Positions 1 through 41,813 of a stretch of DNA of 41,813 nucleotides are shown in pieces. The translations under genes were made by a program, and so were the position numbers. The notes under the pieces were generated by a model that saw only the letters and a program-made list of their open reading frames with translations, searched no databases and was not told where the DNA came from. How positions within the stretch are numbered: position 1 is the first letter of the stretch; each line of letters starts with the position of its first letter. Source of the DNA: Natrialba chahannaoensis JCM 10990. Its GTDB lineage: Archaea > Halobacteriota > Halobacteria > Halobacteriales > Natrialbaceae. The stretch spans positions 1-41,813 of the forward strand of contig NZ_AOIN01000045.1 of the NCBI RefSeq assembly GCF_000337135.1. Direction: 5' to 3'.

Positions 1-23
1 TCAGAGATGTGTATAAGAGACAG
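1..23. other. Nextera/Tn5 mosaic-end adapter (sequencing artefact)
   Basis: Bases 5-23 are the 19-bp Tn5 mosaic end AGATGTGTATAAGAGACAG used in Nextera libraries. It sits exactly at the contig end, where untrimmed adapter is expected. Translated, it gives the well-known artefact peptides MCIRDR (plus strand) and VSYTHL (minus strand). It should be trimmed; any protein running into it has an artificial terminus. Confidence 0.97.
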
Positions 24-218
24 GTGTTGGTCCGTTCCGGTTTCGGTTCCGTTCCTGTCTTCGTCTCCATTCCCACCTCCGTCTTCGCTGCCGTTCCCGC
101 CTGGCTCGTCCGAGCCGTTCTCTGCTGGTGCCCCCGGGTCGGTGTCCAGACAGCCGACAACGGCCCCGAGGCCCGCCGCACTGAGACCGAGCAGGTGGCG
201 TCGATCGAGTTCGTCCAT
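24..218 (-). CDS. Tat-exported lipoprotein, N-terminal fragment (cut by contig end)
   Basis: Reading the minus strand from the ATG at 218 gives a protein starting MDELDRRHLLGLSAAG, followed by a short hydrophobic stretch and the lipobox-like end GAVVGC. This is a typical haloarchaeal Tat lipoprotein signal (twin Arg at residues 6-7, lipidation Cys near residue 23). A Gly/Asn/Glu/Asp-rich low-complexity linker follows, as is common just after the lipid anchor of haloarchaeal lipoproteins. About 65 codons remain before the adapter; the functional domain is missing, so substrate or role cannot be given. The product would be exported folded and anchored to the outer face of the membrane. It is divergent from the ABC exporter operon. 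Other frames here are longer on paper but are Arg-rich shadows. Confidence 0.75.
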
Positions 219-550
219 GCAATCACTGACGGAATTCGATGACAAAACAGTGTTCCTAACTGAAATGATCGTTTGACCACCATCTTCGTAGTTGTTGTTC
301 GCTCACTGACGGCCGCTATGCGACTGAACGACGATTGTCGACGGTGACTGTCGATAGTGGCTGACGACGGTGACTGACACGGTGATTGAACGGCTACGTA
401 GACGGCACGGTCCGTCCAACACGCAGTCCCATTGGAAAGTTGAACATTGCGTAGCAGCGGAGACAGGAGTTTATGCTCAGTGACGGTGTCGAATCGCGTA
501 GCATAGCACGTCGTGGTATTCAATCGCGTCACATCCTGAGAGGACCAATC
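219..550. other. Intergenic region between divergent genes
   Basis: No convincing gene is seen in these 332 bases. The region must hold the promoters of the lipoprotein (minus) and the ABC operon (plus). Around 340-395 there are short degenerate repeats of GACGGTGACTG type. An in-frame ATG at 473 could extend the ABC ATPase by 26 residues, but that extension (Arg/Ser-rich, not acidic) does not look coded. A GAGAGGA purine stretch 8-14 bases before 551 is a plausible ribosome-binding site for the shorter start. Confidence 0.5.
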
Positions 551-1489
551 ATGTCTAGCCAGACTGCGGCACACGAGACCGAACCCACTGCTGACACAGC
601 CACGATCAGGTTGGACGGCCTCACCAAGCAGTACGGTGACGTCATGGCCAACGACGCAGTCAGCTTCGCCGTCGAACCCGGCGAGATATTCGGCTACCTC
701 GGACCGAACGGCGCAGGGAAGACGACGACGATCCGGCTCCTCCTCGGCCTGCTCAAGCCGACCGCCGGCACCGCAACCGTGCTCGGTGCAGATATTCGCC
801 ACCGACGAGCGCTCACTCGAGCGAAAGCCAACGTCGGCTACCTCCCGGACACACTCGGGTTCGAAGAACGGCTAACCGGCCGCGAGGTACTCGAGTACTT
901 CGCCCGACTGCGGGGAGACGAGCGGCGGGATGAACTGCTTGAACTGTTTCGACCGCCGCTCGACAAGCCGGTCGAAACCTACTCACACGGGAATCGCCGG
1001 ATGCTCGGCATCGTCCAGGCGTTCATGCACGACCCCGATCTCGTGATCATGGACGAACCGACGTCAGGTCTGGACCCGCTCAAGCAGGATCGGTTACACC
1101 TCTTTCTCGAGGACGAACGCGACGCTGGAACGACCATCTTCTTCTCCTCACACGTTCTCAGCGAAGTCCAGCGCATCTGTGACCGTGTGGGGATCATCCG
1201 CGACGGTGAGCTAGTTGCACTCGAGACCATCGAGGAGTTACTCGAACGAGGCGGGAAGGACGTCCGAGTGCAGCTCGCGGGACCGGTCGATCCGGACCAG
1301 TTCGTCACCGCGGAGATGATCGACGTCGAACTCGTCGACCGAACGGCTCGATTTACCTATACGGGTGAGGCGATCGAACTACTCGAGCACCTCGTGCAAT
1401 ACGACGTGACAGACATCGATATCGGCGATCCACAGCTGGACGAGGTGTTCAAACACTACTACGGGACCGACTCCCAGGAGACCGGATGA
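551..1489 (+). CDS. ABC transporter ATP-binding protein (ABC-2/drug-export type)
   Basis: 312-residue nucleotide-binding subunit of an ABC exporter; it hydrolyses ATP at the inner face of the membrane to drive the two permeases encoded next. Visible motifs in order: Walker A GPNGAGKTT (about residues 51-59), a divergent signature YSHGNRRM near 144-151 in place of LSGGQ, Walker B LVIMDEP (164-170) followed by the D-loop SGLD, and the switch His in FFSSHVLSE (His201). A C-terminal regulatory extension of about 90 residues follows, as in CcmA/NatA-like subunits. The ATG at 551 is preferred over 473 because the protein then begins with an ordinary acidic Ser/Thr/Glu-rich leader and has a GAGG-like site upstream. 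Its stop overlaps the next start (ATGA), so the genes are translationally coupled. The substrate cannot be told from sequence. Confidence 0.93.
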   Translation: MSSQTAAHETEPTADTATIRLDGLTKQYGDVMANDAVSFAVEPGEIFGYLGPNGAGKTTTIRLLLGLLKPTAGTATVLGADIRHRRALTRAKANVGYLPDTLGFEERLTGREVLEYFARLRGDERRDELLELFRPPLDKPVETYSHGNRRMLGIVQAFMHDPDLVIMDEPTSGLDPLKQDRLHLFLEDERDAGTTIFFSSHVLSEVQRICDRVGIIRDGELVALETIEELLERGGKDVRVQLAGPVDPDQFVTAEMIDVELVDRTARFTYTGEAIELLEHLVQYDVTDIDIGDPQLDEVFKHYYGTDSQETG

Positions 1490-2268
1490 CCGCAATCTTG
1501 CGCACCGAGTCGGAGCGGCTGCTGCGCGGGACACTGTTGCTGACCGGCCTACTCGTCGTTCTGTCGGTGTTCTTTCTCGTCGTCTTCCCGAGTATCCAGG
1601 ACGAAGCAGCGCTGTTCGAGGAGGTGTACCCGGAGTACATACTGGCCCTGCTCGGCGTCGAAGAACTCCACACGATCGAGGGCTTTCTCGGCGGGTACAT
1701 CTTCCCGTTCGTCTGGGTGCTCCTCGCTGGAATCTACTTCGCCTACGTCAGCGCCGGCATGATCTCGAGAGACGTTCGAACGCGACGCATGGATCTCACC
1801 CTCTCGAGTGCCGTCTCTCGTGAATCGGTCGTCCTCCAGAAGATCGCTGCGCTGTGGGTTCCACTGGTCGCGCTGTCGCTCGCCTTGCTCGGCACGCTCC
1901 TGCTCGGTGTGTCTCTTCTCGGGGAGTCGGTCAACCTCATCGCGCTCGCGATGGTCCACGTGCTCGGCGTCCCGTACCTGCTCGTCTGTGCCGGAATCGG
2001 GATCGTCTTCTCCGTCGTCCTCGATCGGGTCGAAACCGCCCAGGCCGCCGCGCTGGGGCTGGTGTTCGTTCTCTGGCTCGTCGACGGCCTCGCACAGCTG
2101 AATCCCGATTTCGAGTGGGTCGGTACCGTGACGCCGAGTCGGTACTACGATCCGACGGCGATCCTCGTCCACGAGGAGTACGCGCTCCTCGACGCCGGAC
2201 TTCTCCTCGTCGGGTTTCTCGCCCTGTTGAGTCTCGCGACTGCCTATTTCGTCCGGAGGGATCTCTGA
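1486..2268 (+). CDS. ABC-2 type transporter permease (copy 1)
   Basis: 260-residue membrane protein with about six hydrophobic segments: one near residues 12-32, then a loop with the motif VEELHTIEGF, then helices near 68-90, 120-142, 150-175, 185-200 and 235-255. The layout fits the ABC-2 permease superfamily. Its start overlaps the ATPase stop by 4 bases, and an AGGAG purine stretch lies just upstream within the ATPase gene. The protein is clearly paralogous to the next gene: both share EELHTIEGF, GIYFAYVSAG, VSRESVVLQK, ALWVPLVAL and PSRYYD followed by AILVHEEYALLDAG. The two copies probably form a heterodimeric channel driven by the upstream ATPase. The substrate is unknown. Confidence 0.9.
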   Translation: MTAILRTESERLLRGTLLLTGLLVVLSVFFLVVFPSIQDEAALFEEVYPEYILALLGVEELHTIEGFLGGYIFPFVWVLLAGIYFAYVSAGMISRDVRTRRMDLTLSSAVSRESVVLQKIAALWVPLVALSLALLGTLLLGVSLLGESVNLIALAMVHVLGVPYLLVCAGIGIVFSVVLDRVETAQAAALGLVFVLWLVDGLAQLNPDFEWVGTVTPSRYYDPTAILVHEEYALLDAGLLLVGFLALLSLATAYFVRRDL

Positions 2269-2278
2269 GGGGGCGACC

Positions 2279-3061
2279 ATGACGGCCATCCTCCGCATCG
2301 AATCCAGAAATCGGGTTCGTGGGTCAGTTATCTTGCTTGCCGTCTTCGCGGTGTTATCGGCGCTCTACTTCTCGATGTTCCCTGGAGTCCAGGAAGAGAT
2401 GGACGTCTTCGAAGAGGCGTTCCCCGGGTTCATGTTCGAACTGTTTGGGATCGAAGAACTACATACGATCGAGGGCTTCATCGCGGCGGAGATCTACTCG
2501 TTCTTCTGGATTCTGCTCGTCGGCATCTACTTCGCGTACGTCAGCGCCGGTCTGATCGCGGGCGATATTCAGGACCGGTCGATGGATCTCATCCTCTCGA
2601 ATCCGGTCTCGCGCGAATCGGTCGTCCTCCAGAAGCTCGGGGCGCTCTGGGTTCCGCTAGTTGCACTGAACGTCGGGGTCGCACTCATCGTCTACGTCAG
2701 CGCACTCGCTATCGGGGAGTCGTTCAATCCTGTCGCACTCGCGATGGTCCATCTCCTCTCCGTTCCGTATCTGCTCGTCTGTGCCGGAATCGGCCTCGTC
2801 TTCTCCGTCGGGATCGACCGCGTCCGAAGTGCGCGAGCGGCGGCCCTGGGTGCCGTCATCGTCCTGTGGCTGGTCGAGGGCGTCTCGAGTCTCGATCCGG
2901 ACTACGAGTGGATCGGTGCCGTCGCACCGTCCCGATACTACGACCAGACGGCAATTCTCGTCCACGAGGAATACGCACTCCTCGACGCCGGCGTTTTACT
3001 TGTTGCGTTTCTTGGGCTGGTCGTGCTTGCGGTGGCGCTCTTCGTCCGGCGTGACATCTGA
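2279..3061 (+). CDS. ABC-2 type transporter permease (copy 2, tandem paralogue)
   Basis: 260 residues, exactly the same length as copy 1, with the same order of membrane segments and the shared motifs EELHTIEGF, IYFAYVSAGL, PVSRESVVLQK and YYDQTAILVHEEYALLDAG. The ATG follows the preceding stop by 10 bases and has a GAGGGGG ribosome-binding site in the gap. Divergence is spread over the whole length, so the duplication is old, consistent with two specialised half-channels. It is the last gene of the exporter operon; a tandem repeat lies directly downstream. Confidence 0.9.
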   Translation: MTAILRIESRNRVRGSVILLAVFAVLSALYFSMFPGVQEEMDVFEEAFPGFMFELFGIEELHTIEGFIAAEIYSFFWILLVGIYFAYVSAGLIAGDIQDRSMDLILSNPVSRESVVLQKLGALWVPLVALNVGVALIVYVSALAIGESFNPVALAMVHLLSVPYLLVCAGIGLVFSVGIDRVRSARAAALGAVIVLWLVEGVSSLDPDYEWIGAVAPSRYYDQTAILVHEEYALLDAGVLLVAFLGLVVLAVALFVRRDI

Positions 3062-3099
3062 CGCTGCACGCCGTCGCGATTCGGACCGACCCTGTTCGC

Positions 3100-3207
3100 C
3101 AGTTTCTGCAATCTCGGCTACTGGCCGCCGCTCGTCAGCTACTGTAATCTCGAGTGCTGTCCGACGCTCGTCAGCTACTGCAATTTCGGCTGCTGGCCGG
3201 AGTGACA
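3100..3207. repeat. 36-bp tandem repeat, three units
   Basis: Three adjacent 36-base units at 3100-3135, 3136-3171 and 3172-3207 follow the pattern CAGCTACTGYAATCTCGG, then GCTGCTGGCCG, then a CGCTCGT-like end. The junction CTCGTCAGCTACTG is identical between units 1/2 and 2/3, whereas the third unit diverges at its end. It lies between the permease stop and the promoter of the Tat-exported gene. The period is a multiple of 3, but no credible reading frame uses it. There are no spacers, so it is not a CRISPR. Confidence 0.8.
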
Positions 3208-3235
3208 GTCTGCGCGCGGTGACCGTAGGGTCGTC

Positions 3236-3241
3236 TTATTT
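3236..3241 (+). promoter_or_regulatory. TATA-like box of the Tat-exported gene
   Basis: TTATTT is centred about 29 bases before the ATG at 3268. This spacing is expected for a leaderless haloarchaeal transcript and supports the ATG at 3268 over the GTG at 3253. Confidence 0.5.
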
Positions 3242-3267
3242 CGAAGCCGGCCGTGTACGTGCGTCCC

Positions 3268-4389
3268 ATGGCCCCGAACCCACCAGATCGGCCGCCCCAC
3301 TCGAACTGGCGAGACCTGCCGAACTGGCCGACCCGCCGAACCGTACTCGAGTACACCGGTGCAACGGCGACGCTTGCGACCCTTGGGCTCCTCGGTGGGT
3401 CAGCTGCTGCACAGGACGATGACGAGGTCGGTGCGGACGACACAGACGAAGACGATGGCGAGACCGCGACCGATGACGGCCCAGCGTACAGCTACTGGCT
3501 CCCAGACGACCCACGCGAACTCGAGTTCGTCGCCGTCGACTGGGTGACACTCAACGAGTACGCCAGCGATGAACTCGAGGACGCACAGCCGGACGACGAC
3601 GTCCCCGCAGAGTTTGAGGCGGACCCGATGATCGCACCGGTCTCGGAGGGGGCGCTGTCGGCGTATCTCTTCGTCGGGCTCGACCTCGCGCAGTTTGGGC
3701 TCGGACGACTCCTCGACGACGGCGAGATGTTCGACTCGACAGTCTCGGAACTGCTGCAGACGCCCGATACGTACGTCGTGCTCGGTGATATCGACCCCGC
3801 GGAGATCGACGAGCGCCTCACCGCCGAGCCGGCGGCCGAGTTCATCAGACAACTCGAGCAAACCGACGAGATCGACGGCTACGAGGTGTACACACCCGTC
3901 GAAGACGCAGCGGGGACGGCGATCGCCGTCGGTGACGATGCGCTCGTCGTCGTCGACGACGAGGCGGTCGATGCGCTGGCCGTACTCGAGTCGATGATCG
4001 GCGCTGCAAGAGGGACCGCTGATCGGGCAGTCGATGACTCCGAGTCGTTCGCGTGGGCGCTCGAGACTGCCGGCGGGGGCGATGTCGTCATCGGCCAGTT
4101 GGGTGCTCCCGCGGGTTCGGCGGCCGCTGCAGACGACGGTGACCGGCTCGTCGACTTCGCATACCCGGAACTCGAGGGTGCCGAAACCATCGTCTCGTCA
4201 CTTACTATCGAGGATGAGGAGACATCCACGGGCAACTTCGCAGCGGTTATCGACGATCCAGACGAGACCGCGCTCGCGGACGTGCTCGGTGCCTCCGGGA
4301 CGGACCAGTCAGTCGACGTCGACGGCAGTCGAGTGACTGCGACAGCAACGTGGGACGAAGAGGATGTCGCTGTTGCGCGCAAAATGTAG
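3268..4389 (+). CDS. Tat-exported acidic protein of unknown function
   Basis: 373 residues. The N-terminus has a twin-Arg signal (WPTRRTVLEYTG, then a hydrophobic run ending GGSAAA), followed by an Asp/Glu/Thr-rich linker and a folded part from about residue 80. The body alternates hydrophobic strands with acidic helices and includes stretches such as YVVLGDIDPAEIDERL, GYEVYTPV, TAIAVGDDALVVVDD and GGGDVVIGQLG. No lipobox Cys is seen, so the product is probably released or held by other means at the cell surface. The layout of these segments resembles the Tat-exported protein at 14142-15257, suggesting one family. I do not recognise the family and assign no function. The gene stands alone, with a leaderless-type promoter. 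Confidence 0.8.
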   Translation: MAPNPPDRPPHSNWRDLPNWPTRRTVLEYTGATATLATLGLLGGSAAAQDDDEVGADDTDEDDGETATDDGPAYSYWLPDDPRELEFVAVDWVTLNEYASDELEDAQPDDDVPAEFEADPMIAPVSEGALSAYLFVGLDLAQFGLGRLLDDGEMFDSTVSELLQTPDTYVVLGDIDPAEIDERLTAEPAAEFIRQLEQTDEIDGYEVYTPVEDAAGTAIAVGDDALVVVDDEAVDALAVLESMIGAARGTADRAVDDSESFAWALETAGGGDVVIGQLGAPAGSAAAADDGDRLVDFAYPELEGAETIVSSLTIEDEETSTGNFAAVIDDPDETALADVLGASGTDQSVDVDGSRVTATATWDEEDVAVARKM

Positions 4390-4514
4390 AACCGAGAGAC
4401 GAGAGCAGCGGAGGACAGCGCAGGCCAGGTCAGATCACATTCGATCAGAATACGACAAAAATTCGAATCAGTTCGCCCACCGACTCGAGTGCGATCACCG
4501 CTCGTTCGAGTCAG

Positions 4515-7202
4515 TTACTCGAGTACGACGACTGCCGACTCCGTCTCGATCATTTCACCCGCGCCGGAGTAGGTGCGTTCGCGTTCAATCTCGAACAGGT
4601 CGGACTCGAGTTCCTCGTCGGCGACGTGGAGCGCGGTGGCGGTGCCGTCGTCCTCTTCGAGTTCGTACTCGCCGCTTTCGATGCCGGCGTCGATATCGCC
4701 GACTTTGGAGCCGAATTTCGGCCCGAGCGTGGAGTAGTCGAGATCAATCGAGGTGATTTCGGTGGTGACCTCTGGCTCCGACTCGAGCACGGTGAGCTCC
4801 TGGACGTGCATCACGTTCTGGATGGCGTCCTCGAAGCCCTCGATCGGGCCGTAGACGGCGACCGACTCGAGGTCGGCGTTGAGCGGGAGCTGATTCTCGC
4901 TCTTGTAGCGTCGGAGCGCGCCGATGACCTCGAGTGCGGTTTCGCCGGCTGCGAGGTCGGCCTCGTAGCCCTGTGGGGTGGGCCAGTCGCGGGTGTGGAT
5001 GCTCGCGTCGTTGAGTCCAGCGTTGCTGTCCGCGTACACAGCCTGCCAGATTTCCTCCGTCACGTGCGGGAGGAACGGTGCCCACAACTCGAGGAAGGTC
5101 CGGTGAGCCGTCCGCAGTGCGTACTGCGTCGAGGGGTTGTCCTCGCGGCCCTTCGCGATTTCTAAGTAGTCGTCACAGAAGGTGTTCCAGAAGAACGTTC
5201 GCAGGCGGTCGCGGGCCTTGGCGAACTCGTACTCCTCGAACTGCGTGGTGAGTTCTGCGACGGCGTCGTCGAGTTCGGCGAGGAGCCAGCGGTCGATGGG
5301 CTCGAGTTCGTCCGGTTCCTCGGGGTCTGCGGGAGCGAGGGTGTCGACGAGCTTCGAGGCGTTCCAGAGCTTGCGCAGGAGCTTCTCGCCGGCGCGGAGA
5401 TCCTTCTCCTGGTACGGGAAGTCGTCGCCGACGGCGGCGCTTGCGGCCCAGAAGCGAACGGCGTCTACTGGGTACTCCGCGAGCACCTCGTCGGGGGCGA
5501 CGATGTTGCCCTTGGACTTGGACATCTTCTCGCGGTTCTCGTCCAGGACGTGGCCGTTGATCATCGTCGCGTCGAAGGGCACCTCGCCGGTGTGTTCGTA
5601 ACACTTGACGACGGTGTGGAACAGCCAGAACGAGATGATGTCGTGGCCCTGTGGGCGCAGGTCGAAGGGATACAACTCCGGCTTGTCCATCGCGAACTCC
5701 TCGCTCTCTGCATCCCAGTCCCAGCCCGCATTGATGAGGGGCGTCAGCGATGAGGTCGCCCACGTGTCGAAGACGTCCTCTTCGGGCTCGAACTCGTCGT
5801 GGCCACACTCTGGACAGGCGTCGACTGGCGGCTCGTCCGAGAGGGGGTCGACCGGCAGGTCCTCTTTCTCGGCCATGATCGGATGGTCACACTCCTCGCA
5901 GTACCAGACCGGGAACGGAATCCCCGAGTCGCGCTGGCGCGAGATGAGCCAGTCCCACTCCAGACCCTCGATCCAGTGCTTGTAGCGGGTGAACATCTTT
6001 TCGGGGTACCAGTCCATCTCTCGGCCGGCCTCGAGGTACTCCTCCTTGTGATCGAGGATTTCGACGTACCACTGCTTGGAGACGCGGTACTCGACGGGGG
6101 TGTCACAGCGTTCGTGGACGCCGACGGCGTGGGTGATCTCCCAGCGGTCCCGGAGGGAGCCCTCGTCGTCCAGATCCTCGACGATAGCCTCGCGGGCCTC
6201 CTCGGTGGACATTCCCTCGTAGTCGCCAGCGAGGTCGGTCATCGTCGCGGACTCGTCGATGGCGACGCGAAGTGGCAGATCGTGGGCCTGGTACCATTCG
6301 ATGTCGTTCTGGTCACCAAAGGTACAGCACATCACGACGCCGCTGCCTTTCTCCATGTCGACGCGCTCGTCGGCGATGATCGGCACCTCGTGGCCGAAGA
6401 TCGGTATCTTGGCTGTCTCGCCAATCAGATCCTGGTTGGCCTCGTCGTCGGGGTGGACGAAGACGGAGACACAGGCTGGAATGAGTTCGGGTCGGGTCGT
6501 GGAGATGACGAACTCCTCGCGGTCCGTGCCGTCCGAGGTCAACTCGAACGCGATATCGTTGAAGTGCGAGCCGCGCTCGTCGTCCTCCATCTCGACCTGC
6601 GAGATTGCGGTCTCACACTCTGGGCACCAGATTGCAGGCGCTTTCTTGCGGTACTCACGACCCTTTTCGTAGAGGTCGAGGAAGGAGAGCTGGGAGATGC
6701 GCTGGACGCGAGGCTCGATCGTCTTGTAGGTATTATTCCAGTCGACCGAGGTGCCAAGATCCTGCATCTTGTCGGTGAACTCGGCTTCATACTCCGCACA
6801 GACCTCGCGGCAGAGCTCCTGAAACTCGCGGCGTTCGTAGTCCTGGTGGCGGATGTCGAGTTCCGTCTCGGTCAGGCGCTCGGAGGCGATCCCGTTGTCG
6901 TCGTAGCCAAACGGGAACAACACCTCGCCGTCTGCCATCCGCTGGAAACGCGCAGCGAAGTCCTGTAGCGTCGAGCCGTAGAGGTGGCCCATATGCAGAC
7001 TGCCCGACACCGTCGGCGGCGGCGTGTCGATGGCGTAGACCGTATTCGGGTCTCGCTTCGGGTCGCTCTCGTAGGCGTAGATCTCCTCGTCGACCCACCG
7101 GTCCTGCCAGTGGGACTCGACGGCTTCGGGCTCGTAGTTGCTCTCGAGTGTGGGCTCGTGGTGAGCCGTCTCGTCAGCCTGTGCTGGGTCGTCCATGCTC
7201 AT
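4515..7202 (-). CDS. valS: Valyl-tRNA synthetase
   Basis: Class I aminoacyl-tRNA synthetase charging tRNA-Val with valine in the cytoplasm (about 895 residues, normal for archaeal ValRS). Visible features in order: the SLHMGHLYGS form of the HIGH motif near residue 70; a zinc-type CPECETAISQ element; the CP1 editing domain with TTRPELIPA and the following HPDDEAN; further paired Cys in CEECDHP and CPECGHDEF; the KMSKSKGN motif; and the C-terminal anticodon-binding domain ending in a Glu-rich tail. The start at 7202 is chosen because GGTGAGAG lies just upstream; ATG 7196 is equally possible. The open frame continues to 7313, but that extension lacks family similarity. The gene is monocistronic and preceded by about 500 bases without a gene. 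Confidence 0.97.
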   Translation of the reverse strand: MSMDDPAQADETAHHEPTLESNYEPEAVESHWQDRWVDEEIYAYESDPKRDPNTVYAIDTPPPTVSGSLHMGHLYGSTLQDFAARFQRMADGEVLFPFGYDDNGIASERLTETELDIRHQDYERREFQELCREVCAEYEAEFTDKMQDLGTSVDWNNTYKTIEPRVQRISQLSFLDLYEKGREYRKKAPAIWCPECETAISQVEMEDDERGSHFNDIAFELTSDGTDREEFVISTTRPELIPACVSVFVHPDDEANQDLIGETAKIPIFGHEVPIIADERVDMEKGSGVVMCCTFGDQNDIEWYQAHDLPLRVAIDESATMTDLAGDYEGMSTEEAREAIVEDLDDEGSLRDRWEITHAVGVHERCDTPVEYRVSKQWYVEILDHKEEYLEAGREMDWYPEKMFTRYKHWIEGLEWDWLISRQRDSGIPFPVWYCEECDHPIMAEKEDLPVDPLSDEPPVDACPECGHDEFEPEEDVFDTWATSSLTPLINAGWDWDAESEEFAMDKPELYPFDLRPQGHDIISFWLFHTVVKCYEHTGEVPFDATMINGHVLDENREKMSKSKGNIVAPDEVLAEYPVDAVRFWAASAAVGDDFPYQEKDLRAGEKLLRKLWNASKLVDTLAPADPEEPDELEPIDRWLLAELDDAVAELTTQFEEYEFAKARDRLRTFFWNTFCDDYLEIAKGREDNPSTQYALRTAHRTFLELWAPFLPHVTEEIWQAVYADSNAGLNDASIHTRDWPTPQGYEADLAAGETALEVIGALRRYKSENQLPLNADLESVAVYGPIEGFEDAIQNVMHVQELTVLESEPEVTTEITSIDLDYSTLGPKFGSKVGDIDAGIESGEYELEEDDGTATALHVADEELESDLFEIERERTYSGAGEMIETESAVVVLE

Positions 7203-7708
7203 GCTCTCACCGCCCGAATCGGGCGTCGTCGATACGTCGTCAGGGTGGTACGGCAGTGACTGTAATCCATCGGTGATACCGGTCGTTGCTCGGTGAATGC
7301 TGGTCGCCAACAATACATCCGTCGAAACAGGGTGGGTGATAGGGGGGCTACGGGGCCCCTACAAACACCGTCTCGCGCGGGCCGTTGAACTGACGGGCCA
7401 CGACTGCGATTGCGACCGCGACGGAATCGGTCATATACAACCCGTTTTGACGGCAGTCTTGTTAGGTGTTTCGCGTCTTGTCCTTCGAACGTCGGTCTTC
7501 AGTATGTCGTCTCCAGCTTTCTTCCCATCTCAACGTACTGTCTGCATCATGCGAGGAAACCGACTCGTCTCACATCCAACTAGTTCGGCCGAATTGGTAT
7601 GCCTGTCCATCTCTGCTAGCGTCGGTATGAGTGTGACGTGTATTTGGACCGCCAGGTTCGACCGCTGGATAGGAGACCGGCCGCAAGTGCGTGACAACAC
7701 ATTGAGAC
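7203..7708. other. Long intergenic/leader region upstream of valS
   Basis: About 500 bases without a credible gene; plus-strand open frames here have no haloarchaeal composition. On the valS side there is a perfect odd palindrome, CGCCCGA-A-TCGGGCG, at 7211-7225 immediately before the valS ribosome-binding region, and a GC-rich inverted repeat at 7340-7361 (TAGGGG paired with CCCCTA, containing GGGGCCCC). A minus-strand TATA-like TGTATATG lies near 7432-7440; if used, the valS leader would be about 200 bases, long for this group. The right half (about 7450-7708) shows nothing notable. Confidence 0.4.
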
Positions 7709-8605
7709 CTACACTGACTCGGAATCGGAGTGTGCACGGACCCACAACTCGCCGATTCTGGAGAGCCGCGTTCGGTAGGACTTGCCGTGTTCCTCGCGCT
7801 CGATGTACCCCTTCCCGCCCGGCCCCAGCCGGTCGACGTTGTAGATGACCTTCGAGCGGAAGCTGTCGGTGTACTCTTCGTTCAGTTCGCGGGCGAGTGA
7901 CTCCGCGAGTTCCGAGACCGAGTCGAACTCGCCGTCCTCACCGAGTTTGTAGAGGATCAGCTCCTCGAACGGCTTGACGTTCGAGAACGAGGTTACAGGA
8001 AGCTCGACGATGTGTGCGCCGTCGATTTCCTTCGCGCCGATGGTGGTGCCGCGCTCGTCGAACTCCGAGAGGAGGTTGCGGGCGCTCTCGAGACGGTCGT
8101 CGATCTGGTCGTCTTCGATGGAGCCGTTCTTGAGTTCCTCGAGGAGCCGACTCTGCTCGCGGAGTTCCTCCGCTAGTTCGGTCTCTAAGTACTTCTCGGG
8201 GGCCGTGTAGTAGGTGTGGATCTGCTCGCGTTCGTCCTCGCGTTCGACCATCAGCGAGTTCGCAGCGGTCGCGAACGCGAAACTCACGGTGCGGGGCATC
8301 GCGGCAACGTTGACCCAGACCTCATTGCCGGCGTCGAGTTCGGCGGTGATGAGGTCGTAGGCCTGCTCGAACGCCTCGTCGTAGTCGTAGACGTCTTCGA
8401 GAACGAAGCGCTCGGTTTCGGCCCCGAGCAGGCTCCGGAAGTCGGTTTCGAGTTTCTCCGAGAGATGCCGAGAGTACTCGACGTTTGCCTCGCTGCCCAC
8501 CGCGCCCTCTAGCAGAATGACGCTATCGACGTCGATCTGATCGCGTACGAGCGGGGCGATCAGCCGGTCGTAGTCGAAGCCGACCGGAACGATGTGCGTT
8601 TGCAT
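7709..8605 (-). CDS. CARF-like/winged-helix regulator (HFX_2341/DUF6293-type)
   Basis: 298 residues. The N-terminal half is a Rossmann-like domain starting MQTHIVPVGFDYDRL, with a strand-turn VWVNVAAMPRTVSFAFATAA near residues 97-116. That is the position of the N-x-(T/A)-G-x-(R/K)-T ligand-binding loop of CARF domains. A charged helical linker follows (about 130-185, Glu/Arg-rich, coiled-coil-like), and the C-terminal 90 residues look like a winged helix, with an ELILYKLGEDGEF segment and a basic wing (GPGGKGYIEREEHGKSYRTRLS). Similar haloarchaeal proteins are annotated as HFX_2341-family regulators. By analogy with Csa3 it may sense a nucleotide, perhaps a cyclic oligoadenylate, and bind DNA; this is inference. 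No CRISPR or cas gene is in the window. Confidence 0.75.
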   Translation of the reverse strand: MQTHIVPVGFDYDRLIAPLVRDQIDVDSVILLEGAVGSEANVEYSRHLSEKLETDFRSLLGAETERFVLEDVYDYDEAFEQAYDLITAELDAGNEVWVNVAAMPRTVSFAFATAANSLMVEREDEREQIHTYYTAPEKYLETELAEELREQSRLLEELKNGSIEDDQIDDRLESARNLLSEFDERGTTIGAKEIDGAHIVELPVTSFSNVKPFEELILYKLGEDGEFDSVSELAESLARELNEEYTDSFRSKVIYNVDRLGPGGKGYIEREEHGKSYRTRLSRIGELWVRAHSDSESV

Positions 8606-8653
8606 AGCCCCGACTTGGACCGGTCAGCCCCTAACAGTATTGGATCGGGGCGG

Positions 8654-9355
8654 TCAGGCGTCCGCGTCGCTCGGCCCGTCTGGCGCTGTTGCTTCGTCGG
8701 GCACCTCGTCTCCGGGCACGGCGTCAGTCTCGGTTGCATCCGCACCGTCGAGATCAACCGTCTGAATCAGCGTTGTGATCGTCTCGCGGTCGCGCTCCGG
8801 GTTCACGTCGAGGACGAGTCCGTCGACAGAATCGTCCGCCCGATCCGCGACAGACTCGAGTGGCAACACGCCACCAGCGACCCCGTAACTCTCGGCGGTC
8901 GGCCAGACGGCGACGTTCGCTTCGGCGGCGATTCGGTCGACGTCGTCGGGCGTTCGGTCCGGCTCGACCGCGTAGCTCGTGTCGAGCACGTACCACTTTC
9001 CGGCAGCGCCGTTCGGTCCTTCGAACTCGAGTACGTCCCGCGTTTCCTCGACGGTGAGCCCGTCGTCGGCGACGGTGTCGACGAACTGGGACTTGGCCTT
9101 CGGCGCGGCCTTCGAGAGGGCGGCATCAGGAGTGATACCGATAGTCGACAGTGATGGTGAGATAGAGAGATCGACAGCAAAGAGCGATCGAACGGGGATG
9201 TCGCCCGCGCCGATCGCAGCGGTCGCCGGTTCGTCGACGGGTTCGTACAGCGTCGTCTCGGCGGTGATCGAGGCGACGAGTACGCTCGTACTTCCGGATC
9301 GGGTACCGAGTAGCTGCCACTCGTCGGTGAGCGAGGAGGGAAGATCGGTTGGCAT
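8654..9355 (-). CDS. Conserved haloarchaeal hypothetical protein
   Basis: 233 residues starting MPTDLPSSLTDEW; the longer frame to 9496 adds an Arg-rich stretch unlike haloarchaeal coding sequence, so the ATG at 9355 is chosen. There is no signal peptide or membrane segment. The body has about nine short beta-like stretches (for example TSVLVASITAETTLY, GKWYVLDTSYAVE, VAVWPTAESYGVAGGVLPLE) and an acidic, Pro/Ala/Asp-rich tail of about 35 residues. It is a soluble cytoplasmic protein by appearance. It lies 48 bases upstream of the CARF-like regulator gene on the same strand and may be cotranscribed with it. I do not recognise the family. Confidence 0.7.
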   Translation of the reverse strand: MPTDLPSSLTDEWQLLGTRSGSTSVLVASITAETTLYEPVDEPATAAIGAGDIPVRSLFAVDLSISPSLSTIGITPDAALSKAAPKAKSQFVDTVADDGLTVEETRDVLEFEGPNGAAGKWYVLDTSYAVEPDRTPDDVDRIAAEANVAVWPTAESYGVAGGVLPLESVADRADDSVDGLVLDVNPERDRETITTLIQTVDLDGADATETDAVPGDEVPDEATAPDGPSDADA

Positions 9356-9499
9356 TGGGACGTGGTAGAACGAGGGGACCTTTCGGTGTGTCGTTCTGCG
9401 AGCTGCTGACCGTCGAGGGCCTCGGGAGAACGCTCGCTGCGTTCGATTCAGACACACATCGACGCTCAACCCGTACAAATCCACGACGCTCAGCACGGC

Positions 9500-10984
9500 T
9501 CAATCCGCGCGCAACCCATCGAAGTACAGCGCTCGCTGCTCGTCCGCAGCCGGCGTCGTCACCAGCGACACCCCGACCGTAACGACGAGTCCGAGCACCA
9601 TCCCAACCATTCCCGCCGTCCATCCCGCGTAGGCACTCGGCACAACCACCGTGAACAGGCTCGCGAGGTAAAACGCCTGGCTCGCCAGAATCCCAGCCGT
9701 CATTCCCGCACGGGTCGTCCGTCGCCAGTAGAGCGCCACGATGACCGGCAGCGCAAGCTGTGCGAACCCGCTGAAGGCCGCCTCACCAAGCTCGAACAAC
9801 GTCGCCGGATTCACCAGACTCGCCAGGAACGACGCCGTCGCGAAGATAACCACGCCGACTCGCGCGACGAAGTCCTCGCGCTGTGCTGAAATCGACTGGA
9901 TATCGGACCGGTACTCGAGTACCGGTCGGTAGAGGTCTCGCGTAAAGTACGACGAACCGGAGAGCAGCATCGAGTCTGAGGAGGACATCATTGCGGCCAT
10001 CGCGCCGGCAATGACGAGTGCGGCGAACCAGACGGGCGTGTACTCGGCGAGGACGACGGGGAGGACGTTCCCGCCCTCTGGAATCGTCACATCGAGGCCG
10101 CGTGCCCACGCGCCGATCAGGAACGAGGGAACGAACAGGAGGACACAGAGGATGGGCCAGAGGGCAAACGACCGCTTGAGGACGGTTCGAGAGCCGGCGG
10201 CGAAGAAGCGCTGGTTCACCTGTGGGAACATCGCGACGCCGAAGCCGATCGTGATCGCGGTCGAGAGCATCCACTGGGGTGTGTAGTGGTCGCTGCCGAG
10301 TGCGAGATGTTGTGCAGCCTCCGCCTCCAGTGCTGCAGTTGCGCTCGTCGGTCCGCCGACGACGGCGAGCAGCCAGAGCATCGCGACCCAGGTCACGACG
10401 AGCATGAACGCACCCTGGAGAGTGTCTGTCCAGGCGATACCGCGCATGCCGGCGAGGACGACGTAGAGGATCATAAACGCCGTAATCAGTCCTGCGCCAG
10501 CCCAGTAGGGGATTGCACCTTCGGTCAGCGCCGTGAGCGCGGTGCCAGCGCCGACCTGCTGGAGCATCACGTAGGGAAAGAGCCAGACGAGACTGATTCC
10601 AGCCACGAGTCCACGGAACCACGTCGCACCGAATCGGTCGCCGAGCATCTCGCCGAGCGTAACGTAGCCGTGGTTCTGGCCCAGCAGCCACTGTTTGTAG
10701 CCGATTACGTACCAGAGAATCGCGAAGATGATGCCGTCCATCAGCCCCATGACGAGCACCCATTCGGGGCCTTGCTGGTAGGCCACGTTGGGACCGGCGA
10801 AGAAGGTAAACGCCGAGAGCAGTGTCGCGAAGGTGGTAAACAGGAGAACGATCGTGCCAAAGGTCCGACTCGCGAGGTAGAAGTCCTCTGCTGTCCGGTC
10901 GGCCAGCCGGTAGGCAACGAGTCCGATTGCAAGTGCCAGAATCAGGTAGCCGACGATGATGCCGAGTTGGAGTGCCAGCGTCAC
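9500..10984 (-). CDS. Sodium:solute symporter (SSS family)
   Basis: 494 residues with about 13 predicted membrane helices, the usual SSS/LeuT-fold length. Recognisable stretches are the N-terminal LGIIVGYLILALAIGL helix, DFYLASRTFG after helix 1, SAFTFFAGPNVAYQQGPEWV, GMRGIAWTDTLQGAFM, and AGAMAAMMSSSDSMLLSGSS, the last carrying the Ser-rich sodium-site helix. It should import an organic solute together with sodium, which suits a salt-loving cell. The gene is translationally coupled to the small DUF3311 gene upstream (4-base overlap). This arrangement recalls the pantothenate symporter PanF with its small partner YhdT. The substrate is not settled by sequence; organic acids, pantothenate or amino acids are all possible. 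Confidence 0.93.
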   Translation of the reverse strand: MTLALQLGIIVGYLILALAIGLVAYRLADRTAEDFYLASRTFGTIVLLFTTFATLLSAFTFFAGPNVAYQQGPEWVLVMGLMDGIIFAILWYVIGYKQWLLGQNHGYVTLGEMLGDRFGATWFRGLVAGISLVWLFPYVMLQQVGAGTALTALTEGAIPYWAGAGLITAFMILYVVLAGMRGIAWTDTLQGAFMLVVTWVAMLWLLAVVGGPTSATAALEAEAAQHLALGSDHYTPQWMLSTAITIGFGVAMFPQVNQRFFAAGSRTVLKRSFALWPILCVLLFVPSFLIGAWARGLDVTIPEGGNVLPVVLAEYTPVWFAALVIAGAMAAMMSSSDSMLLSGSSYFTRDLYRPVLEYRSDIQSISAQREDFVARVGVVIFATASFLASLVNPATLFELGEAAFSGFAQLALPVIVALYWRRTTRAGMTAGILASQAFYLASLFTVVVPSAYAGWTAGMVGMVLGLVVTVGVSLVTTPAADEQRALYFDGLRAD

Positions 10985-11250
10985 GGCTGGTCACCTCCGG
11001 CGTCGGTTTCAGTTTTTGCGGCCATATTGCCGGCCTGTGTCGCTCCGTCAGGTTCAATGCCGAGTCCCCAGGCACGTCGGCTGAAGAGCCAGAAGACGAC
11101 CGAGGTGAGTCCCATCCAGCCAATGTGCCACCAGAGCCAGAGTGGAATGCCGGCAACCGTCCTCGAATCGCCCCAGAGGAACCACGGAATCGCGAGCGTA
11201 CAGAGCACGACCGCGACCGCGAGCCAGCCGACGAGTTGCAGGTGACGCAT
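10981..11250 (-). CDS. DUF3311 small membrane protein, symporter partner
   Basis: 89 residues with two hydrophobic helices (QLVGWLAVAVVLCTLAIPWFLW, and IPLWLWWHIGWMGLTSVVFWLF) and a polar C-terminal tail. This is the DUF3311 pattern: short two-helix proteins encoded directly before SSS symporters. The ATG at 11250 is chosen because the longer frame to 11322 adds a basic stretch, and because a TATA-like AGTTATTACT on the minus strand (11274-11283) lies about 28 bases upstream. The stop overlaps the symporter start (TGA/ATG sharing four bases). The protein likely assembles with or stabilises the symporter (inference). Confidence 0.85.
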   Translation of the reverse strand: MRHLQLVGWLAVAVVLCTLAIPWFLWGDSRTVAGIPLWLWWHIGWMGLTSVVFWLFSRRAWGLGIEPDGATQAGNMAAKTETDAGGDQP

Positions 11251-11273
11251 ACGCCGTGTTCGGCACGCCCGTG

Positions 11274-11283
11274 AGTAATAACT
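11274..11283 (-). promoter_or_regulatory. TATA-like box of the DUF3311-symporter operon
   Basis: The minus strand reads AGTTATTACT about 28 bases before the ATG at 11250, at the spacing of leaderless haloarchaeal promoters. Confidence 0.45.
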
Positions 11284-11387
11284 TTCCTTCGACATGCGGT
11301 ATCGAAGACTGTTGTTCTTCAACTGCTAAAGGCGGTGCAGTCGTGCGATTTCCACTAGCTAAAACGGCTCTTTCACGTAGGAAAAGG

Positions 11388-11396
11388 AGTATATGT
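11388..11396 (+). promoter_or_regulatory. TATA-like box of the winged-helix membrane protein gene
   Basis: AGTATATGT, preceded by AAAAGG (a BRE-like purine run), is centred about 33 bases before the ATG at 11426. Confidence 0.45.
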
Positions 11397-11425
11397 GTCG
11401 GCCAGAGAATGGATACTATAGCGAT

Positions 11426-12382
11426 ATGGCCCGTCTGTTCCCCCGCCGGTCCGAGACCACCGCCCAGGACGGGCAACCACGTGTCGTCGACCTCGAAGGT
11501 GAGGACGCCGACGCCGTTTTCAGCGCGCTCTCCTCGACGACAGCCCGACAGATTTACTCCTGTCTCGACGACGATCCCGGTACCCCGAGCGACATCGCGG
11601 ACGCCATCGATTCCTCGATTCAGAACGTCCGCTACCATCTGGAGAATCTCGAAGAGGCCGGCCTGGTCGAGGTCGTCGACACCTGGTACTCCTCGCGTGG
11701 CAACGAGATGAGTGTCTACGCGACGACCGATGGTCCGCTAATCGTAACCAGCGACGAGTCGGCAGGCTCACAGCTCAAAACGGCGCTTTCTCGACTCATC
11801 GGTGGCATCGGTGCACTCGCCGGCGGGAGCCTGCTCGTGCAGTACGGACTGACACAGTGGATTGGCCCTGATAGCGCAGAGACCTGGGGTGCCGGAGCGC
11901 CAGCAGATGATGGAGACGCACGGACGGACGACGGGACACAGCAGGATGGCACAGCAGCCGACGGAGATGACGGGGGAGAGGGAGACGAAACGACTGCTGA
12001 TGACGAGAGCGACGATGTAGCGGACGACGGAAACGGAGACGAAGACGAAGACGGGTTCGGAGCTGCCGAAGCAGACGACGAGGCGGATGCAGACGACACA
12101 AGCGCTGCTGACGATGTCGACGATGCAGACGATGTAGAAGCCGACGACGCAACCGCCGAAGACGAGGTCGAAACCGCAGCCGACGACATCGGCTCGTTTG
12201 ATACGGAATACCAGACGGACGGCGGCGACGGCTTCGAAAACGTAACGGACGGCGTTACAGAGGCAGCAGACCCCATCCTCGCGACGGTCCCACCGGGGCT
12301 GCTCTTCTTCCTCGGCGGACTGGTCGTCCTCTTCGGCGTCTCGGCCTACTGGTACTGGCGAGCCTACCGGCCGATGCGGTAA
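11426..12382 (+). CDS. Membrane-anchored winged-helix (ArsR-like) protein
   Basis: 318 residues. Residues about 25-95 form an ArsR-type winged helix: ADAVFSALSSTTARQIYSCL, TPSDIADAIDSSIQNVRYHLENLEEAGLV (recognition helix), then a wing ending MSVYATTDGP. A short hydrophobic patch lies near 115-135 (LIGGIGALAGGSLLVQYGL). About 130 residues follow that are almost entirely Asp/Glu/Ala/Gly, and the protein ends with a clear transmembrane helix (LLFFLGGLVVLFGVSAYWYW) and a short basic tail. The architecture suggests a DNA-binding domain tethered to the membrane by a long flexible acidic linker. It may sense the membrane or envelope state, but no ligand is evident. The very acidic linker could compete with DNA for the domain (inference). 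Confidence 0.85.
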   Translation: MARLFPRRSETTAQDGQPRVVDLEGEDADAVFSALSSTTARQIYSCLDDDPGTPSDIADAIDSSIQNVRYHLENLEEAGLVEVVDTWYSSRGNEMSVYATTDGPLIVTSDESAGSQLKTALSRLIGGIGALAGGSLLVQYGLTQWIGPDSAETWGAGAPADDGDARTDDGTQQDGTAADGDDGGEGDETTADDESDDVADDGNGDEDEDGFGAAEADDEADADDTSAADDVDDADDVEADDATAEDEVETAADDIGSFDTEYQTDGGDGFENVTDGVTEAADPILATVPPGLLFFLGGLVVLFGVSAYWYWRAYRPMR

Positions 12383-12582
12383 CGCTCGGCAACTGATTGG
12401 GTTTGTCTGCTCTCGGCTCCACTGACAGTGACAGACAGCACCGTGGCCACTCGTTCAGTCTCCGAACCCCACAACGGCCCCGAATGTCAACAGCTATTTG
12501 CCGTTCACGACCCAAATCTTCACTAACCCGGTCTCTGCACGCGACTCTCGCGTCACCGCGCCCCGTCTGGGGCAGATCTCCC

Positions 12583-14058
12583 ATGGAAGACACCTCGAAA
12601 TACCTCATTCACGCGGACGTCACGGCTGACGGGGTCGTCGAGCGCAGCGACGTCGTCGGTGCAATCTTCGGCCAGACCGAAGGCCTCCTCGGCGACGAAC
12701 TCGATCTGCGCGATCTCCGTCAGTCACAAAAAGTCGGACGCATCGACGTCGAAATCGCAAGCACACAGGGCCAGTCCCACGGCAGCGTCACCATCGCGAC
12801 CAGCCTGGACAAGGTCGAAACAGCGACGCTCGCCGCCTCCCTCGAGACCATCTCTCGCGTCGGCCCATGTCGCGCGACACTCGAGGTCCGCGAGATCGAA
12901 GACGTTCGAGCGGCCAAGCGAAAGGAAGTCGTCGACCGTGCGAAGGAACTCCTGCGGACTGGCTTTGACGATTCCGTCATGTCCTCCGAGGAGATTCTCG
13001 CGGAGGTCCGCCAGCACGTCCGCGTCGAGGATATCACGGAGTACGAAGGGTTGCCGGCCGGCCCGCGTGTCACAGACAGCGACGCCATCATCGTCGTCGA
13101 GGGGCGTTCAGACGTACTGACGCTGCTCAAGTACGGCGTGAAAAACGCCATCGCCGTCGAGGGGACGAACGTCCCCGACGCCGTCGCCGAACTCACGAAC
13201 CACCGGACCGTCACGGCCTTTCTCGACGGTGACCGAGGTGGTGATCTCATTCTCGAAGAACTCTCTCAGGTCGGCGATATCGACTACGTCGCGTTCGCTC
13301 CGTCCGGAACCTCGGTCGAGGAACTCGACCACCACCAGCTGTTCGCGTCGCTTCGGAACAAGGTCCCCTACGACACTGTCTCCGGGCTGAACGAGCCGCG
13401 GGAGGCCGTCGCCGCGACGGACGGTAGCTCGAGTCCGGCACCGTCCCGAACGGACGCCAAGACCGGCCTCGCCCGCAGCGGAACGCAGATCGAATCGGCC
13501 GAGTCAGAGTCTGCACAGGCTGCTGGAGCGACCGACCAGACCGAACGTGCGAGTGCAAACGTGAGTTCGACCGATTCTGCGACGGCTACAGCGGAGACCG
13601 CGGATGCAACGACACCGAGGGGAGACGCAGATCACTCCGGGGCAGATGGTCAACACCGACAACAAGGACAACGGCAACACCGACAACGGCAACGACAACG
13701 AAACCAACAGCCCGAATCAGCGCCGGACGCCGAGTCGGATCCGAACGACCTCGAAACCGTCTACGAGCACGCGACTGCGATCATCCGCGCGGACACAGAC
13801 CGCGTCCGATTCCTCGACGACGACAACGACGTACTCGAGGAAACGTCGGCGAGTGATGTCTTTGACGAGCTCGAAGCACTCGAGACGACGCCGACGACGA
13901 TCATCCTCGATGGAATTCTCAGCCAGCAAATTCTCGACCTGGCGGCCGACCGCGGTGTCGAACGAATCATTGCGCGGTCGCTCGGGCAGTTCACCAAGCG
14001 ACCGTCGGGTGTGCAGATCCACGCGATCGAGGATGTGGCAAGCGAGCCACCGAGCTAA
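12583..14058 (+). CDS. dnaG: Archaeal DnaG primase
   Basis: 491 residues. The start MEDTSKYLIHADVTADGVVERSDVVGAIFGQTEGLLG is the conserved archaeal DnaG N-terminus. The Toprim domain follows, with VVEGRSDVLTLLKYG (catalytic Glu near residue 173) and FLDGDRGGD (about 213-221). A long variable linker then leads to a conserved C-terminal block (LETVYEHATAIIRADTDRVRFLDD to the end). Archaeal DnaG has primase activity and is also a structural, poly(A)-binding part of the exosome. The ATG at 12583 is chosen because family similarity begins there; the open frame extends upstream to 12397 without it. Oddity: residues 357-376 are Gln/Arg-only and basic in an otherwise very acidic protein (see the repeat entry). 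Confidence 0.95.
   Translation: MEDTSKYLIHADVTADGVVERSDVVGAIFGQTEGLLGDELDLRDLRQSQKVGRIDVEIASTQGQSHGSVTIATSLDKVETATLAASLETISRVGPCRATLEVREIEDVRAAKRKEVVDRAKELLRTGFDDSVMSSEEILAEVRQHVRVEDITEYEGLPAGPRVTDSDAIIVVEGRSDVLTLLKYGVKNAIAVEGTNVPDAVAELTNHRTVTAFLDGDRGGDLILEELSQVGDIDYVAFAPSGTSVEELDHHQLFASLRNKVPYDTVSGLNEPREAVAATDGSSSPAPSRTDAKTGLARSGTQIESAESESAQAAGATDQTERASANVSSTDSATATAETADATTPRGDADHSGADGQHRQQGQRQHRQRQRQRNQQPESAPDAESDPNDLETVYEHATAIIRADTDRVRFLDDDNDVLEETSASDVFDELEALETTPTTIILDGILSQQILDLAADRGVERIIARSLGQFTKRPSGVQIHAIEDVASEPPS
13651..13710 (+). repeat. CAACGRCAAC-type repeat encoding a Gln/Arg linker in dnaG
   Basis: About 60 bases built from imperfect copies of GACAACGGCAACACC. In the dnaG frame they encode alternating Gln, Arg and His (QHRQQGQRQHRQRQRQRNQQ). 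Read one base later they would encode Asn/Asp/Thr/Gly residues, which is ordinary for this proteome. The repeat lies in the variable linker, so length changes would be tolerated. Confidence 0.75.
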
Positions 14059-14141
14059 GTTACGTGACCGTCAGCAGACGACGACAGATGTGGCGCGCCC
14101 ATATGGCGCGCCTGCGGACTGGTCGAACGTATTCTCCGCCG

Positions 14142-15257
14142 CTATCGGAGCGCCTGCAGCAACTCGTCGCGGTCGGCGTCGATCTCGAACGCACGGGCGT
14201 GTGCAGCGACGAGTGCTTCGGTGTCGACAGTGGCTGTTGCCAGGACGAATCGGCCATCTCGGTCGACGCTGACGTCTCGGAGTGCTGGTGTTTCCGTTCC
14301 GCTCGATGGATCGTCGACAGACAGCGCTGATTCGACCGTCTCGGTCGACAGCCGCGAGGGTGGTGCGACGACACCGTAGGTCAGCGTCGTCTCCGCCGCA
14401 GATCGAACGCGCGCTGCTGCCCCGAGCGCCGCAGCTGCGTCGACGACAGTCGAAACAGCGTCGTCGGCGTCAGCTACCGCACCCGTCAGCAGGGCTCTGG
14501 TACTCGAGTCGAGTGCAACAGCGCCGGTTGCATCACCCGGCAGTCTCCTCGCGAGTTTGTGAGCCGCCGTTCTAGCAGGGAGCGTCGCGCCGGCGGGTGA
14601 GCGGGTCGACTGCTCGAGTGTCGCGTCGACGTGTGCGAGAGCCGGTGCACTCGCCGGCGAACCGTCCGCATCGACTCGCGAATCGTAGCCGAGAACGATT
14701 GCGGACTCCGTGAGTGCGACGGCAACGGCGCGTTCGTCGGCGATGAAGCGCGCAGTCGAGGCTTCCTGTGATTGCCCATCGCGTTGGGACTCGAGTTCGG
14801 TAAAGCCGTTCCGAGAGAGGTCACGTCGAAGCGCGCGCGTCGAAACGGACCCTGTGATGGTCGCTGAACCCGCGATCGGGGTGGTTCCTGCGACGGCGGC
14901 CGTGCCGGTCGCGGACTCGAGTGCATCGAGCGAGACGCTGTCGAATCGCTGCTCGAACGCGGAGACGAGCGGTGCGAGACCGGCGGGGAGTCTGGCGGCC
15001 CGTAGTGCGGTTCGGTTTGCGCTGCCGGTGAGTGTTGTGACGTTCGTGGGGAGGCGGTTGGCGGTTGCTGTTCGTTGGGTGGATGTGTCGGAGGTGGTAG
15101 TGGCGTTGGGTGCGGTGGCGGCAGTGGTGGTATCGACATCACCGGCCACTCCGCTGGTTATGGCCGATCCGGTGTCTACAGCGCCGACACTGCCGACCAA
15201 TGGCAGTCCGCCGACGAGTGCCGCTGCGGTCCGAACGAACGCACGTCTCGATCCCAT
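14142..15257 (-). CDS. Tat-exported protein of unknown function (relative of the 3268 gene)
   Basis: 371 residues. The signal MGSRRAFVRTAAALVGG, ending near GSVGA, is a Tat signal without a lipobox. A Thr/Ala/Asn-rich linker (about residues 30-75) follows, then a body rich in Ala, Arg and Asp. Segments such as TGSVSTRALRRDL, ARFIADERAVAVALTESAIVLGYD, LPGDATGAVALDSS and LTYGVVAPPSRL occur in the same order and with similar spacing to segments of the protein at 3268-4389, so I infer two diverged paralogues. The ATG at 15257 is preferred over 15416 because the upstream frame is translated tandem repeat. A weak TATA-like TTCAAGTA (minus, 15279-15286) lies about 25 bases upstream. Function unknown; exported to the cell surface. 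Confidence 0.78.
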   Translation of the reverse strand: MGSRRAFVRTAAALVGGLPLVGSVGAVDTGSAITSGVAGDVDTTTAATAPNATTTSDTSTQRTATANRLPTNVTTLTGSANRTALRAARLPAGLAPLVSAFEQRFDSVSLDALESATGTAAVAGTTPIAGSATITGSVSTRALRRDLSRNGFTELESQRDGQSQEASTARFIADERAVAVALTESAIVLGYDSRVDADGSPASAPALAHVDATLEQSTRSPAGATLPARTAAHKLARRLPGDATGAVALDSSTRALLTGAVADADDAVSTVVDAAAALGAAARVRSAAETTLTYGVVAPPSRLSTETVESALSVDDPSSGTETPALRDVSVDRDGRFVLATATVDTEALVAAHARAFEIDADRDELLQALR

Positions 15258-15346
15258 ACTGGCGGTCCACACGCTCGGTACTTGAACTGCGCAGGGTAGC
15301 TTCTGAGTGAGAAAATCCGCACTCCGTATTCTGTACTCCGCACTCC

Positions 15347-15522
15347 GCATCGCGAACTCTACAATCCGACACTCCGCAGACTGCAATCCCGCATCGCGAA
15401 CTCTACAATCCGACACTCCGCAGACTGCAATCCCGCATTCCGAACTCTACAATCCGGCACTCCGCACACTACAATCCCGCATCCCGCACCCTGCGCTCTA
15501 CAATCCGACACTCCGCACTGTC
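15347..15522. repeat. 44-bp tandem repeat, three units plus a partial
   Basis: Units at 15347-15390 and 15391-15434 are identical; the unit at 15435-15478 differs at five positions, and a fourth degenerate unit runs to about 15522. Each holds GCATCGCGAACTCTACAATC followed by CGACACTCCGCAGACTGCAA and TCCC. The preceding bases (15319-15346) carry shorter ACTCCGCACTCCG-type repeats of the same words. The array lies between the start of the Tat-exported gene and the end of the DUF92 gene, both on the minus strand. With no unique spacers it is a plain tandem repeat, not a CRISPR. Together with its flanks it makes up most of the roughly 300-base gap. Confidence 0.9.
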
Positions 15523-15563
15523 ACCTGCCGGTTGTACGTAGTCGAACACGGCCTCAGCGACGA

Positions 15564-16940
15564 TCAGCCGAGCACAGCAGTCGAGAATAGCATCAACAAC
15601 ACCGCACAGACGATTGCACCGGAGAGCGTCGCGAGGAAGTTAACACCTTGATTGCCGAGCAGCGTCCCCTCGAGTGTCGCGCCGAGGAGACTGTCGACGG
15701 TCATCCCGACGAAGCCGGCCGCGACGATAATCGCTGCGCCGACGGCCCCGACAGCCGGAAAGAGCAGGTAGCTCAGCCCGCCGACGATGGCCGCACCGGT
15801 GAGGCCAGCCACCTCACCCTGCCAGGTGATGCCGCCGTCTGTTCCCGGCTCGACCGGCTCCAGCGTGGTGATCAACCGCGGCGTTTCGAAGACGCTTCCG
15901 ACCTCACTCGAGAGGGTGTCGCTCATCGCGGTCGCGACGGAGCCAGCGAAGGCGAACAGAAAGAGGTCGGCGGTGACCGGCAACAGCCCGGCCAAACTCG
16001 CGGCGTAGCCAAGGACGGCCGCGATGGCGACGGCGGCGTTGCCGAGGACGTTGCCGCTGCCGCGAGCACCGTTGTTGTCCTCGGCGACGCCGAGTTCCTC
16101 CTTACGGCCGTAGCGGAACTTCGTCGAGAGGCCGCCGATGCCGAAGAAGGCGATGAGGACGGCGAACCAGGCGTAGCCGCCGAGGACGATGGTGAGCAGC
16201 CCGAGGAGGACGCCGGTGATCATCCCCGCGATGGAGGCTGTCTCGAGTGCGTACGAAACGTATCCCAGCAAGGCAGTGATCGTGAGTGCGAGTACGATGT
16301 CGACGGTTCCGAGGCCGGGATCGAGTTCGGCGAGCAGCCAGAGTAGGAAGCCGGCAGAGAGCATGACGACCGGATCGTCGTAGATCAGGAAGACATCGCG
16401 CAAGAGCGCAGCGAGGAGGGCACCGCTGGCTGCGAGAAAGAGTACGCTCGGTAGGACGGCTTCGATGGTTGCAGTGGTCGTGGTGGTCGTAGCGGCCGCA
16501 ACGCTTCCCGGTTCGCCCGACAGCGCAAGCAGCGTCACGACCTGGCCGAGGACTGCGGCCACGGTTGCGACGAGGCAGAACCCGGCGACTGCGAGCACGT
16601 CGTTGTCAGAGCGTGCACGGACGAGGCGTTCTGCGAGGTTGCCGTAGCCGACCAGGAGGACGGTACCGACGAAGATGGCAGTCGACATCGAAGTATTGAA
16701 CGCCACGAGTCCGAGGGCGACAGCTGCAAGAACGAACGTGATGAGGCCGTATAGACGGCGGTCCTCGTAGTCTCCGGGGTACGCGACCAGCTCGAAGAGC
16801 GGGCCGTCCGTGACGAGGAACGCGCCGAGCAAGACCACCGCTGCGATGGCGGTCGCGACCTCGATCCCAGCGAGCGGCACGGCGAGCACCAGCGTACTCA
16901 GCGCCGCGAAGACGCTGGCTCGCCGAACGGGTGATGTCAC
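15564..16940 (-). CDS. DUF92 family membrane protein (CTP-dependent polyprenol/phytol kinase-like)
   Basis: 458 residues with roughly 12 membrane helices. The C-terminal half carries the DUF92/TIGR00297 pattern: a GGLSTKFRYGRKEELGVAEDNNGARGSGNVLGNA loop, SVATAMSDTLSSEVGSVF, then TDGGITWQGEVAGLTGA and VDSLLGATLEG. In plants the family member VTE6 is a phytyl-phosphate kinase, related to the CTP-using dolichol kinases. A kinase acting on a polyprenol or isoprenyl phosphate in the membrane is therefore likely here (inference). The start is GTG at 16940, with a weak TATA-like TTCAAGTAA on the minus strand about 29 bases upstream. The gene is divergent from a cis-prenyltransferase gene 163 bases away, which supports a role in polyprenyl/dolichyl phosphate metabolism. 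The extra N-terminal helices (first 200 residues) are longer than in the short bacterial relatives. Confidence 0.88.
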   Translation of the reverse strand: MTSPVRRASVFAALSTLVLAVPLAGIEVATAIAAVVLLGAFLVTDGPLFELVAYPGDYEDRRLYGLITFVLAAVALGLVAFNTSMSTAIFVGTVLLVGYGNLAERLVRARSDNDVLAVAGFCLVATVAAVLGQVVTLLALSGEPGSVAAATTTTTTATIEAVLPSVLFLAASGALLAALLRDVFLIYDDPVVMLSAGFLLWLLAELDPGLGTVDIVLALTITALLGYVSYALETASIAGMITGVLLGLLTIVLGGYAWFAVLIAFFGIGGLSTKFRYGRKEELGVAEDNNGARGSGNVLGNAAVAIAAVLGYAASLAGLLPVTADLFLFAFAGSVATAMSDTLSSEVGSVFETPRLITTLEPVEPGTDGGITWQGEVAGLTGAAIVGGLSYLLFPAVGAVGAAIIVAAGFVGMTVDSLLGATLEGTLLGNQGVNFLATLSGAIVCAVLLMLFSTAVLG

Positions 16941-17075
16941 GATATCGGTGTCTTTCTGTGGCGGTTACTTGAAGGTTCCCGAACACGCCGCCACCTCGTT
17001 TCACGGGTGACAGGTCCTGTTCACGCCGATCCCTATAGTGCTTCTGTGCAGACGCTGAGAACGACCCGTAACCTG

Positions 17076-17080
17076 TATAC
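17076..17080 (+). promoter_or_regulatory. TATA box of the cis-prenyltransferase-like gene
   Basis: TGTATACTATC contains TATAC at 17076-17080, about 26 bases before the GTG at 17104; this fits a leaderless transcript and supports the GTG start. Confidence 0.55.
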
Positions 17081-17103
17081 TATCGGACGCGGAAGCCGAT
17101 TCT

Positions 17104-17709
17104 GTGGGACTGTACGAACGCTACCTGGCTCGCCGAATCAGCCGGGACGACGCCGCCCTCCCTGAGCACATTGCACTCGTCATCACCGAACGGGACCTGC
17201 TTGAACGCGGTGCCTACGAGACACTCATCGAGTTCTTCGACTGGGCGTTCGAATACGCCGAGCGCGTCACCGTCTACGTCAGCGTCCTCGACCTCGCCGC
17301 GGTGCCCGCACTCCGACGCGAACTCGAATCGATCAACGCACCCCGTGATGTTGCCGTCCGCGGGCCGGACGATCGGGATCCCGCGGACGCGCCGATCCAG
17401 ATCGGAATCGGCCTCGGCGGAAAACACGAGTTTACGAGCGCGGTCCGAACACTTGCAGAAAGCGTCGATGAGGGAACACTTGAGCCGGATGCCATCGACG
17501 ACGACCACGTCGAGGATCATCTGGTCTTCTCCTCGGAGCCCGACCTGGTGATCAAAACCGGCGCGGAGCGCCTCTCGGACTTTATGATCTGGCAGTCCGT
17601 CTACTCGGAACTGTACTTTACCGATGTCAACTGGCGCGATTTCCGCAAACGAGACTTCCTCCGTGCTGTCAGAGAGTACTGCAATCGCTCACGCCGATTC
17701 GGTCGGTGA
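17104..17709 (+). CDS. Cis-prenyltransferase homologue lacking the catalytic DGN motif (putative non-catalytic subunit)
   Basis: 201 residues, shorter than the usual 240-330. The C-terminal region is unmistakably of the UppS/cis-prenyltransferase family: DLVIKTGAERLSDFMIWQ, then SVYSELYFTDVNWRDFRKRDFLRAVREY, matching the RTGGE-RLSNFLLWQ-YSELYFTD-W-DF signature. At the N-terminus, where active enzymes have HIAxIMDGNGRWA, this protein has HIALVITERDLLERGAYETL. The catalytic Asp and the phosphate-binding loop are absent, and the first Arg of RTGGE is Lys. It resembles the situation of the NgBR/Nus1 subunits that pair with a catalytic partner. A full-length cis-prenyltransferase is encoded 700 bases downstream on the other strand. 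Role as partner subunit is inference; a different or lost activity is possible. Confidence 0.85.
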   Translation: MGLYERYLARRISRDDAALPEHIALVITERDLLERGAYETLIEFFDWAFEYAERVTVYVSVLDLAAVPALRRELESINAPRDVAVRGPDDRDPADAPIQIGIGLGGKHEFTSAVRTLAESVDEGTLEPDAIDDDHVEDHLVFSSEPDLVIKTGAERLSDFMIWQSVYSELYFTDVNWRDFRKRDFLRAVREYCNRSRRFGR

Positions 17710-17756
17710 CGCCGTTTGTGTCGGTAACGCGTGCTCGTCGCGTCCGTTCACACTAA

Positions 17757-17905
17757 CATCTTATCGTCTCTGCTTTCACTCCTCGTTCGCTCTCACTTCT
17801 TCACTCGCTCTTCGCTTGCTATCGTCCCATTTTCGTTCACGCTTTGCTTTTGCTTTCGTTTCCGTTTCTGTTCTCGTTTCTGTTCTCGTTCCCACTCTCA
17901 CAATT
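17757..17905. repeat. Pyrimidine-rich tract with TCTCGTTTC-type hexamer repeats
   Basis: About 150 bases between the prenyltransferase-like gene and the DUF7344 gene are overwhelmingly C/T on the plus strand. They include GTTTCCGTTTCTGTTCTCGT and another GTTTCTGTTCTCGTTCCCAC, an imperfect 6-base periodicity, and many TTCGCTCT-like words. T-runs (CATTTTCG, GCTTTTGC) here could end transcription of the upstream gene. On the minus strand it is a polypurine GAAACGAGAACAG tract downstream of the DUF7344 gene. No gene is supported in it. Confidence 0.6.
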
Positions 17906-17915
17906 CCACCCTGAC

Positions 17916-18287
17916 CTACGCAGTCGACTCGCTTCCGTCTGTAACGGACACCAGCAGTGATTCCGTCTGTGGGTGTTCGAACGCGACCACCGGATCGTCC
18001 ATCCGGACGATCCCCGATCGCACATCGTACTCGAGTATCCGATGATCGTCGAGTTTCGGAAGAACGTTGTGGATGAGTTCTGTTTTGACCGTCTCGCGGG
18101 GGTCGTCATCCCACTGACTAGTGATTTCGGTGAGCCAGTCCACCGAAACGGGTCCTTCACACGCGGAAAGGGCGTGGAGTGTGACGCGCAGCCGGCCGTT
18201 CGCGAGAAGCGCGTACGCATCGTCGAGTGAGACGTCCGTCAGCCGTACGAACCGTTCGACGTCGACGGGAGCAGTGTGAGACGACAT
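17916..18287 (-). CDS. DUF7344 winged-helix domain protein
   Basis: 123 residues. The pattern LDDAYALLANGRLRVTLHAL, then SVDWLTEITSQWDDDPRETVKTELIHNVLPKLDDHRILEYDVRSGIVRM, is that of the haloarchaeal DUF7344 domain, a small winged-helix fold usually found in putative transcription regulators. Nothing else is fused to it. It lies between two cis-prenyltransferase genes and has its own strong AT-rich promoter. It may control the flanking genes, but haloarchaea carry many such proteins and no target is proven. Confidence 0.82.
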   Translation of the reverse strand: MSSHTAPVDVERFVRLTDVSLDDAYALLANGRLRVTLHALSACEGPVSVDWLTEITSQWDDDPRETVKTELIHNVLPKLDDHRILEYDVRSGIVRMDDPVVAFEHPQTESLLVSVTDGSESTA

Positions 18288-18309
18288 TCAGCTACTATTG
18301 TCATACTAA

Positions 18310-18320
18310 TTAATAAAATA
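18310..18320 (-). promoter_or_regulatory. TATA box of the DUF7344 gene
   Basis: The minus strand reads TATTTTATTAATTAG just upstream of the ATG at 18287, with the TATTTTATT core centred about 29 bases away. This 18296-18335 stretch is the most AT-rich in the neighbourhood. Confidence 0.6.
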
Positions 18321-18413
18321 CTTCTGGTAATATAGCTAACACGTCTGTGGCGGTAACTGGCCGCATATAGGGCGTGTCGGCCATCCGACGACTGGGAGGA
18401 AACAGCTGTCGAC

Positions 18414-19391
18414 TCAGTCGGCCACCCGGCTACTCGAGTCCAGTCCGTCGTCGCTTGTCGTGTTTTCACCGGAGTCAGTAACGGCGGCCGTCTCCCGGTC
18501 GATGTCCGCAGGTCGTTCGCCAACCGGGAGTGAATCACGGAAGCGATTGACGATCGCCTGTGCGTCGGTCAGTTCGGGCTCGCTGACCGCCCCGAGCAGG
18601 GCAATCGCGCGCCGAGCGCGCGTGCGTCGCCAGGACTCCTTGCGGTGTTCGTAGGTTCGAATCCCGCGCAGGAAGTCGGCTTTCGAGAACTCGGGCCAGT
18701 AGGGCGTACAGAAGAACACGGCCGCCTCGTTACCGTTCGCGTGCCAGGGCAAGAAATTCGATGTCCGTTCCTCGCCGCCGGGACGAATAATCAGATCGAC
18801 ATCTCGAACCGGCTGGTCGTATAGCCGTTGTTCGATCGTCTCGACATCGATCTTGTCGGGGTCGATTTCGTCCGCGTCGACATCTCTTGCGACGCCGCGA
18901 GCGGCTTCGAGCAGCCGCGACCGACCACCATAGGCGAGTGCGATGTTGAGTACGAACTGATCGTACTCCTGTGTGCGGCGCTCGGCATATGCGACGGCGT
19001 CCCGGACGTGTTCAGGGAGCAGGTCGATTTCGCCGATCGCCTGGATACAGACCTCGTTGTCGTGCACCCGGTCGGCGTCGGCGAACTCGGTCAACTTCTC
19101 ACAGAGCAGTTCGTACAGCGCCTCGCGCTGGTCTTCAGGGCGATTGAAGTTCTCCGTGGAAAAGGTGTACAGCGTCAACTCCTCGACGCCGATATCCTGG
19201 CACCACTCGAGTACCCGTTCGGTCGTTTCGGCACCGGCGCGGTGGCCTTCGTGGGGGTCGCCGCCGTGCTGGCGGGCGTACCGGCGGTTGCCGTCCTGAA
19301 TCACGGCGACGTGGGTGGGTGCTCCGGCGATTTCACGGGAAAGCAACCGCTCGTACGCTGCATCGACGCGTCGACGAAACCACCGCTTCAT
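18414..19391 (-). CDS. uppS: Cis-prenyltransferase (undecaprenyl/polyprenyl diphosphate synthase family)
   Basis: 325 residues. It adds isopentenyl diphosphate units in cis to an allylic diphosphate to make the long polyprenyl chain used, in archaea, as dolichyl-phosphate glycan carrier. Visible motifs: HVAVIQDGNRRYA with catalytic Asp33; GHRAGAE at 49-55; LTLYTFSTENFNRP at 73-85; and RPGGEERTSNFLPWH with Arg203, Arg209 and Ser211 for diphosphate binding. After this block the usual YSELYFTD is replaced by GNEAAVFFCTPYWPEFSKADF. That segment is kept in the 17104 protein, so the two seem complementary. A polar C-terminal tail of about 50 residues follows. The ATG at 19391 gives the normal basic N-terminus (MKRWFRRRVD). 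Confidence 0.93.
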   Translation of the reverse strand: MKRWFRRRVDAAYERLLSREIAGAPTHVAVIQDGNRRYARQHGGDPHEGHRAGAETTERVLEWCQDIGVEELTLYTFSTENFNRPEDQREALYELLCEKLTEFADADRVHDNEVCIQAIGEIDLLPEHVRDAVAYAERRTQEYDQFVLNIALAYGGRSRLLEAARGVARDVDADEIDPDKIDVETIEQRLYDQPVRDVDLIIRPGGEERTSNFLPWHANGNEAAVFFCTPYWPEFSKADFLRGIRTYEHRKESWRRTRARRAIALLGAVSEPELTDAQAIVNRFRDSLPVGERPADIDRETAAVTDSGENTTSDDGLDSSSRVAD

Positions 19392-19558
19392 CAGTCAATG
19401 AGACGGCATCGGGGACTATGTGTCTTGTGTGGTATTCTCCGACAGTGAATGTATGCGGTAGTATAACACATTCAGTCAGTGAACGGACGACTCGTTTCGG
19501 TTGAGTTCGCCCCGTCGAATCGTGACGGCTATCTGTCCGCACGTTCTCGACTCGCCCA

Positions 19559-19963
19559 ATGAGTAACGCGATCGACGACGATCTGTACCAGCGGACCAGA
19601 GCGCTCCTCGAGCCGGGCGAAATCCAACTCAACGGCGCGATTATCCACACCGAGTACGACGGGAGCGAGGATGTCCAGATGATGCAGGCGACGATCGACG
19701 CCGGCGACATTATTGCGGGGCACTCGGGGTACGACCCGCAGGATTGCTACGTCTATTCGGGCAACGACGACACGGACTTCTCCTCGAATCAGCACCAGGG
19801 GCTCACGCTCGAGGACGAGGAGTTTGTCTGGGAGTGCCAGCAACTGCTTCGAAACGGCAGTTTCGACATCGTCATCTACTACGAGGGAAGCGCCGACCAC
19901 GAGGCTATCCTTGCGGATATTGAGGAGCTTGGCTTCGACGTGACCGGCGTCAAGGGCGACTAA
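19559..19963 (+). CDS. DUF5778 family protein
   Basis: 134 residues, acidic, soluble. Starts MSNAIDDDLYQRTRALLEPGEIQLNGAIIHTEY and ends FDIVIYYEGSADHEAILADIEELGFDVTGVKGD. The compact alternating layout and the full-length similarity I recall point to the haloarchaeal DUF5778 family. No catalytic motif is evident; the two Cys (CYVY, WECQQ) are notable in a Cys-poor proteome. Function unknown. A possible TATA-like GGCTATCTG lies about 28 bases upstream. Confidence 0.8.
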   Translation: MSNAIDDDLYQRTRALLEPGEIQLNGAIIHTEYDGSEDVQMMQATIDAGDIIAGHSGYDPQDCYVYSGNDDTDFSSNQHQGLTLEDEEFVWECQQLLRNGSFDIVIYYEGSADHEAILADIEELGFDVTGVKGD

Positions 19964-20033
19964 GTCGCTCGTTTTCGCGTTCGTCACCGAACAGTCTCCG
20001 AACCGGTTCACTGGCTACCGGCTTCACCCATAT

Positions 20034-20042
20034 GTTTTTATC
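20034..20042 (+). promoter_or_regulatory. TATA box of the 20065 membrane protein gene
   Basis: ATGTTTTTATCC places a TTTTTATC core about 27 bases before the ATG at 20065, consistent with a leaderless transcript. Confidence 0.55.
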
Positions 20043-20064
20043 CCTACTATTCAATAGGTGATCT

Positions 20065-20604
20065 ATGTCCCACCGGACGCGCACACTCATCGCAGCGGCT
20101 GGGGCCGCACTCGTTGGTTTCGTTTCCTCGCTTCTCGAGTTGTCACCAGGGTATGCAGCCATGCAACTCGGCAACGGACACTGGCAGTGGTTTCCCAGTC
20201 TAGGGTCGACGGCCGAAACCATCATGCTCTATCACGGGGTCGTTGACGTGAGCGTCTTTCTCCTCGGCATTGGCGGTCTCTTCGCTCTTGGTTACCGATT
20301 CGGTGTCCCACTCGAGTCCAGCACACAGTTCGGACGCTTTGGAGTGGCTGTCGGCCTCGGGGCGCTCGTTGGTGCGCTGGTGCCCGTTATTGTCGCCTTT
20401 GGTGCCACGCTCTTCGTCGGCGGCTCGTCCATCCTCGCGACGGTCGGTCAGTTGTACACGGTCGATTTCCCGTCGACGTTGCTGGCTGTGGGCCGCCCGT
20501 TCGGGTTCGGGATCCAGTCTGCGCTGATCGGCTGCGCTGGCGCGGCGCTCGGGACACTCAGTGATCGTGGTGGTGAGGCGATGCGAACAGGATCGGAGAT
20601 ATAG
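20065..20604 (+). CDS. Haloarchaeal integral membrane protein, unknown function
   Basis: 179 residues with about four or five membrane helices: residues 8-28 (LIAAAGAALVGFVSSLLEL), 58-78 (GVVDVSVFLLGIGGLFALGY), 90-118 (FGVAVGLGALVGALVPVIVAFGATLF) and 140-165. A Pro/Gly/Trp-rich loop after helix 1 (SPGYAAMQLGNGHWQWFPSLGS) probably lies outside. There is no signal peptide cleavage motif and no recognised domain. The promoter is clear and the gene appears monocistronic. Function unknown. Confidence 0.78.
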   Translation: MSHRTRTLIAAAGAALVGFVSSLLELSPGYAAMQLGNGHWQWFPSLGSTAETIMLYHGVVDVSVFLLGIGGLFALGYRFGVPLESSTQFGRFGVAVGLGALVGALVPVIVAFGATLFVGGSSILATVGQLYTVDFPSTLLAVGRPFGFGIQSALIGCAGAALGTLSDRGGEAMRTGSEI

Positions 20605-20679
20605 CGTCGATCTCGTCGCCGACAAACACAGGTCGCACCTGTGCAATCGAGCGCTGTCGATCAACCCAACCCCGAGTCG

Positions 20680-20687
20680 CTTATGCT
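20680..20687 (+). promoter_or_regulatory. TATA-like box of the heme operon
   Basis: CTTATGCT lies about 27 bases before the ATG at 20710, at leaderless spacing, ahead of the three-gene heme/siroheme operon. Confidence 0.45.
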
Positions 20688-20709
20688 CCGCCAGTCGTGA
20701 CTCTCCAGT

Positions 20710-21795
20710 ATGAACACCGACGTCGACCTCACGGATCGCGAGCGGGCCGTCGTCAACGCCTATCAGGGCGGCTTCCCCGTCGTGGAACGCCCCTTCGAAC
20801 CCGCTGCAACCGCCATGCGCGATCGCGGGGTCGATATCGATGAGACGGAGCTACTCGAGACAATCCGCGACCTGGACGAGCGCGGTGTCCTCTCCCGGTT
20901 TGGGCCGCTGGTCAACGCCCAGGAAATCGGCGGCGCGGCGACGCTCGTCGCGATGCACGCCCCCGAAGACCGGTTCGACGAGGTCGTCGAGCAGGTCAAC
21001 GCCCACCGTGAGGTCGCGCACAACTACGAGCGCGAGCACCCGCATCTGAACGTCTGGTTCGTCGTGAGCGTGGCAGACGAGCAGCGCGTCTCCGAGGTGC
21101 TCGCTGCTATCGAGGACGAAACCGGCCAGGAGACGTACAATTTGCCCAAGCAACAGGAGTTCCGCGTCGAGGCGAAGTTCTACGTGGACGGCCCGCTCGA
21201 TGGGTCCAGTGAGAACGAGACGGACGCCGGCATCGATCTCACGGAACTGGGGCCTGACGTCCAGCTACGCGATGAATCCACGCTGTCGCCCGCCGAGCGC
21301 GACCTCGTCCTGGAGATCCAGGATGGACTGCCACTCACCGAGACGCCCTACGCCGAGGTGGCCGACGCGATCGGGCAGGAACTCGAGTGGATCCTCGAAA
21401 CGGTCAAGCGATTCGAGCAGGAGGGGAAGATCCGCCGCATCGGCGTCGTGCCGAACCACTATGCACTCGGCTACACGGAGAACGGGATGACGGTCTGGAA
21501 CGTGCCGGACAACCTCGTGGGCGAGGTCGGCCCCGAAGTCGCCTCGCTGCCGTTCGTCACGCACTGCTACGAGCGCCCGCGCCACGAGGGCGTCTGGCCG
21601 TACAACTTCTTCGCGATGACGCACGGCCGCAGCGAGGCAGAGAGCGACCGCCGAATCGAACAGGTCCGTGAGACCATGGCCCGCCACTGGGAGGTCACGG
21701 ATGAGGACTGGGACTCGCTGTTCTCGACGCAGATTCTGAAGAAGACCGGGATCAGGCTCGACGAGCGAGCAGCCGCAAACACGCGGACTGAGTGA
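20710..21795 (+). CDS. ahbAB: Siroheme decarboxylase, fused AhbA-AhbB (Lrp/AsnC-like)
   Basis: 361 residues made of two homologous modules of about 165 residues. Each starts with an AsnC-type helix-turn-helix (module 1: LTDRERAVVNAYQGGFPVVERPF, then LLETIRDLDERGVLSRFGPLVN; module 2: LSPAERDLVLEIQDGLPLTETPY, then ILETVKRFEQEGKIRRIGVVPN). Each continues with a RAM-like alpha/beta domain holding the AhbA/AhbB signature (YEREHPHLNVWFVVS and CYERPRHEGVWPYNFFAMTHGR). AhbA and AhbB decarboxylate siroheme to didecarboxysiroheme in the alternative (siroheme-dependent) heme pathway of archaea. They are usually separate subunits; here the arrangement is a fusion. The next genes make precorrin-2 oxidation and glutamyl-tRNA reduction enzymes, which confirms the pathway. 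Annotation as a plain Lrp regulator would be wrong. Confidence 0.9.
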   Translation: MNTDVDLTDRERAVVNAYQGGFPVVERPFEPAATAMRDRGVDIDETELLETIRDLDERGVLSRFGPLVNAQEIGGAATLVAMHAPEDRFDEVVEQVNAHREVAHNYEREHPHLNVWFVVSVADEQRVSEVLAAIEDETGQETYNLPKQQEFRVEAKFYVDGPLDGSSENETDAGIDLTELGPDVQLRDESTLSPAERDLVLEIQDGLPLTETPYAEVADAIGQELEWILETVKRFEQEGKIRRIGVVPNHYALGYTENGMTVWNVPDNLVGEVGPEVASLPFVTHCYERPRHEGVWPYNFFAMTHGRSEAESDRRIEQVRETMARHWEVTDEDWDSLFSTQILKKTGIRLDERAAANTRTE

Positions 21796-21827
21796 CTGAC
21801 GGGACAACTATTCCATAAAATCCATCG

Positions 21828-22484
21828 ATGATTCCACTCCTCCACGACTTTGCCGACGCGACGGTCCTCATCTTCGGCGGCGGTCCCGTCGGCGCGCGGA
21901 AGGCCCGCCGATTCGCTCGAGAGGCCGAGGTGATCGTGGTTAGTCCCGACTTCAGCGAGCGTGATTTCAGCGGCGCAGCACGCTGTCGAGCCGCACCAGA
22001 GCCCGACGAAATTCCAAACTGGCTCGAGCGCACGACGCCAGCGCTGGTCGTTGCCGCGACCGACGACGAAGCAGTCAACGACGCAATCGTCACCGCGGCA
22101 CGCGAGCGGGGGGCCCTCGTCAACCGAGCCGATCGGGCCGGTGACCGTGAGCCGGGCAGCGTCGTTGTCCCCGCCACGGTCCGTGAGGATCCAGTTGTCG
22201 TCTCCATCGCAACCGGCGGCACCGCACCCGCGCTGAGCAAGTACCTGCGACAGGAACTCGAGGAGGCTCTCGGGGGCGCGGGGGAAATGGCAACGCTCTG
22301 TGGCGAGCTGCGCGCGGAACTCAAGGCACAGGAGGTGCCACCGGCGCGGCGACGCGAGCACGTCACCGATGTCGTCAATTCTCCGGCGGTTTGGACAGCT
22401 TTACGTGCTGGAGATCCAAATGTTCGACAAGTGATTGAGGACGTGCTGGGCGAGGACTATCTATCGAGAGGTGAGCAGCGGTGA
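21828..22484 (+). CDS. Precorrin-2 dehydrogenase / sirohydrochlorin ferrochelatase-like
   Basis: 218 residues, the normal size of Met8/SirC/CysG-N proteins. The N-terminal Rossmann fold starts MIPLLHDFADATVLIFGGGPVGARKARRF (the GGGPVGARKA NAD site at about 17-26), followed by LVVAATDDEAVNDAI, LVNRAD, GSVVVPATV and VVSIATGGTAPALSKYLRQELEEAL, which are the standard blocks of the family. It oxidises precorrin-2 to sirohydrochlorin and may insert iron to give siroheme, the substrate of the upstream AhbA-AhbB fusion. It overlaps hemA by four bases (GTGA), so translation is coupled. Confidence 0.93.
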   Translation: MIPLLHDFADATVLIFGGGPVGARKARRFAREAEVIVVSPDFSERDFSGAARCRAAPEPDEIPNWLERTTPALVVAATDDEAVNDAIVTAARERGALVNRADRAGDREPGSVVVPATVREDPVVVSIATGGTAPALSKYLRQELEEALGGAGEMATLCGELRAELKAQEVPPARRREHVTDVVNSPAVWTALRAGDPNVRQVIEDVLGEDYLSRGEQR

Positions 22485-23926
22485 TTCCGGCGGGCGTCGT
22501 CACCGCGGGCCGTGTGACTCACGAGAGCGGGACCGTTGACGATCTCGCAGCCGCGAGTCCGGACAGCCAGCAGGCTGCCGTCGCGGACCTCTGTTCGGCA
22601 CCCGGAATCGATGAAGCCTACGTGCTCTCGACGTGCAACCGCGTCGAGGCATACGTCGTTTCCGCCGACCCGGTCATCGGCCGCACAGCGCTTTCTGAAT
22701 TCTTCGCTGGTGTCGATGACGATGACGATGACCAGCGTCAGACAAGCGATGAACGGAACGGAACAGCAGCGGACACGAACACGGCCACTGCCCACGACCC
22801 ACTCGTCATCACCGACCACGACGACAGCCTCACCCACCTGCTTCGCGTTGCAACCGGACTCGAGTCCGTTGTCCTCGGCGAAGACCAAATCATCGGCCAG
22901 GTCCGCACAGCATACGAGGACGCTCGCGCTGCTGGCGGTATCGGCACCATGCTCGAGCCGGCCGTCACGAAGGCGATTCACGTCGGCGAGCGGGCTCGAA
23001 CCGAGACCGAGATCAACGAGGGCGTCGTCTCGCTCGGCTCGGCCGCGATCCGCCTTGCCGGCCAGACAGTATCGCTCGAGGGCGCGAACGCGCTCGTCGT
23101 CGGCGCAGGCGAGATGGGGCAACTGGCCGCACGCAGCCTCGCAGACGCCGATGTCGACGAACTCGTTGTCTCGAACCGAACCGTCTCGCGCGCCGACCAC
23201 CTCATTTCGGAACTCGACCACGACAACGCACGCGCCGTTCCACTTGAGTCCCTCGACATGCTTGCACCGAGAGCGGATGTAATTGTGGCTGCGACTGGCA
23301 GCGACGAGCCGGTAATCGGTCGAGCGCACTTCGTCGGGACGGACGGCGAGGACGCGATGGATGGGGAAAACGCGACGATGTCCGAAGACGAACGCGTCGT
23401 CGTCGATCTCGGCCAACCGCGCGACGTCGATCCGGCGATCGACGCACTCGACAGCATCACCGTCTACGACTTAGACGACCTCGAGACGATTACCGAGGAG
23501 ACCCGCGAGCAGCGCGCCGACGCCGCACGCGAGGTTGAGACAATGATCAACCACGAGTTCGACCTGCTCTGCGAGCAGTACAAGCGCGCCCGCGCTGACG
23601 AAGTTATCGCCGCGATGTACGAATCCGCGGCCCGGATTAAACAGCGGGAACTCGAGACAGCACTGTCCCAACTCGAGGACGAGTCGTTCACGCCGGCCCA
23701 GCGCGAGGTCGTCGAGACGATGGCCGACGCGCTGGTGAGTCAGTTGCTCGCGCCGCCGACACAGAGCTTGCGGGAGGCAGCAGCCGAGGACGACTGGAGT
23801 ACGATCAACACTGCTCTACAGCTGTTCGACCCCGATTTCGGCGACGAGGATGGACCGTCACTCCTGGAGCGAACGCAGACTGCACAGCGCAGGGAGGCGG
23901 CGTTCGAGGCGACTGACGACGACTAG
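22481..23926 (+). CDS. hemA: Glutamyl-tRNA reductase
   Basis: 481 residues. It reduces glutamyl-tRNA with NADPH to glutamate-1-semialdehyde, the first committed step of tetrapyrrole synthesis. Motifs: LSTCNRVEAY with the nucleophile Cys52; GLESVVLGEDQIIGQVR near 129-145; the NADPH-binding VVGAGEMGQLAARSLADA; and the C-terminal dimerisation helices (INHEFDLLCEQYKRARADEVI onward). The start is GTG at 22481, overlapping the preceding stop. Two acidic insertions stand out: residues about 78-107 (six consecutive Asp, then a Thr/Asn/Ala-rich stretch) and a loop with DGEDAMDGENATMSEDE before the VVDLGQPRDVDP motif. Both fall in loops and look like halophilic adaptations rather than damage. Confidence 0.95.
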   Translation: MIPAGVVTAGRVTHESGTVDDLAAASPDSQQAAVADLCSAPGIDEAYVLSTCNRVEAYVVSADPVIGRTALSEFFAGVDDDDDDQRQTSDERNGTAADTNTATAHDPLVITDHDDSLTHLLRVATGLESVVLGEDQIIGQVRTAYEDARAAGGIGTMLEPAVTKAIHVGERARTETEINEGVVSLGSAAIRLAGQTVSLEGANALVVGAGEMGQLAARSLADADVDELVVSNRTVSRADHLISELDHDNARAVPLESLDMLAPRADVIVAATGSDEPVIGRAHFVGTDGEDAMDGENATMSEDERVVVDLGQPRDVDPAIDALDSITVYDLDDLETITEETREQRADAAREVETMINHEFDLLCEQYKRARADEVIAAMYESAARIKQRELETALSQLEDESFTPAQREVVETMADALVSQLLAPPTQSLREAAAEDDWSTINTALQLFDPDFGDEDGPSLLERTQTAQRREAAFEATDDD

Positions 23927-24149
23927 TGTGGGCTGATTTTGAGCCACTTGCTACATCGGACCGACAGCGGCCGAATCCGCGAGGTCGGCGCGACCGCAGT
24001 CGAGGCTTCGTGCCGACAAGAAGGACAAAGACGCTGCTACCAGCAGTCGCAGACGCACAGGACGCCCGACTGCAGACCGGCGACACCGAACGAATCTCCG
24101 AATCCGACATGGCACAATCGTTATTTGAGTGGGCTTCGTTCGAGAGACT

Positions 24150-24431
24150 ATGGCTGATCTCTTGGCAGACGACGAAATCGAGGCACAGCTTCCGGACGAG
24201 TGGGACCGGGACGGCGATGAGATCGTTCGCGTATACGAGTTCGACGACTATCTCCGCGGCGTCAACTTCGCACAGATGGTTGGTGAGATCGCCGAATCGC
24301 AGTTCCATCATCCCGAGATCACGATCCGGTACTCGGAAGTCGAGATCCGGCTCACCTCTCATGAGGAAGGGGGCATTACGGATGCAGACACAGAAATGGC
24401 AGAGCTGATCGAGTCCGAACGTAACGCGTAA
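24150..24431 (+). CDS. Pterin-4a-carbinolamine dehydratase (PCD/DCoH)
   Basis: 93 residues, the usual length of this family. The active-site pattern QFHHPEITIRYSEVEIRLTSHEEGGITDAD carries His53, His54 and His71, equivalent to the catalytic histidines of PCD, followed by the GGIT-x-D signature. The enzyme dehydrates 4a-hydroxytetrahydropterins; in archaea without pterin-dependent hydroxylases it may act in pterin or molybdopterin side reactions (inference). The ATG at 24150 is preferred over the upstream start at 24129 because TTATTT at 24121-24126 sits about 26 bases upstream, as expected for a leaderless message. Confidence 0.92.
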   Translation: MADLLADDEIEAQLPDEWDRDGDEIVRVYEFDDYLRGVNFAQMVGEIAESQFHHPEITIRYSEVEIRLTSHEEGGITDADTEMAELIESERNA

Positions 24432-24482
24432 CGCGTACCACAGTAGCGCGTACTGCGTACCACACCGCACACCGGTCCGCAG

Positions 24483-24488
24483 TTTTTT
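24483..24488 (+). terminator. T-tract terminator after the PCD gene
   Basis: A run of six T (GCAGTTTTTTGACC) lies 52 bases after the PCD stop in a GC-rich background; oligo-T is the usual archaeal termination signal. Short GCGTACCACA-type direct repeats precede it (24436-24475), and CACTGCCCA-type direct repeats follow it (24512-24535). Confidence 0.45.
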
Positions 24489-24642
24489 GACCGTATCCTG
24501 TGAGTGACCTCACTGCTCACTGCCCACTGCCCACTACTCTCGGTTCGTGTGTTCAGTCGTCAGCCGCGACCGCCACTGACAGCGCCACCAGTGGGTTGCC
24601 ACCTCCATCATTGAGTAGCTGGAACGCGTCAGCAGACGTACG

Positions 24643-25041
24643 ATGTACGGACAGTACGTCTTCAGGGTTCACGTTCGGCTTCAGCCCGCACAGCCCGGTA
24701 TCTCGCTCGAGCCCGGAACGGAGACGACCACCGTTACCGTCACCCGCGAGGCATCGGAGCCGGGAACCGGCGGCTGGCGATTCTTCCGCGATACGCTCTG
24801 GCGCGGCGAGGTCGCAGACGAGGCCCACGCGCGCCGACTCGCTGAAGACTGGCTTGGTCTTCCCGTTGAGGACGTTTCGTTCAGTGAGTTGCAAGCCGAC
24901 GAGGCGTACATGAACGCCCTGAAGGAGGAAATCGCAGATGATCTGACGGCGTTCAAGGCCGATACCGTCTCCGAAGTGCTCTCGAAGTACCTCGGCTCGA
25001 GTATCCGCGTTGTGGACAACCCAGACAGACCGTCTGAGTGA
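24643..25041 (+). CDS. LWR-salt family protein
   Basis: 132 residues. Contains the motif FFRDTLWRGEVAD (residues about 48-60) that names the haloarchaeal LWR-salt family, preceded by a beta-rich N-terminus (YVFRVHVRLQPAQPGISLEPG) and followed by helices (HARRLAEDWLGLP, AYMNALKEEIADDLTAFKADTVSEVLSKYLGSSIRV). It is soluble and acidic, without a signal peptide. The family occurs in halophilic archaea and its function is not established as far as I know. The ATG at 24643 gives a protein that begins directly with the conserved strand. Confidence 0.85.
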   Translation: MYGQYVFRVHVRLQPAQPGISLEPGTETTTVTVTREASEPGTGGWRFFRDTLWRGEVADEAHARRLAEDWLGLPVEDVSFSELQADEAYMNALKEEIADDLTAFKADTVSEVLSKYLGSSIRVVDNPDRPSE

Positions 25042-25196
25042 TGGTTCGTTTCGTTGTTCCAGTTGCTTGCGCGCAGCCAGAGCATGTGGCACCACCAGAG
25101 CACCGACAGTAGCTAGCACTCACCAAGCTATCACCATTCACATCGTTCAGCGAATCGGTACACATTTACTCGCGAAAACCATACGTTTGTGTCCCG

Positions 25197-25847
25197 ATGG
25201 CGACCCAGAACGTGCACGATCGCGACGAGTACGACTTCTGGCTGCTCGACCTCGACGGCACACTCGTCGACGTCGAGTGGTCCTACACCCGTGGCGTCTT
25301 TGACCGCGTCGGCGACCGCCTCGGCCGTGAGTTCACAGACCAGGAGGCCGACATCCTCTGGAACGGCCTGACCGGTTCGCGCGACCGACAGCTACTCGAG
25401 TGGGACATTAATCCACAGGAGTTCTGGGACGCGTTTCACGCCGAGGAGGATCCGCAGGTGCGGGCCGAGCAAACCTATTTGCACGATGATGCGGCGTTCG
25501 TCGCCGAACTCGATGCACCGGTTGGACTGGTCACACACTGCCAGGAGTTCCTCTGCGAGCCGGTGCTCGACAACGTCGGCATCCGTGACTGGTTCGACGC
25601 GCGGCTGTGCTGTACGGAGCAGACGGGCTGGAAACCGGACCCACAGCCGGTCCAGCAGGTGATGGACGATCTTGGCGTGTCAGGAAACGGCCACCGTGGC
25701 GTGCTTGCGGGCGACGGCGCGAACGACGTGGGTGCGGCCTGGAACGCTGGCCTCGATGCAATCCACGTCGAACGTGTCGGCCACGACCGCCGCGGACAGT
25801 GTGTCCTCGGTGATTATCGCGTCGAGACGTTCGACGACCTCTTTTAA
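25197..25847 (+). CDS. HAD-superfamily hydrolase (phosphoglycolate phosphatase-like)
   Basis: 216 residues. All four HAD motifs are visible: motif I WLLDLDGTLVD (nucleophile Asp18, acid Asp20), motif II LVTHCQEF (Thr in place of Ser/Thr), motif III TGWKPDPQP (Lys), and motif IV LAGDGANDVGAAWNAGL (paired Asp). A helical cap of about 70 residues between motifs I and II places it in subfamily I (phosphoglycolate phosphatase/beta-phosphoglucomutase type). It should hydrolyse a small phosphate ester in the cytoplasm; the substrate is not determined by sequence. A TTTACT element about 30 bases before the ATG may be the promoter. Confidence 0.9.
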   Translation: MATQNVHDRDEYDFWLLDLDGTLVDVEWSYTRGVFDRVGDRLGREFTDQEADILWNGLTGSRDRQLLEWDINPQEFWDAFHAEEDPQVRAEQTYLHDDAAFVAELDAPVGLVTHCQEFLCEPVLDNVGIRDWFDARLCCTEQTGWKPDPQPVQQVMDDLGVSGNGHRGVLAGDGANDVGAAWNAGLDAIHVERVGHDRRGQCVLGDYRVETFDDLF

Positions 25848-25916
25848 GCGCCTTTCTCTCGCCAGATGCCACGTACCTGTACCGCGGACGACAGCGTGTC
25901 AACCTCCAGTCCACAG

Positions 25917-26564
25917 TCAGGACTGCTCAACGTGCTGTAACTCCTCGTTTACCAGCGTCTCGTACGCCCGCCGGAAGCGCTCGGAGAGCGCCTGGTGGGA
26001 TATCCCCAGCTCGGCCGCCAGTTCCTCCATCGAAATACTCCGTGGGATCTCGAAGTAGCCGTACTCGAGTGCGGCCTCAAGCGCCTCCTGCTGTTCGGGC
26101 GTGAGGCGGGTTTCACCGCCATCGGACTGGGCGATATCAGTAATCCGCCGCAAGTCGACGTTGGTTCCCGACTCCGTCAAGCGGTCGTAGGAGTCGGTTA
26201 ACGTTTCGCGGTCACGGTATCGCACTCTGGCTTGCCACCACCCGTCGGTCCCCCACATCTCGAGCAGTGAGCCGCCGTCGACCAGTAGCGTCTCACAGAG
26301 TTCGTCAGTGCCCCTACCGTCGACGAACTCCACGTCGAACAGCAATCTCGAATCTGACTCGACGAGCAGGTCATACTCGAGTACGACGGGGTCGGTGTCG
26401 AACGCGCCCATGGCCTGCTGGCGGTCGACGTTTGCGACCCAGAGGCAGGGTCTGGTTTTCGAGACCGACGACTCGAGTTCGAAGGTGATCTCGGGGGTGT
26501 GTTCGAACGCGGTCACGAGGGTGTTTTCAGTGGCCGGAAGCCGAAGCTCGGCTATCGTCGACAT
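25917..26564 (-). CDS. Bacterioopsin-activator-like HTH regulator (HTH_10)
   Basis: 215 residues. The C-terminal 60 residues are the HTH_10 domain found in haloarchaeal Bat-like regulators: RLTPEQQEALEAALEYGYFEIPRSISMEELAAELGISHQALSERFRRAYETLVNE. The N-terminal part (about 1-150) is the matching beta-rich sensor-like domain, with FEHTPEITFELESSV, VLEYDLLVES and WWQARVRYRDRETLTDSYDRL. It is probably a single-gene transcription regulator with an unknown cue. The ATG at 26564 is chosen over the adjacent GTG at 26567; the promoter CTATTTTTAG fits it. The neighbouring moeA genes run in the same direction upstream of it, with about 200 bases between. Confidence 0.88.
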   Translation of the reverse strand: MSTIAELRLPATENTLVTAFEHTPEITFELESSVSKTRPCLWVANVDRQQAMGAFDTDPVVLEYDLLVESDSRLLFDVEFVDGRGTDELCETLLVDGGSLLEMWGTDGWWQARVRYRDRETLTDSYDRLTESGTNVDLRRITDIAQSDGGETRLTPEQQEALEAALEYGYFEIPRSISMEELAAELGISHQALSERFRRAYETLVNEELQHVEQS

Positions 26565-26588
26565 CACGCTACGTACATCGGCATCCCC

Positions 26589-26597
26589 TAAAAATAG
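26589..26597 (-). promoter_or_regulatory. TATA box of the HTH_10 regulator gene
   Basis: The minus strand reads CTATTTTTAGG, centred about 29 bases before the ATG at 26564; leaderless spacing. Confidence 0.6.
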
Positions 26598-26682
26598 CTG
26601 TTCACGGCGTGCTGACTGTCTTCTGTTAGGATATACACTACGCGGCTAGTTCGTTCTGGCTTGTGTTCGTTGGTGTTCGGTC

Positions 26683-26714
26683 CGGTCAGTGACCGACTGG
26701 CTCGGGAGGGCTCC
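26683..26714. promoter_or_regulatory. Palindrome cluster between moeA and the HTH_10 gene
   Basis: CGGTCA-G-TGACCG at 26683-26695 is a perfect odd palindrome; 7 bases on, GGGAG-GG-CTCCC forms a second small inverted repeat (about 26703-26714). Direct repeats of GTGTTCG precede them at 26663-26679. They lie 3' of the moeA operon and about 120 bases upstream of the regulator gene. They could be an operator or RNA 3' structure; neither is shown. Confidence 0.35.
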
Positions 26715-26769
26715 CCCACGTCGGTTGCAACCTTCCCCACCCACAGCTACAGAGACACGATGCTCACAG

Positions 26770-28716
26770 CTACAGTCCTACGTCGCCCACAACACCCTCC
26801 GCAAGTACAGATTCGAGTTCCCGCACGCTCGCTTTGTCTTCCCGATCCGGGTTCACGAGCACGCGCATGGTCTGGGTTCCCACTGGGACGTACTCGAGTG
26901 AGAGCCGCTCCGCAGTGTCGCGCAGGCCGAGTGCGGCATCGGCAGTGCCTGCGATGACGCGTCTGGCGGGGCTCTCGTGGGCGCGCAGGCCGATGTCGAA
27001 GCCATTGATTTCGGTTGTGAGATCGTGCTGGTCGGCACCCCGCTCTTCCGCGAGGTCGGCAAGTGCTCGCTCGAGGCTCGTACGGAGTCCAGAGTCGGCG
27101 GTCCGGTTGACGAACTGCAGGTCTCGGTCAACCAGATCGTCGAGGCCGTCGATCTCGTCGGGATTGCCCGCGCGGACGATGAGTCCCCAGTCACGCTCCC
27201 AGCGACCGAGTTCGGTCGCCTCAAGCCCGTGTTCGCGCCCGATCGGCCCGGCAACAACGGCCACGTCCGGAATTTCTTCCCGGAGTCGCCGGAGGCCGGG
27301 CCGGGAGCCGACCGAGAGATATCGAGGGTTGTCGAGGCGGTCGAGCACACGGTTGAGTGTAGGATCGTCCTCGCCGACACCGAGCAGCGTTGGCGGGCGA
27401 ACGTCGGGTGAGAAGAGCTGTACGTCGACGGGTTCGCCACGCTCGAGGTAGTCCGTCTCCGGGCCGACCTCGACGACGCCGTCGGCTTCGGCGAGGCTGG
27501 TCGTCGCGCCGCTGCCCTTGTCGACGGGGTAGACGAGGGTGTCGCCGTCACCAGCACCACCATCGTCACTGTCGGTGACGAGCCCCACCGGCATGAGTCG
27601 AAGTCGGCCCTCGCCGTAGCGCTCGTCGCGGGCCATTCGACCAGTAACGGTCGTCGATTCGGGTTCGGAAAGCCCAGCAGCCCGCCGGATCGCCGGCGCG
27701 ACGAACGTCCGGAAGACCATCATCGCCGAGACGGGGTAGCCCGGTAGCCCGACGTACGCGGAGGAATCCAGTCGGCCGACGAGCATCGGCTTCCCCGGCT
27801 TGACACTCACACCGTGAAGCAGCAGTTCACCCTGTTCTTCGATGACGCGGTAGATTACGTCGACCGCGCTCGCGCTGGTCGACCCCGAAGAGAGCACGAG
27901 GTCACACTCCGCAGCAGCCTCGCGGAGAATCTGCTCCATCTCGTCCTGTTCGTCGCCCGCGTGCGGGTAGAGGACCGCCTCGCCGCCCGCGTCCTCGACG
28001 CCGGCCGCGATCGTGTAGCTGTTCACGTCGTAGATCTCGCCGCGGGCGCTCTCGAGTTCCCCGCCGGGTCGAACCAGTTCGTCGCCCGTCGAGACGATGC
28101 CGACGCGCGGTTTGCGCCGGACCGGCACCTCGTCGACCCCGAGGGCAGAGAGGAGGCCAATGTCCCGCGGTGTGATGTGAGTTCCAGGGCCGAGTGCGCG
28201 CTCGCCGGCGGCGACATCCGCGCCGGCGAACATGACGTTGTCGCCGGGAGCGACGGATGTGCGGACCAGTACTGTCCCGTTGCTCTCGTGGTCCTCGCCG
28301 CTCTCGCCGTTCTCATCAGTTCCACCGTTGACATCGCCACCAACGTCCGTCCGCTCCACCGGCACCATCGCATCCGCCCCATCCGGCATCACCGCTCCCG
28401 TCGAAATCTCGGCCGCCTGGCCGGACTCGAGTACAACTTCTGGCTCTTCGCCGGCGTGGACCACGCCGACCACGTCGAGTTCGGCAGGATCGGCCTCGTC
28501 CGCGCCGAACGTATCCCGTGCGTTGAGTGCGTAGCCGTCCAGACTGGCCCGATCGAAACCCGGTACGTCGAGTTCGGCGTCGAGCCGTGCAACCAGGACG
28601 CGGCCGCAGGCGTTCTCGAGTGGCACGCGTTCGACGCCGCCCTCGATCGACAGTGAGTCGATCGCCTCGCGGGCCTCCGTTGGGGAGGCGAGATCGCGAA
28701 ACTCCTTGCGGTTCAT
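26770..28716 (-). CDS. moeA2: MoeA-type molybdopterin molybdotransferase fused to a periplasmic-binding-like (molybdate-sensing?) domain
   Basis: 648 residues. Residues 1 to about 410 are a complete MoeA: VPLENACGRVLVARLDAELDVPGFDRASLDGYAL, AAEISTGAVMPDGADAMVPVE, PRVGIVSTGDELV, VNSYTIAAGVEDAGGE, DLVLSSGSTSASAVDVI, LLHGVSVKPGKPMLVGR and GLPGYPVSAMMVF. From about 440 the protein continues with a substrate-binding-protein-like domain (RYLSVGSRPGLRRLREEIPDVAVVAGPIGREHGLEATELGRWERDWGLIVRAGN, then FVNRTADSGLRTSLERALA). This is the PBP_like domain also found with ModE/LysR-type proteins. MoeA inserts molybdenum or tungsten into adenylated molybdopterin. The extra domain may bind oxyanion or cofactor precursor (inference). 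The gene follows another moeA by 39 bases, but GTTTTTACC about 26 bases upstream may give it its own promoter. Confidence 0.92.
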   Translation of the reverse strand: MNRKEFRDLASPTEAREAIDSLSIEGGVERVPLENACGRVLVARLDAELDVPGFDRASLDGYALNARDTFGADEADPAELDVVGVVHAGEEPEVVLESGQAAEISTGAVMPDGADAMVPVERTDVGGDVNGGTDENGESGEDHESNGTVLVRTSVAPGDNVMFAGADVAAGERALGPGTHITPRDIGLLSALGVDEVPVRRKPRVGIVSTGDELVRPGGELESARGEIYDVNSYTIAAGVEDAGGEAVLYPHAGDEQDEMEQILREAAAECDLVLSSGSTSASAVDVIYRVIEEQGELLLHGVSVKPGKPMLVGRLDSSAYVGLPGYPVSAMMVFRTFVAPAIRRAAGLSEPESTTVTGRMARDERYGEGRLRLMPVGLVTDSDDGGAGDGDTLVYPVDKGSGATTSLAEADGVVEVGPETDYLERGEPVDVQLFSPDVRPPTLLGVGEDDPTLNRVLDRLDNPRYLSVGSRPGLRRLREEIPDVAVVAGPIGREHGLEATELGRWERDWGLIVRAGNPDEIDGLDDLVDRDLQFVNRTADSGLRTSLERALADLAEERGADQHDLTTEINGFDIGLRAHESPARRVIAGTADAALGLRDTAERLSLEYVPVGTQTMRVLVNPDREDKASVRELESVLAEGVVGDVGL

Positions 28717-28755
28717 ACGAGCCCTTCGCAGGCGGACGGTAAAAACGTCAGTTGC

Positions 28756-30105
28756 TCACCGTCGGCCACAGCCGCCGGCGGGCTCCCAGTTTTCCACCAG
28801 AACTGTCTCTCCCTCAGGAATCCCCTCCCGATCATCATCGACGACGACCCAGCCGTCTGCGAGCGCGACACTCGAGAGGACTCCCGAGCCGCTGGCCCGG
28901 GTTGGTGTTGCGGTGAACGTGGGTCCGTCCGGTGCGTCACCGTTGTCATCGTTGTGCGTCAGCTGTACGCGGGCGAACGTTCGTGTGCCAGGTTCGCTGG
29001 GAATCTTGCGATCGAGTTGGGCCTGCGTCGTCGGATGCGGCTCCGGTTCGGTTCCGGTGAGCCAGTGAAGCACCGGCCGGAGGAACTGCACGGCGTTGAT
29101 GATACAGGCGACCGGATAGCCTGGTAGCGCGAGGACGGGCGTGTCTTCGACGATGCCGAGACAGACCGGATGGCCGGGCTTGAGGCCGACGCCGTGGACG
29201 AGCACCTCACCGAGGTCGTCGATCACCTCGGGCAGCAGGTCTCGCTCGCCGACCGAGGAGCCACCGGTCGTCACCACAACGTCTTTCGTCAGGTCGCGCT
29301 GGATTGCAACGCGCAGGGATTCGCTATCGTCCGTGACGATGTCACGGTAGGTCGCGCGTCCGCCCCAGCGCTCGACAAGCCGCGAGACGGTGAGGCCGTT
29401 GGTCTCGATGACCTCGCCGGGGCCCGGATCATGTTCGACGACTTCCTCGCCGGTCGGAATGATGCCCACCGTCGGCCACGCCGCCACCTCGACCTCGGTG
29501 CGCCCAACCGATCGGAGCAGGCCAAGATCCGACGGCCGGAGTCGGTGACCGGCATCGTAGAGGTGCTGTCCTGCGCCGACGTCCTCGCCGACCGGTGCGA
29601 CGTTTTCCCCCTCCGCGACGGCGTCGGTGATCTCGAGCTCCCCTGTCGACTCGACTGTCTCGACGTGCTCGATCATCACGACCGCGTCGGCCCCCTCGGG
29701 GAGTGCGCTGCCAGTGTGGACCCGCGTCGCGGTTTCGGGTGTGACGGGTGCATCGGTTACTGTTTCGTCGCCACGGCCGCCGTTCGACCGAAGTACCGCC
29801 GGCGAGCGCTCGCTCGCCCCGAACGTATCCGCAGCGCGAACGGCGTAGCCGTCCATCGCCGCCCGTTCGTAGTGTGGCACATTTCGTCCGGCCGCAACCG
29901 GCGCTGCGAGCACGCGACCGTCGGCGGACTTGAGTGGCACGGCGTCCGTGCCGGTCGGTGGCTCCGCGTCCTCGTCCTCGCCCTCGCCCTCGGTCCCCCT
30001 TCCGTGGCTATCGGCGATCGCCTCCCTGAGTAGCTGGCGCGCTTCCTTGACCGGGGTTCGGACCTTGAACCCGGCTTCGGTGCGCTCGCGGTCGGCTCCT
30101 TTCAT
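28756..30105 (-). CDS. moeA1: Molybdopterin molybdotransferase MoeA
   Basis: 449 residues. Standard MoeA blocks: GRVLAAPVAAGRNVPHYERAAMDGYAVRAADTFGAS, VHTGSALPEGADAVVMIEHVE, PTVGIIPTGEEVV, ETNGLTVSRLVERWGG, DVVVTTGGSSVGERDLLPEVI, VLVHGVGLKPGHPVCLG and LALPGYPVACI. It lacks the extra C-terminal domain of its neighbour. An acidic Gly/Glu/Asp insertion at about 37-53 is halophile-like. The ATG at 30105 is chosen over the TTG at 30132 because the protein then begins MKGADRERTEAGF like relatives, with AGGA just upstream. Two moeA copies in tandem are common in archaea that handle both molybdenum and tungsten; which metal each serves is unknown. Confidence 0.92.
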   Translation of the reverse strand: MKGADRERTEAGFKVRTPVKEARQLLREAIADSHGRGTEGEGEDEDAEPPTGTDAVPLKSADGRVLAAPVAAGRNVPHYERAAMDGYAVRAADTFGASERSPAVLRSNGGRGDETVTDAPVTPETATRVHTGSALPEGADAVVMIEHVETVESTGELEITDAVAEGENVAPVGEDVGAGQHLYDAGHRLRPSDLGLLRSVGRTEVEVAAWPTVGIIPTGEEVVEHDPGPGEVIETNGLTVSRLVERWGGRATYRDIVTDDSESLRVAIQRDLTKDVVVTTGGSSVGERDLLPEVIDDLGEVLVHGVGLKPGHPVCLGIVEDTPVLALPGYPVACIINAVQFLRPVLHWLTGTEPEPHPTTQAQLDRKIPSEPGTRTFARVQLTHNDDNGDAPDGPTFTATPTRASGSGVLSSVALADGWVVVDDDREGIPEGETVLVENWEPAGGCGRR

Positions 30106-30223
30106 ATCCTGTAGCGGGTCGCGGGGCGTCAAAAGCGTAGGGGGAGGATCGTCGTCGTGTGTTTTTTCAGCAGGCGGTGGTGCGGGCAGAAGCTGGCTGC
30201 GGACGCGATGACCGCGACCGCGG

Positions 30224-30231
30224 GCTTTTTC
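30224..30231 (+). promoter_or_regulatory. TATA-like box of the hsp20 gene
   Basis: GGCTTTTTCGTA is centred about 28 bases before the ATG at 30256. It lies in the 150-base divergent region shared with moeA1. Confidence 0.45.
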
Positions 30232-30255
30232 GTATCGGCGTTCGAACCTGTATCT

Positions 30256-30792
30256 ATGCCAGCGCTCCGCGACGCCCTGCGGGATCTTACCGAGGACGTC
30301 TTCTTCGATCTTCTCGAGAGCAATGACTCGTACCTGCTCGTGCTGGACGTGCCGGGAATTACTGCTGATTCACTCAACTGCGTCGTCGAGGACGGCCAGC
30401 TCGTGATCACGGCCCAGCGTGAGAAAGACACTCCTGATGGCTACCAGTATCTCGAGGAAAACCGATCCCTGCTGGTCGATATCGAACTCCCCCTACCAAA
30501 CGATATCCAGACGACCATGATCGAAACGGACGCCGTCGTCGAGCGTGGAGTACTCGAGATCACGTTGCCAAAGGAAACGACCGAAGAGACGACGATCGAC
30601 ATTGTTGATGAGATCGGTGCCGACGGCGAAACTGATACCGACACCGACACTGACACTGACGCTGATACTAACGCCAAAACAGATACTGGCTCTGATTTTG
30701 AGACTGCGCCTGACACCGATACCGACACCAGCACTGACGCCGACGCTGACACCGATGCCGACACCAGTACTGACGCCGACGAACCGAGGTGA
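30256..30792 (+). CDS. Hsp20 (alpha-crystallin) small heat-shock protein with Asp-Thr repeat tail
   Basis: 178 residues. Residues about 25-115 form an alpha-crystallin domain: SYLLVLDVPGITADSLNCVVEDGQLVITAQRE, YQYLEENRSLLVDIELPLPNDI, and VVERGVLEITLPKE, the last matching the A-x-x-x-n-GVL-x-I/V-x-x-PK signature of Hsp20. Such proteins hold unfolding clients under stress. After residue 122 there are about 55 residues of nearly pure DT/DA/DTS repeats. That tail replaces the usual short IXI-bearing end, and no IXI motif is seen after the domain apart from TIDIVDE. The ATG at 30256 fits the promoter; earlier in-frame starts add a basic, Cys-containing stretch. The stop TGA at 30790 is in the same frame as the ABC1 kinase that follows directly. 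Confidence 0.85.
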   Translation: MPALRDALRDLTEDVFFDLLESNDSYLLVLDVPGITADSLNCVVEDGQLVITAQREKDTPDGYQYLEENRSLLVDIELPLPNDIQTTMIETDAVVERGVLEITLPKETTEETTIDIVDEIGADGETDTDTDTDTDADTNAKTDTGSDFETAPDTDTDTSTDADADTDADTSTDADEPR

Positions 30793-32493
30793 CCGAGGCT
30801 GGGCTCTCTCCGTGCGTACAAACGATTCGTCCTCGTCGCCTGGCAGTTTCTCCCGCTGCTACTCGCGTATGCACGAGACCGCCGTCGCTTCCTGTTATTC
30901 GGCCGCTCCCGATCCGTCGACCCCGAAACCCGTCGCCATCGCGCGTCGGTCCTCCTCGAGTCGCTGCTGACGCTCGGCCCGACGTTCATCAAACTCGGCC
31001 AACTGCTCTCGACGCGTCCTGACGTGCTCCCACCGGCGTACATCGACGTACTCGCCGCGTTGCAGGACGAGGTGCCACCGGCCGAGTGGGACGAGGCAAG
31101 AGCAATCATCGAAGCGGACCTCGGCCCGATCGACGAGCAGTTCGAGTCGTTCGATACCGACGCGATCAGCGGTGCGAGTCTGGGACAGGTCTACCGCGCA
31201 CAGCTTCATCCCGAATCGATCGACGACCGCGAGAACGGCGTCCACGAGGTCGCCGTCAAGGTCCGCCGCCCGGAAATAGAATCACTGGTCGAAGCGGACC
31301 TCCGCGTTATCCGCTGGTCGCTGCCGTTGTTGCTCTTTTTCGTTGATGAATCGCGTGCGTTCTCACTCGAGAATCTTGCCGACGAGTTCGCGAAGACAAT
31401 CCGCGAGGAGATGGACTACGAGCGCGAAGCGGAGATGCTCGAGACCATCCGCTCGAACTTCGCCGGTGACGACCGCTATCGCACCCCGACCGTCGTCGAG
31501 AGCCACTCCGGAGCGCGGATTCTCACGATGGAGTACATTGCGGGGACAAAAATCAACGACGTGGAGGAGCTCGAGGAGCGCGGCATCGACCGCAGCGAGG
31601 TTGCGGAGAACCTCCAGTGGGCGTACATGCAGATGATTATGGACGACGGCGTCTTTCACGCCGATCCACACCCAGGCAATCTTGCCGTGACCGGCGAGGG
31701 CCGGATCGTCTTCTACGATTTCGGCATGTCCGGCCGGGTCGATGACTTCGTTCAAGAGAAGATCATCGACTTCTACATCGCCGTCGCTAACCAGGACATC
31801 GACGGCATTCTGGACGCACTAATCGAGGTGGGGACGCTCTCGCCCGATGCAGACCGCGGCGTGATGGCCGAGGTGATGGAAATCGCCATTCAGGACGCCC
31901 GTGGTGAGGATATCGAACAGTACCGGATCAACCAAATTGTTAGCCAGATCGAGGACTCGATCTATGTGTTCCCGTTTCGACTGCCGAAGAACCTCGCGCT
32001 CGTCTTGCGAGTCGCGACGGTCGTGGAGGGCGTCTGCGTCACGCTCGACGAAAACTTTGACTTCATCGAGACCGCGACGGCCTACCTGACCGAACAGGGA
32101 TACCGCGAGGAGACGGCGCGGCAGTACGCCGCTGAGACAGCCCAGCAACTCCGCCGAACCGGCGAGTCGCTGACTAGAATCACGCCGAAAGCAGAGCGAA
32201 CACTCGACCGACTCGACCGAGACGACCTCTATGTTCGTATCGGCGTCGAAGATCCCGACGGTGTGTTCGACAAACTGGCAAAACGACTCGTCTACGGCAT
32301 GTTACTCACGATGTCGCTGTTCTCGATGGGCGTTCTCCACGCCCTCAACGCGCCCTGGGCCGCAATCGTCGCGGCCATCTTCTCGTTCTTCGTCGGAATC
32401 CAGCTCTATCGGACGTTCCGCGAACCGCGATCGATTCGTGCCCGCCCGCAGTTTACCAGACAAAGCATGCGAAAACGCAAGCGCGAGGAGTAG
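30789..32493 (+). CDS. ABC1/UbiB (ADCK) family kinase-like protein; start disrupted or non-canonical
   Basis: The protein has the KxGQ extension (GPTFIKLGQLLSTRPDVLP), the modified Ala-rich nucleotide loop (SGASLGQVYRAQL), the lysine strand VAVKVRRP, EEMDYEREAEML, the catalytic and metal-binding HADPHPGNL and YDFGMSG, and two C-terminal membrane helices. Such kinases support quinone biosynthesis. Similarity begins at about 30799 (RAYKRFVLVAWQFLPLLLAYARDRRRFLLFG), but that frame has no ATG, GTG or TTG between the Hsp20 TGA (30790) and GTG 31024, which would delete the essential KxGQ part. A GTG at 30789 overlaps the Hsp20 stop as in coupled genes but is one frame off. Removing one base near 30809 would restore MTEAGLSRAYKRF. 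So a one-base insertion, sequencing error, +1 shift, CTG start (30799) or TGA readthrough is needed. Confidence 0.85.
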
Positions 32494-32574
32494 CCAGGCT
32501 TCCTTTCCTCTCTTGCTGTGTCGCTTCCCTGGGCACGCGATCACCGGTAACAACCATAACCGACCGCCTGAGTC

Positions 32575-32652
32575 ATGACCGACACCACCGGTACCACCGT
32601 CACCACCAACGTCACAAACGCCACCAACGCCAGCACGCGAGAATTCCTCTAA
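32575..32652 (+). CDS. Possible Thr/Asn-rich micro-ORF (25 codons)
   Basis: In the 190-base gap before the enolase-like gene, an ATG opens a 25-residue frame that is mostly Thr, Asn and Val (MTDTTGTTVTTNVTNATNAS, then TREFL), built from ACCACCGTCACC-type repeats. A CATAACC element lies about 22-28 bases upstream. It may be only a repeat tract; I see no homologue or ribosome-binding site. Confidence 0.15.
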   Translation: MTDTTGTTVTTNVTNATNASTREFL

Positions 32653-32683
32653 CGTTCTTTCCACTGGCCCCCGAAGGGGTGGT

Positions 32684-33781
32684 ATGGACTCGGACCGGAA
32701 CGCGGACTCACCACCAGCCCCGTCGTTCGACCCGCTCGCCGACCTGCCGCTCACCATCGAGCGCGTCTCGACAGCACGACTCTCTCGAGACACCTCGAGT
32801 GGCTTCACTCGCGTCACCACCGAACTCACGCTCGCCGGCAAGGGCGTCGAGGGCATCGGCGAGGACGTCACCTACGAAACCGACGACCACGACGAACTCG
32901 CCGCTTACGGCCTCCCCGACCTCACCGGCGAGTTCACACTCGAGTCCTTCTCGAAACGCGTCGCCGACCACGACCTCTTCCCGACTGCCCCCGACCGGGA
33001 CGTTTTTCGAAACTACCGCCGCTGGGGCCTCGAGAGTGCCGCGCTCGACCTCGCACTGCGCCAATCCGAGGCGACGCTTGCCGCCGAACTCGGCCGCAAG
33101 CGTGACCCCGTCCGCTTTGTCACCAGTACGCGACTCGGTGAGCCACCGACGACGGACCGACTCGAGTCCCTCCGCGCGCAGGTCCCGGACATCGAGTTCA
33201 AACTCGACCCGACAACCGACTGGGACGAGTCGCTCATCGAGCGCTTTCAGGACTCCGCAACGGTCGGCACCGAAACGGTTCGGATTCTCGATCTCAAGGG
33301 CCAGTACGAGGGTACCGAGGTCGACACCCCCGCCGACCCCGCGCTGTACGAGTTGGTACTCGAGTCCTTCCCCGACGCACTCATCGAGGACCCCGGTCTG
33401 ACCGACGAAACGGAGTCGCTGTTCGAGGACGAGGCCATCCGCAAGCGCGTCTCCTGGGACGCCCCGATCGAGAGCCTGGCGGACGTCGAGGCGCTGCCCT
33501 GGGAGCCCGACTGGCTGAACATCAAACCGTCTCGGTTCGGCTCGATTGCGTCGGTACTCGAGACGATCGCCTACTGCGAGGACCGAGGCATTCAGATGTA
33601 CGGTGGCGGCCAGTTCGAACTCGGTGTCGGCCGCGGCCACATTCAGCTGCTGGCGTCGCTGTTCTACCCCGACACGCCGAACGACGTTGCGCCGGGGCCG
33701 TACAACGATCCCGACGTTGGCGAGGGGCTGCCGCCGAGTCCACTCGAGCCGCCAGCAGCGTCGGCAGGGCTCCGGTGGTGA
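32684..33781 (+). CDS. Enolase-superfamily protein (mandelate racemase/OSBS-like)
   Basis: 365 residues. The N-terminal capping domain contains LTIERVSTARLSRDTSSGFTRVTTELTLAGKGVEGIGEDVTYE. The barrel follows: an ALDLALRQ helix, DIEFKLDPTTDWDESLIERF (Lys at the second KxK-like position), VRILDLKGQYEG, LYELVLESFPDALIEDPG, RVSWDAPIESLADVEAL, WLNIKPSRFGSIASVLETIAYCEDRGIQMYGGGQFELGVGRGHIQLLASLFYPD. That last block matches the IGGMxESGIGxAxxxxLAS end of OSBS/NSAR-type members. Lys in NIKPS is the second catalytic lysine. The usual metal ligands are only partly recognisable, so activity is uncertain. Candidate roles are a racemase, dipeptide epimerase or cycloisomerase. The start ATG follows GGGGTGGT, which may serve as ribosome-binding site. 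Confidence 0.78.
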   Translation: MDSDRNADSPPAPSFDPLADLPLTIERVSTARLSRDTSSGFTRVTTELTLAGKGVEGIGEDVTYETDDHDELAAYGLPDLTGEFTLESFSKRVADHDLFPTAPDRDVFRNYRRWGLESAALDLALRQSEATLAAELGRKRDPVRFVTSTRLGEPPTTDRLESLRAQVPDIEFKLDPTTDWDESLIERFQDSATVGTETVRILDLKGQYEGTEVDTPADPALYELVLESFPDALIEDPGLTDETESLFEDEAIRKRVSWDAPIESLADVEALPWEPDWLNIKPSRFGSIASVLETIAYCEDRGIQMYGGGQFELGVGRGHIQLLASLFYPDTPNDVAPGPYNDPDVGEGLPPSPLEPPAASAGLRW

Positions 33782-33839
33782 GCTGTGACGGCTGGCATGC
33801 ATAGGATGTTCGATACCGGGGACCTGGATGAGGGGGTGA

Positions 33840-34088
33840 CTACCGAAGACAGCGCCCGAACAGTTCGGTCTCACACGTCGTGAGCCCGTACAGCGTGCGG
33901 TCAGTGTTCGCGTAGAGCCAGTCGTCTGCGACGGCGACCGAGTTCTCGAGTGAGTCCTCGGTGTCGTAGTGCGTGTGGACCGAGCCGGTCTCGCGGTCGA
34001 CGATGGCTACGAAGTCAGCACGTTCTGAGCAGCACGTTAGTCGGTCGATTACCGGGGGTTGTATAGCGAGACTCAACACGGCTCCCAC
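33840..34088 (-). pseudogene. Remnant of a PQQ-type beta-propeller protein (single blade)
   Basis: An 82-codon frame whose last 60 residues read as one blade of a PQQ-repeat beta-propeller: ADFVAIVDRETGSVHTHYDTEDSLENSVAVADDWLYANTDRTLYGLT, comparable to the VxALDxxTGxxxWxY-x-AVADGxVYVGSxDGxLYAL repeat. A propeller needs several blades, and no others are seen on either strand nearby; the first 20 residues (GAVLSLAIQPPV) do not fit. The frame starts with GTG inside the end of the next gene. I read it as the tail of a deleted gene, though a short expressed protein cannot be excluded. Confidence 0.5.
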
Positions 34089-34888
34089 AGAACTGACGGC
34101 ACTCCGCCTCCTCCAGCATCAGACTCCAGTTCCCGTTGTAACTCGTGGACACCATATCGCGACTCCGAACACAGCTGCTCGGCACACGTCACCGGCACCA
34201 CGATGCGACGGCACTCACCCGACACGAGCAGGCCACTCGGCCCGAACGTTACCTCGAACTCATAATAGCGTACGCGTACGTCTCGCTCGCCCTCATCAAA
34301 CGCACACTCGTCCCCCTCGAGTACCGGGTGGACTGTCTCGAGTGCAGCCGCGACGTACTCGAGTACCAGCCCCAGCCCAGGGGTGTCGGCTGTCCCGAGA
34401 TCGATGCGGATGACTGGAATGATGGGAGTGGGCGTCCCCGCAACAGGAGCAGCGGGGTCGTCGTCGACGCGCTCGAGTCGTCGAACGGTCGGCGGCGTCT
34501 CGAGGTGTGAGCCGGTGCCGGGACCGAGTGCTGCGGCGAGGTGGTCGTCGAGGTCGGCAGCCAGCGACGAGAGCGGTGGTGACTCGCGGCGCTGGTGGTA
34601 GCGTTGCCAGAGCCAGCGTGTGATTCCGGAGACGATGGCGACGACGGCGATGGAGATGACGGCGACAGCGACAGTAGCGATGCCAACCGTCTCCAGTTCC
34701 AGCGTGAGTGTGTTCGACGGGATGACTCCCGAGGCGAGCAGGTCTCCAGGCGGAGAGGATATGCCCTGCCACTGGTACTGCCACTGGGCGGTGAACTCGG
34801 ACCCGAACCCGAACCCGAGTTCGAGTTCGGGCCGAAACCCGTGTCCGTGTCCCAAGTGAGAGACAATACCACCGGTGACGCCGGTCAT
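34073..34888 (-). CDS. Haloarchaeal membrane-anchored protein, unknown function
   Basis: 271 residues. A first part rich in Gly, Phe and Gln (to about residue 50) is followed by one strong membrane helix (VGIATVAVAVISIAVVAIVSGITRWLW) with a basic stop (RYHQRRE). A soluble C-terminal domain of about 170 residues follows (PIIPVIRIDLGTADTPGLGLVLEYVAAALETVHPVLEGDECAFDEGERDVRVRYYEFEVTFGP onward), probably cytoplasmic. The ATG at 34888 removes a basic extension present in the longer frame to 34972. Competing frames on both strands are Arg/Ser-rich shadows; this one has the acidic haloarchaeal composition. No known domain recognised. Confidence 0.65.
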   Translation of the reverse strand: MTGVTGGIVSHLGHGHGFRPELELGFGFGSEFTAQWQYQWQGISSPPGDLLASGVIPSNTLTLELETVGIATVAVAVISIAVVAIVSGITRWLWQRYHQRRESPPLSSLAADLDDHLAAALGPGTGSHLETPPTVRRLERVDDDPAAPVAGTPTPIIPVIRIDLGTADTPGLGLVLEYVAAALETVHPVLEGDECAFDEGERDVRVRYYEFEVTFGPSGLLVSGECRRIVVPVTCAEQLCSESRYGVHELQRELESDAGGGGVPSVLWEPC

Positions 34889-35054
34889 TGGGTCCCTGTT
34901 CGCGGGTTCACTCCGAGATAGTTTCGCTTCCGACAGCCGGTTTGGCTGGCGCGTTCCGGCCCGGTTCACCACGACAAAATTACCGATATCTGGTGGGAGA
35001 GTCGGTGTACGAGGTGTATAGGGATATCGGCTGTCGAAGCCGCCATTCCAAACG

Positions 35055-35061
35055 GTTTATG
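35055..35061 (+). promoter_or_regulatory. TATA box of the aIF5A gene
   Basis: CCAAACGGTTTATGG places TTTATG, preceded by an AAACG BRE-like stretch, about 28 bases before the ATG at 35086; leaderless spacing. Confidence 0.6.
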
Positions 35062-35085
35062 GCCATCGGTTGATTACCCCGGGAC

Positions 35086-35460
35086 ATGGCGAAACAGCAG
35101 CAAGAAGTTCGCGATCTCCAGGAAGGTAGCTACGTAGTTATCGACGACGCAGCCTGTAAGATCAACTCCTACTCGACGGCGAAGCCGGGGAAACACGGCA
35201 GCGCCAAGGCCCGAATCGAGGCCGTTGGCGTCTTCGACGGCAAGAAGCGCTCGCTCTCCCAGCCAGTCGACGCGAAGATCTGGGTCCCGATCATCGAGCG
35301 CAAACAGGGCCAGGTCGTCTCCGTCGACGGCAGCGACATGCAGGTCATGGACCTGGAAACGTACGAGACGATCACGATGCGCATGCCCGAGGATGTCGAC
35401 GCCTCCCCTGACGAGAACATCGAGTACCTCGAGATGGAAGACCAGCGGAAGATTATATAA
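35086..35460 (+). CDS. eif5A: Translation initiation factor aIF5A (hypusine-containing)
   Basis: 124 residues. The N-terminal SH3-like domain holds the hypusine loop [25 protein letters not shown], with Lys36 at the modified position (equivalent to the Lys in TGKHGHAK of eukaryotes). The C-terminal OB domain runs from [41 protein letters not shown]. aIF5A relieves ribosome stalling once its lysine has been converted to hypusine or deoxyhypusine. The ureohydrolase gene four bases downstream is probably part of this modification pathway in haloarchaea, as reported for Haloferax. Confidence 0.97.
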
Positions 35461-35464
35461 GTCG

Positions 35465-36319
35465 ATGTTTCCCGGGGCGACTGACGAACGCGAGGCAGCC
35501 GACACGGCGGACACATCCGCCCGTGCGGACGCGAACTTCGTGGTCGTCGGCGCGCCCCTGGACGTGTCGACGACCTTTCAGCCGGGGACCCGATTCGGCC
35601 CGCGGCAACTGCGGACGTTTGCGGAGCCGTTCGACGACTACGACCATCGAACGGATCAGTACTTTTCGGACCTCGGCGTTCTCGACCACGGCGACGTTCG
35701 TGCGTGGGACGACGTGCCGGCGTATCTCGAGTGGCTCGAGGGAACCCTGCGCGATATCGTCTGGGACGACGCCGTCCCGCTCATGCTCGGCGGCGAGCAC
35801 ACGGTCTCGCTGGCTGGTGCTCGGGCTGTCGAGCCCGAGGTCGTCGTCTCGTTGGACGCCCATCTGGATCTCCGAGCGGACTACGACGGCAACCCGCTCT
35901 CACACGCCAGCGTCATGCGCCGGATTCTCGACGACGTCGACTCAGTCGAGGAACTGGTCGTCCTCGGTGCCCGCGCCGGCAGCGAAGCCGAGTGGGAGCG
36001 GGCCGCAGCAGACGACGTGACCATCGTTGTACCTGAGGATGTCGCTGACTGGGATGTCACTGAGTGGGTCGACGACCGAGAAGCCTACCTCAGTGTCGAC
36101 ATCGACGCCGCAGATCCCGGTTATGCGCCCGGAACCGGGACCACGGAGCCGTTCGGTCTCGAGCCGCGCGAGTTGCGCAACGTGGTTCGTGCCGTCGCGC
36201 CGCAGGCAACCGGCTTCGACGTAGTCGAGGTCAACGACCGCGACGATGGTCAGGCGGCCTCCCTCGGCGCGAAGCTACTGCGGGAGTTCGTCTACGAGCA
36301 CGCAGCCGAGCGGCTGTAG
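35465..36319 (+). CDS. speB: Agmatinase-family ureohydrolase (SpeB-like), linked to aIF5A
   Basis: 284 residues. All binuclear-manganese ligands of the arginase/agmatinase fold are visible: His112 in GGEHTVSLAG; Asp131, His133 and Asp135 in SLDAHLDLRADYDG; Asp212 and Asp214 in SVDIDAADPGYAPGTGTTEPFG. The family cleaves guanidino groups to urea. The gene is only four bases after aIF5A and surely cotranscribed. Work in Haloferax linked an agmatinase-like protein to hypusine formation from agmatine, so the natural substrate may be agmatine or the guanidinylated lysine on aIF5A (inference). The ATG at 35465 is the only sensible start; the open frame upstream is a shadow of aIF5A. Confidence 0.92.
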   Translation: MFPGATDEREAADTADTSARADANFVVVGAPLDVSTTFQPGTRFGPRQLRTFAEPFDDYDHRTDQYFSDLGVLDHGDVRAWDDVPAYLEWLEGTLRDIVWDDAVPLMLGGEHTVSLAGARAVEPEVVVSLDAHLDLRADYDGNPLSHASVMRRILDDVDSVEELVVLGARAGSEAEWERAAADDVTIVVPEDVADWDVTEWVDDREAYLSVDIDAADPGYAPGTGTTEPFGLEPRELRNVVRAVAPQATGFDVVEVNDRDDGQAASLGAKLLREFVYEHAAERL

Positions 36320-36345
36320 CAAACTGGACCTCTCAGATCCGGCCC

Positions 36346-36381
36346 GACTGCACAGAACGCCGGTCAGACTGCACAAAACGC
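36346..36381. repeat. Direct repeat between convergent genes
   Basis: GACTGCACAGAACGC (36346-36360) and GACTGCACAAAACGC (36367-36381) differ at one position and are spaced by 21 bases start to start. They lie between the 3' ends of speB and the acetamidase gene, where termination from both sides must occur. Confidence 0.5.
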
Positions 36382-36391
36382 AGACCGACCG

Positions 36392-37303
36392 TCAGAACGG
36401 CGACGACAAATACTCCTTCGGAATCGAATTCCGCACCGTCACCAGCGGGTCAACAACCTGACTGATCTCCAGCCCACCGACCAGACTCGAAAACAGGTAG
36501 GCATCGGTCGTACTGATGTCGTGCTCCGCGGACAGCAGTTCGAGTGCATCTCGGTTGGCCAGTTCGCAGGCTTCCTCGAGTGTCTCCGCGTTGGCCAGCG
36601 GCTTCCAGGTGTCGGGCGTTTCGATCAGCGGGCGCTCGAGTTCCGTTTCGGGCTCGCTCAGCACCTCGACGGTGATATCGATGTCCGTCCCGATCTCCGC
36701 GCCGGTCCCGCACATCTCGCCGTCGGCCATCGCGGCCTTGCAGTCGCCCATTGCGAGCATGGCTCCCTCCTGAAAGACGGGGAGATAGACCGTGTTCCCG
36801 GCGGCGAGATCCGTCGTGTCGAGGTTGCCGCCGTGGTTGTGCGGGACGAGCGTCGTGTGTATTTCCGACTCAGTCGCGACCCCGATGGTGCCGATAAGCG
36901 GATCGACCGGGATTTCGGTGTCCACACCTTCGAACGAGAGGGTGCTGTCCTCGACGGATGTCATCCGCGTTTTTGGTGCCTCGATCCCCTCGTGACCGGC
37001 GAGCAGGCCGAACCCCTCGATGGAAATGACGCGGCCGTGTTCCTCCGTGAGCCGGATGTCCTCGATGTCGACGCGGAGGACGTCACCCGGTTCGGCACCT
37101 GCGACTTCGATGGGTCCCGTCGCGGCGTTGACCTCGTCGGGAACGGCTTCGATCACGTCCGAATCGGACTGGACTGCGCCATCGAGGCTGTCTCTGGTAT
37201 CGATCGTCAGCTTCTCGCCCGATTCAACCGTTGCGATCGGTTCTAGCTCCGGCGTGAACTCGTAGATCGCGCCCTCCTCGTGACTGATCGTTCGTCGCGA
37301 CAT
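36392..37303 (-). CDS. Acetamidase/formamidase family protein
   Basis: 303 residues, typical of FmdA/AmdA proteins. Blocks seen: VESGEKLTIDTRDSLDGAVQ, GPIEVAGAEPGDVLRVDIEDIRL, FEGVDTEIPVDPLIGTIGVA, TTLVPHNHGGNLDTTDLAAGNTVYLPVFQEGAMLAMGDCKAAMADGEMCGTGAE (the signature region with conserved His-Gly-Gly-Asn-Asp), and DAYLFSSLVGGLEISQVVDPLVTVRNSIPKEYL. It would hydrolyse formamide, acetamide or a related short amide to the acid and ammonia in the cytoplasm, in keeping with nitrogen scavenging. The ATG at 37303 is chosen (37309 is the alternative); a minus-strand TTTACAAC about 28 bases upstream fits a leaderless start. Substrate not fixed by sequence. Confidence 0.92.
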   Translation of the reverse strand: MSRRTISHEEGAIYEFTPELEPIATVESGEKLTIDTRDSLDGAVQSDSDVIEAVPDEVNAATGPIEVAGAEPGDVLRVDIEDIRLTEEHGRVISIEGFGLLAGHEGIEAPKTRMTSVEDSTLSFEGVDTEIPVDPLIGTIGVATESEIHTTLVPHNHGGNLDTTDLAAGNTVYLPVFQEGAMLAMGDCKAAMADGEMCGTGAEIGTDIDITVEVLSEPETELERPLIETPDTWKPLANAETLEEACELANRDALELLSAEHDISTTDAYLFSSLVGGLEISQVVDPLVTVRNSIPKEYLSSPF

Positions 37304-37326
37304 GACCATCGATACGAATGGTGTGG

Positions 37327-37335
37327 TTGTAAATC
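37327..37335 (-). promoter_or_regulatory. TATA-like box of the acetamidase gene
   Basis: The minus strand reads GATTTACAAC centred about 28 bases before the ATG at 37303. Confidence 0.5.
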
Positions 37336-37618
37336 GCCCTCTCGCGGAAATTCGTGAGTTGAAGTGCAAGGGTGCCGGTGTGGTCTGCAGCGTGCGAGTG
37401 CAGGACCACAGGTATATGTGTCACGCGGGTGGAGGCTACTCGCGGACTGTTTGCGATGCGATTGCGGCGATAGATGCGGTACGGTCGCGGCGGTGACTGC
37501 GATACGGTTGCGGACACGATCGCGAAATCGGCCTGTCGGAGGCTGCGGCGCGCATACGTGACTGAGAGTCCGACCGGCGATGCGACCGCGAACGCGGCGA
37601 TACGAACCTCGATCCATC
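37336..37618. other. Intergenic region with GCGATACGG-type words
   Basis: No gene is supported. A plus-strand GGTATATGTG (about 37411-37420) is TATA-like but about 200 bases from the methyltransferase start. From 37453 to 37605 the words GCGATG, GCGATA and GCGATACGG recur irregularly, alternating with GCGGCGA; they give the region a patchy, repeat-derived look. Confidence 0.4.
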
Positions 37619-38350
37619 ATGAACGTAACCGACGTCCACGACCGCTGGGAATCGCTCTCGGGAGCTTACTCCCCCGAGTATTACGCCTACTACGGCCCGA
37701 ATGAGACGAGCAAGGCCATTCGACAGACGCTGTCGGAGCTCGTCGATCCGGACGCGTCCGTCCTCGAGCTCGGCTGCAGTTCCGGTCGCCACCTCGCACA
37801 CCTCCACGAACACGGCTACGAGAACCTCGCCGGCATCGACATCAACGAAGCCGCCTTCGAGGTGATGGCTCAAAACTCGCCCGACCTGTTCGAGGCGGGC
37901 ACCTTCTACTGCTGCTCGATCGAAGACCTCGTCGACTCCCTCCCGACGAATCGCTTCGATGTCGTCTACTCGGTCGAGACGATTCAGCACGTCCACCCCG
38001 ACAACGACTGGGTGTTCGACGACCTCGCTCGCATCGCCAGCACTGCGGTTCTCACGGCAGAGAACGAAGGAGATACTCCGAACGGAGAGGCTGGGTCCGA
38101 TTCGACAGCGGAATCAGAGACAGAAGCAGAATCAAAACCAGAATCAAAATTAGAATCAGAAGAAGAATCATATCCGCCTTCGGGTCCAGACTCAGATTCC
38201 CCGCTGCGCGAAGTCCGCGAGGTCGACGGACTCCCACTGTACATCCGAGATTGGGAGCAGGTCTTCACCGACCGCGGCCTCCAGCCGGTCGACTGCACCG
38301 ATACCGAAATCGAGCGCCATACGGTGCGTGCCTTCGATTGTCGGTCGTAG
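37619..38350 (+). CDS. SAM-dependent methyltransferase (class I) with repeat-encoded insertion
   Basis: 243 residues. Motif I VLELGCSSGRHLAHL (SAM-binding Gly loop, about residues 49-63), LAGIDINEAAFEVM (post-I acidic residue), FDVVYSVETIQHVHP (motif II/post-II) and a C-terminal part (LPLYIRDWEQVFTDRGLQPVDCT) define a class I fold. The N-terminus WESLSGAYSPEYYAYYGPNETSKAIRQTL resembles methyltransferases acting on small molecules or lipids. Between strands 5 and 6, residues about 160-195 are a Glu/Ser/Lys insertion encoded by a 12-base repeat; it probably forms a flexible surface loop. The ATG at 37619 is preferred because upstream codons are Arg-rich. The methyl acceptor is unknown. Confidence 0.85.
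   Translation: MNVTDVHDRWESLSGAYSPEYYAYYGPNETSKAIRQTLSELVDPDASVLELGCSSGRHLAHLHEHGYENLAGIDINEAAFEVMAQNSPDLFEAGTFYCCSIEDLVDSLPTNRFDVVYSVETIQHVHPDNDWVFDDLARIASTAVLTAENEGDTPNGEAGSDSTAESETEAESKPESKLESEEESYPPSGPDSDSPLREVREVDGLPLYIRDWEQVFTDRGLQPVDCTDTEIERHTVRAFDCRS
38111..38170 (+). repeat. 12-bp GAATCA repeat inside the methyltransferase gene
   Basis: GAATCA occurs at 38111, 38129, 38141, 38153 and 38165; the last four are exactly 12 bases apart, separated by AAAACC, AAAATT and GAAGAA-like hexamers. The repeat is in frame and encodes ES-KP-ES-KL-ES-EE-ES. It is strikingly A-rich in a GC-rich gene. Confidence 0.85.
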
Positions 38351-38416
38351 CTGCTCCCCTCACGGGACAGTCAGAGACCGTAGGGATACAAGCCCGCCGC
38401 GGAACAACGGACGCGT

Positions 38417-39196
38417 ATGAGCATGGAACTCGCCGCCTTCGTCGACCGACTCGACGAGACGCTCGGAACCGCGGACTACGCCGACCTCGACGCTAGCGCG
38501 AACGGCCTACAGGTCGGACCAGACGAGGGAACCGTCGAGCATGTCGCGTTCGCCGTCGACGGCGTCCAGGAGACGTTCGAGCAGGCAATCGAGGCCGGCG
38601 CGGACGTACTGGTCACCCACCACGGCATCTCCTGGGGCGGCTTCGACCGCGTCACGGGGCGTACCTACGACCGCATCCAACCGCTGATCGAACACGACCT
38701 CGCGCTGTACGTCTCACACCTCCCACTCGACGGCCATCAGGAACTCGGCAACGCCGCCGGCGTCGCCGACGTACTCGATCTCGAGAACCGCCAACCGTTC
38801 GGTGAACTCGGCCCCGAGTACATCGGCCAGCGCGGCCGTGTTGCCGACTCCTGTTCGCCCACTGAGCTGCGCGACCAACTCGAGTCCGAACTCGAGACCG
38901 GCGGCCAGTCGGTACAGGTACTCGAGTTCGGCCCGGATGAAATCGAGGAGGTGGGGATCATCACAGGGAGCGGCACGGACTGGCTCGACGAGGCGGTTGA
39001 GGCGGGCGTGGATGCGCTCGTGACGGGAGAGGGCAAACAGAAGGCCTACCACGAGGCCCGGGAGGCGGACATTCACGTCGTGCTGGCGGGTCACTACGCG
39101 ACGGAGACCTTCGGTGTCCGAGCAGTTCAGGAGCGCGTCGAGTCGTGGGACGGCGACCTCGAGACGAGCTATTTCGAGGTTCCGACCGGGCTGTAG
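38417..39196 (+). CDS. Nif3-like dinuclear metal centre protein (DUF34)
   Basis: 259 residues. Family blocks: the N-terminal MSMELAAFVDRLDETLG, ASANGLQVGP, VLVTHHGISWGG (metal-binding His-His), LALYVSHLPLDGHQELGNA (His and Asp), VGIITGSGTDWLDEAVEAGVDALVTGEGKQKAYHEAREADIHVVLAGHYATETFGVRAV (second half, with His/Glu ligands). The fold forms a hexamer with a two-metal site; it is linked to GTP cyclohydrolase I type 2 or to metal homeostasis, but its role is unsettled. A GGGATACAAG TATA-like element lies about 30 bases upstream. The last codons are duplicated just after the stop (see findings). Confidence 0.93.
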   Translation: MSMELAAFVDRLDETLGTADYADLDASANGLQVGPDEGTVEHVAFAVDGVQETFEQAIEAGADVLVTHHGISWGGFDRVTGRTYDRIQPLIEHDLALYVSHLPLDGHQELGNAAGVADVLDLENRQPFGELGPEYIGQRGRVADSCSPTELRDQLESELETGGQSVQVLEFGPDEIEEVGIITGSGTDWLDEAVEAGVDALVTGEGKQKAYHEAREADIHVVLAGHYATETFGVRAVQERVESWDGDLETSYFEVPTGL

Positions 39197-39482
39197 GTGT
39201 CGACCGGGCTCTAGATGTAGGCTGTCATTGGCTGTAGTTGGGAGAGCATACGCTCGACTCGTGTGCTAGCGTTACGTCGAAGAGACGGGGACAGTCGCTG
39301 AGCCACACGATTCGGTTGGGCCGGAGTATACTGTCTGTAACGACTCGCGTACCGCGAAACTGTTCGACCACCGCTTTCGGTTGGCGCTGTTCGTCGTCGT
39401 GAACCGTGTGAACGCCGTCGATAACAATGGGTTATGGGCGCTTTCATTCGTGCGTTCTCGGGGCAGCTCCCGGGAGAATCAC

Positions 39483-40532
39483 ATGACTCAGGAGACCCCT
39501 TCCAGACGAGCGTGGTTGCGAACGGTCACCGTTACAGGCGCGGTGGTCGGGTCGACGATGGGCTCGCTCGCCGGCGTCGGTGCTGGCGACGACCGTACGT
39601 CGACGACCGCAACCCAGTGTACTGCTATTGACGAACCCGAATCAAACGGAGGCGGTGACCGCAAACGCGTCGACGAGACTGACAAGCCAGACGAGCCCAA
39701 CGAGTGCACCCGGGCCACCCTCCCAATTCGACTCACACCCGCTTGCGTCGACGACACGCACGCGAACGCCGCCGCCATCTTCTGCGTGAGCAACGACCAC
39801 GAAGACTCCGTGACACTCGAGTGGACCGCCGTCGATCCGCCGGCAAACCGGCTCGAGTTTGTCGACTGCCAGACGGTGCGCGCGGTCGGCGAGTTCACCG
39901 ATCTTATTGTCACGGCCACGTTTCTCGGGACGGACGGCGCGCTTGGAAACGTTATCGAGCCAGTTGGTGGTGTTGGGGAAGCGGGCACCGATGGCGACCA
40001 AACGATCTGTCTCGCGGACCTCGAGCAGTTCCCCGAAGACGCGATCATCGCCAGTGTGGAGGCCTTCCAGAACGATCCCGTCGTCCCCGGTGCAGGTGAA
40101 TTCACGGTCGCGAACCCGCAGTTCGCCGCTTGTTGGGGAAGTGGGAGGGACGATGACACCGAAGCAGAACCTATCGCACCGACGGGTGGCGGTATGCCAC
40201 AGGAACAGATGACCGACACCGAGGCCGATACTGAATCCGAGACGGCAGCCAACTCCCGCTCTGGCACCCTTACTATCCCGCCTGGGTCCACCACCTGTTT
40301 CCCAGTTGCACTCGAGTCGGCCAGCGATCCAGTCCTGGTTAGGTTGGAACATGATGGCGAGCTCGTCGCCGAGCGTTCGAGTCTGCTCGACGTTTCGTGT
40401 CCGTTCCCGCTTTCTCTCCCGGTTGGCCGAACTGAACCGGTGACCGTTTCGACGGATTTGCTCGAACGGTTTCTGCCTTCAGTGGTCGCCGAGACGGATA
40501 ATGTTGACCGCACTGTCGAGCGTCGGAACTGA
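39483..40532 (+). CDS. Tat-exported acidic Cys-containing protein, unknown function
   Basis: 349 residues. The signal MTQETPSRRAWLRTVTVTG, ending near GVGAGD, is a Tat signal without a lipobox. The mature part has about seven Cys (for example TQCTAID, ECTRAT, TPACVDD, IFCVSND, FVDCQTV, ICLADL, TCFPVAL), which is unusual for haloarchaea and suggests disulfides outside the cell. It has two similar beta-rich segments (ANAAAIFCVSNDHEDSVTLEWTAV and TCFPVALESASDPVLVRLEHDGELV), perhaps Ig-like. An acidic low-complexity stretch lies near residues 235-265. The ATG at 39483 follows GGGAGAATC. I do not recognise the family; a surface protein is likely. Confidence 0.75.
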   Translation: MTQETPSRRAWLRTVTVTGAVVGSTMGSLAGVGAGDDRTSTTATQCTAIDEPESNGGGDRKRVDETDKPDEPNECTRATLPIRLTPACVDDTHANAAAIFCVSNDHEDSVTLEWTAVDPPANRLEFVDCQTVRAVGEFTDLIVTATFLGTDGALGNVIEPVGGVGEAGTDGDQTICLADLEQFPEDAIIASVEAFQNDPVVPGAGEFTVANPQFAACWGSGRDDDTEAEPIAPTGGGMPQEQMTDTEADTESETAANSRSGTLTIPPGSTTCFPVALESASDPVLVRLEHDGELVAERSSLLDVSCPFPLSLPVGRTEPVTVSTDLLERFLPSVVAETDNVDRTVERRN

Positions 40533-40586
40533 TCGACTGGCTAACTCACCGGTGAATACTATTTCATTCGCCGGAGGATGTCCCGT

Positions 40587-41075
40587 ATGGAGGGTGTACA
40601 CGAACTCCCGCCACGACCGTCTGTGCGTGAGGTTGCGATTGCGGTCGGCATGGTCATCGGCGTCAACGTGATTGGCTCGTCGCCATCGTTCGTTTTCGGC
40701 TCGGATACGAGCTGGTTCGCCGAGCCGTGGTTCTTTCCACCGGGAATCGTCTTCGGGATCGCGTGGACGACGTTGTTCACGCTGATGGGGCTCGCGCTGT
40801 ATCTCGTCTGGCGACACGGGACCTCTCAGAGCGATGTTCGCCTCGCAATTGCGATCTTCGCGGTACAACTCGTTGTCAACATCTTGTGGACGCCCGCGTT
40901 CTTCGGTCTACAGCGGGCTGATCTCGGCTTGCTCGTCATCGGAGTGCTCTGGGTCGCTGTCGTCGCGACCATCTGGGCGTTTGCCCGCGTCGATCGACTG
41001 GCGGCGGCGTTACTGATCCCCTACATCGCCTGGGTCTCGTTCGCTGCCGTGCTCAACTACACGATTTACGCCTAG
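40587..41075 (+). CDS. tspO: TspO/MBR family protein
   Basis: 162 residues, five membrane helices, the standard TspO size. The signature WFAEPWFFPPGIVFGIAWTTLFTLMGLALYLVW matches the KPSFNPPxWVFGPVWTxLYxLMGIAxxLVW block, and the later segment VQLVVNILWTPAFFGLQRADLGLLVI matches LNxxWSxxFFGLxxxxLALxxI. TspO proteins bind porphyrins and cholesterol-like ligands and are tied to stress and tetrapyrrole handling. The ATG at 40587 is preferred over 40578 because GGAGG at 40573-40577 is nine bases before it and a TATA-like ACTATTT (40557-40563) is about 27 bases before it; 40578 remains possible and adds three residues. Confidence 0.92.
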   Translation: MEGVHELPPRPSVREVAIAVGMVIGVNVIGSSPSFVFGSDTSWFAEPWFFPPGIVFGIAWTTLFTLMGLALYLVWRHGTSQSDVRLAIAIFAVQLVVNILWTPAFFGLQRADLGLLVIGVLWVAVVATIWAFARVDRLAAALLIPYIAWVSFAAVLNYTIYA

Positions 41076-41302
41076 GGTGTCATAGAACGGTTCGCACACC
41101 CGATTCGTCACTACCCTCCGCCAGTCAGTATGGGTGAACGATGTACCACGAGAGGTCGAGAACTATTGGTGATCTGTTAGAACTGGCGTGCTGAATACAG
41201 AGTATCGGCCTTGTTTAGACGCTCAAACGTTAGCAGTGTAGAGTCGATCGAACTCGTATCGCCGTGCTAGTAGCTCGGAGAAAATACCAAATCTACTAGG
41301 AA
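41076..41302. other. Lower-GC intergenic segment leading into an IS element
   Basis: These 227 bases contain no gene and are visibly lower in GC than the rest of the window. They probably include the left end of the insertion sequence that begins by 41303, but I could not identify a terminal inverted repeat because the right end is missing. Confidence 0.4.
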
Positions 41303-41813
41303 GTGAAGCGGGACGGATTCGTTGTGCACACGAAGACCTCCCGCTTCACAGAGAGGGTTGTGTCGCTCGCTCAAAAAGCCGTCGTTGGCCAGCCAGCTCC
41401 GGCTTACCGTCCGGGAGAAGAAGGCTACGCTGACTGGGTGATTCTCGCCGTTCAGGGATTGAAGGAGTATTTCGGACATCCTACCGGAAGCTGATGGACG
41501 TCCTCCGCGAGATGCCAGGAGTCACGAAATCACTCGGATTGACGCCTGAAACGGTTCCACACTTCTCGACGGTGTGTACGCGAAAGCAGGCAATTCCGAT
41601 GAAGCGGTGGCGAGCGATCCTTGATCAGTCCGTCGAGCTGTATGATCTCGGTGATGTACAGGCGATCGACGCAACCGGTGTCGATCGCGTCCAGGCCAGC
41701 CAGCACTACGCAAAACGGACGGACTATACGTTTGAGGCGGTGAAGACGACGCTGCTCATTGATTGTGAAACCAGTGCGATTCTCGACATACACTGTTCTA
41801 TGAAACAACCGCA
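41303..41813 (+). mobile_element. IS5-family-like insertion sequence, truncated by contig end
   Basis: The stretch encodes a haloarchaeal IS5-type transposase (SRFTERVVSLAQKAV, ADWVILAVQGLKEYF, then SYRKLMDVLREMPGV, VQAIDATGVDR and YTFEAVKTTLLIDCETSAILDIHC). The contig stops inside it. Multi-copy IS elements commonly end contigs in short-read assemblies. The boundaries and target duplication cannot be seen. Confidence 0.8.
41303..41813 (+). pseudogene. IS5-type transposase, frameshifted and 3'-truncated
   Basis: Frame 1 from GTG 41303 reads MKRDGFVVHTKTSRFTERVV onward to LKEYFGHPTGS and stops at 41492. The family similarity continues in another frame from about 41480: SYRKLMDVLREMPGVTKSLGLTPETVPHFSTVCTRK, then AIDATGVDR (first catalytic Asp of the DDE triad) and LLIDCETSAILDIHCSMKQP to the window end. 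A single missing base near 41474-41478 (TTCGGACATCC in place of TTCGGAACATCC) would restore GTSYRKL. The second Asp and the Glu lie beyond the contig. It is either a dead copy or a base error at low-quality contig edge. Programmed shifting is less likely here, as no slippery run is present. Confidence 0.75.

Follow-up and report, generated by a model that had tools for sequence, protein, structure and literature searches.

The window analysed here is a contig of 41,813 nucleotides (NZ_AOIN01000045.1) of Natrialba chahannaoensis JCM 10990. It carries two neighbouring genes for cis-prenyltransferase (cis-PT) homologues, referred to below as P and E, which encode the only PF01255 proteins in the 4.3-Mb genome. 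Their presence raises the question whether they act as two separate enzymes or as two halves of one, and what they contribute to the synthesis of dolichyl phosphate, whose final part is unsolved in archaea (Lombard, 2016; PMC5088576). An earlier note on this DNA had described P and E as a pseudo-enzyme/enzyme pair resembling human DHDDS/NgBR and the heteromer of Methanosarcina mazei. All genes of the locus were found where that note had placed them (Table 1), and the proposed pairing was strongly supported by residue census, structure models, co-occurrence and synteny. With a probability of roughly 85%, P and E form an obligate heteromeric cis-prenyltransferase for a glycosyl-carrier lipid, with the DUF92 protein encoded beside P acting on the same lipid pathway.

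Table 1. Genes of the cis-prenyltransferase locus and sequence features of P and E (positions in the window).
Feature	Positions	Strand	Remarks
DUF92 (PF01940/TIGR00297-like) membrane protein	15564-16940	-	Pfam 195 bits; divergent from P
P: predicted NgBR-like, non-catalytic subunit of a cis-prenyltransferase; 201 aa, GTG start	17104-17709	+	Prenyltransf (PF01255)
T28-E29-R30-D31 in P, at the place of catalytic D-G-N-G	17185-17196	+	88/88 haloarchaeal P
S168-ELYFTD-D174 block of P	17605-17625	+	E213-type Glu kept
R198-F199-G200, C-terminal RxG tail of P	17695-17703	+	[RK]xG in 111/111 P
DUF7344 protein between P and E	17916-18287	-	Pfam 40 bits
E: predicted catalytic cis-prenyltransferase subunit, 325 aa	18414-19391	-	PF01255, 227 bits, full domain
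N219-GNEAAVFFCT-T229 of E, in place of SELYFTD	18705-18737	-	phylum-wide pattern, few exceptions
D33-G34-N35 catalytic loop of E	19287-19295	-	D in 133/133 E covering the column
DUF5778 protein, conserved neighbour divergent from E	19559-19963	+	same site and orientation in 72/80 loci

P and E sequences of haloarchaea and of another 20 families in the phylum were aligned, mapped onto Escherichia coli UppS and used for a residue census of 111 P (88 haloarchaeal and 23 others) and 135 E. The E protein of the window has D33-G34-N35-R36-R37, R203, R209 and S211, in agreement with the earlier description of a catalytic Asp and diphosphate-binding Arg/Ser residues. The corresponding positions (D26-G-N-R-R, R194, R200 and S202 in E. 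coli numbering) were practically invariant among E, and the DGNRR, STEN, RTGG and R-S motifs of E were invariant or nearly so. DGN was present in every E that covered the column and gone from all haloarchaeal P, in which T-E-R-D aligns with D26-G27-N28-G29 of E. coli UppS. Aspartate occupied the D26 column in only 3 of the 23 non-haloarchaeal P. The loss of the DGN loop from P, with retention of its SELYFTD block, was thus confirmed, and the E213 column held Glu in every P of the census. Haloarchaeal P also retain R200/S202-type residues, and R/K151, R156 and S158 are likewise kept in P. A stretch aligned to residues 71–77 of E. coli UppS (SSENW/tunnel) was missing from all 111 P.

The C-termini differed in the opposite sense. 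The [RK]xG motif of P lay at most three residues from the stop in 111/111 sequences, whereas RxG at the aligned column was found in 0/135 E; a chance RxG occurred farther along the tail helix in six E sequences. DGN and RxG on one chain, as in homodimeric UppS, were therefore found in neither protein. E combines DGN and substrate-binding residues with the lack of a C-terminal RxG, as is characteristic of a catalytic subunit, and P combines the lack of the catalytic Asp with a C-terminal RxG, as is characteristic of a non-catalytic one. Since these features were fixed in all haloarchaeal P and almost all E, they are not attributable to chance. The RxG tail of P and the absence of the 71–77 stretch are stronger markers than those in the earlier note, which had overlooked both. 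That note had instead presented the replaced SELYFTD segment of E as a complementary loss. The segment is indeed replaced, by a counterpart that is two residues longer (A-N-G-N-E-A-A-V-F-F-C), but it is not diagnostic: E222 was at least 90% conserved among E and, judged from the alignment, probably represents the surviving Glu of SELYFTD, so that the replacement is not a decisive loss. As key complementarity, the loss of SELYFTD was dropped in favour of RxG.

Both proteins were modelled with a cis-PT fold. The model of E (pLDDT 85.6) matched E. coli UppS with Z 28.9 (rmsd 1.9, 224 aligned residues) and DHDDS with Z 28.0; it also shows an extra C-terminal helix pair. For P, the Pfam match to Prenyltransf (92.6 bits) was restricted to residues 98–200. 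The P model (pLDDT 87) had human DHDDS as its best VIA-align match, tied with other cis-PTs (Z 16.4, rmsd 2.9, 189 aligned), and scored Z 14.7 against NUS1.

Co-occurrence across genomes, the absence of which the earlier note had named as a refutation of its proposal, was borne out. The cis-PT family was present in all 391 haloarchaeal genomes searched; approximately 377 had exactly two members, one draft had one and the rest had three or four. Of 197 genomes from across the phylum, 195 had a P match. The two drafts without a P match belong to one family, and the one that was checked had no PF01255 protein at all but did have DUF92, which indicated that the link of DUF92 with the P/E pair is not a strict one. 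In phylogenetic trees, P and E formed two separate coherent groups that each span the phylum; their split therefore predates the haloarchaea, and the pair has the same age as the phylum.

Gene order was compared in 80 haloarchaeal loci, which represent the best matches to P and lean towards the family of the source organism. P and E were convergent in 77 of these loci (median gap 562 bases), and 75 showed DUF92 in divergent orientation to P (median 152 bases). Of 20 other families, 10 had P and E convergent and near, 10 had DUF92 and P divergent, and 16 had one of the two linkages or both. The DUF92-P linkage is real and phylum-wide. Both linkages were lost in one large haloarchaeal genus, P and E were unlinked in several methanogen families, and in a few lineages DUF92 and P stood together with E elsewhere. 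The DUF7344 gene does lie between P and E in the window, as the earlier note stated, but was found there in only 19/80 loci and was rejected as a part of the system. No role in the system is claimed for DUF5778, despite its conservation beside E.

From residue complementarity, co-occurrence, synteny, selection and folds, we infer a physical complex of P and E that would work as follows. E would bind the allylic diphosphate and IPP and elongate the chain, using D33, R36/R37, R203/R209/S211 and an intact tunnel. P, which possesses neither a substrate site nor a tunnel, would dimerise with E via the usual cis-PT interface and reach into the active site of E with its C-terminal R198-F-G tail. The tail would thereby give E the missing RxG, which homodimeric enzymes receive from their own twin. 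This predicted role of the P tail is based on analogy with R290-L-G292 of NgBR: in the human complex, the RxG C-terminus of NgBR crosses the interface and forms part of the DHDDS active site, the backbone nitrogens of L291 and G292 hold a phosphate at the IPP site, and the R290H substitution reduces activity (PMC7573591). The product would be a long polyprenyl diphosphate, a precursor of a phosphodolichol-type glycosylation carrier. The DUF92 protein would use CTP to phosphorylate a prenol or a prenyl phosphate in the same lipid pathway.

The loss of catalytic residues from P might alternatively mark it as a decaying pseudogene copy of E. However, P was intact in all loci, is ancient and near-universal, and had a dN/dS of 0.05–0.09 against close relatives, below that of E. 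These values indicate strong purifying selection, and P is thus not a pseudogene; selection and distribution together refute this explanation. A divergent but active P, which with E would constitute two independent enzymes with different products, would account for the retention of R/K151, R156, S158 and SELYFTD in P. It is very improbable in view of the disappearance of the catalytic Asp loop from all haloarchaeal P and of the tunnel stretch from every P in the census.

It is also conceivable that E functions alone as a homodimer and that P has a role of its own in regulation or as a chaperone, for example as a chain-length or membrane-recruitment factor, and gives no active-site residues. 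E has retained nearly all catalytic residues, including the Glu equivalent, and the P and E genes are separated in some lineages. With E222 and the other catalytic residues intact, E alone may have some activity, and homodimeric DHDDS has some activity as well. Nevertheless, the distribution of RxG, found in every P and at the aligned column of no E, is difficult to reconcile with an E that works without P. The two-copy co-occurrence across 391 genomes also argues against it, and a near-invariant C-terminus of P would be unnecessary for mere regulation. This arrangement is therefore considered unlikely, and the evidence favours the heteromer, in which P completes the active site of E.

The DUF92 protein exceeded the PF01940 gathering score of 27.5 bits and, at 172 bits, was under the 205.85 cut-off of TIGR00297. 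It was encoded by a single-copy gene in the source genome and in 26 others. No homology between DUF92 and CarS was detectable by profile-profile comparison, and CarS was the only CTP_transf_1 (PF01148) protein found in the source genome at the Pfam threshold. The phytyl-phosphate kinase VTE6 also belongs to the DUF92 family; the archaeal protein differs from it by an extra N-terminal membrane domain. The N-terminal domain of the DUF92 protein looks degenerate. Residues D341 and D416 were at least 95% conserved over 33 sequences and are likely the two conserved metal-binding aspartates of DUF92 noted by Makarova et al. (2015; PMC5898192). The protein is a candidate CTP-dependent prenyl kinase of the cytidylyltransferase/prenyl-kinase type. 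The same paper reported the linkage of arCOG02245/DUF92 with uppS and predicted the kinase step.

For this step only, and compatibly with a P/E heteromer, DUF92 could be the archaeal dolichol kinase that converts dolichol to dolichyl phosphate, as the earlier note had proposed. Alternatively, its substrate could be a prenyl monophosphate, as for VTE6, or a short prenol primer. The phylum-wide linkage to P and the status of CarS as sole CTP_transf_1 protein at the Pfam threshold are consistent with a dolichol kinase, as is the fusion of a Sec59-like N-terminal domain to DUF92 that Makarova et al. (2015; PMC5898192) describe for Methanosarcina barkeri. The same paper, however, names HVO_0053 as an archaeal dolichol kinase in its own right, with an overlapping distribution, and holds an identical specificity of the two unlikely, and the characterised relative VTE6 phosphorylates phytyl phosphate (PMC10849223). 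The chances of DUF92 being the dolichol kinase are therefore estimated at somewhat short of even.

Heteromeric cis-PTs and the DUF92-uppS linkage both have precedent (Emi, 2019; Makarova et al., 2015). According to PMC8131916, which cites Emi (2019), M. mazei has MM_0014 in addition to the heteromer MM_0618/MM_1083, with C45-50 products. Two genomes of the present sample (G500 and G480) each encode one E, one P and a third cis-PT, which in G500 is a close homologue of MM_0014; by elimination, MM_0618 and MM_1083 therefore correspond to the E and P types. The M. mazei system thus belongs to the same phylum, combines an E-type and a P-type protein beside an MM_0014-like enzyme, and makes a C45-50 product that is likely a glycosyl carrier. 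In contrast to the haloarchaeal pair, which is known here from sequence, its activity is known; and while the haloarchaeal genes are usually linked, convergent and adjoining DUF92, they were apart in the Methanosarcina-like genomes sampled. Human DHDDS/NgBR, which builds the long lipid that carries sugars during protein glycosylation, likewise consists of a catalytic subunit without RxG and a partner that lacks DGN and bears a C-terminal RxG (NUS1 ends in RLGK), and DHDDS shares an N-terminal (Y/W)ER helix with the archaeal proteins. It differs in its longer product and in the N-terminal membrane anchor of NgBR, which P does not have. In yeast Nus1, the canonical RxG Arg is missing. Homodimeric E. 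coli UppS resembles E in fold and active-site residues but carries on one polypeptide the DGN and RxG that are here split over E and P. In the passage of Makarova et al. (2015; PMC5898192) on the DUF92-uppS neighbourhood, the linked uppS was neither recognised as a non-catalytic RxG subunit nor paired with a second, catalytic one. No paper on a haloarchaeal heteromeric cis-PT was found in the literature searched and, as far as that literature shows, such an enzyme is new for haloarchaea.

The similarity to the human complex extends to the part of P that Pfam misses, its N-terminal half: a profile of this half had human DHDDS (E 0.0002) and NUS1 (0.003) as its top PDB matches, with bacterial UppS ranking below both. 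The full P profile covered NUS1 over its whole length (2.7e-10), and bacterial enzymes scored higher. A tree split of P and NUS1 versus all others had a support of 98/90. Archaeal P and eukaryotic NgBR/NUS1 may conceivably derive from one ancestral non-catalytic, RxG-donating subunit, in which case the eukaryotic two-part dolichol synthase would have been inherited from archaea and not independently invented. This scenario is doubtful and is not claimed here, because the NUS1 branch is very long and a grouping of NUS1 with DHDDS was not rejected (p-AU 0.086).

If P and E form a heteromer, every haloarchaeon, and almost the entire phylum, would be expected to make the glycosyl-carrier lipid by means of a split enzyme, and the genes annotated plainly as 'UppS' would encode two different subunits. 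The RxG tail of P provides a clean, testable prediction for the genetically tractable Haloferax. The tie between the non-catalytic subunit and an uncharacterised, single-copy family of putative DUF92 membrane kinases bears on the end of archaeal dolichyl-phosphate synthesis. P and E also offer prokaryotic relatives with which the origin of the eukaryotic DHDDS/NgBR pair may be addressed.

The genes for the predicted non-catalytic (P) and catalytic (E) cis-prenyltransferase subunits maintained a convergent orientation across distant families, and in some loci, for example L161 and L165, their 3' ends abutted or overlapped. Genes of partner proteins are co-directional as a rule; for partner subunits, the convergent arrangement of P and E is unusual. 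A divergent arrangement of E and a gene encoding a DUF5778 protein was observed in 72 of the 80 haloarchaeal loci that best matched P.

In a large haloarchaeal genus (g30; loci L177-L179 and L181-L185), linkage of P to E and to the DUF92 gene was lost, with P and E still present elsewhere in these genomes. No match to P was found in two draft genomes of family f18 (G397 and G405). In G397, the one of the two examined for PF01255 and DUF92 proteins, no PF01255 protein was found, but DUF92 was retained.

Features in and around the P-E locus
Feature	Position	Strand	Remark
N-terminal membrane domain of DUF92 protein	residues 1-215 of 15564-16940 product	-	
DUF5778 protein	19559-19963	+	conserved neighbour, divergent from E

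The N-terminal domain of the DUF92 protein may be the counterpart of a Sec59-like domain described in Methanosarcina barkeri by Makarova 2015 (PMC5898192). Most haloarchaea carried a GN pair in this domain at a site where GD might be expected. Because of this replacement, the domain could be a degenerate kinase, in which case the DUF92 protein could represent a fusion of a degenerate kinase domain to an intact one.
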